Positions 1 to 64,000 of a stretch of 64,000 nucleotides of DNA are shown piece after piece. Position numbers and translations under genes: made by a program. Numbering within the stretch: position 1 is the stretch's first letter; every line of letters begins with the position of its first letter. Under the pieces are notes generated by a model. The model did no database searches, was not told the origin of the DNA, and saw only the letters and a program-made list of their open reading frames with translations. Source of the stretch: Leptobrachium leishanense (lineage: Eukaryota > Chordata > Amphibia > Anura > Megophryidae); assembly GCA_009667805.1 (NCBI GenBank), contig CM019063.1:408152959-408216958 (forward strand). The letters run 5' to 3'.

Positions 1-1054
1 TATTGGGGGGCCTGCATTCACCAATCTTTGTGGGCAGAGGGGTTCAGATGGTGATTGGTTTCAAAGCAGCCCCCCATTTAACCTCACTCACCCACTGATG
101 GAGGAGTTTAATTAGTTTACAGTAAGAGGCCTCGGAACATGCACGTACTTCCAGCTTGGTCTACCAACAACCAGTCAATTTTAACAATGCAAAATACTAC
201 ATCCAAATTTCAGATCCGCAAAAATAAACAGTCCGGTCGGATTAACAGTTAAAAAAAAATGTAATTTCTTGACAAACCAAAAATTGCAAACCCAATATTT
301 TGCCCATGCACATACTTCACAAGGGTCAAGTAGAGTGGGAACAGAGTAACCATTTGGCTTATACACTGAAAAATCTATTTTTTTTGTTTGTTTTAGCTTT
401 CCTCTCAAGTCACAATTAATATTATGGGATTCTAAATCAAAGGTTTATCGTAGACGTAAGGAAAGGCAAACTTAACATAGTTAGTACAGTCTATGGAGTT
501 GGTAAGTTTATGACATCTCTGGTTAAGCTTACATGTGACTCGGAATGTAGCCCATGATATTTATAGAAATTATCATGCTTTCTTAAACCCCAGCCTGGCT
601 ATATAGTTTTATTAAAAATACTTTTGTGGTGACTAAGGGGCGAGGTGAAAATGATTATTAGAGGAGTTGGCAGAAATCGCGTCACGTTAACACACTTCAT
701 CATGTTGGACTTGTAACTAAGTACAAGACTTATATTATTTTGACTTTGCAGAATATTCTTTGCATTTTACCATTATCGTCAACATAAAACTACTTGTTCA
801 GTGTTACTATTACATGTGGAAATAACACAGGAAGTAAATGTGTTAATGTAAAATACCATGTGATGTAAATCCAGTAACTTAACCAGAATTTAACAAAAAT
901 AGTACAAGGCTATGATGTCCATTTTTTGCTCGATCTTTGTATTCTGTTTTTGTCCTTTACACTTATTTCCAGTAATCAGTTGATGTACGTTTACAAGGTT
1001 TCCGAGAAGGACATGTGTATGTAAACATATGCTAACTGTACTGATCAAGTAAAC
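1..1054. other. Unassigned AT-rich sequence
   Basis: No coding potential, RNA gene or transposon end is recognisable. Short open stretches occur on both strands but have no protein-like composition. I see no repeat shared with the rest of the window. Confidence 0.5.
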
Positions 1055-1168
1055 CAGAGGTCAGCAACCTTGGCCCTCCAGATGGTTTGGAACTACATTT
1101 CTGGTGAGGCTCAGCCAAGCTAGTAGTAACAGAGCATCATGGGAGATGACGGCCCTTGATCTAGACTA
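1055..1168. mobile_element. Degenerate hAT-like MITE fragment
   Basis: The left part reads 'ggtcagcaaccttggccctc' followed by 'cagatg(g/t)tttggaac', closely matching the left end of the better preserved copy at 10,934-11,069. The centre holds the same 'gaggctcagcca' and 'catgggagatg' words. The right end has decayed and no 8-bp duplication can be seen, so placement in the hAT group rests on the other copy. Confidence 0.5.
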
Positions 1169-1372
1169 ATAAATAACCCCTTCGCTGCTGAGCCATTTCA
1201 CCCCTGTGTTCTGAGCTCATTTTGCCCTTCTTGTACTCATCATGTTTAAACGCATTTTGAAGTCATGTTTTATTATAAGATTCAGACAAATTATATATCC
1301 TTTTTCACGGCAGACTCGGCAGATTCATAATATATCAGTCTATGTATATGTCTGTCCTGTCAGAATGCTGTA
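1169..1372 (-). repeat. TTAA-type dispersed repeat, copy a
   Basis: Begins with 'taaccccttcgctgctgagc' and continues through 'catcatgtttaaacgcattttg'-like sequence into a tail with 'agacaaatta'. The same order of words is seen at 7,311-7,510, in opposite orientation at 27,206-27,378, and in part at 60,000-60,085. The ends resemble those of the element at 59,587-60,375, which is flanked by TTAA. No coding content. Confidence 0.55.
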
Positions 1373-1589
1373 ACAAAAAATTAAAATTTCTATTCATATT
1401 TCAATCATTTACAGCTTCTAAAAAATTTTTTTTTCACATTTTATCACCTAAACCTTTGTGGTTATATATTCTATGGGATACTCTTGTTAAAAATTTAGAA
1501 ATGTGAACCTGTCACTGTATGACATTTTTTGCTTGTATTTTGGTGCATAGTGTTTTATGAATAGTATAACTATGTATAAAACACTGAAC

Positions 1590-2480
1590 TTGCTCGCGGC
1601 GTGGGAAATGTGAAGCGAACGGCAGTGGTATTGGCTCAATTTATATGTAACAAATGAACAATGCCATTAGGAACAAAATAAATGAATAAATAAAAATTAT
1701 TTTAATGTTTATTTTTTTAATTATGTTTGGTATCATTAAAAAGGCCAGATTTTGACCTGCCCAATGACATCTAACATAACTTTGTGGGGTATAAAGAAAG
1801 GACCCTATTCAACTTGCAGTGGTGCAGTGCCTTCTGTTATATATGGATCAATGTGTGAAAACACTTTACACCATTACATTTGGTCCCGGCGTCGGAAATG
1901 AGAAGGTGAGTTAAGGCATTGTTTCCTTTATAAGTAAAAACATATAATGCCACCACCTTAGATATGAGAAAAAAGGTAAATTTTGCATTAATTAATTTTT
2001 CCTTTTTTCTATTTTTACATGTTTCATGGTCATATTTGGTGTCGTTGAAAAGGTCAGACTCTGACCTTTTCAATGAAATCTCACTTGACGTTGTGCCATG
2101 ACAGATGCAGGGTTCTAAAAGACCCCTTGTGCCCCTTGCAACAGTGACGCTTAGGTTTTCAATGAACCGATGCGTAATAACACATTGTGCCATCTCCTCC
2201 ATACATGCTGGCATGAGGGAAATACGAAGGTGAGTTAGTGCAGCATCATTGTTCATGTTATAATTGAAAAGTGAACAATAGTGCTGCATTAAACAAAAAA
2301 GGAAAAAAAGTACTATTATTATTTTAACTTTTACATATAACCTGGTTGCCCTGGCCTTTACAATTATACTCTATACCTATTTTGGTTCAGGAGATATGGG
2401 GGCCCAAAGGACCCCTGTATTTCCCTCTATAGGGAATTCCCACCCCAGTGGAAGTCCCTTACTGATATCATCTTACAGGG
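1590..2480. repeat. Three tandem copies of a ~290-320 bp repeat unit
   Basis: Three landmarks recur in the same order. A 'ggc(g/a)t..gggaaat' word lies at about 1,597, 1,887 and 2,209. An AT-rich stretch follows. Then a 'ggt(a/g)tc(a/g)ttgaaaaggyc' word at about 1,728 and 2,037 leads to 'ggaccc'-type sequence. A related single unit occurs at 21,913-22,100. The minus-strand open frame over 1,837-2,289 lies inside this repeat and is not gene-like. Confidence 0.6.
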
Positions 2481-3008
2481 GGAGGTCCCAGAAGCAGGAC
2501 TGACATCCACGATTTTAGCCCCCTCTCGGAGAAGTCTGCGATCAGTGCCAGATCGGCGTTCAGCAACTGTACCCTAGCGGGAAAGCGGAGGACATGCTCA
2601 GCGTCAATTTTATTGGAGTGTTCACAATCCTCTGAGTGCCCTCATCCCTTTTCACGGTTTGGCAGTGCAGGGACTTGGTCTCACCCAGAGCTAGAGCATT
2701 GAGCTCACATTCCTGATGATCTAGACCCTTGGGAACCAGTTCCCACCAATGGCTCAATAAGCTCTCGGTATTAAGAGCCATTGGATTGTCTGCCTCCCAA
2801 TGGTTAAGTGACAAGCTACAGCTTACAGGAAGCAGCAGCATGTCACAACCAATAAATTCAGAGGCAGCTCAGAGCTGGGTAGAAGGTAAGTTTAAAATAA
2901 AATAAAAATCTTAAGGATTAAAATGAGAAGGGGGTAGAGGGTGTTGAGAGGAATTATTGTTTAACCCCATAGTTTCCCCTCCCTCTCATTTTAACCCTAA
3001 TATATCCC
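2481..3008. other. Unassigned, probably repeat-derived
   Basis: A minus-strand open frame at 2,560-2,841 has ordinary amino-acid composition but no motif I recognise. No splice signals or homologous neighbours support it. The flanks are repeats, so this is probably more repeat sequence. Confidence 0.4.
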
Positions 3009-4916
3009 TTGAATAAGCTGTCTCCTATTTTTAAAATATACTTTTTTCTTTTGCTTAAAGAAAAAAAATTAAAGCTGTGGACCTGTTTTGTGCTATTTGC
3101 TGCCACAAATCATTTAGGTTGCAAATTAGATCTTTCTTCATCTCTGTGTGTGGCCATGCTTACTGCTGTTAGTAGTAATCGTATATTTTTTGCTGTAAAA
3201 CGTGGAGATGCTTTCTTTGGACTTCCCTTAGCATCCCGGTTTCCCCAGCAGATCGCAGGGCAGGTGCCAGGTGTGCCCGAGGTGTTGTGTGGTAGCATGA
3301 GGGGGCAGTGTGAAGAAAGGCAGGGGGTGAGTGAATGCCCGCCTGCACCCGAGTCAACTGGTTCCCCGGACCCCATGCGTGGGGAGGCCGCTGTGCCCAT
3401 GGTGGAAGTGGGTACCTGCTGGCAGTCTGCCAGGAGTAGGGCATAAGGCCCGTCTCTGCCGTGTGATGGGGTGGATCAGAATGCCTGGGAAGGGTGGCAG
3501 GATACTGTGGTGTGCCTGCCTAGACCAGAATCAGGTGTGTCTGTGACGCCATATGGTTGGGAGCAAGGGCAAGGGATGACTGCAGGTCTGCTTGCACCTT
3601 AACCAACCAGGACTCTAGTGCCCCGTGAGAATGGTGTTGATCAGAATGCCTGGGAGGGGTGGCAGGATACTGTGGTATGCCTGCATAGACCAGACTCAGG
3701 TGTGTCTGTGGCGCCACGCGGTTGGGAGGGAGAACAAATGACCAAGGCAGGTTCCTTTAGGGCTGAACTAACTGGGTCAGTGGTGCTGGAGGGAAAGTGT
3801 GGGCATCGGAAGGCCTGGGATGAGCAGGATACCGCGGTGTGCCCGCTTGTGCCATGGGTGTCTGAGACTGTGCGTGGCGCAGAGGGCATACTGGGTGGTC
3901 AGAATGATAGGCCTAGGGTGAAAGAGGGTTAACCAGTGCCTGAACCATCCAGGTTGGCGGTGCCAGGTGAAAGGAATGGAGAGGCGAACATCCTGGATGG
4001 GCAGGATACTGTGGTATGCCAGTCTGTGACCCATGTGTCTGAGGCTGCGGGTAGCACCGAGCGCATGCTGTGTAGTCAGGAGGAAGGGCCTGGGGTGGAC
4101 GCGTGTTGCCCTGTGGGAAAGCCAACCAGATCCCCAGTACCACAGGAAACTGGTACTGGGCAACCTCCCTGTGGAGGAGGGTGGCATACGGATGTATGCT
4201 CATGGGTTACGAAGCAAGGTGTGCTTGATAAATTGTATGATCCAGTGGGGGAACCTGGGTGCACTGGGGGACGGGGCGAGAGTGAGCGTGAATAATCCTG
4301 TGCCCCAACTGTATGGTTCCCCAAAGTCTGAAGGTGTGGGGACAGTGAGAGAAGGGGAGGAAACGGGTCCTGGTTGGGTCCTGGTGACCTCCCAGCCATC
4401 TGCCCAGAGCCAGGCACGATGCCTGACTCTGTTGGCAGATGCCAGGGGGACGTTTACAGGGGAGCATGGCGCTTCATCCGGGTTCTCCCTACCCCCTGCG
4501 GTAAGGATGGTTCCAGAGCCGGCGACTATGTATGAATGTTTTGCGGGCTGCAAGACTGAGGTGCAAGGTGAGAGTGAGCCACATGTGCTGCACCCCCTAA
4601 AGGTATACCAGGAGGGGCTGCAGAAGCACAGGGGCTTCTCCGAGTCTGTGCCATGCTGTGAGTGCGGTGCGAGTGACCCCCTCCCCCTGGCTTGGGAGAG
4701 GTGGGGTAGAATGGTGGAGTCGCCAAAGACCTCCATGGGGGAATGTGTGGGGTGGTTGCAAGAGGGAGTACAAGCGTTGGTGGGCCAGGTACATGGACAC
4801 CTCTGGGTCACCTACTCCAGGTGGTTTGCTCGATGCCAGGGGGTAAACACGTGTTAAGACACACGTGAGAGGCATGATAGCCCCTCCCTTTCCGCGTCTC
4901 CTTTTGGATGGGAGAT
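3009..4916 (+). pseudogene. Decayed ORF with five in-frame protein repeats, beside an LTR
   Basis: One reading frame stays largely open from about 3,009 to 4,295. It is broken by in-frame TAA codons at 3,444, 3,600 and 3,930. The coding register then moves to another frame that stays open to 4,857. Within the first frame a QDTVVC-type word recurs at nucleotides 3,498, 3,663, 3,825 and 4,002, plus a degenerate HTDVC at 4,185. The spacings are 55, 54, 59 and 61 codons, all exact multiples of three, which indicates that selection once acted on protein. Units also share 'VSV/VSE' and tryptophan- and glycine-rich stretches. I recognise no catalytic domain. The block ends just upstream of the LTR starting at 4,939, so it may be the 3' internal part of that LTR retroelement. 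A captured host repeat protein is an alternative. It cannot make a full product now. Confidence 0.5.
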
Positions 4917-4938
4917 GTAGCAGATTAGAGATGTGAGA

Positions 4939-6185
4939 TGGGGCAGATTAGATCTGTATTTCTATCTATATAAGGGTCTGCCTGTGTATATGTGTCTATG
5001 TGCCTGTTTATACATATCTCCTCCATATAGAGTCATATTCATATTTGTGTCTGACCATTTCGGGAGAGTGTCTCTGTGTCCACAGCTGTCGGGAATAAGT
5101 GCTAAAATGTAATTAAAATGGTTAGCTTTCTCCCTTGGGGGGAGGATATAACACGTGGCTGTAAAATGGAATGTCTTTTGTGAACTGACATGTCGTGTAG
5201 CCTATTAGTCACACCTTGATAGCCAACCCGGCACCAAGAGGTAGGTCCTATCTTCAAAGAAGGAAGCACATCCCTTGATCCCTAAGGGGGGTCTGGGACG
5301 AAGATGGACGCCTTTGGGCAATTAAAGATTAATGACGAAGCATACTGAGCATGCTCAGAAGAGGGGAATTCTGGGGATTGTAGGCAAAGTCTCTGCCAGC
5401 TAGGAGGCTGGAGTTAGAAAAAGGCAGCCCTATATATATTCTGGGGCAGGCCCTAGGCTTTGGCAGATCACAGGGGGTTCATGTGTCCTGTGCCATGAGG
5501 ATTTGTCCATGCTGTACATGCTTCTGGCTTCAGCCCCCAGGAGTCGCCGAGAATTAGCTTATTTGACGTGTAAGTAAGACTCTGTGCTTAATCCCTTTCA
5601 TTTATTTGCTGTGTACTGTGTAACTAGCGATTTATTCTAGCTATAATTTTTCCTGTAACCAATGCACTGTGATTCTGTATCATAAATAAATATAACTTAT
5701 TTAAGTCTCTGCTTTTGCCTGATGAGATCCATGCTATCTAAGAGAAGGTTGTTTTAAGCTCGGGTAGATACAAAATTGTGAGTTGCGGTCGCTGGGGATG
5801 ACAGGGATTGTTGTCTATGCAGTCACTGTCCGGGTCTAGGGTAGGCAGACAGCGCGGTTGCTTAGCCCTGCGTCTCTCGCTGCGACGCGCGTAGTGTCCA
5901 TGAGGACTGGTGGCAGCGTAACTAATAGAATAGGAAAGTGAGCCCAGGGATTGTGGGATACGTAGTCATTACCCGCTTCAAGAGAAGACTTGTACTGCGT
6001 TGCAATCCTGGGATCATTGTATCACGCTCTATGTACCTGTTGCGAGAGAAAATGTGCGGGGACAGATAGGTAAGCAAGCGCGCGGGGGCTTGCTGTCCAC
6101 GCAGTCATTATCTGGGCTAGACTAGACAGATAGTGGGTGGCTTAACCCGGCATCTTTCGCAGAAGCGCGTGTAGTGGCTGTGACA
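4939..6185 (+). mobile_element. LTR, probably the 3' LTR of a damaged element
   Basis: About 1.25 kb beginning TG (4,939) and ending 'gctgtgaca' (CA end at 6,185). It aligns over its whole length with the LTR at 29,271-32,860 once that copy's insertion is removed, which fixes both ends. The flanking 5 bp (tgaga and acgtc) do not match. That fits a 3' LTR whose internal sequence lies upstream better than a solo LTR. The start word is partly duplicated just upstream at 4,916. No reverse transcriptase, integrase or primer-binding site is visible, so the Gypsy-versus-retrovirus-like class is left open. Confidence 0.65.
5431..5690 (+). promoter_or_regulatory. Putative LTR TATA box and polyadenylation signal
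   Basis: A TATA-like 'tatatatatt' at 5,431 is followed 254 bp later by 'aataaa' at 5,685. The other LTR copy has 'tataaat' at 29,744 and 'aataaa' at 29,996, 252 bp apart. The conserved spacing fits a U3/R boundary and R-region polyadenylation signal. Activity is inferred only. Confidence 0.4.
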
Positions 6186-6690
6186 ACGTCCATATGACTC
6201 CATGGAGGATCGTGCTGCCGGATCAAATGACTGGCAGGATCTCGCCTTTCACTTTCTTCCCCCAGTCTCCCTCTGCTCCTGGTGGCCAGAAGCAGCGGAT
6301 CGGGCCGTTGTTCTCGCTGCGGGATAAGAGGTGAGGTTTTTTTGGGGGGGTTTGAGCTGCAGGTAACGGATTCTGCAGCAGCAGAATCCGTTACCTACAA
6401 CTCTGAGCTGGTGTTAACGTTTTTAGGTAGTGCCAGCTCTTAGGATCACTTGGTCCTGATGTAGTTACTAACGCTAGTTACTCTGTGCTTGCACTTTGCA
6501 CTCCCCATGTTAGGTATAAGGAGCACAAAGTACAGTAAATTCGCCCTACGTATCGCTAATTAACTAGCGCTAATGGATTTTTTAACCCATTAGCGATTCA
6601 AATGCGTTCTGGCAGCAGCACTGTGACCTCCTTTAAGCTAGCGCTGATGCTAGTGTAAGCTTGAAGGAGGTGATAGAGCCCTTTGAGTAT
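6186..6690. mobile_element. Hairpin-rich transposon fragment (H3 type)
   Basis: Collinear with 11,330-12,085. Shared words include 'actggcaggatctcgcc', 'tctccctctgctcc(t/c)ggtgg', 'ctcgc(t/c)gcgggat' and the 'ctttgcactccccatgtt' hairpin at 6,491-6,533. A further relative lies at 57,001-57,533. The right end carries a short inverted repeat ('cacctcctttaagc' / 'gcttgaaggaggtg'). No duplication or complete terminal repeat is seen, so this is a truncated copy abutting the LTR. Confidence 0.55.
6361..6396. repeat. Perfect 16-bp hairpin inside the H3 element
   Basis: Arms 6,361-6,376 and 6,381-6,396 are exact reverse complements around 'agca'. The same stem word (taacggattctgc) appears in the hairpin at about 37,291-37,323 within another element. 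Confidence 0.8.
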
Positions 6691-7310
6691 GAAAGTGGGC
6701 ACATTACAACCTTTTCTTTACTTATAAGACCATGTATCCCCTGGATTGAATATGCCTTCTCAGCCTCAACGTTACATTTTCTGTGAACCGTGTTGCACAT
6801 TGAAATGTAGGTCATAGTATTGCTTCATTGCTTTATAAATTATATCTTCTCTCCATTAAGCAATGCTCATTTTATACATGGTAATTCATTTGTCCTTCCA
6901 AACTCTGACAACAACCAAATTTCTGTTTTCTTAACTGTTTCCAAAAATGCTTAACTTGTCATTTATTTCCCTTTATTTTAATCCACAGCATACCTATCTC
7001 CAGAACACCAGATTAGTCACCCAATTCTGTTGAAAAGAAACACTTTACTCGTAGTAAATAGTAATCATATTGTGTACAAACAATGATGTGCAGCACTTTT
7101 AATAGTTGATAAAATTTGCTGAAATATGTAAGAATATATGCTGATCTATTGTACACTTTTATCCTGCTTAAATATTACACATTGTAATTGCCACTGTATT
7201 TGCTATTTTTAGACCTACCACAAGCATGTGCCTCCTCCATGGTGTTTGCTTTCTTAATGTAATTTAACACTCAATATATCACCTGGAATTCGAAGGGTCA
7301 TTCCAGTGTA
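6691..7310. other. Unassigned AT-rich sequence
   Basis: No protein-like open frame, RNA gene or repeat shared with other parts of the window is visible. Confidence 0.5.
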
Positions 7311-7510
7311 TTTAACCCCTTTACTGCAGGGCCATTTAACCACAGTTTGCTAAGCTTTTTTGCTTATCACGTTTAAATGCTATTTGAAGTCATGCTTTAT
7401 TGCAGAGCCCAGACAAATTACATATCATTTTTTTCAGCTGACTGGTTAGATTCAAATTATTCCAGTACAACGTTTATATGTCATGTTGCATTAGAAAGTT
7501 ACATAAAGAA
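7311..7510 (-). repeat. TTAA-type dispersed repeat, copy b
   Basis: Same order of words as copy a. It starts 'ttaacccctttactgc', then shows 'cacgtttaaatgc', 'gaagtcatgctttatt' and 'cagacaaattacatatc'. It is diverged from copy a throughout, indicating age. Confidence 0.55.
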
Positions 7511-7781
7511 AGCGTAAATTTAAACTATGCATAATGCATTTTTAAGCAGGGTGGGGTGCAGTTCTGGAGAGCTGAAGATAGGTATCTTGTGTATTAAAAT
7601 AAATACAAACAAATGCAAAGCTCAGCATTTTGGAAACAGGAAAACATTACTGTTGTGAAAACCGTTTATTTCATATTTTGTTTTTATTAATAATATAACA
7701 ATAATAAAGCAAAACAGGCTAATAATATCTTATTCTAAAGGCTTTGTGACAGATTTTAACACACTTTAGAAATAATTTATA

Positions 7782-8690
7782 CAGGGTTATCCAAAGAGAT
7801 CCGAATGGCTGGAGAAAGGTAACCGAACGCTGATTTTCAGCGTTCGGTTACCTTTCTTGGCCATTCGGCTATCCAGAGAGCAGGCAATTCTCCAAACCCT
7901 GGCGAATTGCCTGCACATACGGTGCCTTTTCGGTGCCTGTTCGAGGGCAGTGAAATCCCCATAAAAAAGCACTGCTTCGGCTATTCAGAGAACACAAACC
8001 AGCAGTGAAAGGTTCCCGAAATGCTCTGCCATTCGGTGGTTTAATTCGGCTGGTTTATTCAGACGAATCTCATAGGCTTCAATGTTAAAAATATTCCCGT
8101 TTTAATTCAATATCTAATAAACCGTTCATTATAAAATTCTGCAGTAAAGAGTCTCTTTATTTATAGATATTTTAGGATCTTTTAAGCATTTTTCTGGATT
8201 TTTATTTTTTATTTTTATTTAACTTTTTAAAGTTTACTTATTTTTTCTGTAACAGCCCTTTTTATTATCATTCCCTGGACCTCATATGTAAATTTCACAC
8301 ATTTTCGCTCAGTAGTTTCTTTGCAAACAGCGTTTCTCTTTTCAAACATTCAAGCAAACAAATTTGCTAATGTATTAACTGCCTTCGTCTGCGGTGTCGG
8401 CTTTATCCGGTGGCTGCGCTGTGTGGGATCGGCTCCTGCTTGGGTTTTTCCAGCGTTTTCGGTGGGGTTAATCCAGATGTTTTTGCAGGTTTTCGGCGTG
8501 CATTCGCCGGCTTTTGCGGTTAGTTTTCGTCGGGTTTGCGGTGACTTTTTCCTGCAATTCGGGGAAGCTGTGGTGCTTGCTGAATACACCACAGGGTTGC
8601 CGAAATGGGATCGGCAAAACAAACCGAATTGAAGAGAACGAAAAGTCACTGAACGTGCGGTGACTTTTCGCTTCTCTTTGAATTACCCTG
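7782..8690. mobile_element. 909-bp non-autonomous transposon with 3-bp duplication (M2 family)
   Basis: Starts 'cagggttatccaaagag' and ends 'ctctttgaattaccctg', imperfect inverted termini. It is flanked on both sides by ATA (7,779-7,781 and 8,691-8,693). It contains an exact hairpin at about 7,815-7,857, an AT-rich core near 8,098-8,197, and a right third rich in 'ttcgg' and 'gcggtgacttttcg' words. Related copies lie at 21,451-21,912 (truncated) and 49,708-50,531. No transposase is present; the open frames in the right third are in repeat sequence. The ends resemble the short hairpin MITEs described below, so both were probably moved by the same unknown transposase. Confidence 0.75.
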
Positions 8691-10190
8691 ATATTATTAT
8701 TTATTATTACATGAGAACATAATGTATCCTTTTTTAATCTAGATAATGCATTGAAAGGTTTATTTTTATATCTCTACATTCAATAAGCTGCACCCCATTA
8801 GTGGAGTGCATATAGCTATACGTCAGTGTGTCTTGGTATGAGAGGCACATGCCGACCTAATCTGTCCTGCACTGCTGGAATGCGATGGGAAGAGACAGAC
8901 GTCTATCCGCATGAATCAGAGTACGGATCAGAACGTTGTCACTATGCGTGAAAGTATTTGCGAACACTAAAGTCATGGTGGGATAAGAACACTTAGCTGA
9001 CATGGAATGAAATATTAATGAAATATCAATGGGACCGCATTAAATGCTGATATAGCACTAGCAGTTTAATTTTCTTGCGACGTTTATTCCAGCTATGGAA
9101 CCACTTGGCATGAGGTGAAGGGGGAATCAAATGGCTTTCATTTGTGCAGTCTTTATTTCTCTCCTGTTTGAAGCAGAAGGGCTTTATGATGCCAATGTAT
9201 AATGTTTAATAGACACAGCACATACAGTAATATACCGTATGAGTCATTAATCACAGCATTGCTGAAAGTTGATGTCATATTAAATCGCGGCTTCTTCTTC
9301 TTTCTGTTTCATGCAGTCAGATGTAGAGTTATACATTCGCAAAAGGCTGCTATATTAGAAACAATTTATAAAGGGAAATCAACTCCAGACTTCAAATAAG
9401 CAGCAACATAAGTAGATTAATCTAGCGAAGGCTCTTATTTGTCTGTGCAGACAAATGTTTGTCATCAAGGGAAGTCGATGATGCAAAACAAATCTGACTT
9501 TACAAATTGAAAGTCCTCACAACAACAAAATTCTTCTGCTGGTCAATTAAGTTAGACTATTAAATAAAGCACAATTTAATTAAGTGCAACTCGGCGCATA
9601 TCAGGCATTGCTATCACTGACATGTTTATTTGCGGCTACTTTATAACTGTGGTGAGACGTAAAGTCTTGAGTAGTCCATACTCAAAATATCTAACACAGA
9701 ACACATTTGTTCCCTTTCCAATCTTAATCAGATTAAATTTGTTTTTGATTCCTTTTGATGGTGATAGGACAGAGTTAGGTTTATAGGACAAGACATTCTA
9801 GAACAGACTGAAGACCATTCTTTTTGACATCATTACAGTTGACTCAAATATAGAGTCTTGGGTCTGAAAATAATAGCAATGTCATTCAGTATTAAAGGAA
9901 TTCGTATTGCAGTTTGTTACTGTCTCAAGGATGTATTGTGACATTGAGGACCATCCCACTGAGTTGTAATATTGTTTGTCATCAAATATGTTTTGTAAAT
10001 ATGCTAAATCCTTTTTTTTAAAACTATAAAGACAGAACAATTATCTACATCATATCAATAGATGGACAGAGACTGTGCAAATTGTAGAAGGCTGGATAGA
10101 ATTTGGTTCTTAGTGCAAAAATAAACTGCTACCATGTGCCGCTGCAACTTGAAGCTCAAACACAAAAGTTGCTGCAACCTGGCTGCCCTT
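8691..10190. other. Unassigned sequence
   Basis: About 1.5 kb without a convincing exon, RNA gene or transposon end. The composition is AT-rich and not obviously repetitive. Confidence 0.5.
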
Positions 10191-10262
10191 CAGCAATGTT
10201 AGTATTGATGTCAATACAATGAATATAAAGTCATGACAAGAATATCATTTTTCCCCTTTATT
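10191..10262 (+). repeat. Short copy of the left flank of the 15.6-kb array
   Basis: About 70 bp, including 'agtattgatgtcaatacaat' and 'aaagtcatgacaagaatat', matches 15,593-15,661 almost base for base. No array monomers follow here, so this is a truncated or solo copy of the same dispersed repeat. Confidence 0.7.
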
Positions 10263-10925
10263 AGGAATATAATTTAGCCTAATTTGCAGTAGATGGATGA
10301 GGTAATAGTGGGCACAGGTACGACATGCAAGAAAAACATTATACTCTTTAAAGGGAACAAAAAAAAGTAGTTGTATAATGAAACTGTAAAATTCAGATAT
10401 AAATAAGAATAAAAAAAGTATACATTGAGAAATATATTAAATATGATAAAAATAAAGCATTGGATTTAATGGTAGTGTTGGGAGAAAAGCGAAACAATTT
10501 ACAAGATACGTAACCTTCCTCTTCAGTCGCAAAAAGTCTCTGAATAAAAGCTTTGTTCTTTCGTTCTTTCATCCAAAAATGTGCAAGGTCATCAAGTGAT
10601 TAACCAGTTGTTGGCTTCCCCAGTGTGTCAGATCATATTTCTCACAACTGACACACATTCAAAGGCGCATTCCTATGAGCAGGCCTGCTAAAGATCTCCA
10701 ATATCAACCCTATTCTAAATTCACAAATATGGACCATGTTAGGTATCCCATCAATTGCAACATCGTGAAAGAACTCCCATACACAATATTTCTTCCATTG
10801 AACTCACGTTTCAGGCCAGGAAAGCTGTATTGGTATCTTTTATTTAATCCTGACCCTCAAAATATGAACTTCATCCTAATGCATGTCCAATATTAAATAT
10901 AAGGAATATCACATTTTAAATGTTG
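10263..10925. other. Unassigned sequence
   Basis: No supported gene. A plus-strand open frame at 10,675-10,896 has no recognisable motif or splice context. Confidence 0.45.
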
Positions 10926-10933
10926 CCTTAGAC

Positions 10934-11069
10934 TACGGGTCAGTAATCTTGACCATCCAGATGTTTTGAAACTACATCTCTAATGAAGCTCAGGTACTCA
11001 TTAGATTGGCTGAGCCTCATGGGAAATGCAGTTTCAAGACATTTGGAGGACCTAGGATGCTGACCCCTG
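10934..11069. mobile_element. 136-bp hAT-type MITE with 8-bp duplication
   Basis: Flanked by identical 8-bp copies of 'ccttagac' at 10,926-10,933 and 11,070-11,077. The ends 'gggtcagtaatcttgacc' and 'aggatgctgacccctg' are imperfect inverted repeats of the CAGGGGTCAGCA type typical of hAT transposons. The interior is a long imperfect palindrome. A diverged relative is at 1,055-1,168. Confidence 0.85.
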
Positions 11070-11217
11070 CCTTAGACTGTAATCCTTGAGTACTTGGGAT
11101 ATCACACCCATCCTTTTAATTGTCATATGCATTTGTATAGATACTTTGATCCTTTGGATAGATACAGCGATCATTTGCTACCTAAAAAGGTAAAGCTAAT
11201 TCAGGGTGCTCTAGACA

Positions 11218-12085
11218 GATACTATGGACCCTGTCGGGGGTTCTTAACCTAAAACCGGGACACAAAGGGAAAAAATGTATGTTTGCTCCTTTACCCTTGG
11301 TGTCCCAGTTTCACCAGCGGATTATGAGGCAGGCACTGAGTCCAGCAGCATGCCCCATAGCGGCCGCTGGGCTCACGGGTGCTCAGGACGGCGGTAAAGC
11401 ATCCCTTCCATGGAGTCTTCTGCCGCCGGGTCACATAACTGGCAGGATCTCGCCTCTTGCTTGGGATTCCCCCCCCCCCTGTCTCACTCTGCTCCCGGCG
11501 GCCAGAAACAGTGGATCGGGCTGCAGTTCTCGCCGCGGGATGAGAGGAGAGTATTTGATTTTTTTTGGGGCTTTTCAACTGCTGCTGATTTTGCAGCAAC
11601 GGAATCAATTAGCAGCAGCTCAGAGCTGGTGTTAAATTTTTCTGTTAGCGTCAGCTCTTAGTAACGAACCTCCTGTTTCCAACCCCAACCATTATATATT
11701 GTAAGTTCGCACAGGAAAAGGGCCCTCATTTCCTCCTGTACTGGTTTTTCAAATGTTGTTCAGTCTCAGTGTATTGTAACCCTGTCTATATGGTGCCCAT
11801 TGTTCAGCGCTGCGGAATATGCTGGCGCTATATAAATAAAGTATAATAATAATAATAACTAACGTTAGCACCTTGTGATCCTAATGCTAGTTAATCTCTG
11901 CTTGCACTTTGCGCTCCCCATGTTAAGTATAGGGAGCGCAAAGTACTTGTGGTGCAAACCGCTAATACCAATTCGCTCTCAGGTTTTTTTAACCTTTTAA
12001 CGAATCGGAGGTGATCTGTGCGGAGCGCTATCACCTCTTAAGATAGCAATAACGTGAGCGCTATTGTTAGGGCCCAATCGCATCC
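11218..12085. mobile_element. H3-type hairpin-rich element with a nested retroposon
   Basis: Collinear with 6,186-6,690 but longer on the left. It carries the cleanest copy of the imperfect hairpin (11,905-11,946: 'ctttgcgctccccatgtt' / 'agggagcgcaaag') and ends near 'attgttagggccc'. A 193-bp sequence is inserted at 11,667-11,859. Open frames at 11,279-11,661 lie inside this repeat and have no recognisable domain. Confidence 0.55.
11667..11859 (+). mobile_element. Nested short retroposon with (ATA)n tail
   Basis: It interrupts the H3 element between two copies of 'taacg' (11,662-11,666 and 11,860-11,864), as shown by comparison with the uninterrupted H3 sequence near 6,430-6,470. It ends in 'gcgctatataaataaa' plus an ATA-rich tail, as expected of a retroposed sequence. 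The same 3' words recur at 50,545-50,607. No tRNA-like promoter boxes are evident. Confidence 0.6.
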
Positions 12086-12699
12086 TGTATTATCTTTACG
12101 TTTTAGATACGAACAATGGGAAACTGCATAGAAATAGTTTTCAATGAGTTAAGAGTTTCTTGGTCACAAAAGCACATCTTTGAGGTCAATTGGGTAAATT
12201 ACTGTGGCATCTGTTCAACATTACAAAGAATTTCTCCTCTTATCGCCAACAGCCAGTTTATTAATGTTTCACTGGGTTATACTCTAGCTGTCTTAAAGAG
12301 TCTGTACTAGAATTCTGCAAGTTTTTTTTTATATATAAAAAATTCTGCAGCTGTTCCTTACTAGAAAGTCAAACCAGTCTCCTGAATTATTTGATAAATT
12401 CAGGCATACTTTTAAGCTCTTGCATTAGTCACACTAGGAAAGCAACGTTAGGTTGTAAGATTCTAAACTACGGAACACATCATTGATCAATGTCCTAGAT
12501 TCCTTGGTGCTGTGACTGTTAGTTGCTTTCCACAACAACAAACCTGCCCCTGCAGCAAAGCCTTAGGAGCAGCAGTAACAGGGAGCAACTGGTAAGAGAC
12601 ACAGCTATCATCATTATTTTTATCTGTTTGTAGTTTTATGAAAGAAGATTTTTAGTAGTTATTGGTTAAAACTATTCTGTATTATGCTTGCACTTTGGA
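12086..12699. other. Unassigned sequence
   Basis: No supported gene, RNA or repeat. It runs up to the target duplication of the hAT element beginning at 12,708. Confidence 0.5.
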
Positions 12700-12973
12700 T
12701 TTATGAGTCGGGATGAGCTGTTCGCGTTCGGACGGTTCGGAGTTCGACCCGAACTTTGGCAGTTCGAAAGTTCACGAATTTCGAACTTTTTGGGCGTGTT
12801 CGGTTCGGGTTCGAAGAAAAAAAAGAAATTTTGAAAAAAGTATAGAAAATGCTTAAAAAAATACTAAAAAATCTAGAAATAAAGAGACTCTTTACTGCAG
12901 AATATTATAAGCAACGGTTTATTAGATATTGAATTAAAAACTAATGTGTACATGGAAAGATTATCAACTCTTA

Positions 12974-13409
12974 GGCTAGGGACAGATGAGCGCATTTTCT
13001 GCGGCCACCGTCAAAATGTACGTCGATGCGTGCGCACGCATTTTTTCACGGAATACGCTTAAGTGGTCAGACGATGCGCAATTCTGGACGTATTTCATGA
13101 CGGTGGGGTGAAAAGAAGTCTAGGGAAATCCGGCTGTTTGAACGTTATGTTGGCCGCACACTAGCAGCGTCTGACATCTCCTAATCACGCACACACGCTG
13201 CTATGCGGCCGCAGCGCACTCTGTACGTCAGTACCAGCGGTTTAACGTTCTCGAAAAAATGCGTTCATTTTCCACTTGCGTTGCGCGGCCGGACTTTTGT
13301 GCGACCGTACTTCGTATATTGGCTGTCATTGCCCGTCATCTGCTGCTAGTGCGGCCGTGATTATGTGCGCCAGAACGCGCGTTCGCACTGCCTCAGTCTG
13401 ACCCTAGCC
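12974..13409. mobile_element. PIF/Harbinger-like MITE (H1 family)
   Basis: Inverted ends 'ggctagggacagatgagcgc' and 'agtctgaccctagcc'. The flanking triplets are TTA and TAA, close to the TWA target of PIF/Harbinger elements. It is strongly similar along its length to 13,886-14,310, for example around 'gcgttcattttccacttgcg'. CpG-rich and non-coding. Confidence 0.65.
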
Positions 13410-13625
13410 TAAATGACCTCTGTTCACAAACGGGCATAACACCAGGTGTTTTTAGTCTGGTAATCAATTTGATACATTGTACAATATACTGAGGGTGGGG
13501 TGGTGTCTGCTTCTGATTGAGATTTGAGAATTAATTTCCCTAAAACATCCTAATATGCTGCATTTAACTTGTGTTTGAAAAAAATCTAAAGCAATGTTAT
13601 TTTTCACCTCGGGATTAAACATTCA

Positions 13626-13796
13626 CAGGGTTATTCAGAGAGCGGTGAAAAGCAGGAGAATAACTGGAGAAGTGAAAATTCTAGGTCAAAATAGCCAAAC
13701 CAGAAAAATTCTCCCATTTCTCTCACTTTCCAAATAGGCTATTTGGTCTAGATTGTTCTCTTCTCTTGCCAGTTCTCCTGGCTTTCACCTCTCTCT
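13626..13796. mobile_element. Hairpin MITE (M1 family), right end lost
   Basis: Starts 'cagggttattcagagagcgg' and runs through the family core ('ctaggtcaaaatagcc', 'cactttccaaat'). It lacks the last ~11 bp where the next copy begins at 13,797. Confidence 0.75.
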
Positions 13797-14405
13797 CAGG
13801 GTTGTTCAGAGAAAGGTGAAAACCAGGAGAATGGCAGGAAAAGAGAACAATCTGGACCAAATAGCCGATTTGGAAAGTGAGATAAGGCTAGGGCCAGACT
13901 AACGCATTTTTCGCAGCGACCGTCAAAAAGTGCGTCCGAACGCATTGCCGTATTTTTCACTGATTGCGCGAAAACGGTCATATGATGCGCATTTTTGTGC
14001 GTGATTTTTTACGGATCCAAACCAAGAAACTTTGGGTGTCTGGACGTTATGTTGGCCGGGCATGAGCAGGGTCTGACGTCTCCAAATCACGCACACACGC
14101 CGCTAGTGGACGCAGCGCACTCTGTACGTCCGTACTAGCAGTTCTGCGTTCTCGAAAAAATGCGTTCATTTTCCACTTGCGTTGCGCAGCCGGACTTTCG
14201 TGCGACCGTACTTCGTATATTGGCCATCATTGCCCGTCATTTGCTGCTAGTGTGGCCGTGATTAAGTGCGCCTAAACGCACGTTAAAAATTCGCTAGTCT
14301 GACCCTAGCCTAAATGGGAGAATTTTTCTGGTTTGGCTATTTTGACCTAGAATTTTCCATTCTCCAGTCATTCTCCTGCTCTTCACCGCTCTCTGAATAA
14401 CCCTG
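13797..14405. mobile_element. Hairpin MITE (M1 family) split by a Harbinger-like insertion
   Basis: Starts 'cagggttgttcagagaaagg' and ends 'ctctctgaataaccctg'-type. Removing 13,886-14,310 and one TAA restores the usual ~180-bp palindrome, whose centre reads 'gtgagataaatgggagaatt' in intact copies such as 34,618-34,637. Confidence 0.8.
13886..14310. mobile_element. PIF/Harbinger-like MITE nested in an M1 MITE
   Basis: 425 bp with ends 'ggctagggccagactaacgc' and 'ctagtctgaccctagcc'. The duplicated target TAA lies at 13,883-13,885 and 14,311-14,313. The empty site is known from the intact M1 palindrome, so the 3-bp duplication is firm. Ends plus TAA duplication are the hallmark of PIF/Harbinger. 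Confidence 0.8.
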
Positions 14406-14406
14406 A

Positions 14407-14558
14407 CAGGGTTATTCAGAGAAAGGTGAAACTCAGGAGAATGACTGGAGAATGGAAAATTCTAGGTCAAAATAGCCGAACCAGAAAAATTCTCCCATTT
14501 ATCTCACTTTCCAAATCGGCTTTTTGGTCTAGAAGTTTCCATTCTCCTGCTTTTCACC
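14407..14558. mobile_element. Hairpin MITE (M1 family), right end truncated
   Basis: Begins 'cagggttattcagagaaagg' one base after the previous copy ends. It follows the family to 'ttctcctgcttttcacc' and then breaks off into hAT-element sequence. Confidence 0.75.
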
Positions 14559-15064
14559 ACCAAAAAATCAGTAAACTTTTTCTGTGTGTCTGAAAATGTC
14601 TCCTCTTTTCATACAGACTGCCGCCCCAAGCAGTTGTTTATGGATAGATTAAAGGAAAAGCATTTACCGTCATTTGAAATGTAATTTTTTGGTTTGTACA
14701 TATTTCTATACATCCTAGAAATCCGCCACTTCACGGGCAGGTTATGGGGACCTCCTAGGCACGATATTTGAAGGAATTTTTCATTTTTATTTTTAACCCT
14801 TATTTCATGGAAAACTCACTGTCCCTTTAAAAACGTTTTTTTTTAACTTTTTGTCCTTGTTTCCTGTCCCCCAGGGCACTACCCGGACCCCCATACACCT
14901 TTTATGGCAAATATGTAGCATATATGCCCTCTTGGAGGGCACTCCAAAAAACCGAATTTTCAGCCCCATTGACTTGCATGGGGGTTCGGTCCCGAACAAA
15001 TGGGAAGTTCGGGTTCTGGCTCGATCCGAACTCGGGGAGTGTTCGGCTCATCCCTATTTATGAG

Positions 15065-15530
15065 TATAGCAACTTTTGTTTATGTTCTTTTCAGTGGGTG
15101 TGATGGACATTGATTCATTTTGAAGGTCTAAAGCAACATGGGATAGCCTAGTATAACACCAAGGAAATTATAGTGTGTTTTAAAGCTGTATCACCAGCCA
15201 ACAGGGTAAAGAAATGCTGTGTAAACTGTAATTCCTAAATTGGAAGGCACCATGGAGCGCTGTTTAGCTACATGGGCAAATATACTATTATCTTGGTGGC
15301 AATATCTGAAATCTCAGGCCACTCCAAATCCAAAAATGATATCTGCTTCAAAGTTTTCTTTGTCATCCAGAGACTGTAAAATATACACATGTGAGTGTAT
15401 TGTCACCATGGGGACTAGCTTTAGGAAATACTGGTAATGGGAGCTAGTTAGTTTAGGGTTAATAAGGGCACATATTGAGAGTTAAAGGTATGGCAGGGTT
15501 TTGTGGGCAAATAGAATAAAGCAAGGTGAG
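15065..15530. other. Unassigned sequence
   Basis: No supported gene or repeat. The plus-strand open frame at 15,240-15,437 shows no recognisable motif. Confidence 0.45.
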
Positions 15531-15555
15531 ATATATATATATATATATATATATA
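15531..15555. repeat. (TA)n microsatellite
   Basis: An uninterrupted alternating AT run directly precedes the repeat starting at 15,556. It may be the target into which that element inserted. Confidence 0.85.
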
Positions 15556-15959
15556 CTAGCTTTTGCCCGCGACTTCGCTCGCGTGGCTTTTAGCAATGTT
15601 AATATTGATGTCAATACAATGAATATAAAGTCATGACAAGAATATAATTTTCCCCCTTTATTTAGGATTTGTTAAAATAGTTTTTTAAAAGAAACATGAG
15701 GTTTTTTTGGTAGAACCCCCCACTTGGGATTTTTGGAAAATGGTAAAATTGTTTTTGGTTTTTTTGCACAAAGATTGTAAATATTGAATTTCACACCTGT
15801 AACATCATTGGTTTTTGAAATATAGGTATAGTGATAGAGGTATTCATCCCCTTTTTGCCCCCCCCCCACTGGATTTTTGGAAAATGGTAAAATACGTGTT
15901 TTATTTTTAAGACGAATCTAAATACCAATTTTCACGTCTGTAACATCTTCTGTTTTTGA

Positions 15960-16143
15960 GAAAGGATTTTACCAGGAAGGATACATTGTGATTTCTCTCG
16001 TTTTCAAGTATGTCCTGGGTGGCGAGTATGTACCGTTAGGTGTCTTGCCCAAGGACACTTACTGGAGAGGTGCTCGTCGGGATCGAACCCATGACTCCAC
16101 AGGCTCTCTCCACGCAGAGCAGTGATGTTACCTCTACTCCACC
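15960..16143 (-). mobile_element. tRNA-derived SINE inside the array
   Basis: Read on the minus strand it has a B-box-like 'gggttcgatcccgac' near 16,079-16,092 and an upstream tRNA-like head starting around 16,140. Then follows 'gtgtccttgggcaagacacc' and a tail ending 'ccttcctggtaaaatcctttc'. The head-B box-tail order is that of a tRNA-derived SINE. The tail part recurs at 43,776-43,831. It replaces part of one array monomer, so an insertion plus deletion occurred here. Confidence 0.65.
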
Positions 16144-17157
16144 CACATGTGTTTTTTCATTTTTCAAGAAGATTGCAAGTGCCAAATTTCACACCTGTAA
16201 CATCTTTGGTTTTTGGAAATATAGGTATACTGATAAATGTATTCAACCCCTCTTTTTTCCCCCTCCCACTGGATTTTTGGAAAACGGTAAAATAGGTGTT
16301 TTTTGTTTCTCAAGACGAATCTAAATACCAATTTTCACGTCTGTAACATCTTCTGTTTTTGAGATGTAGGTATCCTGTTTAAAAGCATTCACCCCCCCTT
16401 TTTTTACCCCCACTTGGATTTTTGGAAAATGGTAAAACACGTGTTTCTCTATTTTCAAAAGATTGTAATTACCAAACTTCACACCTGTAACATCTTGGTT
16501 TTTGAAATATAGATATACTGATAAAAGTATTCACACCCCTTTCCCCCGACCACCCCTCTTAACTGGATTTTTGGAAAATGGTAAAACGCATGTTTGGTTT
16601 ATTGCACGAAGATTGTAAATACCAAATTTCACACCTGTAACCAATCTGTGTTTTTTGAAATATAGGTATAATTATAAAAGTATTCAACCCCCCCTTTTTG
16701 CCCCCACACTGGATTTTTGGAAAATGGTAAAATAGGTGTTTTTATATTTCTCAAGATGAATCTAAATACCAATTTTCACGTTTGTAACATCTGCTGTTTT
16801 TGAGATATAGGTATCCTGTTTAAAAGTATTCAGCCCCCTTTTTTCACCCCCCACTTGGGAGTTTTGGAAAATTGTAAAACACCTGTTTATTTTTCAAGAT
16901 GATTGTAAATACCAAATTTCACGTCTGTAACATCTTTGGTTTTTGAAATATAGGTATACTGATGAAAGTATTCAGACCCCTTTCCCCTGACCCCCCCTTA
17001 TTTGGATTTGTGGAAAATGGCAAAACACATGTTTGATTTTTTTTCACGAATATTGTAAATACCAAATTTCATACCCGTAACATCTTCGGTTTTTGAAATA
17101 TAGGTATACTGATAAAAGTATTCAACCCCCATTTTGGCCCCCCCAAGGAATTTTCAG

Positions 17158-17562
17158 ACCTGAGCGGGCCCCCACCGTAGAGCAGGCCACTAGTGCTGTT
17201 GCTCGTCCTCAGGATCCTCACACACCCCCCTTTTCTCACTATAAGTATACAGGGTCATCCAGACGTGGACCCCTTGCTTGATGTGCCTAGAGGGGTGTCA
17301 GCTATACCCTCCTGACGAGGCCCAAGAAGGCCAAAACGATCGTCGGGGGTTGTTGCACCTCTCGTGTAGGGATGATGTCCTTGGCAATCAGCACTGGCCA
17401 CCCTTTTTGGGTGAGAGCAGGCTCATTGCATATGGAGCATTCATCCCTGTAATGGCACATACAAGCTAAAACCTTGTGAGACCTGAGCGGGCCCCCACCG
17501 TAAAGCAGGCCACTAGTGTTGTTGCTCGTCCTCAGGATCCTCACACATCCCCCTTTTCTCAC
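17158..17562 (+). mobile_element. 405-bp hammerhead-ribozyme insertion with terminal direct repeats
   Basis: The insertion is bounded by a perfect 13-bp duplication 'aaggaattttcag' (17,145-17,157 and 17,563-17,575) that derives from the array monomer. The first 82 bp (17,158-17,239) are repeated at the end (17,481-17,562) with three or four differences, so the sequence equals about 1.25 copies of a 323-bp unit. A hammerhead motif lies inside the unit. Tandem units with one hammerhead per unit and 10-16 bp target duplications are features of Penelope-like retroelement repeats and of animal retrozymes. No protein is encoded, so it was mobilised in trans. Confidence 0.8.
17306..17350 (+). ncRNA. 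Hammerhead ribozyme motif, type I-like, core base altered
   Basis: Conserved CUGACGA at 17,312-17,318. Helix II is GGCC (17,319-17,322) with GGCC (17,329-17,332) around a 6-nt loop. The next four bases are AAAA instead of GAAA. Helix III plus loop is the palindrome ACGAUCGU (17,336-17,343). The cleavage triplet GUC ends at 17,344. Helix I pairs 17,306-17,311 with 17,345-17,350: six pairs, one of them G-U. The single core departure is A for G12 at 17,333, in a CpG context, so deamination of an active ancestor is likely. This copy is probably inactive because G12 is essential. Confidence 0.8.
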
Positions 17563-18021
17563 AAGGAATTTTCAGAACATGGTAAAATACGTGTTGTTTT
17601 ATTTCACAAGACAAATCTAAATACCAATTTTCATGCCTGTAACATCTTCTGTTTTGGAGATACAGGTATCCTGTTTAAAACATTTAAAATATTCAACCCC
17701 TTTTTTCGCCCCCACTTGATTTTTGAAAAACGGTAAAATACGTGTTTTTTTATTTTTCAAGACGAATCTAAATACCGACTTTCACATCTGTAGCATCTTC
17801 TGTTTTTGAGCTATAGGTATCCTGTTTAAAATATTCAACCCCCTTATGGGTGGATTTAAAATATTCAACAACCCTTATGGGTGGATTTTCCAAAAATCCT
17901 TCCTTAGTGGGTGCCTACATCATAAAAACAGTGCACTTTCAAAATTTCACGTTCCTAGGTTAAACGGTTTCAGCTGGGCGTTGATGAGTCAGTCAGTCAG
18001 GACTTTCGCGTTTATATATAT

Positions 18022-19041
18022 AGATCTCCTCATGGGAAATCTCCCCTCCCTTATAGATGCCCTATTTAATAGAGATGGTGAATGTAGACCATTGATTTCT
18101 ATTTGGGTTTCCTTATATTGTTTATATGGTCGTTGGTCATACCTTCATGCAGGTTGAAAATTGCGTTATGGAGTACCAGAGAGAGTGCAGTGACTCGAAG
18201 TAATGGCAAATTAACATCATTGCTCTCACATTGAAAATAGGAATCTAAAGAAATCAGTTTGCTATACCTTTTACTTTGTGCCATTCCACTTTTAAACTTT
18301 CTCTCAATTTTATGAAAATGCCTCTCCAGCATGAAAAAACTGTTTCCGCAGTGTGCTCGAAATGGATATAATCGTGAAGATATTACGAGTTTTTTTTCTC
18401 TCGCTCTTATTATTATTAAGAGCAACCTGGACCTACTTATGCCGGTCTTGTAGTAAGTCAGTGTGTCAGGGTGAGTGATAGTGTAGCTGGTGCATCGCTC
18501 CTGATAAATTACTATGCTGCTTCAAAATGACTTAATTGTGCTGTTCCACTGAGCCAGGCCTCAGAAGCAGGATGCTTGAACGTGTAACATTCTTAATAAA
18601 GTAGTTGCAGCTACATTTCCTGCTTTGTATAGGTCACAAATAACCATAATGTCGCAAGGGGATAGAAGTCAGAACAGAAAAGTACATCTAATATATCAGC
18701 TAGAATCACGCATAGCAGTACTTTGTGGTTATCAAATGCTTGAACTATTACCTCATGAAGATGCTATACGTGACTAGGTTAATTGTTTGGGTGATATTGT
18801 GGAAAAATGCAAAGAACAATGCACATTCTGAGGCAGGAAAAAGTGCTCTAATGGTCCAACGCAGCCAAACTCCCAGATAGAAAGAGAGAAGGACCAGGCA
18901 ATAGAATTCTAAAGCGTGACAGATTATTGGACATATAAAAAGAGAAATGTTTCTCTCACAACCGCCTCTATCTGGACTTGGGAAAGGCTACAAAGAAGGA
19001 CAGAGGAAGCTTTGTTTTTTTAAGTGTGTCCAATGAACCAC
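18022..19041. other. Unassigned sequence
   Basis: No supported gene. Minus-strand open frame 18,099-18,425 is basic and leucine-rich but has no recognised motif. Confidence 0.45.
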
Positions 19042-19240
19042 CTTAGAAACATAGAAACATAGAAAAATGTCGGCAGATAAGAACCTTTCGGCCCATCTAG
19101 TCTGCCCAATTACATGGATACTGTACCTGGATTTATCTTTTGTTTAGGATAGCCTTATGCCTATCTCATGCTTGCTTACATTCAATTACTGTTTTGGCCT
19201 CTACCACTATAGAAACATAGAAAAAACCTTGCTTTGGAAG
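19042..19240 (+). mobile_element. Anuran-type dispersed retroposon
   Basis: Contains 'cggcagataagaacc', 'cccatctagtctgcccaatt' and a 'ttggcctctaccac' end. These are words I know from a high-copy anuran repeat. A 17-bp word 'atagaaacatagaaaaa' flanks it on both sides. This may be a target duplication, although the consensus itself begins with a similar word. No tRNA-like boxes are seen. Confidence 0.6.
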
Positions 19241-19984
19241 ATGTGATAGGCTGCTATTACAACCAAAGCATTGCCCATTTGGAGTGTCCAATCAGGGCCT
19301 TGTTTTAGAATTTGAGTGCTTGGTCCAACTCACTTTAGATGCCCTGGTTAATATTGTGTTTTTTTTACCTTTAAGAAGGATAGCCCCTTTGGGTTGCGTT
19401 ATCCCAGTGTGTATGCCTGCCAGGATAATATTCTGCATGGCATTGTAGCCAATCGGGATTGCTCATACATGAGCACTACATTAGTGCTTGTTTAAGGACT
19501 TTACAAAGCCTGGATTTTAAATATTTAAGCACTGTGAATGTCATTAAACAAGTGCGTGTTATTTATTTTTCTCGCAGTCCTCCCAGAAACACCAGGTTAC
19601 TACCTAGGGCAGTCGAATGATGGGGAGGGTTGAGGGAAAACTGTGACCTGGAAGGTCTGAACTTCATATAAGAGGTGTAGTTTGTTCTGAGGCCCTACAG
19701 ACTGCAGCACAGTGGTGTTATGTGCGTTCCTGGATCTTAATGTATTCACAGCACAACAATGTATGGTAATGTTTCCATTATGTTTTACAACTGATTGTAA
19801 AAATGAGATTAGATAGTAAATCATTTTAGAGCAAGATCAAGGCAGCGAATATTGATAGAGTAAAATAAAAGTCCTGCTGCTGCTCGTGCTGACATAAAGT
19901 AAACGAGGCAAGTCATTCCTTGGTTTAAGAAGAAGACAATTTTTGTGGCTTTTTAGCCTTGCAAAAAGAAATCCAAATTAATGG
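19241..19984. other. Unassigned sequence
   Basis: No gene, RNA or shared repeat identified. The minus-strand open frame at 19,600-19,824 lacks recognisable features. Confidence 0.45.
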
Positions 19985-20175
19985 AATACATCCGATTCTA
20001 CTTGGATTCGGCTGATTACAGCAGATCAGTTTGGATCAATTCGGGAATTTTTTATTCAGACATCATTTCTGTTTTGACATCTGCAATTAGGAATTCAGAC
20101 TGATCTGATTCGCCGAATTGCCGTCTATTTGGCTGAATTCCAAAATGATCCGAACTGAATCACACACCACTATTG
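19985..20175. mobile_element. Word-biased hAT-like element, degenerate
   Basis: Built from repeated 'gattcggctga', 'gatcagt' and 'gaattc' words on both strands. The right end 'gaatcacacaccactatt' resembles a hAT terminus. A matching left end and 8-bp duplication are not clear. Confidence 0.35.
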
Positions 20176-20219
20176 GACACTGCATCGACATGAAAGAAAA
20201 TCAAATTCAGGGTCGATAA

Positions 20220-20972
20220 ATCTAAAGTTGTTACTCAGAGAGTGAGTTAAATTCACTGACCCTGCGGTGAATTAAGCAATCACCGTAGGGTCCCCAAAGT
20301 GCGGCGAATCAACATGCTGAAAGCATCCGAAAAACCACTGCAAAACCACCAAATGCATCAACCAAACAGACCGCCAAATCGAGTTGAAAAAAGTAAAAGA
20401 ACTGTCAAACAGAGCGCCCTCCGGCCGCCAAAAAAAAAGCTGAAAGCCGCCGAACAGGGATAAAAAAACAAAAAAAACACTGCAACTTTTAAAAATATTG
20501 CATGAAAACGCACGGAAATTAATATATAAGGTCCTATGAAAACTAATAAAAAGGTCTGTAACAGAAAACAAATGTTACTGAAAAATGCCTAAAACATCCT
20601 AAAAAATAAAGGCTTAATGACTTTTTGCTGCAAATGAAATGAATAAATGGTTGACTAAATATTTAAGAAAACAGGGACATTTTCAGCATTGAAACCTATG
20701 GGATTCGCCTGTTTAAACCTGTTGAACGTAACCCCAGAAAATTAGGGCATTTCACTGACCATTCGTTGCAGTTCGGTGTTCTCTGAATAGATTAACTAGT
20801 ACGTCTATGAGGAAGTTGCTGAAGATCACCGTAATTTGCCAAATATTATCACCAAATTTTGGCGAACTGCCTGCTTCAGAATAGCTGATTGGCCACAAAA
20901 TTGAATTGACGGGGAAATTCACTGTTCGGTGCAATCTCGTGGCCAATTCAGTGACCTTTAAATTATCCCTTA
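20220..20972. mobile_element. Diverged relative of the M2 transposon
   Basis: The left end 'gttactcagagagtgag' resembles the M2 terminus with substitutions; the right end 'aattatccctta' is weaker. The interior has the same 'accctgcggtgaattaagca', 'gggtccccaaagtgc' and 'aaaataaaggctt' landmarks. The open frame on the minus strand is within this repeat. Confidence 0.5.
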
Positions 20973-21450
20973 AGTCTAAATTGAAAGTTTTAGCCTTTCA
21001 GGCTTGCATAACCTTGCCATCTATATGGCAGATAGTGCATTTCTGCTGTGTTTATATATGTGTTTGTGTGTTTGTATGAGAGTGTGTTTATGTGAGTGCT
21101 TCCTGTCAACTTCATAAATTTTTGCTTGAAGTGCTTGGTCTCCGATGTCTGCATTTCCTGTTTACTATGTGCTGAGATCATTTATATATAGTATCTATAT
21201 GCCACTTAAAACATAAGAAGTTTTATGGTAATATTTTCAACCCTCTAAAAGCCAATGAGGATTTGTAACGCCAGTGTTATCCTTAAGGACCTTGTTCTGA
21301 CATTTATTTACTGTATATAAATGACACCTCAGTCACAGTTGGAGAAAACACTGAATTATAGTTATTCACAGGGATTTATTTTTCCAAGTTTCGAGTATTA
21401 GATGCTTATTAGCAAACATGCAATCACGGGACTGTCTTTCAAATCATTCA
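20973..21450. other. Unassigned sequence
   Basis: Contains a short TG-rich stretch near 21,055-21,100 but no supported gene or transposon end. Confidence 0.45.
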
Positions 21451-21912
21451 CAGGGTTATCCAAAGAGATTCGAAAAGTCACCGCACGTTCGGTGACTTTT
21501 CGTTCTCTTCAATTCGGTTCCTTTTGCCGATCCCATTTCGGTGACCCTGCGGTGTATTCAGCAAGCACCGCAGGGTCCCCGAATTGCAGGGAAAGGCTGC
21601 CGCAAACCTGACGGAAACGAACCGCAAAACCCAGCGAATGCACGCCGAAAACCCTCAAAAACATCTGGATTACCCTACGAAAAACCACAGAAAAAGCCTG
21701 AGCAGGAGCCGATCGCACACAGCCACACAGCCGAAGCAGCTGAGACCGCAGACAGAGGGAGGTGAATAAATTAGCAAAACCATTTGTATGAATCTGTGAA
21801 AATGAAACGCTGTTTGCAAAGAAACTACTGAGCGAAAATGTCTGAAATTTGCATATGAGGTCCAGGGAATGATAATAAAAACGGCTGTTACAGAAAAAAT
21901 AAGTAAACTTAT
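21451..21912. mobile_element. M2-family transposon, truncated
   Basis: Starts 'cagggttatccaaagagatt' and matches the right half of the 7,782-8,690 element in reverse, including 'cggtgacttttcgttctctt' and the 'gcgaaaatg'/'gaggtccagggaatgata' words. Homology stops at about 21,912, where another repeat begins, so the left half is missing. The open frames on both strands belong to this repeat. Confidence 0.7.
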
Positions 21913-22320
21913 TTTATTATTTCGTTTACTTTGTACCTAGTCATGTTGGGTATCATTCGAAAGGCCATGCTCAGGCCTTTCAAATGACACCCTCCATGAC
22001 CCCCTAGCTGCCACGGTTCTGAAGATATCGGGGTTCACAAGAACCCCATATCTCCACCAGGGGATTTCCTTGGGAAATCCCCTGGCAGCTAGGGGTTCCC
22101 CGGCTATCTGACATCATCACGCTATGCATGATGACATCAGGCAGCGAGGGGAGACCCGGGGGTGGAGCCGCCATCCAAGATGGCGGCCCCCACCGGAGCT
22201 AGGCTGCACTTCAGCGCCGCAAGGCGCTGAAGTGCAACCCGGCGCTTGAGGGGTTAAAGCCAGGCACCGCTTAAAAGGGGAGACTCTCCCCTTTTAAGCG
22301 GTGCCTGGCTTTTGGCGCTG
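21913..22320. repeat. Dispersed repeat unit with GC-rich hairpins
   Basis: The first half has the 'gggtatcattcgaaaggcc' word and matches the tandem units at 1,590-2,480. The second half is GC-rich with nested hairpins, including the imperfect pair 'gcacttcagcgcc' / 'ggcgctgaagtgc' and the perfect palindrome at 22,257-22,311. Confidence 0.55.
22257..22311. repeat. Perfect 55-nt palindrome
   Basis: Arms 22,257-22,283 and 22,285-22,311 are exact 27-bp reverse complements around a single base. The lack of any arm divergence in an otherwise old repeat suggests a recent origin or repeated correction. Confidence 0.85.
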
Positions 22321-23925
22321 CTCCTTTCCGATCGGCCTTCCAGGCTATCTCTTTTGAGGACAAAAGAGGAGCCCTAGTTTAAAAAAGATGTCGATCAGAA
22401 TCGGAAGCCCTTACTCTAACCAGTTGTTCACGGGTATCAGTCTAATATTTCATTCCCTATTCATGATGGTTTTTTAGTCATCCAAATATCTCAATACATA
22501 AAATATATATTTTATACGCCGGATAGGTATACATGTAAAAACTTAAATCAAATCTTCTGCATCAAAGACACCGCGTTCTGCGGCAACCAGCTTTATTCAA
22601 CAAATAGTGAAGTGAAGGCTGAATAACGTATAGATTTTGACAAAATAATTGCGAGAAAGTATGAAAGAGCAGCAGAACAACAAGTTTAAAGTTTTCTCGA
22701 CGCAATCTTCGTGTCCCCAATTCTATCAGCTTGATCTCTCATGTAAATGAGTTGCCTCGCTGGAGTTGCTGATTTGCATATAAGGTTAGACATAGATGAT
22801 ACTCGACGAAGATGCTACTAAATTTATACCATTTTTACTTGAATCAAAGCACACGGATAGCAATTGTGCTAGTGAAATTTACAGAGACAATTTGTAATAT
22901 GCAAATCTGGCCTTAATACATTGAAACCCAAGTAAAACATGATAGATGACATAGCACTTTACCCAGAAATCATCCCATATATTCTATATGGGTAAAACAT
23001 TATTCTTCATTGAAATTCAGGTTTTTTTTCTTTTAGTAATTTCACTTTAATGAGTCCTTCAGGAATCAAATCCTGTTTGCATTACAAAGGGTAGCTAGTG
23101 CAGGCAGCCGCTCGATATATATTGAAGTGTATTATAATGACGGTAACAAGGCTTAAAATTAGTAACCCTGGCGTATTATATTTGACAGCAAATATTCTAG
23201 TGACCCACTCTTCATTGTCAAAGTTTGGTAGATGTCAGCACTGTATCAAATTCAAGATGAGTACAGCAAGATCATACGTGATCTAATATTCTCTGAGATG
23301 CAGGCTTTTTTTTCTCCTTATTTTATCTGTCCCGGTTATTAAAACTTAATGTTACTTCGGAATGAAGTAGCAGATTCTAGCTATATTGCACGCAGTAAAT
23401 GGGATAGAAACTTGCAGATGGTGAAAGCTTATTACGTCTCCTGCTCTTTTTCTATGCATGAAGAAGTAGCATCTGCGTGAACTAACCACGTGAGACGTAG
23501 TGTTTCTCTGGGGCTATAGAGAGATCCACATTCATTTTATTAACTGATTAATTATTTCCTAACATTACATTAATGGTCATAGCCCTCTTGTATTTTTTTT
23601 TCCATGGTTAATTAGTAGCAGATTCATTTATCTGTCCTGATTTGCCAAAGTCTGTTTACAATGCATCAAAAATAAGAACATTTAGAATGGATAACGCTTC
23701 AGTTTTAATTAAAGAAAAAACCTGGATATATATGTATGTATGTATGTATTGTTCATATATACCTGTGCATTATATACATTCTTTTTTGTATTTTGCCTTT
23801 TTGCAAATAAAAGTGAAGCTTATTCCATTGTATTTCTCTCTATGTATAGGTGTGTGTGTGTCCTGTCCACTTCACGTATAAAACATAACAAGAAAAAAGG
23901 TTGTAATTTGTGCTCACCACTGTAG
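22321..23925. other. Unassigned sequence
   Basis: No supported gene. A short (GTAT)n tract lies at about 23,730-23,747. Open frames across 23,640-23,925 are AT-rich and feature-poor. Confidence 0.45.
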
Positions 23926-24935
23926 CTAGTAAGTATTCAGACCCTTTGTTATAATAAAGGAAAAAATAAATACACTGGCACCAGGTCCTGTGCAAGTATT
24001 TTAGGGACTGTAGGCAAACAAATTTAGCCATGACCACCTCCTCTCCACCATGTCGCTCCCACCAGATATAAGCTTTGTTCCTTGTTCCCCTATGGTAATA
24101 TTCTGCATTATCTCTGCTTACTGTTACCATTCATGCTTCCTGCTACAATTTCATGCATCCTTTAAGTCTATATCCTAATTTTTGCTCACCTTGTTATGCC
24201 CCACTCTTTTCCCTAATCCCCTAATGTTTTTCTCCCCATATTGCTTTATAATCTGTGTCCTTTCCTTCCCTCATCTATCACAGTCATGCCTATATACACA
24301 AAGACATGCCTATATAATCCCACAGTCAGATACAGGTAGCCTTCAATGGACAGAAGACACCCAGGTAGAGGAGCACAAAGAGAAGTGACACTAACAAATG
24401 AACACCAAAACATTGACAAACACATTTACAGGGTGAAATACATACTTAATCATGGCTGAGACAGGCACCCCAGGAGATTTCTGTGCGTTTTGTTCCTCAG
24501 TGTTAGGCGCGGCGCAGTGCTCGCTAGCTAGCGGGAAGCAGTCAAACACTCATACAGAAATGTGCGGAGTAAAACAACATCGGTCTTCCATTAATTGTCA
24601 GGCTCTTATACAGAACACAAGGGTGTGCCACAATAACCAATCATGAAACAGATCACATAGTCAAAAAGGCGCGAATACCTTTTCCATGTCAGAGTTAACC
24701 AGCACAGTTAGTCCAACAGCACTGTTACCATATCTGCATATCTAAGTAAAATATCACGTGTAGAAAATCTGCTTAGTAACAAGACTTTCTATGAAAGAGG
24801 GGCCCCTTTTTTCTTAGACAGGTATAGTTTTGTTTACACAGCATCCCACATTCCTGAGATTTTCCACAGTGAAATGGCCTGCACTTACGTTTGTTGAGAA
24901 AAGGGTTTATTAGCTAAGGGGTATATTTGAGTCAC
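23926..24935. other. Unassigned sequence with low-complexity stretches
   Basis: Near 23,930 the words 'aagtattcagaccctttg' resemble a Tc1-type terminal repeat, but no partner end is found. Otherwise nothing is recognisable. Confidence 0.4.
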
Positions 24936-24973
24936 ATATATATATATATATTTATATATATATATATATATAA
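24936..24973. repeat. (TA)n microsatellite
   Basis: Alternating AT with one short interruption. Confidence 0.85.
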
Positions 24974-24989
24974 TACAGGGAATTAAAAA

Positions 24990-25222
24990 GATTATTTAAC
25001 ACAGGGACCATGAAAAGAACACACTGACAAAGACACATGGAACCACCAACAGAGGCACAGACACACTTCATGCTCACTGATGGCATACACACTGACAGAG
25101 ACACAAATGCCAACATACATTCGAAGACACTGAATGACATGGATGGAGACACAGAATCACTAGCACTGACAAAAACATTGACAGAGGCTTGACAAAGACT
25201 GCACAGTGAGCCCAAACATTGC
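24990..25222. repeat. Degenerate ACA-rich minisatellite
   Basis: Repeated 'actgacaaagacaca', 'actgacagagacaca' and related words at irregular 15-30 bp spacing. The minus-strand open frame across it results from the repeat. Confidence 0.6.
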
Positions 25223-27205
25223 ATGTTTCTGAATAAGCATAACCTTTTGATTATAAGGAGTGCCTGGCCCCTTTTACTTCCCTATTTCTGTGGAATACTT
25301 GGTTACTCCAGGGCCCATTGAGCTCCCGCGTATCATGTGGCAAAGTATACTGGACAGTGGGCTGTGTGCTTCCACGACACCAGAAAATCCCTTATCTCCA
25401 TCCAGCAGGAGCTGCCGACTCCCTAGAAACTCAGCATATAGCAAAAAGAAGGGGCACCCACAGGAACCATTAAAATGCTTTAATCCAGTTTAATGAAACA
25501 CAAAAAGGAGCATCACATACCATAGAGCCATGCAACATTAAGATGGAATGCGATGCAACAGAATACTAAAGACACATTTTGAATTGTGCCTTAGTTATGA
25601 TTAGAGCATGACTAAAGTGTTATTTCTACAGTAACAAATGGTTCTGCACTATTCTGATGAATAGTGTGCCATGTTTTTGTTCATCATAAGAATGTCAGCT
25701 CAATACGTCTTCTCACCAGGTTGACATGCTCATATATGGAATGAACATAGACAACCCTACTCCCACCCAATTAGTGAGATATTAGGGAACTTCAGGAAAA
25801 ATGTGAATCTGTCCTTTATAACACATGTGAAGCTCATTTGACAAGGAATCAATCCCTAATTATGTGTTAGCTTTTTATATTACCACATATAATTGATAAA
25901 AGGGAGTAATTCCCTGTTAAAGGTTTCCTGTCTCTCACATCACTGTGGCATGCCGCAAGTGGGAAGGACATTTCTGATAATTTCTGGTCAGGGAGTCCTC
26001 CTACAGAGCAGTCCCTCGATCAGTTACTGTGCACCATTGATTGGTGACACCAATCATACACCGCTGCATGATGGATTAATGAGATTTCACACTGATTTTT
26101 AAGACCAATGTGATATCACTCCTCTGAAGGCATAACACAGGCAAAGTAAACCTGATCAAAACAGAAATTCATACAGTAAGTTATAATACAGAATTCTAGT
26201 CGCCAGGAAAGTGTGCAGCCATCAAGTCTACGCTGTTTACACAGCTATAGCATTTACATGTTGCTTTTTTGTTTGTTTGTTCCTTTTCTCTTTTGTCATC
26301 CTTGTCAGATAGCCTATTCTCTTATGTAGCACACTGTACTGATTCCAGTGTTTGTCTAAGAAATGCAGTCACGGATTATGAATTATTTATAACTCAGCCT
26401 TTAGCCATATGTATTGTGTTGAATCTCATTCTGGATTAATGGGGAAGAAAAATGTCACTGACTGCAATTTATATTGCAAAAATAATATTAATTATATAGA
26501 TCCCCCTTTCACAATATCCTGTAATAGTATTTCTTAATACTTTTTTTATACTTTTTAAACTATTCCAAGGATTTGTACGATATTTAATAATTTAAAAAAA
26601 AACAACAATAATAATTTGCAGAATAAAACCACCTTAATGGATGTCAGTAACAGGCTATTTTAGAAAGTAAAATCCATTTTTACATGCAGTTTGAAGAAAG
26701 TCAGTTGGTTGGTTGGACATATAATTGTGCTTAACAGTATTATTTTCGTTTGCTGTTCAGAAAGTGCTCACGTTTTCTTTTTTAATCCTCGAAACATATA
26801 TAAAATTACCTTGACCCTTTCATACTACGATTACAGTAAAAGGGTTTTTGTGGGAACAGTTCTAAAGGCAGAGTGTTACAGTTCAAAAGGCAGAGCATTG
26901 ACCTCTGAACCAGATGGATATTACTGCTGTTTGTTTTACTTTTAAAGCGTTTTGACTAGGATGACCCTACTTGGAAAGAGAGAGAAAAAAAAGGAAGTGA
27001 TTTCAAGGTTTCCTGGAAATAAAACTTACAAAAAAAATACATTGCATAATCTGTGTGGTGAGGTCAATGGCTGGCAAGGCATTGGCTGTGGTATAAAATG
27101 TGAAAAACTAATATTACAAGCGGCAAATGATTTAAATCGAATGGAAATTTCCACATTCTTTTCACATTTTTGCAATAGCATTTTGACGGGACATGGCATA
27201 TACAT
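25223..27205. other. Unassigned sequence
   Basis: About 2 kb without a convincing exon, RNA or repeat. Open frames at 25,260-25,493, 25,893-26,102, 26,691-26,945 and 26,952-27,209 carry no recognisable domain. Confidence 0.45.
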
Positions 27206-27378
27206 ATAATAATGATATATTTTAAATTTGTCGTGTCTGCTAAAAACAAGGATATATAATTTGTCTCAGTCCTACTAGAAAATATGACTTCAAATGGCAT
27301 TTAAACATGATGAGCACAAAACGGTCAAAATGAGCTCAGCACACAGAGGTGAAATGGCTCAGCAGCGAAGGGGTTACA
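27206..27378 (+). repeat. TTAA-type dispersed repeat, copy c
   Basis: Opposite orientation to copies a and b. It ends with 'gaggtgaaatggctcagcag' then 'cgaaggggtta', and also contains 'ggcatttaaacatgatgagc'. Confidence 0.6.
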
Positions 27379-28137
27379 TTTCTTATGAGATGCTCATTGT
27401 TCTCATTGTGCAGTATGTTTTTCTCGTTGTTAAAAGTATTGGGAGCCTACAGCGGTGTAATTTCGATTGTAAAAGTCAGCTAATTTGATCTGCTCACAGA
27501 ACAGTGTCAAAATTTATAGCAACCCAATTATTTTACCTTGGGGAAGAAGAACTTCATCCACTGTCACACTGCATTAGCATCCTTTATTTCTAGGCTTTGT
27601 CATGCAGTAAACCATAATATCAAATATGACATTCGGAATCAGCTGCGTACTTCATTAATGTAACAACATACTGCAATAATAAGACTGTAGCTCCATGAGT
27701 GATGTTATCGTATCAATGAGTATTTAAGCTTCTTCTTCATCTGTGGAGAGAGATTGATGCTTTTGTATTGTGCCAAGACCAGATGCTCATCAATGGTACG
27801 TTTATTGCTTTTTAGGTGTCACATATAAAATATAATGATCATTTCATTGCGTATACTTTAGTATTCTAGGATTGCTATTATAATGTTATCCCTTAAGTTA
27901 TTTTGCTTGTTCTGCATTTCAGTGGTTTCTTTTTATTTCATATTAGAATTAATTTGGCCAAAATCGAATTTGGTGTCTTCTTTCCATTAACTGTGTTTCA
28001 TTAGGTACTGTACTTTGAGGAAGTCCAATACAATCACTGAATTTATATTTCTAATGTGTAGTAGTACACAATATACCTTGCATTAACATAAAACACTGGG
28101 AATATTAAGTCGTGTCACTATTGGCACACAAACGTGC
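27379..28137. other. Unassigned sequence
   Basis: No supported gene or repeat. Confidence 0.5.
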
Positions 28138-28439
28138 TAAGGCCTCGTTCACACTGCGCGATTTGAAAATCATGCGGTTTTTTTTTGCCGCACGATTTTC
28201 ATATTCGCGCCGTCGCAGTTTTGCGCGATTTTGCAAAGCACCACCAATGGAAATCGCAAGATCGCAAAATGCAAATCGCAAAAAAAGGGTCATGTACCGG
28301 CGACTATGTCGCGCGGCAAGATGTGAAAAGCTCCATTGAAATGCATTGGAGATGCTACATAGCGCGACATCGTGCGGATTTTGCCGCGATTTCGCAGCAA
28401 AATCTGCGCGATAAATCGCACAGTGTGAACAGGGCCTTA
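28138..28439. mobile_element. 302-bp CpG-rich MITE (Harbinger-like)
   Basis: Inverted ends 'taaggcctcgttcacactgc' and 'cagtgtgaacagggcctta'. The interior is made of 'cgcgat' and 'gcaaaatcgc' words on both strands. The outer TAA/TTA fits a TWA target, but the two triplets are not identical. Open frames in it are by-products of the palindrome. Confidence 0.65.
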
Positions 28440-29265
28440 GGTACGGTATAAAATACAAAAGTCAAAGGAATATTTGTTACTGTTACCATCCTGTATATAG
28501 CGCTAACAGTTTTTCGTAACTCTGTGCAATGAAGAATTTGGAATTAAGCTTACAAAAAACTTTAGGAACCGGAAACAAGAGCAGTCCCTGCTTGGAGGAG
28601 CTTACAATCTAGAGGAGGATTATTCAAAAGTGTGGCTATAGAAATAAAAAAAAGGTTAGAGCAAAACATCATAACAGATACAACGAGGCTTGGTTTGCTA
28701 AAAGAACGGGAATGCAGGAAATATGATGAATACGCAGTGAGATAAACATTGGTATGTTTGAGCATTGTGAAGCTTGGACTATGAGTCGGTGACAGTGAAT
28801 GGTGCAACAGATGGAAAGGTTGGCACTGCAGTCTGTGACCCACATGGTTCAGTCCTGAGTTTCTCACAAGATGATAATGGACTTGGAGCTGGGGCAGTAT
28901 CGAACCAGTGGTATTGCTGTTGAATGCTTGTGTTTTTGTGTGTCCTAATTAGGTTAATTCGCTTTTTTCTGTCGTTCCAGTTTAAGGTTAATGCATGTTC
29001 AAAATACCTGATTGATTGCATGAAAAAATTGTTACATCAAAACATCCCATGTTGTGACACTTTTATCTACTTGTAGGTAATAACAGAGACTTTAAAATAA
29101 TTTATACAATGGCCTGTCTTGGGTATAATATTCCTGCTTTTCTTGGACTTCATGGATCTTTCTCAACTCAAGATCCTGTTATGATACCTATAGCAATGTT
29201 GTTCAGTGAAAGAAATTGTTTTACAAATACTCTTAAAACAGACTTATACGGATTCTATAGCCACT
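28440..29265. other. Unassigned sequence with one repeat fragment
   Basis: At 28,575-28,616 'gagcagtccctgcttggagg' followed by 'agcttacaatctagag' matches words at 43,668-43,700. These are parts of a dispersed frog repeat. Nothing else is recognisable. Confidence 0.45.
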
Positions 29266-29743
29266 GTGAGTGTGGCAGATTAGACCTGTATTTCTATCTA
29301 TATAAGGGTCTGCCTGTATATATGTGTCTATCTGCCGGTTCATACATATCTCCTCTCCTCCATATAGAGTGATATTCATATTTGTGTCTGGCCATTAGGT
29401 AAGTGTATCCCTGTGTCCACAGCTGAAATGTAATCAAAATGTTTAGCTTTCTCCATTGGGGGGAGGATATAACACGTAGCTGTAAAAAGGGAATTTCTTT
29501 GTACACTAACATAGAAAATCACACCTTGGCAGCCAGGTCGGCACCAAGAGATGGGGACACCATCTTCAAAGACAGGAAGCACATCCTTGATCTCTAAGGG
29601 GGGTCTGGAGGGAAGAGGGACGCCTTTAGGCAATTAAAGATTAATTGACAAGCTTACTGAGCATGAGCGAGAATTGCACTCTGGGAAATGGAGTCCAGGA
29701 CACTGGGCCATTGGTGGGTGGGGGCTGGAAAGATCAGGAAGTG

Positions 29744-30001
29744 TATAAATTCGAACACTGGCCATGTGCTTCTGGCTGATCACTTGGGGTACCTTCTAAA
29801 GAGGACTGATCTGTCCATGTTCCTACCTCCAGGCCCCAGGAGGCACCGATGCTAGCTACTGATTATTCCGTCGTAAGTAAGGCTCTGTGATTAACACCTT
29901 TTTCTTTATATTTTGCTGTGTAGTGTGTAAGTAATTGATTTATTCTAGTTATAAGTTTTTATGTAACCAAGCACTGTGATTCTTTTTATATCATAAATAA
30001 A
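29744..30001 (+). promoter_or_regulatory. Putative LTR TATA box and polyadenylation signal, second copy
   Basis: 'tataaat' at 29,744-29,750 and 'aataaa' at 29,996-30,001, matching the 5,431/5,685 pair in position and spacing. Confidence 0.4.
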
Positions 30002-30318
30002 CAAAAAGTATTTAAGTTTTGACTCTGGCTGATGAAATCCACGCTAACTAAGAGATTGGGAGTATTGCTATTTGCTTTAAACTCGGTTATATATAAGAAA
30101 TTGCGTGTTGCGGTCGTCAGGAAACAGCAGGGAATTGTGGGATCCATAGTCACTGTCCAAGTCTAGGATAGTGCGGCTGCTAAGCCCTGCGTCTCCTGTT
30201 GCGACGCGCGTAGTGTCCGTGAGGACTGGTGGCAGCGTTATTAATAGAATAAGAAAGTGAGCTCTGGGATTGTGAGAGACGTAGTTAGTACGCGCTTCAG
30301 GAGAAGACTTGTACTGCG

Positions 30319-31333
30319 CAGAGGGAGGTAATTTGCGTTGAAAATCCGTATAAGTGCGAAACGGAAATATTCTAAAATATTCTAGAAAAAGAGCACAGTC
30401 TAGGAACAGACCAATGTTAAATGTACACTAGAAAAAGTGCAATGCAATCGAAAGTGCATATGGTGCAAGCAACTGAAAGGTGCTAATTAGGAACACAGTC
30501 TAGGAAGAGACCAAAAATAAAGTGCTATTTTAAATGTACACTAGAAAAGTGCAAATGCAATCAAAAGTGCATATAGAGCAAATAACAGGATATTCGTAAT
30601 AGAAACGATTCATAAAAACACATAAAAAGGACATAAAAAACAACACACACTGCTTGTGCAAAGTGCAAATATAAAGTGCAATTGAACAAAAATGGTAATA
30701 AAAATAGTCCAGAGATAATGCAAAAAGTCTAAAAAGACTAAAAGGCTAAAAATACAGTCTTATACGTGAATAAATAAAGGAGGGCTAATTGATAACTGTG
30801 TAGACCTCTCACTTATAACGTCCGTATACGAGGATCCTCCAAATGGGGGAGAAATGGATCTTATCCTTGTTGTCCTAGTGGATTCCGTGTTCTAGTAGAT
30901 TCCACGTTATCGTAGTACGGGGAAGGGGAAAAAGAGAGAAAGAGAAAAATAGTGCAATATTGTCTAAATATATTGGTCGTGGAAGGATGCAAGAAAAAAT
31001 GCACACTTACACTTTCCAGAGCCTATATAGTCCAGGCTCTGGTTCGAAATGCACTGGGCCAAGTATAGAGTGGCCTCTTCCCTTCTTTGGAAATTATTGT
31101 TCACCTCGGATATAGAAAAACAGGGTATTCATAGCGCAACTTGAATGATGACTGGGTACATTGGTAAAGATAGGGTTAGTCTCACTCACCGATGGTGGAG
31201 CCTTGTTCCAGGCTCGACTTAATGGCATGCAGTGCTCCTTTGCTCGGTGGGCACCGTCACCTCTTTAGCTGCACCTCTTTAACTGTCTTCTACTGGCTCA
31301 GAAGGGCAAATAAAGTAAATAGACCAAAAAAAA
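30319..31333. repeat. Left arm of the ~1-kb inverted repeat
   Basis: Pairs with 31,516-32,536 in reverse. A transcript of the whole insertion would fold into a ~1-kb near-perfect double-stranded RNA. The arms contain three imperfect 'gcacagtctaggaa..gacca'-type subrepeats near 30,390-30,520. Confidence 0.9.
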
Positions 31334-31375
31334 TAGACCAAAAAAAAAAAAGGGGTTTGCCCCTTTTTTCTGTTA

Positions 31376-31416
31376 TGGACTGATGAAGGCACGTGAGCTG
31401 CCGAAACGCGTATCCT
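31376..31416 (+). ncRNA. Hammerhead-ribozyme-like motif with self-complementary helix III
   Basis: CUGAUGA at 31,380-31,386. Helix II is GGCA (31,388-31,391) with UGCC (31,399-31,402). An intact GAAA follows at 31,403-31,406. Then come the palindrome ACGCGU (31,406-31,411) and a possible GUA cleavage triplet ending at 31,412. Helix I starts GGA (31,377-31,379) with UCC (31,413-31,415) and continues less clearly. One extra A at 31,387 sits between the core and helix II, which may reduce activity. Helix III is too short to close within one molecule. Such minimal hammerheads from Penelope-like elements are reported to act as dimers. Confidence 0.6.
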
Positions 31417-31515
31417 CCACCATTATCATTTTTCTTTTTCCCTCCCCCCCTTTTATTTTAGATTTTCTCAATAAACCACGTTATTTTAATTTACCAATTC
31501 GTGGTTTTGCTGCTG

Positions 31516-32536
31516 TTTTTTTTGGTCTATTTACTTTATTTGCCCTTCTGAGCCAGTAGAAGACCGTTAAAGAGGTGCAGCTAAAGAGGTGACGGTGCCC
31601 ACCGAGCAAAGGAGCACTGCATGCCATTAAGTCGAGCCTGGAACAAGGCTCCACCATCGGTGAGTGAGACTAACCCTATGTTTACCAATGTACCCAGTCA
31701 TCATTCAAGTTACGCTATGAATACCCTGTTTTTCTATATCCGAGGTGAACAATAATTTCCAAAGAAGGGAAGAGGCCACTCTATACTTGGCCCAGTGCAT
31801 TTCGAACCAGAGCCTGGACTATATAGGCTCTGGAAAGTGTAAGTGTGCATTTTTTCTTGCATCCTTCCACGACCAATATATTTAGACAATATTGCACTAT
31901 TTTTCTCTTTCTCTCTTTTTCCCCTTCCCCGTACTACGAGAACGTGGAATCTACTAGAACACGGAATCCACTAGGACAACAAGGATAAGATCCATTTCTC
32001 ACCCATTTGGAGGATCCTCGTATACGGACGTTATAAGTGAGAGGCCTACACAGTTATCAATTAGCCCTCCTTTATTTATTCATGTATAAGACTGTATTTT
32101 TAGCCTTTTAGTCTTTTTAGACTTTTTGCATTATCTCTGGACTATTTTTATTACCATTTTTGTGCTAATTCAATTGCACTTTATATTTGCACTTTGCACA
32201 AGCAGTGTGTGTTGTTTTTTATGTCCTTTTTATGTGTTTTTATGAATCGTTTCTATTACGAATATCCTGTTATTTGCACTATATGCACTTTTGATTGCAT
32301 TTGCACTTTTCTAGTGTACATTTAAAATAGCACTTTATTTTTGGTCTCTTCCTAGACTGTGTTCCTAATTAGCACCTTTCAGTTGCTTGCACCATATGCA
32401 CTTTCGATTGCATTGCACTTTTTCTAGTGTACATTTAACATTGGTCTGTTCCTAGACTGTGCTCTTTTTCTAGAATATTTTAGAATATTTCCGTTTCGCA
32501 CTTATACGGATTTTCAACGCAAATTACCTCCCTCTG
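31516..32536. repeat. Right arm of the ~1-kb inverted repeat
   Basis: Reverse complement of 30,319-31,333 with scattered single-base differences, for example around 31,679-31,682 and 32,046. Confidence 0.9.
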
Positions 32537-32991
32537 CGCCACTGGAGTAACCCCCATTTCCTTTCGTATCTCAAACACATTTCTGTCGAGGTTTTGTGTT
32601 CCTCTTCCAGTAGGCTGCATACATATTCACACCAATATCCTATTCACTTTAGCGCCTCCTCCGTACCACATTCCCTCGAAGACTTGTACTGCGTTGCAAT
32701 CCTGGGATCAGTATATCGCGCTCTACGTGCCTGTTGTGAGAGAAAGTGTGGCCGGGACGGGTAGAGAAGTGCGCGTAATTATCTGGGTCTAGGATAGATA
32801 GATAGTGAGCGGCTTAACCCGGCATCTTTGCGCAGCAGCGCGCGTAGTTGGGTCGTGACAGTGAGCATTTAATTTAATTTAATTTAAATGGTCCTGGAGA
32901 GCTTTGTCCTTCCACCCAGTCACGTCTCTCAATGGACTGTAACAGCTCAAAGTGGATGGTTTTCCCCAGCATTTGGGGGTGAAGTGAGAAG

Positions 32992-33719
32992 TATGGATGT
33001 GCGTTTCGTTTCATACCGATTCGTTTTTCTCACAAAACGGGTCGATTCGGTGCTTCGGATTCGTCCGATGTTCTGAACCGGATCGACAACGAAATACACA
33101 CCATCCGAAATATTTCCCGATACAAAACAAAAAAATTTAGTTATTTCGTATAAACATGAAATTTGTAAAATCGCAAGTCATTTTCGTTCTATTTGCGATT
33201 TTGGTTCCCTTTCGGACAACGTATTTTCGTATCATTTCGAGTCTGTTTCGGTTCCGTTGCTGATTTCGTAATTTCGTATCGTCAGTCACTTTTTTCACTT
33301 GTTCCAGTGCTTTCTTTCTGCATCAATAATATATTTATTTTAAATATTTAATTAGCTTTTCCTTAAATCCCCAGTCTAAATAAATTTGTGCAATGCATAT
33401 TCATAAGAAAAACAGGATCTTTCATAAAAAACTATACGTCCGAAGGAACGAATCGGCAGGATTACCGTATCGACCGAAATATCGGAGCATCCAAAATACC
33501 ATACGTATAAAGTCAAAATGAAAATCCAAGGATGGACCCTTTGAAACGAAGAGAGCAGACAATCCGAAAGACCGAAATTCCCCGATTTCACGAAACAAAA
33601 ATCGATATGAAACAACGAGCTGAAATGAAAATGGGCTGAAATGATCCAAAACAAAACTTTTGAAAAACCAAATGTGCCGAATCTATAAAAACGGGAAAAA
33701 AAACGCGTGCACATCTCTA
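32992..33719. mobile_element. hAT-type non-autonomous element, word-biased
   Basis: Ends 'tatggatgtgcg' and 'gtgcacatctcta' are imperfect inverted repeats. Flanking 8-mers gtgagaag and ctgagaag match at 7 of 8 bases. The interior is dominated by 'tttcgtt', 'cgaaat' and 'gattcg' words. The minus-strand open frame of 127 codons is phenylalanine-rich low-complexity sequence, not a protein gene. Confidence 0.7.
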
Positions 33720-33727
33720 CTGAGAAG

Positions 33728-34540
33728 AAAACCGGAATAGCTATAAATTTGAAATTCATCTATTTTGACCAAAAGTTACAGAAAATTTGTTTTACAACTG
33801 ATTTTAAAGCACACGAAGGTCTTCCTAGGCTCCCTGTCAATTGCTGATTCATGGTGAGATATTTGTCGTTTGTGTGGTGTCTGTATTTGCATCATCACTT
33901 CGATTTGTATTTGTATGAATGACTGGAGGCTCAGGATGTTTGCAAAGTTGTCTGTATGTGAAAGAGTGAGATGGAAATGAGGGGGTGAGTGGGGTGGGAG
34001 TAGAGATATGGTTGAACAAGTGAGATGAGAGAGAAAGTAGGGTCGACAGAAAGAGATGGGATCACACTGTTTCCCATCTCACGAACTTGTGGGGTTGTTG
34101 GCTAAATGAGGTAGGCGTGAGTGTGTTGTTGACTGAGGAAGTTCTGTGTGGTCGAGTGCAATGAAATTGCCTGTGTTTGATCCAATCATATAATAGAGAA
34201 TCTGTTTTAGCTTATTTCCAGCAACAGGGAGTTCTATCATTCATTCTGCGTTGGAATCACATGAGAGCAATTCTCCATGAATTTCCCTACCTCTCATAGA
34301 CACAGCAGGCCTCTCAGGAGTTCACCTGCCAGGGTACCAACTAGAAAAGCATCATGCCCTCCCCAGGCACAAGCTTTGTTTCCTGAACTATCACCGAGTC
34401 ACTGCTTGTTAATAATGTGTATGACATTATAATATATTGATATAATCTTTATCTTACTATTCTCACGCACTCTCAACAAAAAACATAAGAAATCTATAAA
34501 TGCACCCTCTATTACCAACATCATTTTATAGCATTAAAGT
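33728..34540. other. Unassigned, with a purine-rich stretch
   Basis: About 33,950-34,070 is GA-rich on the plus strand. No gene or transposon end is recognised. Confidence 0.45.
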
Positions 34541-34715
34541 GTCTATTAACTAAAAAGGTGAAACTCTGGAGAGCTTTTGGAGAAGTGAAAATTCTAGGTC
34601 AAAATAGCCGATTTGGATAGTGAGATAAATGGGAGAATTTTTCTGGTTTGGCTATTTTGACCTAGAATTTTCACTTCTCCAAGTACTCCAGAGTTTCACC
34701 TTTTAGTAAACAGAC
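34541..34715. mobile_element. Hairpin MITE, M1-related subfamily
   Basis: A 175-bp palindrome. The ends read 'gtctattaactaaaaaggtg' and 'caccttttagtaaacagac', unlike the CAGGG ends of M1, but the core ('ctaggtcaaaatagcc', 'gtgagataaatgggagaatt') is the same. A second copy of this type is at 62,603-62,766. Confidence 0.75.
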
Positions 34716-34752
34716 CCTTGACTATCACCAATGGACCAGTTCAAAAGACCAT

Positions 34753-34922
34753 CAGGGTTATTCAAAGAAAGGTGAAACTTTGGAGAAGTGAAACTTCTAG
34801 GTAAAAATAGCCAAACTAGAAAAATTCGCCCATTTATCTCACTTTCCAAATCGGCTATTTTGATCTAGAATTTTCACTTCTCCAAAAGTTCTCCAGTTTT
34901 CAGCTTTCTCTGAATAACCCCG
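34753..34922. mobile_element. Hairpin MITE (M1 family)
   Basis: Starts 'cagggttattcaaagaaagg' and ends 'ctttctctgaataaccccg'. The flanking triplets no longer match. Confidence 0.8.
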
Positions 34923-36672
34923 AAAGTTACAGTGATAATTTTGCAGATACCGTAAAGTATGTTTCTACTGTTTAAATTGGTATTTATCTTTACAAAAGCA
35001 TAACAATGGAAGAAAAAGACATTTAGAACATTGTCTTCTTACATTTTATTTCTTTTCTTTAAAGGATTGCTTCTATTAATTGAACTTTCTAATGAAAATA
35101 ATTCTGTTGATCTAGTACCGGCTTATAAATCAGAATATTTAAATGCCGTTGTCCATTAAAAATACATGTTTTCATAATAAGGTATAAAGAATTTATGGGA
35201 GTTCTGTTAGATCATCAAAAATCCGCAGAGCCGGCTTTAAAAAGGAAAAAAATGAGAATGGGAGTACAGATATGTAAGCTTTCACCAGATGCAATTTATG
35301 ACCTGGGTTCCCTAACGCCTCGTAAGGTCAAGAACTCTAAGACATATTCATCTCCACTATTACTTCTTCAGGCTCGTAAAACGCTGCTATTCTGTTCGAT
35401 ATATAGACTCCAGACTGCAATATATGATCTTAGGTGGCCATTACTCTTAATCCAAAGATACTAGAAAATCTGTTTTACTCTGTATGTTATGGCTTGATAA
35501 CATAGTGTAGCAGAGTATTACTATACAAACGTTTTCTGCCTATACATTTAAAATGTATATTCTTGGCAAGTATCTTTAATTATTTAATACAGGGCTGATT
35601 TTGTTCTATAGAAATTAGGGTCATGTATGAATCACTAGCTGCAGGCAGGGTAGCAGACATTCTTCATACGGTAAGAAGACCTACTTCTTCGTAACTTGTG
35701 TTCAGCTCACTTTATTTATATGAAACCTTGCATGAAAACGTTTGTTGCAGGGATTTTTTTTCTTTTTTCCTTTTAAATCTGGTTTATTTTGAAATGCACA
35801 CGAGAGAATTGCAGGTCATGGCTAACAGGGTTGAAAGCTTTGCCTTGCACAATGGAGTGCTTTTGATTTAATACCATGTCCTTGTACAATTACCTCGGTG
35901 GTAAATAATAAATCATATTCTTCAGCTTGTAAAGATACTTTTGATTACCTGTTTTGTTGACTTTTCTACTTAACCCTTTAAATGGAATTTGACGTAATTA
36001 AGTGTAGAAAATATGATCTCATGTACTATCCTTTAAATTCATCTTATTTTCTTAAAGTTAATAATAGAAAAAATGTGTAGATATAATTGTTTTTTATATT
36101 CCCCCCCCCCACACCTCCATATTGTATCAAAACAAGTGAATAGAGGGATTGTTGATGTTCTCCTTGCCTAACGCCATTTCTTGGGCTCCCTGCTATGCAG
36201 GTTTAACTCCTCTTCACATTTAATGACAACTTGAAGGGCCGAACAAGTCCCCTTTCCATGCTACAGAAATATGAAATAAGAGGATAGGGAGTTTCCAGTG
36301 CCAGTTCACACATTTTTTTTCTTAGCTAAAGTCTGCATTTCTGCCATTATGCCATGGTAGGGAAAAACTGGGGGAAGCTTTCTGTATGACTTGCCTTGAT
36401 CGTTATTACTTAATGACTTAATCCATTTAGCCAAGTAATCTATTTATGCATTCTTTAAATCCAAAAGTGTTGCCAAAAAACTTCTAAATGGATTCACACC
36501 CTCTGTGGATAATCATATTTAGTGCTACTACTAAGAAACTGGAAGCCCAATTCCATCTGAGATGTTAAAGGTAAGACGCAAATGGAAAAGTTGTGCGCAA
36601 GCTGCTTTCCAGTCGTGGCTCAGCTTTCACATCACTATTCTGACTGAGACGCTTTGTCAGTAGCTTGCGTGG
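34923..36672. other. Unassigned sequence
   Basis: No convincing exon or repeat. A poly-C tract is at about 36,101-36,110. The open frame 35,195-35,464 is unremarkable. Confidence 0.45.
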
Positions 36673-36675
36673 TAA

Positions 36676-37849
36676 GGCTAGAGTCAGACGAACGCAGCCT
36701 AAACGCACTCTGCGTGCTTGCACAATGGACGGACGTTCTGACGGAAGATGCTGTGGACACCACACAGTCCGTTTTTTATGACGGACGTAGAAAAAAAGGG
36801 AAATATGGGAAACAAAATTAATATGAAAAGGCATTTTGTGCGTCAAGGTGCTGGACGTCGCAAATGCGCTGCGTCTGATGTCTCCTCATCACGCACACAG
36901 AACGCTATGCGGATGTGGTGGACGTGGCGCACTCTTCGCAGACATGTTAGCAGTTTTATGTTCTTGCCTAACTTGAATCCATTTGTCACGTGCGTTGTGC
37001 GTGCGCAGTTCGGTGTGGACGCACTTAAGGCTAAATTACGATCTTCATGCAAACATTAACGCTCACTTGCGTGAACATTAACGTTTGCGGTGTTTACCGC
37101 ATATTGCAATCCAAACGCAAACAGGTTAAGAAACACATTAGCGTTTGGTACCTTGTGCTTTTCAACGCGAGGTTACTGCACTTTGCGCTCCCCATGTTAA
37201 ATATAGGGAGCACAAAGTGTTAATCAGCACTGGATTACAAAGACCCAGCGCTAATTAATGTGGTAAGTTAACCAGAGCCAGGACTTGGTGTTAACGGATT
37301 CCGCTTCTGCAGAATCCGTTAACACCAGCCTAAAAAATAAAAAAATTGAATCGCATACTCACCTCCTGTCCCGCGGCGAGGACAACGGCTCCAACCACCT
37401 CCTCCGTCTGGCGGGAGCAGAGAAAGACTGGGGGAAAAAGTCTCCCCAGTCTCTCCCTGCGTATCACTATGCCGACCGGCTGGATCTGGCGAGGTGAGAT
37501 CTGGCTGGTCATGTGACCGGCAGAGGGGGAACTCAATGGAGTCCTATGGACTCCATCGAGTGGATGCTTGTGGCTGCGCTCAGCGCTGCCGCAAGCATCC
37601 AGGATTTTTACGTGCGGTAACAATGCAAGCAGCATTTTTTGCTCCTGCATTGTAATCCAGCGTTAAAATGCAGGCGCAAGGGGAAAAATTGCGGGCGCAG
37701 ATTTTCCTCCCTTGTGCCCGCGTTTTAACGCTCATATCGTAATTTAGCCCTTAGTGTGTGGCTCTCTATTGCTCATGATTCTATGCTATGACGGAAGTTA
37801 AACTGTGCGGCAACACGGATGTGATCACTGCGTTCGTCTGACACGGGCC
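36676..37849. mobile_element. PIF/Harbinger-like element with a nested element
   Basis: Inverted ends 'ggctagagtcagacgaacgc' and 'gcgttcgtctgacacgggcc' with identical TAA at 36,673-36,675 and 37,850-37,852. Parts match the 12,974 and 13,886 elements ('gtctcctcatcacgcacaca' and 'cacgtgcgttgtgcg'-type words). The middle is displaced by the element at 37,026-37,753. The open frames reported by translation of this region are CpG-rich repeat sequence. Confidence 0.75.
37026..37753. mobile_element. Nested hairpin-rich element (H3-related)
   Basis: Inverted ends 'taaggctaaattacgat' and 'atcgtaatttagccctta'. It contains the 'ctttgcgctccccatgtt' hairpin (37,180-37,218) and a 'taacggattc' / 'gaatccgtta' hairpin (37,291-37,323), both shared with the elements at 6.2 and 11.2 kb. 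An insertion into the older Harbinger-like element is inferred because the host homology resumes after it. Confidence 0.65.
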
Positions 37850-37852
37850 TAA

Positions 37853-38493
37853 TACTTTAGAGCTGCATTAGGATAATGGCAGTGGTTCAGCACTTCACTG
37901 ATGTTCTAATTGTCAGGAGTCCATGTATGGAGAGAAGAAGTGGAGGATCACACCGCTCTTTTTAGAGGGATCTGAGGTGACTATTGTAACCTAACCAAAA
38001 AAAGTCAATAATGTGTACGGAAGTGCAATCACTTAACACCAGCCTTTAAATGACGTTATACATTTTTGAGATTGGTTGATGTTGATGAAGAACAAGTAAG
38101 GCTGGAATAACTCATTCTTCATCTGCAGGCCCCGCATTATTGACTCCTATATACAATATAGAAGATGTTAATCAACAGCAAAGATCCATGATGCATCTTT
38201 GATGGAATAGAACATGTTATGTTGTACTTCTCAAGCACTTAGGTTAATATCAACATTGGAACAGGGCACTACCTGTTTGTCACCTAAATTGCGTAACACT
38301 TTTAATGGATCATTTGCATTTTTCAAGGATCCAACTGAAATAGAAGGGTACAGATACTCCCCTAAATGCATGTAGGCTGAGTAGCACTTTATGCTACTTT
38401 ACCTTTTTGTGTGATACTCAGTCTTACTCCTGTTATCTTTTTATTTGAACATTTAATGGTCGGCACTATTTGGGGATATATATATATATAATA
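37853..38493. other. Unassigned sequence
   Basis: Nothing recognisable except a short AT microsatellite at about 38,477-38,495, into which the Tc1 element inserted. Confidence 0.5.
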
Positions 38494-38495
38494 TA

Positions 38496-40031
38496 CAGTC
38501 AGGTCCAGAAATATTGGGACCTCGACACACTTCTAACATCTTTGGCTCTATACACCACCACAATGGAGTTGGAATGAAACAAACACAATGTGCTTTAACT
38601 GCAGACTGTCAGCTTTAATTTGAGGGTATGTACATCCAACTCAGGTGAACGGTGTAGGACTTACAGCAGTTTGCAGATGTGCCTCCTACTTGTTAAGGGA
38701 CCAAAAGTAATGGGACAATTGGCTTCTCAGCTGTTCCATGGCCAGGTGTGTGATATTCCCTCATTACCCCAATTACAATGTGCAGATAAAAGGCCCAGAG
38801 TTCATTTCAAGTGTGCTATTTGCATTTGGAATCTGTTGCTGTCAACTCTCAAGATGAGATCCAAAGAGCCTTCACTATCAGTGAAGCAAGCCATCATTAG
38901 GCTGAAGAAACAAAACAAACCCATCAGAGAGATAGCAAGAACATTAGGCATAGCCAAAACAACTGTTTGGAACATTCTCAAAAAGAAGGAACGCACCGGT
39001 GAGCTCAGCAACACCAAAAGACCCGGGAGACCACGGAAAACAACTGTGGTGGATGAATGAAGAATTCTTTCCCTGGTGAAGAAAACACCCTTCACAACAG
39101 TTGGCCAGATCAAGAACACTCTCCAGGAGGTAGGTGTATGTGTGTCAAAGTCAACAATCAAGAGAAGACTTCACCAGAGTGAATACAGAGGGTTCACCAC
39201 AAGATGTAAACCATTGGTGAGCCTCAAAAACAGGAAGGCCAGATTAGAGTTTGCCAAACAACACCTAACAAAGCCTTCACAGTTCTGGAACAAGATCCTA
39301 TGGACAGATGAGACCAAGATAAACTTGTACCAGAGTGATGGGAAGAGAAGAGTATGGAGAAGGAAATGAACTGCTCATGATTCTAAGCATACCACCTCAT
39401 CACTGGTGGTAGTGTCATGGCGTGGGCATGTATGGCTGCCAATGAAACTGGTTCTCTTTTTATTTATTGATGATGTGACTGCTGACAAAAGCAGCAGGAT
39501 GAATTCTGAAGTGTTTCGGGCAATATTATCTGCTCACATTCAGCCAAATGCTGCAGAACTCATTGGACTGCGCTTCACAGTGCAGATGGACAATGACTCA
39601 AAGCATACTGCAAAAGCAACCAAAGAGTTTTTGAAGGGACAGAAGTGGAATGTTATGCAATGGCCAAGTCAATCACCTGACCTGAATCCCATTGAACATG
39701 AACTTCACTTGCTGAAGACAAAACTGAAGGGAAAATGCCCCAAGAACAAGCAGGAACTGAAGACTAGAAGCCTGGCAGAGCATCACCAGGGATGAAACCC
39801 AGCGTCTGGTGATGTCTATGCGTTCCAGACTTCAGGCTGTGATTGACTGCAAAGGATTTGCAACCAAGTATAAAGAAGGGAAAGTTTGATTTATGATTAT
39901 TATTCTGTCCCATTACTTTTGGTCCCTTAACAAGTGGGAGGCACATCTGCAAACTGCTGTAAGTCCTACACCGTTCACCTGAGTTGGATGTTAGAATTGG
40001 GTCGATGTCCCAATATTTATGGACCTGACTG
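38496..40031 (+). mobile_element. Tc1-type DNA transposon, nearly full length, inactive
   Basis: 1,536 bp flanked by TA dinucleotides (38,494-38,495 and 40,032-40,033). Ends are 'cagtcaggtccagaaatatt' and its inverted partner. The left inverted repeat runs to about 38,725. The right one (39,899-40,031) lacks 96 bp that the left one has between two CATC words at 38,537 and 38,633, which indicates a microhomology-mediated deletion. It carries one broken transposase gene. A mutated gene and an unequal pair of inverted repeats mean the copy is a fossil. Confidence 0.95.
38854..39889 (+). pseudogene. Tc1/mariner transposase pseudogene (DD34E)
   Basis: The start ATG at 38,854 gives MRSKEPSLSVKQ. 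The paired-like helix-turn-helix (LKKQNKPIREIARTLGIAKT) and an AT-hook-like GRPRK precede the catalytic core. The first catalytic Asp is in WTDETK (39,307). The second is in MDND (39,589), with PKH changed to SKH. The Glu is in SPDLNPIEH (39,694), giving 34 residues between second Asp and Glu. Breaks: TGA at 39,058 where family members have CGA; TGA at 39,367 where they have GGA; a small deletion near 39,400 and a compensating shift near 39,450; a deletion near 39,765 that shifts the last ~40 codons. The ancestral stop is probably the TGA at 39,887. The enzyme would have bound the inverted repeats and moved the element by cut and paste. Confidence 0.95.
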
Positions 40032-40033
40032 TA

Positions 40034-41984
40034 TATGTGTTTTCACTAGCATTGAAGGAAGCTGTACACCTGAGCAAAGTTTAATAGACCTGCTAAGTAA
40101 AATTTTGGTTGTCCTATATGCACCGTAACCCCCTTTCTGGGATATTTATTCTGTATTGATGTATATTGTGTTATGCTGTGGTGAATATTTTCTTTTATGT
40201 ATTTAAGTTGTTGCAATGTCATTTTTCACCCGATTGTAAGGGACATGTTCTTTTAAATATATAAGATAATGTAATTTGACATCAATATTTCACACATTAA
40301 AAGTATTCATGACACGAGTTCTATTTTTTTTCATAGCACTTTTTTTTCTACGTCTGCTTGCCATACTTTATTTTAATAGACCTGACTGTGCCTGACCAGA
40401 ATACATACATTTGTATGATACATTAACCCATATAGCATGATCTATGTAGAGTTTTCTGACAGAACGCGGCCTCTGGCACCATCTTTGAAAAATATTAGCT
40501 GAATATACGAGTGCACGTGAATAGAAGCCAGTGGCATTCCATTCACTTTTATGAAAAATTACTGTGAATATGCGGGTGTGATGTTATATATACATATATA
40601 CTCATTTATTCTTTCATAAGTTACAGTGTATGAACATGAATTGCCTAGCAGATACTTGAAAATGTGTTGTTTTTTTCCCTAACAATGTTAATGTATTATA
40701 TGAATAATACATATAAAAAACAGAGGAAGGGGATCGGATTAAAACAATTTAAAAAGATAAGCCCTTTAAATGCTAACCTTAAAACTACCATGGCATTATA
40801 TCTACAGAAAATGGAACACAATTTTATTACATTAATTTTAAACCTTATATATATATATATATTACATCACTAATGACATTTATTTTTGTGTGTAAATATA
40901 TCCATCAGATTTAAGTGATACAGTTATCAAAAACAAATTATAGGCTATGTGGACAGAGTAGACTTTAAGTAAAAGTCCAATGTCCAATGTAAAAGTCCAA
41001 TGTGAGACCTCTCTTAATAGTCAAAATATAGGGAAAGGAACCCACTGCATTTTAAAGGCACCCCTTGAGGTTTGTAAATGGGAGTATGCTAATGGAGGAG
41101 TATATTTGTGTGGAAAGCTATGTGACATTCCATGTAAATTCCCTCACGTGAGGCCCCTGTTTTCAGTGAGGTCTTAGGTGACTGCCTATTTTGTCTAATT
41201 AAAGAGCCATCTCTCTATGGGGACTCATTGTTTAGTCTGTTCTTCTTTGCTTATCTTATAAGCTATCTGCCCATTTGCATGTTGATTATGCTTCTATTCC
41301 ATGCAAGTAAGAGTTATTTGCAATTTATTCAATATATAGAAAAATATGTTTAACAAAGGGTGCAGCATTTTCAAAAGGATTATCATTTGGTCTTCCATAA
41401 CTCCTGGATTATTGTTATCTACACCTCTTTCTCCACCCTATGTCCATTTATCTGTATCACGCTCCCTTTGGGTAAACGTTGCAGAAATTGTTGTCGCTAT
41501 ATAGATGATATAATGATATTATATGATGATAATAATAATTTGTAAGAGCGTTTCAGCTTTAAATTTGGAATATGAACCACTTTCAAAAACCTTTTTTTTT
41601 ATAAAAATTTAAAATAAAATGGAACTACAGGAACTAGCGATTTATGTGTAAAGAAGAAAATAAGGCAATCTCCTCTGGGCTCACCATAATGGATACTGAA
41701 GCAAGTGTTCGATGTAATTAGCACCAATTTCCAAAATCTGCAGCTTTTCTGGTCACAATGTGGCCATTTTTCTTTTGGGGAGATTTAAATAAGGACATTG
41801 TGATTCCTGATTAAAATAAAATCCACTCAATTATCACCACTTTTCAAAGGAAATTCCAGCTTTTAAGTGACTCAATTTGAATTTCCCAGTAAGTCGTATT
41901 GTAAAAGAAAATCAGTCTGAAATCAATTTGAATACCCTAAATTTTAACATCGGTGTTGATTCAGTACTAAAAACCTAACCCAGC
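40034..41984. other. Unassigned sequence
   Basis: About 2 kb without supported gene or repeat. A short AT microsatellite lies at about 40,847-40,862. Confidence 0.45.
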
Positions 41985-42085
41985 TCTAACCCTAACCATA
42001 ACTCTTAAACCTAAAAATAACCCTAACCCTAAAATTCCTGAAACCAGTTTTAAGGTTAGGGTTATTTTTAGGCTTAGGGTTACTA
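41985..42085. repeat. Degenerate telomere-like repeats, inverted
   Basis: Many CCCTAA-like words ('taaccctaaccataac', 'aataaccctaaccct') are followed by the reverse orientation ('aaggttagggttatttttag'). The two halves can pair, so this is an inverted pair of decayed TTAGGG-type tracts. Confidence 0.6.
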
Positions 42086-42480
42086 ACAATAAATGATATA
42101 CTACTTAAAATAAAAAAAGCCATTTTGTCAGGCTTATTGGTGACCTGAATTAAAAATAAAATAAAATAAGGACAATGATCAAGGGGCTAGTCATCGGAAT
42201 ACATCAATAGCTGAATTTTTAGGATTATATGAAAATATTGTATAAAATTGCCTTCTGGCTGTGTGTAAAAAGTGTATATAAAACAAAATTTATTTCCTGT
42301 TTAGTTTTGGGTCCCATCCCCAGGATATCTCATAATTAGCACATTTTCCAAACCCGAAATTCAAAATATTTTTGATATGGGATACTCATGCTGTACTGCA
42401 GCTTCTTTTTTCACTATATAAATTTCAACAACATATAATCCGTAATATACATTAAAAGAATCATTATTAATATAAAAGTC
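42086..42480. other. Unassigned AT-rich sequence
   Basis: No gene or repeat recognised. Confidence 0.5.
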
Positions 42481-43184
42481 TAAGGGCTCTATTACATTCT
42501 TCATGCAAAAATGCACGGTAAACGCGTGAATTCTTGCGCGAAGCGTTAAATGTTAGCGCGCCTAAATTAACACTGTTATTACAATCCGAGCGCATTTTGT
42601 CATCCGTCAAAAAATAATGCGCGTAAAAAAGACGCGCAAAAACACCCGTGTATTAACGTTGCGCGCAGAAATCGGTGTGCAATTAGAATTAAGAACCACA
42701 ATTGTCTCCTGTTAAGGTTTTGCGCCTGTCAAAATCAATCTGAGTATATATGCTGCAGCAATAATAAAAACACGCACAATTTCTCAATTTTATTGTTTGG
42801 GTATGTGTAGAATGTGTAACTATACTTTGCTGTATTTTTAGTTTTGGCCTGGTGTATTAGGTTTCGGCCAGGACGTTCAGATTTCCCGTTACCACCAGCT
42901 TTTAAAAGATGTTAATATTATGCGCGCAAATGTTGTCCGTTAAATTTTGCACATAGATTGTAATACCATCCGCGTACCAGCGCACAAACGCATTTGCGCT
43001 CACAAGGTTAAGTATAGGACGCGCAAAGTACATTACGTTCGCAAAGGGTTCGTGCAGGTTCACCCACGGTAGACGTTAACGTGCATTTTTTGCGCGGACA
43101 TTGTAATACGACGTTCTGCGCGAAGGGTTTTGCCCCTCGTGTTAACGCGTTAACATTTGCGCAAGGAATGTAATAGAGCCCTTA
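42481..43184. mobile_element. CpG-rich non-autonomous element (H2 family)
   Basis: Inverted ends 'taagggctctattacattc' and 'gaatgtaatagagccctta'. The interior is built of 'gcgcaa', 'ttaacg' and 'acgcg' words and holds the hairpin module at 42,991-43,031. It shares 'ggtatgtgtagaatgtgtaa' with 47,588-47,611 and 59,009-59,032. No transposase. Confidence 0.7.
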
Positions 43185-43775
43185 TACTTTTAGACAAGTA
43201 TGTTTAGCAGAATCTGTATTGCAAAATGACTCCTATACATTGTATTTATGTCTGACATTTAAAAATCTGTAATGGACTCATGGCTTCTATATTTTGTGGT
43301 GTCCTAATTATATTCTTTAAATGTCAGGTACAAATGTGATGTGCATGATTTGCTTTATATTTTAGATCCTATACGACATCCGCAATATTCCCAGTAAAGA
43401 GTGCAATTGTGTAGTTATTTGATTAATAGCATTTCCAATCAGTTGTAATTGAAGGAAAATCGACATGTGTTCATTATCATTGTTAGCAGATTGTTTTTCA
43501 TTTTGGCACTTAGAAAGGAAAGGTTAACTTGACAAATTGCAAAGTACAAAGTTCTGATGATTTACTCTGTTATTTTATCTGTAGCATCAACTGTTTCCAC
43601 GTAACTTTACAATAAATAGTCGGGAATTTAACACAATCTCAAACTTTAGAAAACAAAGACAATATTTGTAGATGGCCCTGCTTGGATGAGTTTACAATCT
43701 AGAAGAGCCAAGGAGAATGAGAGGACAATCTGATATTGTAGTTTAATACTTCACATATTGATTTATTTATTTATA
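43185..43775. other. Unassigned, with one repeat fragment
   Basis: 'ggccctgcttggatgagttt' then 'acaatctagaag' at 43,672-43,704 matches 28,582-28,614. Nothing else is recognised. Confidence 0.45.
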
Positions 43776-43831
43776 AAGGATTTTACCAGGAAGGATACAT
43801 TGAGATTTCTCTCGTTTTCAAGTATGTCCTA
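43776..43831 (+). mobile_element. Tail fragment of the SINE seen at 15,960
   Basis: 'aaaggattttaccaggaagg' followed by 'atacattgagatttctctcg' matches the SINE tail; no tRNA-like head follows here. Confidence 0.7.
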
Positions 43832-45644
43832 TCAGGAGTATTACGGTTTTAAAGTTGAAATCTTGCGTATTGGACAGATTAAAGCATTTTCCTGCCCAGT
43901 AACACCACATTTGAATTTTCATGATCTGCCTGGCTTGCGAAAAAATTCATTCTGCACCTCAGAATGGGGATTTCAGGCAATCAATGCTGTCAACATCATG
44001 CAGTACTTAAGTGGTTCAGTTTAATTGCCCTCAGGAAGGTACATGGAGCTAATGTAGGGTCTGGGAGAGGTATTTGAGCCATGGCAAATGTAAAGAATAA
44101 CCTAGTAGCAGCAGAGATCACAACGAAGCAATATAGATACTGGGAAGACAAGACTGAAACCTATTGCTCAACTGTTTTACGTATCCAACTATCCATTACA
44201 TTATTGGATTCAGCACATTGACACTATAAAAGCGTAACAGAACAAAAACCGTAAAGTAAAAATGCTGCTATTGTATATTCACTTATTTCAAACTGAAATA
44301 AAGTACTTTTTACAACATATAGGCCAAGAATAATTCTAGGTGTTCTTGGTTTTGCCATTCAAAGTTTAAAAGAATTAAAGGAGACGTTATATAACAGTGT
44401 TTATAAACAACTTTATAATGATAAAATCCAGAATTGTGAAGACTATACAAGGTGCAGAGGGAAGTGAGTGGGCTGACTTGGCCGAGTATGATTTGCACTC
44501 TGCTCTGTCTGCCAGCTTTAACTTTCTTAAAGGCAGACTGTCAAAAGTGAGAAGAATTGTGAAGAGAGCACCCAGTATATAAACCTATCGGGATCCTGAT
44601 TTTTTTTCTGGGGGCCTTGGAACCTTATTCCTCCCACATTGCATGGCCACATCCCTTGCTATACATGAACACAGTCTGCACAGTTAATCTGTCTCTTGGT
44701 TTATGCAGATATCATGAATTATGTATATAAGTATTTGAGTACAGGGCTAATCTACTGTATGTGTTTAGAACAGTAATAAATATAACCTAACAAAAGAGAA
44801 TTTATAAGCGTACAAATTAAATAACAATTGAATCTTGTTTATTTTCTGTCTACACGGCATGCAAATTGTTAATCAGCCAGATGGCTATTTGGCTATAACA
44901 GCAAGGTAATGGATCGATATCTTGTTAATGAAGTAGACGTTTGCACTAGTGAATACAAAATTACATTGCATTTATTGTCATTTAATATCTGCTACATGAC
45001 AATTAGTTAAGAATCCTTTTCAGACTTTGGTTTTCCGGATCTTACCCCCCCCCCCCACCCCACGCTCAATAAAGAGATTCGCTCTTCTTAACCTTCTATG
45101 ACAAGGTTCCAAATTAAATGTGTTGCATTAACTCTTCAAGTTTAAAGCTAGGTTGGTCAAAAATATTGTAGGTGTAATAAAACATATGATAAAAAAATAA
45201 ATGTGTACAAAATATTCCATTGTCAGGATACATTTACAATGCTCTGGGGAATGTTGGATTTTGCTTACTATTGTGTGTGTTTTCCAGTGATTAGGGGGTC
45301 GCTGAAATAGTTCAAGGACCCTGGGCTTGTGTGAGGATTTTGGGGTGAACATGTCATTGTGAAACTCTTTTTTCCACTAAAGTTAAACTTCTTACCTTTT
45401 GCATGCTGATGTATGATAAGAGTTGTGTCTGGATCGTCTGGGGGGAACCATATCTACATGGCAGTTGTGGGGTCTGTGAAGGGACTATATGTGTGATGGG
45501 AATCATTTTATCATTTGATTCATGATGGCTGTGTGCATGGCTGTCTAAATGAGATAATGCATGTGGGCCTAGCTGCATGAGTAGGGTATTTTGCCTAATT
45601 GTCTTCCTGAAATGGGAGTGTGATGGGATAACCAACCATGACAA
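43832..45644. other. Unassigned sequence
   Basis: No supported gene. A poly-C tract lies at about 45,045-45,060. Open frames near 45,128-45,786 have no recognised motif. Confidence 0.45.
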
Positions 45645-45830
45645 TAAAAGTAACCCTAACCCTAAAAAAAGCACTAATGGTAACCTAACTCTAGAACTAA
45701 CCCTAAAACATGCAAAAATAATCTTAATTTTAACCTGTAACCCTAATCCTGACACTAGCCATAAAGAAGTAGAAACCATAACCTGAGCCTAATTTCTAGC
45801 CCTAACCTTAAATCCAACTCTAGTTCTAAA
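45645..45830 (+). repeat. Degenerate CCCTAA-like tract
   Basis: 'agtaaccctaaccctaaa' is followed by many 'aaccctaa', 'taaccttaa' and 'gccctaacc' words at irregular spacing. It resembles the tract at 41,985-42,085 and fits an old interstitial telomere-like repeat. Confidence 0.6.
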
Positions 45831-46365
45831 TTTCAATATCTTGTGTAAAATGCTCCTATTCGTGGGTTGCTGAAATTTTTCTATTCCATCCAATTTGGAG
45901 GCGTCTGAATTACAGTATTGTTTTCAAACCAGCATCATTTTTATTATATTGATTTTATATGTCCACAATGTGGCAACTTAACAGGCTACATTTGCCTCTA
46001 TAGTGACAGGTCCAATGGTGATTATTAGGGAAAGATTCTTTAGGTGGACGTATCTCCCGTTGACTGTCAACTTGTGCACCCTTTTTTCAGAATGCCCTGT
46101 CAGCTGCCTAGATCAGTTTTACTGGACCACAGCCTTGCAGGACCCTGAGTTGGAGGACCTGAAATAGGGATTGGGAAATAGGCTATCATGGAATATTAAA
46201 ATTAATGGAAACTGTTTTAAGGAATGATGCTCTGTTTTACTCGTTTGACAGATTTAGAATGTTGGAAGGAACCATTTAGAATAGTATTTATCTTTAATAC
46301 TCATATCACCCATTTGGACACCTGCATAAACAATAAAACAAGCTCTAGACTTTAACCCCGTGGAC
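45831..46365. other. Unassigned sequence
   Basis: No supported gene or repeat. It lies directly downstream (minus strand) of the candidate exon. Confidence 0.45.
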
Positions 46366-46508
46366 CTGAAATTCTGATTCTTTTTAATTTGAATCACCTC
46401 CATTCTTGCTCCATTCAAAGCCTGCTCAGTTTTTAATTCTGCAATGTATTCTTTTGTTAGTTGGGTCAACTTTTCTGATTCTAAATCCTTTAATTGCATT
46501 TCTATGAG
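46366..46508 (-). CDS. Candidate internal exon, coiled-coil-like, unidentified
   Basis: On the minus strand a pyrimidine-rich stretch ends in 'ctgtag' and opens a 143-nt segment. It starts LIEMQLKDLESEKLTQLTKE and continues as a charged amphipathic helix to IQIKKNQNF. The segment is followed by 'cag/gtccac', a weak donor. The composition (Glu, Lys, Leu, Gln spaced like heptads) is protein-like and unlike the AT-rich noise around it. The frame stays open past the donor to about 46,254, but with ordinary composition. I do not recognise the protein and no second exon is visible. It could also be a fragment of a retrocopy or chance. Confidence 0.3.
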
Positions 46509-47296
46509 CTACAGTTGTTACCGGAATAACAAAGACATAATGAAAAGACCTCTATTTCTATCTTGTCTACAAAATTAATAATAGATGAAAATTACATATA
46601 TCCACATGGGTTATACATAGGGCCAGTTAAAGTTCCAGGTGAAAAAGGTCTTGGAAGCCATTGCCCTGACTTGCACAACTAGTTCGCAAGCAACTAATTG
46701 GATGAATTTCAGTATTTCTGATTTGAGAAGCTTTGGTCAATCAGCTCTGCATAATCTCCTCGAAGCTAATTGTGATCCAAGAATGACTTCCATATGCAAG
46801 CTTGATCGTTAGATAAAATTTGATAGACTTTCAGGCAGAGGAAAGCCCTCAACTTTGGAAGGCTGTCACAACACCCAGGTTAAAGCTTTCAGTGACCAGG
46901 TTTGTTAGATTTCAAACATTATGGTAACCTGTTCAATACCAAAAAGTAAAATTTTGCATTGTAATACACTAATTACTAACTATTAACATATACTACCCGT
47001 GTTGCATACCTTTTTTAATGCAAGATAGAGGTGCCCCCAGTAACAAAAAGGAGTTGAGATCTCACTCCTGTTACCCTGTTTACTGTAAATAAGCTACAAA
47101 TGGGCAGCCCCCACCCTCACTGCAACAAGCTCAGCAAACTGTTTGTTGCATTACAGCAGCCAGGAAGTGGGCAGAATACAGGGAGAACACTGGGGTCCCT
47201 CACTACTGTACAGTGATAAGAGTCAGGACGGAGGTTCTAATGAGTGAAAATTTCCATATACAGGCATCATTTCCACATACAGGCATTATGCCATAT
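46509..47296. other. Unassigned sequence
   Basis: No supported gene or repeat before the H2 element. Confidence 0.45.
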
Positions 47297-47299
47297 ATA

Positions 47300-47972
47300 G
47301 GCCCTTAATACAATTTGCAATAAAAATAATAATGCAAAAAAAACGTTAGCACGCGCAAATTAACGCGGTATTACGATCCGAGTGCAGTTTTTCAGCCTTC
47401 ATGTTTTTTGAGCGCAAATCCGACGCGCAAAGCCAGGCGCAAATGACCGTTGCGTGAAGGAATCGGTGGGCAATCAGAATTAAGAACCACCATTTGCTAG
47501 GTTTCGATTGTTGCGCCTGTCAAAGTCAATCTGCGTATATGTGCTGCAACAAAAATAAAAAATTAAGCAATTTATTAATTTTATTGTTTGGGTATGTGTA
47601 GAATGTGTAACTGTACTGTGCTGTATTATTATTTTTTTTTTTTGCAGGTTTATTTCTTTCGGCCAGAACGTTCAGATTGTAAATTAACACCAGGTTTTCA
47701 AAGACGTTACGATACTTCGCAAACGTCGTTCGTACGACGTTGCGCGAAGATCGTAATACCATCCGCTCGAACGCATTCGCGTTGACAATGGTAAGTATGG
47801 GATGCGCGCACGCACTTGCACTGGGTTCGTGCAGGGTCAATCGCGGTAGACGTTAACGCGCATCGTTTGCGCGAACGTCGTAATATGACGTTCCGCGCAA
47901 ATGTTTTTGTCCTCGCGCAAAAGCGCATTTGCGCGCACGCAAATGCGCTGCGCGAGGATTGTAATAAGGGCC
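47300..47972. mobile_element. CpG-rich non-autonomous element (H2 family) with ATA duplication
   Basis: Inverted ends 'ggcccttaatacaattt' and 'ggattgtaataagggcc', flanked on both sides by ATA (47,297-47,299 and 47,973-47,975). It is closely related along its length to 58,690-59,394. It contains the degenerate hairpin module at 47,772-47,810. Arginine-rich open frames on both strands result from CpG-rich inverted words. Confidence 0.75.
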
Positions 47973-47975
47973 ATA

Positions 47976-49707
47976 GATAATATTTCTATATTCTACTGGT
48001 ATTTTTTGTGGCAGCTGCACTACTATTAATCTCTTTATGATCCCTATAAATTCCCATAAGCAGGAGATCTGACCATTTTTATTATCTGTCTTTATCACAT
48101 TAACTGACACACAAAGGTAATTTCTGTCTAAATGCTGCTAATGCAGACCCCATTTAAAATGGTGCAAGGTAAGGGACACTATCTTGAGTTTTGAACCTTA
48201 CACCCCAGCAATATTTCTGTAAAGGATAACCGAATACATAAAAAATATATCAAAGAGATTTACAGTATTTTAATACTTTAACTATATTTAACATCTCTAT
48301 GGAAAATTGTCATGCTACCCTAAATTTATTTAAGTGTTTCAAATTATTGTTATGATGATATTTTTTCATCAAGCAGTGCTTGGTAGTGAAGGGGTTGCAA
48401 AGATGATTAAACAGTGTTATCACCCTTCTCTGCTGTAAGAAAAGATATCTTCCGTTGTGATTATTTATACATACTGTATATACAATGGATGTATTTTGAC
48501 CATGAGCTATTCCCTTGAGCACTCTGGATGAGGCAAGAATTCGGTAATCCTGTGTAAAGAGGGTTTTCAGCCCTGAAACGAAATGAATTTATGCAAAGTT
48601 TAGGTGTCAGACTGCCTGATTCTAAATGGCCCCAAAATTTGACAATTAACCAATTTTGTGGGACATTGGAGAATGAGAGTAGAATTACTTCTAGGAATTC
48701 TGCCATGACTCCTTATTGCCAGACAATTGCAATATTTTTATTCTCTAGGGAAAACCTTCCATTATGACTAAACTGATTGACTATAATTATATTCTTGAAT
48801 TATTTTGCTCCAGAAGGCGGGTTTGAATATAAAATATGCTGTTATTGTTAAAGATGAGTCAGTCGTCAACTGTGATTCTGTTCATTCATCACTAAACATA
48901 GATGAGGGAATAATCCTGCGTACTGGGCACCTGTTTCATAGTTTACTCTCAACCTCTTTTGTATTGCTCACCTTGGGTTTTCAGATTATCAACAACGTGA
49001 TTAATAAAGCAGATTGACTGTGTGGTACATGTGATTATATGTTGTAACTGTTTTATCTATTGTGAATAAAAAATGAGATGGACCATTGGCAGGCAATAGA
49101 CTCTTGGTTACTTTTGTTGCTATTGTTACTCTTTATTTACAAATAGTGCTTTTAGAAAATCACATCTATTTATTCATCACGCTGGGATGGTTTAGATCCT
49201 GTTCAAAACAATCTGGATGTATTCTTCTGCTCATTTTGTCTGGAAAGCAAAAACCTTTTAATGTTATCATTCACACTTCGTTTCTCTGCCCTTAGATGTG
49301 AACATCTGTGTTGATGTTGATAATTATTTTTTTTAACCAGTTTACACATTTCTCTTTCATTTTGCAATGTCATACACATAATATGCAACATGAGCTTCGT
49401 TCAACACATTTACAGCTGAAGGACCTTGTAGGATTTCTTCTTACCTTTGGCCAATGCATCTGTCATAGCATTTCTTGAATGTTACAATATCTTCAAATGC
49501 ATTTGTAAAATAGTATATGAGCTGCTCATTTTTGCAATACTGGCTGTGAAAATTAATTTATATTTATTAAAAAGTAATAATGAAAAGGCCAAAGTCTGCC
49601 AGGCACTTACACTCTTGAAAATATATAGTTTGGTTGTATATCAATCTCTTAGATTGTAAACTCACAGGATGTCTGGCTGAGCACTATTCAGCATACAGCT
49701 ACATTTC
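47976..49707. other. Unassigned sequence
   Basis: No convincing exon or transposon end. Several open frames of 60-85 codons are AT-rich and feature-poor. Confidence 0.45.
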
Positions 49708-50531
49708 CTGGCCATTCGGCTAGTCAGAGAGCAGGCAGTTCGCCAAATGTCGACGAATTGCCTGCATGTACTGTGCCTGTTCGACAGCAGTGAACCCCCC
49801 TCATAGAGAAGCAATGCTTCGTCTATTCAGAGAACACAAAACAGCAGGGAACAGTTGCCGAAATGCCCTGCTGTTTGGTGGTTTCATTCGACAGGTTTAT
49901 TCAGGAGAATCCCATAGACTTCAATGTTAAAAATATTCCAGTTTTAATTCAATATCTAATAAACCGTTTATTATAATATTCTGCAGTAAAAAGTCTCTTT
50001 ATTTATAGATTTTTTTTAGGATCTTTTAGGCATTTTTGGGGATTTTTTTGGCAAACTTTTTTTCCTTTTTTTTAAATAGCTTTTTCATTTTTCTGTAATA
50101 GACCTTTTTATTATCATTCATTGGATCTTATATGTAAATGTCAGACATTTTCGTTCAGTAGTCTTTTTGCAAACAGCATTTTAATTTTCAAATTTTGAAA
50201 CAAACTTGTTTTTTTTTTCGTTTCGTTCATCTGTGTGTCGGCTTTTTCCGGCGGCTGCTCTGTGCTGTGATCAGCGGCTATTCAGGTTTCTCCTGCGTGT
50301 TCGGCGGGGTTAATACAGCTGTTTCTGTGGGTTTCGGTGAGTGTTCGGCGGGTTTTGTGGTGAGTGTTCTGTGGTTTTACTGCGAGTATTTCCTGCACTA
50401 CGGGGGCCCTGCGGTGGTTGCTGAATACACGCGAAGGGTCGTGAACTAGGATCGCCAAATCGCCCCGAAGTGCAAGGAATGAAAAGTCACCGAACGTGCG
50501 GTGACTTTTCAAATCTCTTTGAATAACCCTG
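49708..50531. mobile_element. M2-family transposon, left end truncated
   Basis: From 'ctggccattcggctag' on it follows the 7,782 element from about its position 7,855 to the right end 'ctctttgaataaccctg'. It includes the AT-rich core at 49,933-50,035. The first ~75 bp, with the left terminus, is missing. Confidence 0.75.
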
Positions 50532-50544
50532 TAAGTCTCATGTT

Positions 50545-50607
50545 CATGCTTCCCCATTGTAAAGTGCTGCGGGATCTGTTGGCGCTATATAAATATTGTT
50601 ATTGTTA
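50545..50607 (+). repeat. 3' fragment of a dispersed retroposon
   Basis: 'ccccattgtaaagtgctgcg' and 'gttggcgctatataaata' followed by an ATT-rich tail matches the 3' part of 11,667-11,859. Confidence 0.65.
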
Positions 50608-50924
50608 ATTCTGCAATACTGAATTTCAGTAGCTATTCTGCTGCAGTAGAATTTCACACTTTACACAAAGATATTCTTTGTGAAATATTCAATTCCTCTT
50701 GTAACAAACACAATACATTACAACTGACAGAGTCCCGTAGCCTGTAATTACCAGTTCACTATTAGTTTAAAAGGGATAGAAACAAATCATGTTTTGATTA
50801 TGTGAAGGAAAGTCTGAGGAAGGAGCAGGGAGATCTGGTCTAAGTCAGATCCTGGTGGGTTTGATAGAATTATGGGGAAATAAAGGAATCAATTACTTAC
50901 AGATAACCATAAGGGAAACAGCAC
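50608..50924. other. Unassigned sequence
   Basis: No supported feature. Confidence 0.5.
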
Positions 50925-50927
50925 AGT

Positions 50928-51109
50928 CAGGGTTATTCAGAGAGCAGTGAAAAGCAGGAGAATGACTGGAGAATGGAAAATTCTAGGCCAAAATAGCCAA
51001 ACCAGAAAAAATCTCCCATTCATCTCAGTTTCCAAATCTGCTATTTTTCCCTAGAATTTTCCATTCTCCAGTCATTCTCCTGCTTTTCACCTCTCTCTGA
51101 ATAATCCTG
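50928..51109. mobile_element. Hairpin MITE (M1 family) with AGT duplication
   Basis: 182-bp palindrome from 'cagggttattcagagagcag' to 'ctctctctgaataatcctg'. AGT lies on both sides (50,925-50,927 and 51,110-51,112). Confidence 0.9.
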
Positions 51110-51357
51110 AGTGTGTAGAACATGACACTATACAATAGAAACATAAGGGAATAATAATATAACACATACATCAGGGGAGAGGACACAGAAAACACAAACA
51201 TCATGCACCTAGAATTGTAGTTACAGGGTTACTTCAACAGAGAAGAGGACGGGAAAACAATATAAACCATCCTCCTGGACCTCCCAAATGCATCTTTAGG
51301 TCCAAGTAGCCTAAATCCAAAGTGACTACTTTCACACCTCCTTTGGCAGAAAAATAT

Positions 51358-51539
51358 CAGGGCTATTCAAAGAAAGGTGAAACTCAGGAGAATGACTGGA
51401 GAAGTGAAAATTCTAGGTCAAAATAGCCAAACCAGTAAAATTCTCCCATTTATCTCACTTTCCAAATCGGCTATTTGGTCTAGATTGTTCTCTTCTCCTG
51501 CCAGTTCTCCTGCTTTTCACCTTTCTTTGAATAACCCTG
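51358..51539. mobile_element. Hairpin MITE (M1 family) with TAT duplication
   Basis: 182-bp palindrome from 'cagggctattcaaagaaagg' to 'ctttctttgaataaccctg'. TAT lies on both sides (51,355-51,357 and 51,540-51,542). Confidence 0.9.
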
Positions 51540-51542
51540 TAT

Positions 51543-52320
51543 ATTTTTTTTTCTGTATTGTGAATTGTGGTGTGTAGCCTTAAAGTCATCTTGGCTGCAT
51601 GACCACAGCATTGAATTGTCTCCATTTACAAACAATTTGTCTAACCATGGACAGGAGAATATCTAAGCTCTTTAAAATAATTTTGTAACCCTTTCCAGCT
51701 TTACGCAATAATTCTTGATCAAAGGTCTTCTGAGAACTGTTAATAATATATATATATATTCGTTTTTATTTTTTTGTGCGTAAAGTGATTTGTGCATAGT
51801 GATTGCAGCATTTTTCGCTTAATATTCTTCCTTTTAAACACTTTTTTTTCTAGGTAATGTAAAAAGCCCAATTTAAATGTAACAGATTGCAAGTAGTAAA
51901 CAATGAAATCAGCATGAACTGTTAGATACTTTAAACAGTAATATGGCAGAAAAGATTTTAATCAGAATTAATTTTGCACTGCATCGTAATGTTGTTTAGA
52001 TATGTCTAATCCTTTTACGTTAATATAGTAATAAGGTTAAAGGTGCATGTACCAATGCAAATGATTATAGAACAAGTTCCATAAAGTTATCTTTAAAGGG
52101 ACACTACCACTTCCATAAACTGTAACTAGATTACGTGTGCATTACAAACAAAACCACCTTATAAAACACTTGCTGTGTTTTCTTCTTTGTTGGAAGTAGT
52201 TGCATGTAAAAATTCAAAATAAACTTATGTGTTTTTATCTCTTCTTTTTTTGTACTGTTCCCATAATGCAACATTTGCCGAAATCTTATGCTGAGTTTTA
52301 CTTTGTGGCAGTGCTTTATC
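51543..52320. other. Unassigned sequence
   Basis: No supported gene. An AT microsatellite lies near 51,748-51,760. Confidence 0.45.
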
Positions 52321-52328
52321 TTATACAG

Positions 52329-52511
52329 CAGTGGTCCCCATTCCTGGTCCTCAGGACCCCCTAACAGGCCAGGTTTGCCAGATATCTGAAGCACAGCGCA
52401 GGTGATATGTTTTCTGCTCAGTGATTGTAGGATTCAGTCTGCATTTCCCCAAGGGAATCCTTAACACCTGGCCTCTTAGTGGGCCCTGTGGGACAGGGTT
52501 GGGGACCACTG
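52329..52511. mobile_element. 183-bp hAT-type MITE with 8-bp duplication
   Basis: Ends 'cagtggtccccattcc' and 'ggttggggaccactg' are inverted repeats. They are flanked by identical 'ttatacag' at 52,321-52,328 and 52,512-52,519. Both features are diagnostic of hAT transposons. Non-coding. Confidence 0.92.
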
Positions 52512-52519
52512 TTATACAG

Positions 52520-52915
52520 GATTTAACAGTTAATAAGGTGAAGGAGGGAATGTTTAGATAAGGCTATTCTTTTTTCCAGACTACTCAAGATAAGAGATGG
52601 CAGCTGAATGTGATAAATCAAGGAGCTTAAAAGCCTTCTAATCTACCCCCTGGTGGTGTCCTTTGAATACATCCCACACAATACAATGATGTGAGTAGGT
52701 GGCCAACCCATAGATTCCATTCTATGACCATTGCCACACAGTGAGGAGCAAGCGATGTAAAGATACTGTGGGGGGCAGTTTACAACACAAAAGATCACAC
52801 AATGGATGCACCCAGTGAAAAATATAGTAAATATTTTCTTGACTAAACATACAAAAGAAAAACAAAGTACATGTAAGGTATCAGCAACATAAAATAAACA
52901 AAATAGGGACATTTT
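52520..52915. other. Unassigned sequence
   Basis: No supported feature between the hAT MITE and the LINE fragment. Confidence 0.45.
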
Positions 52916-52930
52916 CATTTTTTGGTGGTT

Positions 52931-53147
52931 ATTGTTGTTAGTTGCAAAGTCTTGTCCGACCCGTCGCGACCCCATGGACAATGTTCCTCCAAGCCATCCT
53001 GTCTTCTACCATCTTCAGGAGTCCATTTAAGCTCAAGCCTACTGCTTCAGTGACTCCATCCAGCCACCCCATTCTCTGTCGTCCCATTCTTCTTTTGCCC
53101 TCAATCTTTCCCAACATTAGGCTCTTCTCCAGTGAGTCCTTCCTTCT
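52931..53147 (-). pseudogene. 5'-truncated RTE-type LINE, end of the reverse transcriptase ORF
   Basis: On the minus strand the frame gives SLMLGKIEGKRRMGRQRMGW, then LDGVTEA, DRMAWRNIVHGVA and TRLCN. This is the C-terminal end of RTE-clade (BovB-like) non-LTR reverse transcriptases. The insertion is bounded by a 14-16 bp duplication: 'cattttttggtggtta' on the left and 'catttttggtggta' on the right, differing by one T and one base at the end. The 3' end has a short 'aacaac' tail, as in RTE elements. Only about 70 codons remain, so it is a dead-on-arrival copy. The catalytic palm and endonuclease domains are absent. Confidence 0.85.
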
Positions 53148-53161
53148 CATTTTTGGTGGTA

Positions 53162-54447
53162 GTGGCCCTTTAATGTAATAGATATTTCCCCTATTATAGA
53201 GGAGTATTTAATATTTGTTATTGGACTCTCCCAACTCCCCTTGCTTCGTTGCTATTCAAGTGAATGGGTAGCTTCTATTACAGTTGCAAAATCACTTGTT
53301 AAAATAATTATACATCACTAATTTTTATTTTCAAATAGTCCAATGATGTCCTGCTTCCTGGCCAACGTGATTCTGTGAAATGTATGATTTCTCACTTGGT
53401 GCTCCAGGGAGTCCTATGAACTTCAGTAGAGAATGCCAGCAGTGATGCTCATCACCACACATGGTATTAGCTGCTCATACATGCTGGTAGCAACTGCTTA
53501 CCGATTCAACTGGTCAGTAACCCTGTGGCGGATGCAGGTTACCAGGAGAGGTGATGTTGCAAGATGTTAGTCCAACTGGAATAAAAAGGGACCAGTATGT
53601 GCTTAACCCGCATTATCCATTGCAAAAGCAGACTACGGAAGATGTTGCATAAAGGTGGTGTTATGAAAATAATAAATGAGATATCCCATAACTTTCATAA
53701 AGATTAATCCTTTATCCACACTAAAGCTTATAGAGCCAAAAATCATAAAGGTAATTGATAGATTGGCTGCCTTTTATAAATCCCTGTGTGATATCAGCAG
53801 TACTGGGTAAAAGATGTTTTCAAAGATGACAGAGCAAAGATAATTCTGGAGATGCACTGCAATCCGCTTTATGCAGAAATGCATATGATAAAATATACTC
53901 AAAAGAGCTGTAATGAAAAAATAGCAGACAGTTAAGTTTCCTCTTAAACAATAATTTCCTCTACATGTCCTGAAAAATGTAACACAAAATCTAACCCAGA
54001 AATATGGAATACCTTAGAAATATGAACCTTCAGGTCCCTGTTCCAATTAGAGACATTACCACTTGGCGTTGGTGTCATTTTTCAGACGTTATACCTGGTT
54101 TAGGACAGGTGCGGTAGAATTACAAGCAATGTGATGTTTGCCGTTCAAGAATCTGCTGTCCCATCCTGAACTTCCAGAAGGACACCAAGATGAAATAGCC
54201 AATATGTGACCTTCTTCTAAAACTCTTCACGATTACACAGAAACATAACACTCCTTGAAGTCCCGTGGGTATGGCGTCTATATACTAACACACTATTGTT
54301 GATTATTACTGGGAATAAGCATTAAGCAGTAGTGGTTTACCACTTTTAATATATTTTTGAGTTGCTGCTTGCATGTTATTTCAGTTCAGCCACGTAAAAG
54401 ATGCCTAGGCAGGCCACTTTCTTAGGTACACCCACCTAGTAGTGTAT
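53162..54447. other. Unassigned sequence
   Basis: No supported gene, RNA or repeat. Confidence 0.45.
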
Positions 54448-54625
54448 TTAAAATACCTTAGCCTTCATAACAGCCTGAATTCATCAAGGCATGGATTCAA
54501 CAAGGTGCTGAAAGCCTTGTTGAGGTATTGTGTACCATGCAGACATGAGTGTGTCACGCAGTTCCTGAACATTTGACAAAGGTGCAGTCGTGGAGTGAAT
54601 ATTCCTTTCCAGCTCAGCCCAATTT
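54448..54625 (-). pseudogene. C-terminal remnant of a second Tc1-type transposase
   Basis: On the minus strand the frame reads AELERNIHSTTAPLSNVQEL followed by RDTLMSAWYTIPQQGFQHLV and ESMP. That is the known Tc1 C-terminus. Two consecutive TGA codons follow where related copies have CGA CGA, then IQAVMKAKVF and a stop at 54,448. The catalytic triad is missing. Confidence 0.85.
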
Positions 54626-54629
54626 GGAT

Positions 54630-54757
54630 GTACATACCCTCAAATTAAACCTGAGAGTATGTACTTTCAGTACATTATAGAACTATAGCTTCAATATGTT
54701 TTGGTAAATACTGGAAAAAAATTGTGCATGTGTCCAAATATATATGGACCTAACTGT
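54630..54757 (-). mobile_element. Terminal inverted repeat of a Tc1-type element
   Basis: Read on the minus strand it starts 'acagttaggtccatatatat' and includes 'aatttgagggtatgtacatc'. Both words are shared with the left end of the 38,496 element. It abuts the transposase C-terminus directly, so this is an internally deleted copy or two elements joined. Confidence 0.8.
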
Positions 54758-54874
54758 ATTTCAAGCTTTATGCTACCACATATTGGAGGTGCCCTCTATC
54801 TTTTGGGGTCCTGATTTTTGGTTACCTGGGTCAGTGGGACCGTTAGCATGCTGGGGTCGATCCTGATTGTTTAC

Positions 54875-55101
54875 CTGTCCCCCCTCCTTTTCCAACGCTC
54901 AGCACCCCCTTTGTTCTTTCTCCTCTCCTCTTCTTCCTCTTCATCACCGTCATCCTCTTCATCAGCTTCATCCTCTTCATCAGTCTCAGCATCCTCATCT
55001 TCCCTCGGTTTCCTTCTTTCCACAGATTTCTCTTTCCTTTCTTTTATCCTCTTGCGTCTCTGTCTACCAGGCACCCCGTACTCTTTTAATATCCTGTGCA
55101 T
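54875..55101 (-). CDS. Candidate exon with acidic/basic tracts, unidentified
   Basis: A minus-strand frame from an ATG at 55,101 reads MHRILKEYGVPGRQRRKRIK, then Arg/Lys-Glu-rich, then a run of Asp/Glu, then KRRGD. It reaches a good donor-like 'acag/gtaaac' at 54,875. Upstream the frame extends only about nine codons to a stop and no clear acceptor is visible, so it could be a first coding exon. The acidic run reflects a purine-rich trinucleotide tract, so chance is a serious alternative. No family recognised. Confidence 0.2.
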
Positions 55102-55139
55102 TGATTCATTAGGATCTTGTGAATGCTCTCAAAGACCTA

Positions 55140-55324
55140 CAGGGTTATTCAAAAAGAGGTGAAAAGCAGGGGAATGACTGGAAAATTGAAAATTCTAGGT
55201 CAAAATAGCCAAAAAAACAGAAAAATTCTCCCGTTCATCTCACTTTCCAAATCAGTTATTTTGAGCTAGAATTTTCCATTCTCCAGTCATTCTTCTGCTT
55301 TTCACCTCTCTCTGAATAAACCTG
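55140..55324. mobile_element. Hairpin MITE (M1 family) with CTA duplication
   Basis: 185-bp palindrome from 'cagggttattcaaaaagagg' to 'ctctctctgaataaacctg'. CTA lies on both sides (55,137-55,139 and 55,325-55,327). Confidence 0.9.
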
Positions 55325-55575
55325 CTAATGTAACATCAGGCTACATGGCTTAGAACACCCCAGCATCCTCCGGATGACCATTCTTGCTTTTGCGTAATAT
55401 ATTGATACTATGAATCCCACCCAGCTCGATTGAAAATATAACAGTGGAGATATTTTATAGTTGGATTCTGAAATAAATAAATTTTACTGTTTTGTTTATT
55501 TACTAAATTGTTCCTTTTAGGTTTTTAAAGGAGTGCTCAGTTGAATGCCAGAGGCAATTTTATTTCCTCACTACT

Positions 55576-55830
55576 GTCTCCTTTTTTTTAAGACTTTATT
55601 GAGGCAAATTAGGTGAGTATATATATAAAGCAGGAGATGTTAAGAAAAAAGGGAAAAGTTAACCACCAATTTTCAATACAGTTTGTCCCCCAAAAGAGAG
55701 GGGGACAGCAGAGTTAGTCACAAGGGGAGAGAGGGAGAGGGAAAAGAGATAAAAAGAAAAAAAATAGATTGGGGGGATCCACAGGGCACATAGAGGCACC
55801 AGGAAACCAGTAAATATCAAAGGTTCCATG
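55576..55830. repeat. Purine-rich, probably retroposon-derived
   Basis: Starts 'aagactttattgaggcaaat' and becomes GA-rich ('ggggagagagggagaggg'). The pattern (T-rich 'tttatt' edge, then GGGGA-rich) resembles 63,590-64,000. Family unknown. Confidence 0.4.
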
Positions 55831-57000
55831 GTTACACTCCTGTCTTTGAAAGTTTTAAAAAGAACAGTAACAGTTTGTGAAAGTATTCAGTGCACCCTTG
55901 ATGAAATAATGTAATTTGTCGTACAGAAAAGAAAAGTCAGGTAGAATAATGGGATGACGAAAGAGGCTCAACTCTGCAGGAGCTACATCTTTATATTTCA
56001 TTTTAATTACATGTTTGCCACATGAATGAAAAGATAGATGATTTGGACAGATGCTGCAAAAACATTAGAATTTCATTGTGCCCAGAATTACCTCCACTTC
56101 ACTGTCTTCAAATCCTTTATACAGGGAAACTCAGACATCTTATTCAAATCCGTTGATCTATATGAGATGTAGGTTTTGAATAAATCATATAATAATTAGT
56201 TTATAACAATCATTTGCATTTTGAAAGGGAGTTTAAGAGAGGAAGATTTTTCCTATGTGTGTCTTACTACACATCCTTTGTGATTGCTCAGTATCTTACA
56301 GTGAGATGTGTAAAAAAAATCAAATCTAAAAAATAAAATACTGGCAGCGTGTGTGCCTGGCGCGCCTAGGTACACCTGAATGTTGGGTGAATGGGTCCTA
56401 TTTAACTTCTTTGACATTTTTGATTTTCCTTCTATAGTTGAGGGTTTACGACATAAACATTTTTTATATGCAGGTTAATCTTCCTGAAAATTTTTTTTTT
56501 ATGATAATCTGAGCACAAAATTGAAATTAAGAATTGGGGGCACATCCTAAGGAAACAGGCTGTGTTCTCTAGAGATCAGAAGGGCATGTTCTATAACATG
56601 CAAGTTTCAGGAAATCAAACATCAAATTGCAAATTTGGGCAAAAGTATCTTTAATGCTTAAGGAAATGTCAGTTAATTCACACGTTCGCGTTGGACATAA
56701 GGAAAGGTCCCTTATCACAGCTGAGTTGCACTGGTCAGCGTAAACATCAGTCTTCAGTAAAAGATCCCTGAATTTGCCGCGATTTATGGTTAACTGGTGG
56801 CTTTGAAGAATGACAATGATTGGATTGGCTACATTGTTCACAAACTTTTATTATATAAAAAAATGCCAAAAATCAGACATTGAATCATGTACCGTTATCA
56901 TTATTATGGCCTTGTTTTTGTCACATATCTCAGATTAAAAGAATTGTTATACACAGAGGTTATTGACATTTCAACAGTAGTGCTTCTGCGGTGCTGCGTA
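55831..57000. other. Unassigned sequence
   Basis: No supported gene. The minus-strand open frame at 56,569-56,841 has no recognised motif. Confidence 0.45.
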
Positions 57001-57533
57001 TCCCTTCCTAGAGTTCATAGGACTCCGTGAAGGGTTGCACTTTAGGGACGCGCGTCGCGGACGGATCGCTAAGGGAGACTGGAACTATTTGTTCCAAGTT
57101 TCACTCTGCTCCCGTCGACAAGAAGTGGTGTATTGGGCCACCGTTCTTGCTGTGGGATGAGAGGTGAGTATCGGATTTATTGGGGGTGTTTTTTAGGTGG
57201 TGCTATATGATTCTACAAACACTGAATCTTGTAGCGCCAGCTTTTTGGTGGTGGTAAAATATGGCTCTCCGCATCCCTGCGGTAATTAGCGCTAGCGCTA
57301 TGGAATACCTTACTTATCAAAATGCTAATGGACATTTGCGCTCCCCGTGTTTGGTATAGGATGCGCAAAGTACAGTAAGCTTGCGGAAGCTACAGCAAAA
57401 AATGATGCGCATAAAAGATCACTAATGGGGGTAGCGTCAGGATTGTAAAATGGGTGGCATGCGCTAAACACACTTATCCTGGCACTAACGCTTACATATC
57501 AAGGCGCTAACGTTAACTCCAACTATGGAAGAG
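57001..57533. mobile_element. H3-type element fragment, diverged
   Basis: Collinear with 6,250-6,690 and 11,450-12,085: 'tcactctgctcccg', 'gctgtgggatgagaggtgag' and the hairpin 'catttgcgctccccgtgttt' / 'aggatgcgcaaag' at 57,333-57,373. It ends near 'gaagagagccctttt'. Confidence 0.6.
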
Positions 57534-58689
57534 AGCCCTTTTTTGTTTCATGTGAGAATGGGCGGGGGGATTCCGTTACATTTTTGTGTTTTGCAATCTT
57601 GTATTGAATTTTGACGGACCACAAACCGTGCACATTGCTGCTTGATAGTGATGGTAGTAGGTCATGGGACTCATCTTTTTTATAATATATTTTATGTACA
57701 ATTTTAGGATGACATACCTTCACTAGTGTGTCTGTTTGGTAGCGCTATGATTAAATATGTCGTTTTTATGTATATTTTACGGCGTGTCACCTTTTATTAT
57801 CTTCAGTATTAAAGGTGTTCTTGCTTCCCATGTAACCTAGAACCCGTCCCTACACAGCTGCCATTCTGCATTTGAGCTGTATTAGATCTCAGTAGGGTAC
57901 TTAAGGTTTGAGGTATCTTTTTTTCCTTTCTAGTTATGAAATGGGACATACGTATTTCAAAGAGCAAGCTATATGATTGTGCTATGCTGTGACTTAATTG
58001 AGCCTACGTAAAAGTTTAATGATATTTTCCCTTTATTCGTCGCCATCTCCTTTGTCTGTTTTGGATCTACCATTTGATCGCAGAATCAACACATTGAATA
58101 TAGAGGTTTTTGAAAACCAAAATGTCACCTTGTGGACTTTGTCATCAAAAATGTCATAACCTACAGAAAAATGTGTTCTTTGTGAAAGGTTGAATATGGT
58201 TTTAAATTAGACTGTCGGGTTTCATTTGGCTTTTTTTCCTCTTAAAAATTGTTCTAATATGAAAAACTTTGCACATGAATATGGCCATTTCAGAATTTGT
58301 CAATAGGCTTAGCAGAACTGTATTGTTATCGGAGAGGAGTTTATAGTACTTAACCTGAAGCCAAAATTTTTTTTACCAACCATCTGGGTACCCACAATGT
58401 GTTTTTTTTTCTTTTTGTACCTGTTTTGGGTTCACCTATGTAATTGCTTTGTTGTAGTAGACAACTACTTCTTTCCCACTGCTTGACTCTTCTGAGGAAA
58501 CGTGGCCTAGATTCATTACTGATCTTCCCATGAGAAAATCACAGCTTGAAAAATGCAATATTCATCAAGAACTCATGGCCTAGCCTGAAAGTTACTGTCT
58601 TTTCCCCAGTAGAAGTAGAAGTGCCTGCCTGCAAATTGTACATTTGTGGTAGCCGTACCAGAAGAAATTTTCACATTGAAACATATAGA
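57534..58689. other. Unassigned sequence
   Basis: No supported gene or repeat. Confidence 0.45.
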
Positions 58690-59394
58690 GGACCCTATTA
58701 CACTCTTCGCGCCAATTTTTTTTTTGCTCACGCAAAAAACGTTATTGCGCGAAAATTAACGCGGCATTCTGATCCAAGCGCATTTTTTCAGCCTTCATGT
58801 TTTTTCGTGCGCAAATGAACGTTGCGTGCAGGAATCGGTGGGCAGACAGTTTTTTCACGGGATTCAGCCAATCAGAATTAAGAACCACCATTTTCTAAAG
58901 TTAGGTTATTGCACCTGTCAAAGTCAGTCTGTGTATGCGCATGTATGTGCCGCATGTATGTGCTGCAGCAAAAAATTTTTGGACAAATTATAAAAAAAAA
59001 TTATGTCTGGGTATGTGTAGAATGTGTAACTGTACTGTACTGTATTTTTTTTTATTGCTGAGTTATTTCGTTTCGGCCACAACTATCATATTTGCAGTTA
59101 ACACCAAGTTTTCAAAGACGTTACGAAAATTTGCGCAAACGTCGCTCAGACGACTTTGCGCGAAGATTGTTATACCATCCGCACTAACGCATTTGCGCTC
59201 ACAATGTTAAGTATAGGATGCGCGCACGAACTTGCGCTTGCGCTGGGTTCGCGCAGGGTCAATCGCTGTAGATGATAACGCGCATCGTTTGCGCGAACGT
59301 CGTACTACGACGTTCCGCGCAAATGGTTTTGTCCTCGTGCAAAAGCGCATTTGTGTGCACGCAAATGCGCTGCGCGAAGCGTGTAATAGGGGCC
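58690..59394. mobile_element. CpG-rich non-autonomous element (H2 family)
   Basis: Inverted ends 'ggaccctattacactcttcg' and 'cgaagcgtgtaataggggcc'. It aligns with 47,300-47,972 over most of its length. The hairpin module is at 59,190-59,228. No clean duplication at the edges. Confidence 0.75.
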
Positions 59395-59586
59395 AAAGTG
59401 TTTAAAAAATTGTTAGAATAATACTACAGTGTATACACGCATATTACTTCATTCACTACCAAACACTTTTCTTTGAAAAATTTTATTATCACATTTATTT
59501 GAAACAGAGGATGTATAGTTAACAATTTTGTAGGGTAAAAGGGCAATTTTGCAGAGATTGTTCTTCGAAGCTAGTTAAAAGATTAA

Positions 59587-60375
59587 CCCCATAAGAACCA
59601 TTGACGTACATGGTACGTCCTGGGGAAAATTCCCCTTAAGGACCAAGGATGTTCTATGTACGTCATGGTCCTTTAACACCCCCCTCCCTCCCTATACTCT
59701 CTTCTCTGGCCGGGGTCCCACTTCGGTCTGGCTTTCTTGAAGCTGGCCCAACGGTTTTATGGGTCCCAGCTTTTGCAGTGATGTCATCAATGGGCGCAAT
59801 GAGATCAGTTTCAGATGCCCCCCGGCACCTGCAGGGGAGAACCTGAAAGGGGAGGGGGTCCTTCTCCCTCCCGAACGGCTGCAGATTAAAAAAAAGAGAC
59901 CACTGGAAAGGGCAGAGTCTGCCCTTGCCCTTTCCAGCGGTGCCTCTATTTAACCCCTTAGGTGCCAGATCGCGATTCGTGTCAAACAGTGCCAAATCAT
60001 GTTTAAACATTATGAGCATAAATTGGTCAAAATTAGCTCAGCTCACAGAGGTGAAATGGCTCAGCAGTGAAGGGTTTCAAAAGCAAAAACATGACAAAAT
60101 TAACAAAACTACTTAGCCGGGGTCTTTTTTGGCGGTTGTAGATTTTCGGGGTCAAAGTTTGAAAAAGTGTGGTTTTTTTCATCATGTTTCATAAATAAAA
60201 ATAATGGTATCTTTAGAAAGTCAATTTAATGGTGAGAAAATGGTATATAATATGTGTAGTTACAGTAATCGAGTAACAGGAAAATTAGAGCTAAACACAA
60301 AACAGCGCAGAAATGTAATAACAGCAGTGGGTACTTTTGGACAGACAATGGTAAAACCGCCTGGTCACTATGGGG
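59587..60375. mobile_element. TTAA-flanked dispersed element
   Basis: Flanked by TTAA (59,583-59,586 and 60,376-60,379) with short inverted ends 'ccccataag' and 'ctatgggg'. TTAA targets are used by piggyBac- and Kolobok-type transposases. It includes 'gaggtgaaatggctcagcag' (about 60,045-60,065), shared with copies at 1.2 and 27.3 kb. No transposase is present. Confidence 0.5.
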
Positions 60376-60379
60376 TTAA

Positions 60380-61222
60380 AATACTGAAAATTTGATTAAA
60401 TCACTCTTAATTATTCATGTATTTGTTTATCCTTTACAAAAATATTCTGAACTCCTTGCACAATTTCAAATAGGGTCTGCATTTGATAGCATAGAGGCAG
60501 AAATTACCTTTGCATCAAATACAGTAAATGTGACAAAGATGGGTAATAAAAATAGTCAATATCCTGCTTAGGGGGATTTGTTGTGCTGATACTGAGATTA
60601 TTAGTAGTGCATCTTCCAAAAATTACCAAATGAATATAAAATTATCTGTATGTGGCATAATGCCTGTGTATGGAAATTACAGTAACACCTTGTATCTGTA
60701 CTGCACAGAGATTTTCAGCAATTACAGCCACCTGAATCATAGTCACAGTAGTGAAAGAACCCAGAATTTGCGCTGTACTACTACAGAAAGTCTGTTGAGC
60801 TTCTCGTTGCAATGAGGGTGGAGGCTGCTCTTTTTTAGAATTCTAACAGAAAATACAGGATGACAGGGTGACAGGGTGAGGTCTCAGAGAATTTCATTTC
60901 ACCACAGGGGACACACTAGTCTTGCAATAAAAAGGTATGTATGTAGGGTTTTATATGCTAGTTATTGCCTTTTAGCGTGTTACAATGCAACGTTGAGTTT
61001 ATATTTTTTTGGTATTGAAAGGGTTAAAACATGGCATGTCAAAAAACAATGGGGCAACCTTACAGCTTATTTAACCCCGTGCCACCGGGGACCTTCCAGC
61101 AGCAAGGTGGTCTTCAAAGCAGCAGGGTGAAATAGCATGCTCCACAGGCTTTGAGGACTTCCTTCTGCCCTCCTCCCATCCCAGCTATACCCACCGCATG
61201 GACACCATAGCACGCCCTGAGG
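60380..61222. other. Unassigned sequence
   Basis: Near 60,863-60,880 'gatgacagggtgacagggtg' is a short tandem repeat. No supported gene. Confidence 0.45.
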
Positions 61223-61376
61223 CTGGAAGGTAGGGTTGCACCGATACCGATACTAGTATCGATATCGGTGCCGATATCGGGTACTGCAGGAGTACTCGGT
61301 ACTCGTGCAGTGCCCCCGATATTTCCCCCGATACCGGAAGCCGGCATTGAGCCGGCTTGCCGGCATCCGAGGGGCT

Positions 61377-61657
61377 GGGGCGGCTGTTCGAATGCTCTAT
61401 CGGCATTCGGACAGCCGCCCCTGGAGCTCTCCATGGCATACTTACCTTCCTGAGCGACGCCGGTAAAGTTTCTGCGCTTCCGCACGTTGAAGGACCCCAG
61501 CCGCGAACACATTGGAGTCCCACGTGATCGCGGCTGGGGTCCTTCAACGAGCGCACACGCGAAGACTTTGTCGGCGTCGCTCGGGAAGGTAAGTATGCCG
61601 CGGAGAGCTCCAGGGGAGGCTGTCCGAATGCCGATAGAGCATTCGAACAGCCACCCC
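61377..61657. repeat. Internal palindrome of the hAT-type element
   Basis: The left arm from 'ggggcggctgttcgaatgct' pairs with the right arm ending 'agcattcgaacagccacccc'. The centre is around 61,515 ('ggggtccttcaacg' versus 'cgttgaaggacccc'). Confidence 0.85.
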
Positions 61658-61675
61658 ATGTCTGGTCTGGGGTCT

Positions 61676-62220
61676 GAGCTGGGGGCAATATCCATGAGCT
61701 GGGGGCAATATCCATGAGTTGGGGGCAATATCCATGAGAGCTTGGGGGCATATCCATGAGCTGGGGGCAATATCCATGAGCTGGGGGCAGTATCCATGAG
61801 CTGGGGCATATCTATGAGCTGGGGAAATATCCATGAGCTGGGGCATATCCATGAGAGCTGGGGCAATATATATGAGCTGGGGCAATATCCATGAGCTGGG
61901 GCATATGAGCTGGGGCATTATCCATGAGCTGGGGCAATATCCATGAGCTGTGGGCAATATCCATGAGCTGGGAGCAATATCCATGAGCTGGGGCATATCC
62001 ATGAGCTGGGGCAATATCCATGAGCTGGGGCCATATCCATGAGAGCTTGGGGACAATATCCATGAGCTGGGGACAATATCCATGAGCTGGGGCAATATCC
62101 ATGAGCTGGGGAAATATCCATGAGAGCTTGGGGGCATATCCATGAGAGATTGGGGGCATATCCATGAGCTGGGGGCAATATCCATGAGCTGGGGGCATAA
62201 TCCATGAGAGCTGGGGGCAT
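61676..62220. repeat. ~20-bp minisatellite, about 27 units
   Basis: Repeated 'gagctgggggcaatatccat' with variants of 18-24 bp ('gagctggggcatatccat', 'gagagcttgggggcatatcc'). One further unit appears at about 62,285-62,300, separated by AT-rich sequence. Confidence 0.95.
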
Positions 62221-62602
62221 TCTGTGTATATGTGTATGTATATATATATATATATATCTATCTATCTCAGGGGGATATATACATGTGAGCTGGGGGCATT
62301 TTTATATGAGGTCTGTTCTTATTGGAAAGTGGTCACATGACATAAAATAAAAGTATCAGTACTCGGTATCGGTGAGTACTTGAAAAAAGTATCGGTACTC
62401 ATACTCGGTCTTAAAAAAGTGGTATTGGTGCATCCCTACTGGAAGGAGTTAAATAAGTCAGTGGTTTAATGATATTTTATTTGTATTATATACGAGATCT
62501 GTTAATTATTTTTTTACTATTTTTTTGTAATCTAGACGTATTTTCTATATTTGCAGTATTCCTTCGAGGGACATGAAATGATCAGGGTGAAAATAAATAT
62601 CC

Positions 62603-62766
62603 GGTCTATTCACCAAAGGGTGAAACTCTGGAGAATTGGTAGGAGAAGAGAACAATCTAGACCAAATAGCCGATTTGGAAAGTGAGATAAGTGGGAGAAT
62701 TTTTCTGGTTTGGCCATTTTGACCTATAATTTTCACTTCTCCTGCCAATTCTCCCAAGTTTACTCT
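62603..62766. mobile_element. Hairpin MITE, M1-related subfamily
   Basis: Starts 'ggtctattcaccaaagggtg' and shares the core 'gtgagataagtgggagaatt' and 'ctggtttggccattttgacc'. It pairs with the 34,541 subtype. It runs into an AT microsatellite on the right, so that end is uncertain. Confidence 0.7.
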
Positions 62767-63589
62767 TATATATATATATATATTGTATATTCACTTAACA
62801 GGTTTAAATGGGTTCACTGTGAAGCCTTATGTGTAAATAAATCAGAGTTTTAGCTAAGAATAAGTTGTTTATTTATTTTCTTGGACTGTTACCTTTTGGC
62901 ACTGCACAAGTGTTTTTGTTAACTCAAATCAATGTTCATTATTTCTCCCAGTATGAAAAGCTGTTAATGTTATTTTGTATCATGGGAAGGCATTCTACGC
63001 TTTATTAATTATGTTTCCTAGAGCTTGCTTGAAATGATGCAGTAGAAGTTGGTCAATTTAAGAGAGATATATTGTTAATTTTAAAGAAAACATATTCCTG
63101 TCTTTAGTATCCCTAAAACAACAGTGCTGGATTTTCTATACCTCCTTCACCAGGTGTATATACCAATACGCATACAGTATCTGTGACGAATATGATTTTT
63201 TTCACCACCTTTCCTTATATTCCTTGAAGGCACATTCAATGTCTTTTCCTAATCCACTGATTCAATATAGCAGGAATTCCGAATTGATTTCTTCGTACAT
63301 GACAGGTTTCCCTGCATCAACCGGGGCTGACGTTGAAGAACAGTGTAGCAATGTAAGCTCTCATTTAAATTCCTTTATGCTTCTGTCCTGGGGCTCCTTG
63401 TCATAAACTCTCCATTGTTATACAAATGTTCAATGATGTTAGATCATAACAATAAGTGGCGCGAATGCTAAACAAATCACCACTAGAAAACAGCAATAGA
63501 TTATCATGAAAGAATTTCGTTATGCAACGATAAACACATTAATGGGTTCAGTTCATCAGTTTACATATTGAACAGTTTTATTTTTTTTT
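62767..63589. other. Unassigned sequence
   Basis: Begins with a short AT microsatellite. No supported gene. Confidence 0.45.
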
Positions 63590-64000
63590 AATCTGTTTGC
63601 TTGTTTAAGTTTCACATCTCGCTCAATGCCGTTATTTTTTATGGTTTTTTTATTTGGAATTTTTTAAATCAACGAAGGTGAATGCAAATATACCATGATA
63701 ATGCATTCAATTTAATTAGAAAAGATAATTTCATGATATAGTAGAAAATTCGTAAATTGTATACAAAAGAAAGTAATACAGCGCGTAGCACTGAATGAAA
63801 TATGGGCAAAAAATGTCACAGCGGTTGTGAGGACAATAGGAGTTCAGAAGCAATATATATCAATAGAATAGTTGTAACAGGAGAACTGAAACGGAGGAAG
63901 GAAAGGGGATGATAGGGGGATGAAGGAGGGGCATAAAAAAGGGAATACAGGGGAAGGCAGTGTTGGTGGATTGGGAATGGTATATTCCGTTGGGCAGAGC
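63590..64000. repeat. Possible start of a retroposed element running off the window
   Basis: T-rich 'ggtttttttatttggaattt' then increasingly GA-rich ('ggaaggaaaggggatgatag'). The arrangement is like 55,576-55,830. Cut by the window end, so identity is unknown. Confidence 0.35.

Follow-up and report, generated by a model that had tools for sequence, protein, structure and literature searches.

The insertion bounded by positions 30303 and 32693 of the window, the 64,000-nucleotide stretch of Leptobrachium leishanense DNA analysed here, is a copy of a Penelope-like element (PLE) family that carries pseudo-LTR sequence only, arranged head to head in inverted orientation. The family is new and its class is known, the arms being the 1.2-kb pseudo-LTR of a PLE. 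The inverted arms were probably made from two cDNAs begun at two internal reverse transcriptase (RT) start sites, one on each target strand.

Self-comparison of the window revealed two arms in inverted orientation, separated by 176 nt between the inner arms. The aligned inverted pairs are 30316–30686/32169–32539 (371 nt, printed as 100% identical, with one mismatch in the alignment) and 30674–31336/31513–32175 (663 nt, 98%), and the arms differ by about 10 substitutions and one 6-nt indel. Given their length and identity, the arms are not a chance similarity. A preliminary description of this DNA had claimed near-identical inverted arms of about 1 kb around a spacer of about 180 bp holding a hammerhead-like core; both are present, the arms at about 1.02 kb and 98% to about 100% identity, the spacer at 176 bp with the motif at 31380–31411. 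We numbered the element along a monomer in which window positions 31337–32677 correspond to q1–q1341. The no-tail arm (30316–31336, minus strand) is an inverted pseudo-LTR copy running from q1203 down to about q169. It is followed by a junction of an A-run and GGGG (31337–31356, strand undefined), which may be a remnant of left-arm q33–q24 after loss of about q34–q160, given the head-to-head junctions of other copies. The pseudo-LTR part of the tail arm (31357–32539, plus strand) starts at q21, the putative RNA 5′ end, and contains a minimal type I hammerhead motif (31375–31415, plus strand; predicted cleavage after 31412). The 138-bp tail (32540–32677, plus strand), which would lie between the two RT start sites, is on one side of the insertion only.

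The insertion is flanked by a direct 16-mer, GAAGACTTGTACTGCG, at 30303–30318 and 32678–32693 (both plus strand); since the last three bases of the left copy (GCG) also match the element, the duplication could be 13–16 bp. The interrupted repeat, taken for an LTR in the preliminary description, has its left part at 29266–30302 and its right part at 32694–32860 (both plus strand). A related repeat at 4932–6185 (plus strand), 73–76% identical to the flanks of the insertion, runs unbroken over the insertion site as an empty-site relative, and the claimed insertion with a 16-bp target duplication is thus borne out. Elsewhere in the window, 34554–34907 is a self-inverted repeat (about 80%) of a separate fold-back repeat family, with relatives at 13.6–14.5, 50.9–51.5, 55.1–55.3 and 62.6–62.7 kb.

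A genome-wide search of one 3.54-Gb genome revealed that the monomer recurs elsewhere. The best 40 of 501 first-look candidates were scored in one genome search and the best 40 of 862 in another, so the copy number is a lower bound. We fetched 38 loci (L009–L046) and mapped them against the monomer; in several, RT-region sequence adjoins it. L029 consists, in order, of a pseudo-LTR with its tail, RT (RVT_1, E 0.001) and GIY-YIG (E 0.00089) stretches, the upstream region and a further pseudo-LTR, with an inverted copy in front. The two domains lie in separate open stretches, both scoring below the Pfam curated cut-off, and the tail in such RT-bearing copies continues into the coding region. The Penelope-like RT with the same tail, for which the preliminary description had proposed a search, was accordingly found in tail-carrying copies such as L029, and arms, spacer and tail belong to one family. 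The window insertion carries neither RT nor GIY-YIG. L019 also carries RT-region sequence, and its pseudo-LTR pieces are 96–98% identical to the window copy. For the RT stretch of L013, the best-scoring named matches among the best 7,990 candidates scored are frog RT proteins, the top one from Leptobrachium leishanense (70% identical over 89%); PF00078, PF28514, PF26215 and some PF01541 occur in its relatives among the matches listed (the best 120 of 1,851). The family therefore combines RT and GIY-YIG in autonomous copies (L029, with sub-cut-off scores), a body flanked by direct or inverted pseudo-LTRs (L029 and others), a tail on some ends and absent from others, and a candidate hammerhead within the pseudo-LTR. 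Published PLEs already show inverted pseudo-LTRs, an optional tail, palindromes of head-to-head type and minimal hammerheads (PMC3846280, PMC7761336, PMC6155905, PMC11167929). The arrangement, which the preliminary description did not know as a described element class, is that of a PLE with inverted pseudo-LTRs (PMC3846280).

Copies of the family end either at q1341, with the tail, or mostly at q1203–q1233, without it. We examined 39 places, namely the 38 loci and the window, with L029 and L031 merged as one insertion given their nearly identical right flanks. Eighteen of the 39 have both two arms and a target duplication. In every one of these, one end carries the tail and the other stops short of it; with a free and equal choice at each end, the chance of this outcome is about 4e-6. 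Ten of these insertions came from the hammerhead-side query only (L009, L011, L012, L013, L015, L016, L017, L020, L023 and L027), L031 and L034 from both lists, five from the tail query, and one is the window. Since tail-selected loci cannot show two no-tail ends, the hammerhead-side-only ten form the fairest subset, in which the rule holds in 10 of 10 (chance about 1e-3). The no-tail end lies about 111–141 nt upstream of the tail end in 16 of the 18, twelve of these distances being scored by script and four (L013, L016, L040 and L041) read from the printed sequence. The outliers, L015 and L023, have no-tail starts 233 and 217 nt from the tail end, which counts against two start sites. Duplications are 13–16 bp in the 17 two-armed insertions scored by script, except for L046 (21 bp); that of L016, which like that of L025 comes from a separate second look, is 15 bp with one mismatch. 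In eight insertions q1341 and the duplication are separated by extra bases, which in most of the eight match the GTTTC continuation. Microhomology of 0–3 nt at the 14 no-tail starts that were scored (sum 19) is higher than a one-in-four model predicts (P about 3e-5); the duplications were taken at maximal length, which favours overlap, and microhomology can also stem from end joining.

Thirteen of the 39 places (L018, L019, L021, L024, L026, L028, L030, L032, L036, L038, L039, L043 and L044) were left out of this count, their duplication not being found or an end lying outside the locus. A second look for duplications covered L026, L036, L038, L039, L028, L030 and L044. At the two-armed L028, L030 and L044 the target duplication was looked for and not found, which also counts against two start sites; their second arms stop at q1126 or q475, q908 and q300, respectively. 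A further seven copies with target duplications are one-armed, with a tail in L010, L025, L035, L037 and L045 and none in L014 and L022. The no-tail copy in L014 is bracketed by 236-bp direct flank copies (4430–4665 and 6142–6377, 99.6% identical), which are either a target duplication of exceptional length or the result of tandem duplication. At L011 the element lies in the middle of an AT-rich palindrome of the host, and the flanks of the insertion (2830–2860 and 7000–7035) are near-inverted copies of each other. L029 and L031 are unplaced contigs with different left ends, and they share a head-to-head junction (L029:1517–2039 and L031:2084–2607) that falls within the upstream region of the element.

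The no-tail arm combines a fixed outer end with an inner end anywhere from about q21 to q1201, which is what a start site gives. The length of the inverted arm ranges from about 30 nt (L040) and 58 nt (L013) up to more than 1.2 kb. One or both arms stop at about q18–q31 in L009, L015, L017, L020, L027, L033, L034, L044 and the window. Where a copy has upstream sequence, these ends lie, by eye, about 30 nt downstream of TATATAAA, and their recurrence is as would be expected for a transcript start. As many copies, e.g. L010, L011, L013, L016 and L023, extend upstream of q21 and thus derive from longer RNAs, q18–q24 is not the sole template 5′ end. The inner ends are unequal in L017 (about q1020 and q18), L040 (about q1201 and q452) and L013 (about q1169 and q1208), and the head-to-head junctions of L009 and L044 are near-palindromic. 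RNA 5′ ends cleaved by the hammerhead, predicted at q77, were rejected as the source of the inner ends: L039 starts at q80 and L046 at q83, neither exact, and ends at q18–q31 are common.

We propose a putative model for the insertion. Initially, the RT/endonuclease of the element would cut both target strands with a stagger of about 13–16 bp. One 3′ end would then prime a cDNA from the tail start site (q1341 plus 0–18 nt), and the opposite 3′ end, perhaps simultaneously, at a second internal site, usually about 111–141 nt upstream. Each cDNA would extend until it stops, often at the putative RNA 5′ end (about q18–q24). Finally, the two cDNAs would be joined head to head and the gaps filled, so that the product has inverted arms, carries the tail on just one side and is flanked by a target duplication. 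For a lizard PLE, work in vitro has reported two internal RT start sites that lie next to each other and delimit the tail, with both target strands being cut and extended (PMC11167929). No preference of either strand for a start site was observed in that system, which counts against our proposal (PMC11167929). The case is evenly balanced for one complex using the two sites in a complementary manner, one per strand, by which inverted pseudo-LTRs would be a normal product and two-sided first-strand synthesis would replace ordinary second-strand synthesis. Among the titles and abstract openings listed for open-licence articles in PMC, we found nothing linking two start sites with inverted pseudo-LTRs. 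For the origin of PLE inverted repeats, self-priming has been proposed and further tests asked for (PMC3846280). The one-tail rule turns the start sites described in vitro (PMC11167929) into a genome-scale prediction of which strand uses which site, checkable in any PLE-rich assembly.

The two arms of the same insertion group as sisters in 13 of the 15 pairs that could be tested (9 with starred support). Sisterhood is not rejected for the other two, L012 (AU p 0.054) and L046 (p 0.41). L031 (p 0.046) was kept out of the 15 along with L029; its value is ambiguous, as these two loci hold several pseudo-LTR copies. On these grounds, two different RNAs as templates are not supported. The window arms share rare bases at q538, q546, q760 and q1026, and almost every difference between them is private to one or the other arm. 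Sister arms, shared rare bases and private differences together make it probable that both arms go back to a single source copy, whether through one RNA used as template two times or through two RNAs transcribed from one locus. Gene conversion between the arms, suggested earlier for their high identity, is possible but unneeded, as private differences fit arms that were alike at insertion and mutated later. A single source copy is also compatible with self-priming (snap-back), and is the chief point in its favour: a tail-started cDNA would reach the RNA 5′ end, fold back and copy itself, halting about 120 nt short of its own start and so leaving the tail unpaired. Such a single folded-back cDNA would give the same sister arms, the near-palindromic junctions of L009 and L044 agree with it, and self-priming, with an antisense template, has been put forward for the rotifer Penelope (PMC3846280). 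However, the fixed end is the outer one and the inner ends are often unequal, as in L017, L040 and L013. Moreover, self-priming does not explain why the stop should lie at a constant distance of about 115 nt from the end, whereas two start sites have a biochemical precedent. Self-priming thus fits less well than two start sites, and we consider it rather unlikely.

The candidate hammerhead at 31380–31411 consists of CTGATGA, a GGCA/TGCC stem, GAAA and ACGCGT, the last two overlapping by the A. Its core, whose variation between copies would have spoken against the preliminary description, is intact in 41 of 41 rows, and q40–q80 is 98% identical to the window copy, compared with 95% immediately downstream of it and 90% for the outer arm. 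Such conservation would suit a selected, dsRNA-forming retrozyme with the loop hammerhead as its functional core. However, an ATG at 31383, inside the hammerhead, opens a 58-codon frame (31383–31559), and coding could explain the conservation of q40–q80, since the frame start sits in those bases, as reported for the PLE Poseidon PAc; in addition, many rows were retrieved with the hammerhead segment inside the query. Furthermore, hammerhead number and position differ among insertions. In a table of 16 two-armed insertions, six have the motif in both arms (L009, L011, L012, L015, L020 and L031), eight in one arm (L016, L017, L023, L027, L033, L034, L041 and the window) and two in neither (L042 and L046); L034 has it also in a 49-bp piece of its second arm that stands apart, and L044, which is not in the table, has it in both arms. 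The unit is moreover a 1.2–1.3-kb pseudo-LTR and not a 150–300-bp tandem, hammerhead-bounded retrozyme unit, and we regard a selected retrozyme as very improbable. As several relatives keep two hammerheads head to head, the single one at the loop is incidental and not, as first described, the design of the element; that of the window is best taken as the survivor of two, the left one having probably been lost by deletion. Rfam gave no gathering-score match anywhere in the window and no hammerhead family at E≤10 in 31300–31560, where the single copy lacks helix III. Dimer folding was predicted at −25.3 kcal/mol, compared with 2 × −8.9 for the monomers, with the ACGCGU sequences paired between strands, and is no more than suggestive. 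A 13-pair, nearly invariant helix is predicted at 32525–32677, with its 5′ strand lying immediately before the no-tail site. A conserved RNA fold joining the two start sites was rejected (compensatory change in 0 of 30 pairs, z −1.18).

That the palindrome is a local inverted duplication of a one-armed copy after insertion is hardly credible: one-armed copies with target duplications, which the preliminary description would have taken as evidence for rearrangement, do exist, five with and two without a tail, but 18 separate insertions show the same layout inside duplications abutting the outer end of the inverted arm.

In LINE-1 twin priming, the opposite target strand primes inside the RNA and yields an inverted segment, as proposed here for two start sites. 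Its second priming site is not known to be fixed and its segments are not known to duplicate the same region, unlike those of the present family. The metazoan retrozymes share with this insertion a type I hammerhead and a non-autonomous nature, and differ in being 150–300-bp hammerhead-bounded units instead of an inverted pseudo-LTR of 1.2–1.3 kb (PMC7761336). Like the minimal type I hammerheads of PLE pseudo-LTRs, the putative one here lacks a proper helix III, so that dimers are expected to be needed; unlike the published ones, it has a 6-nt self-complementary ACGCGU (PMC7761336, PMC6155905). In Drosophila virilis, dsRNA from Penelope inverted repeats has been proposed as a source of siRNA (PMC3136932). 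The Anolis carolinensis Poseidon element PAc has, as predicted here, a hammerhead at the start of the reading frame and two internal RT start sites bounding the tail, with cutting and extension of both strands in vitro; the start sites of PAc lie next to each other, whereas those proposed here are usually 111–141 nt apart, and the part of that report available to us draws no connection to inverted-repeat insertions (PMC11167929). The Adineta vaga Penelope Pen2a_Av differs in its pseudo-LTR of about 0.2 kb, compared with about 1.2 kb here, and its tail of 31 bp, compared with usually 111–141 nt. As described, it resembles the present family in having an inverted pseudo-LTR next to the direct one, in bearing the tail on the 3′ end of one inverted pseudo-LTR, and in its palindromic junctions of head-to-head type, its short target duplication and its GIY-YIG/RT (PMC3846280).
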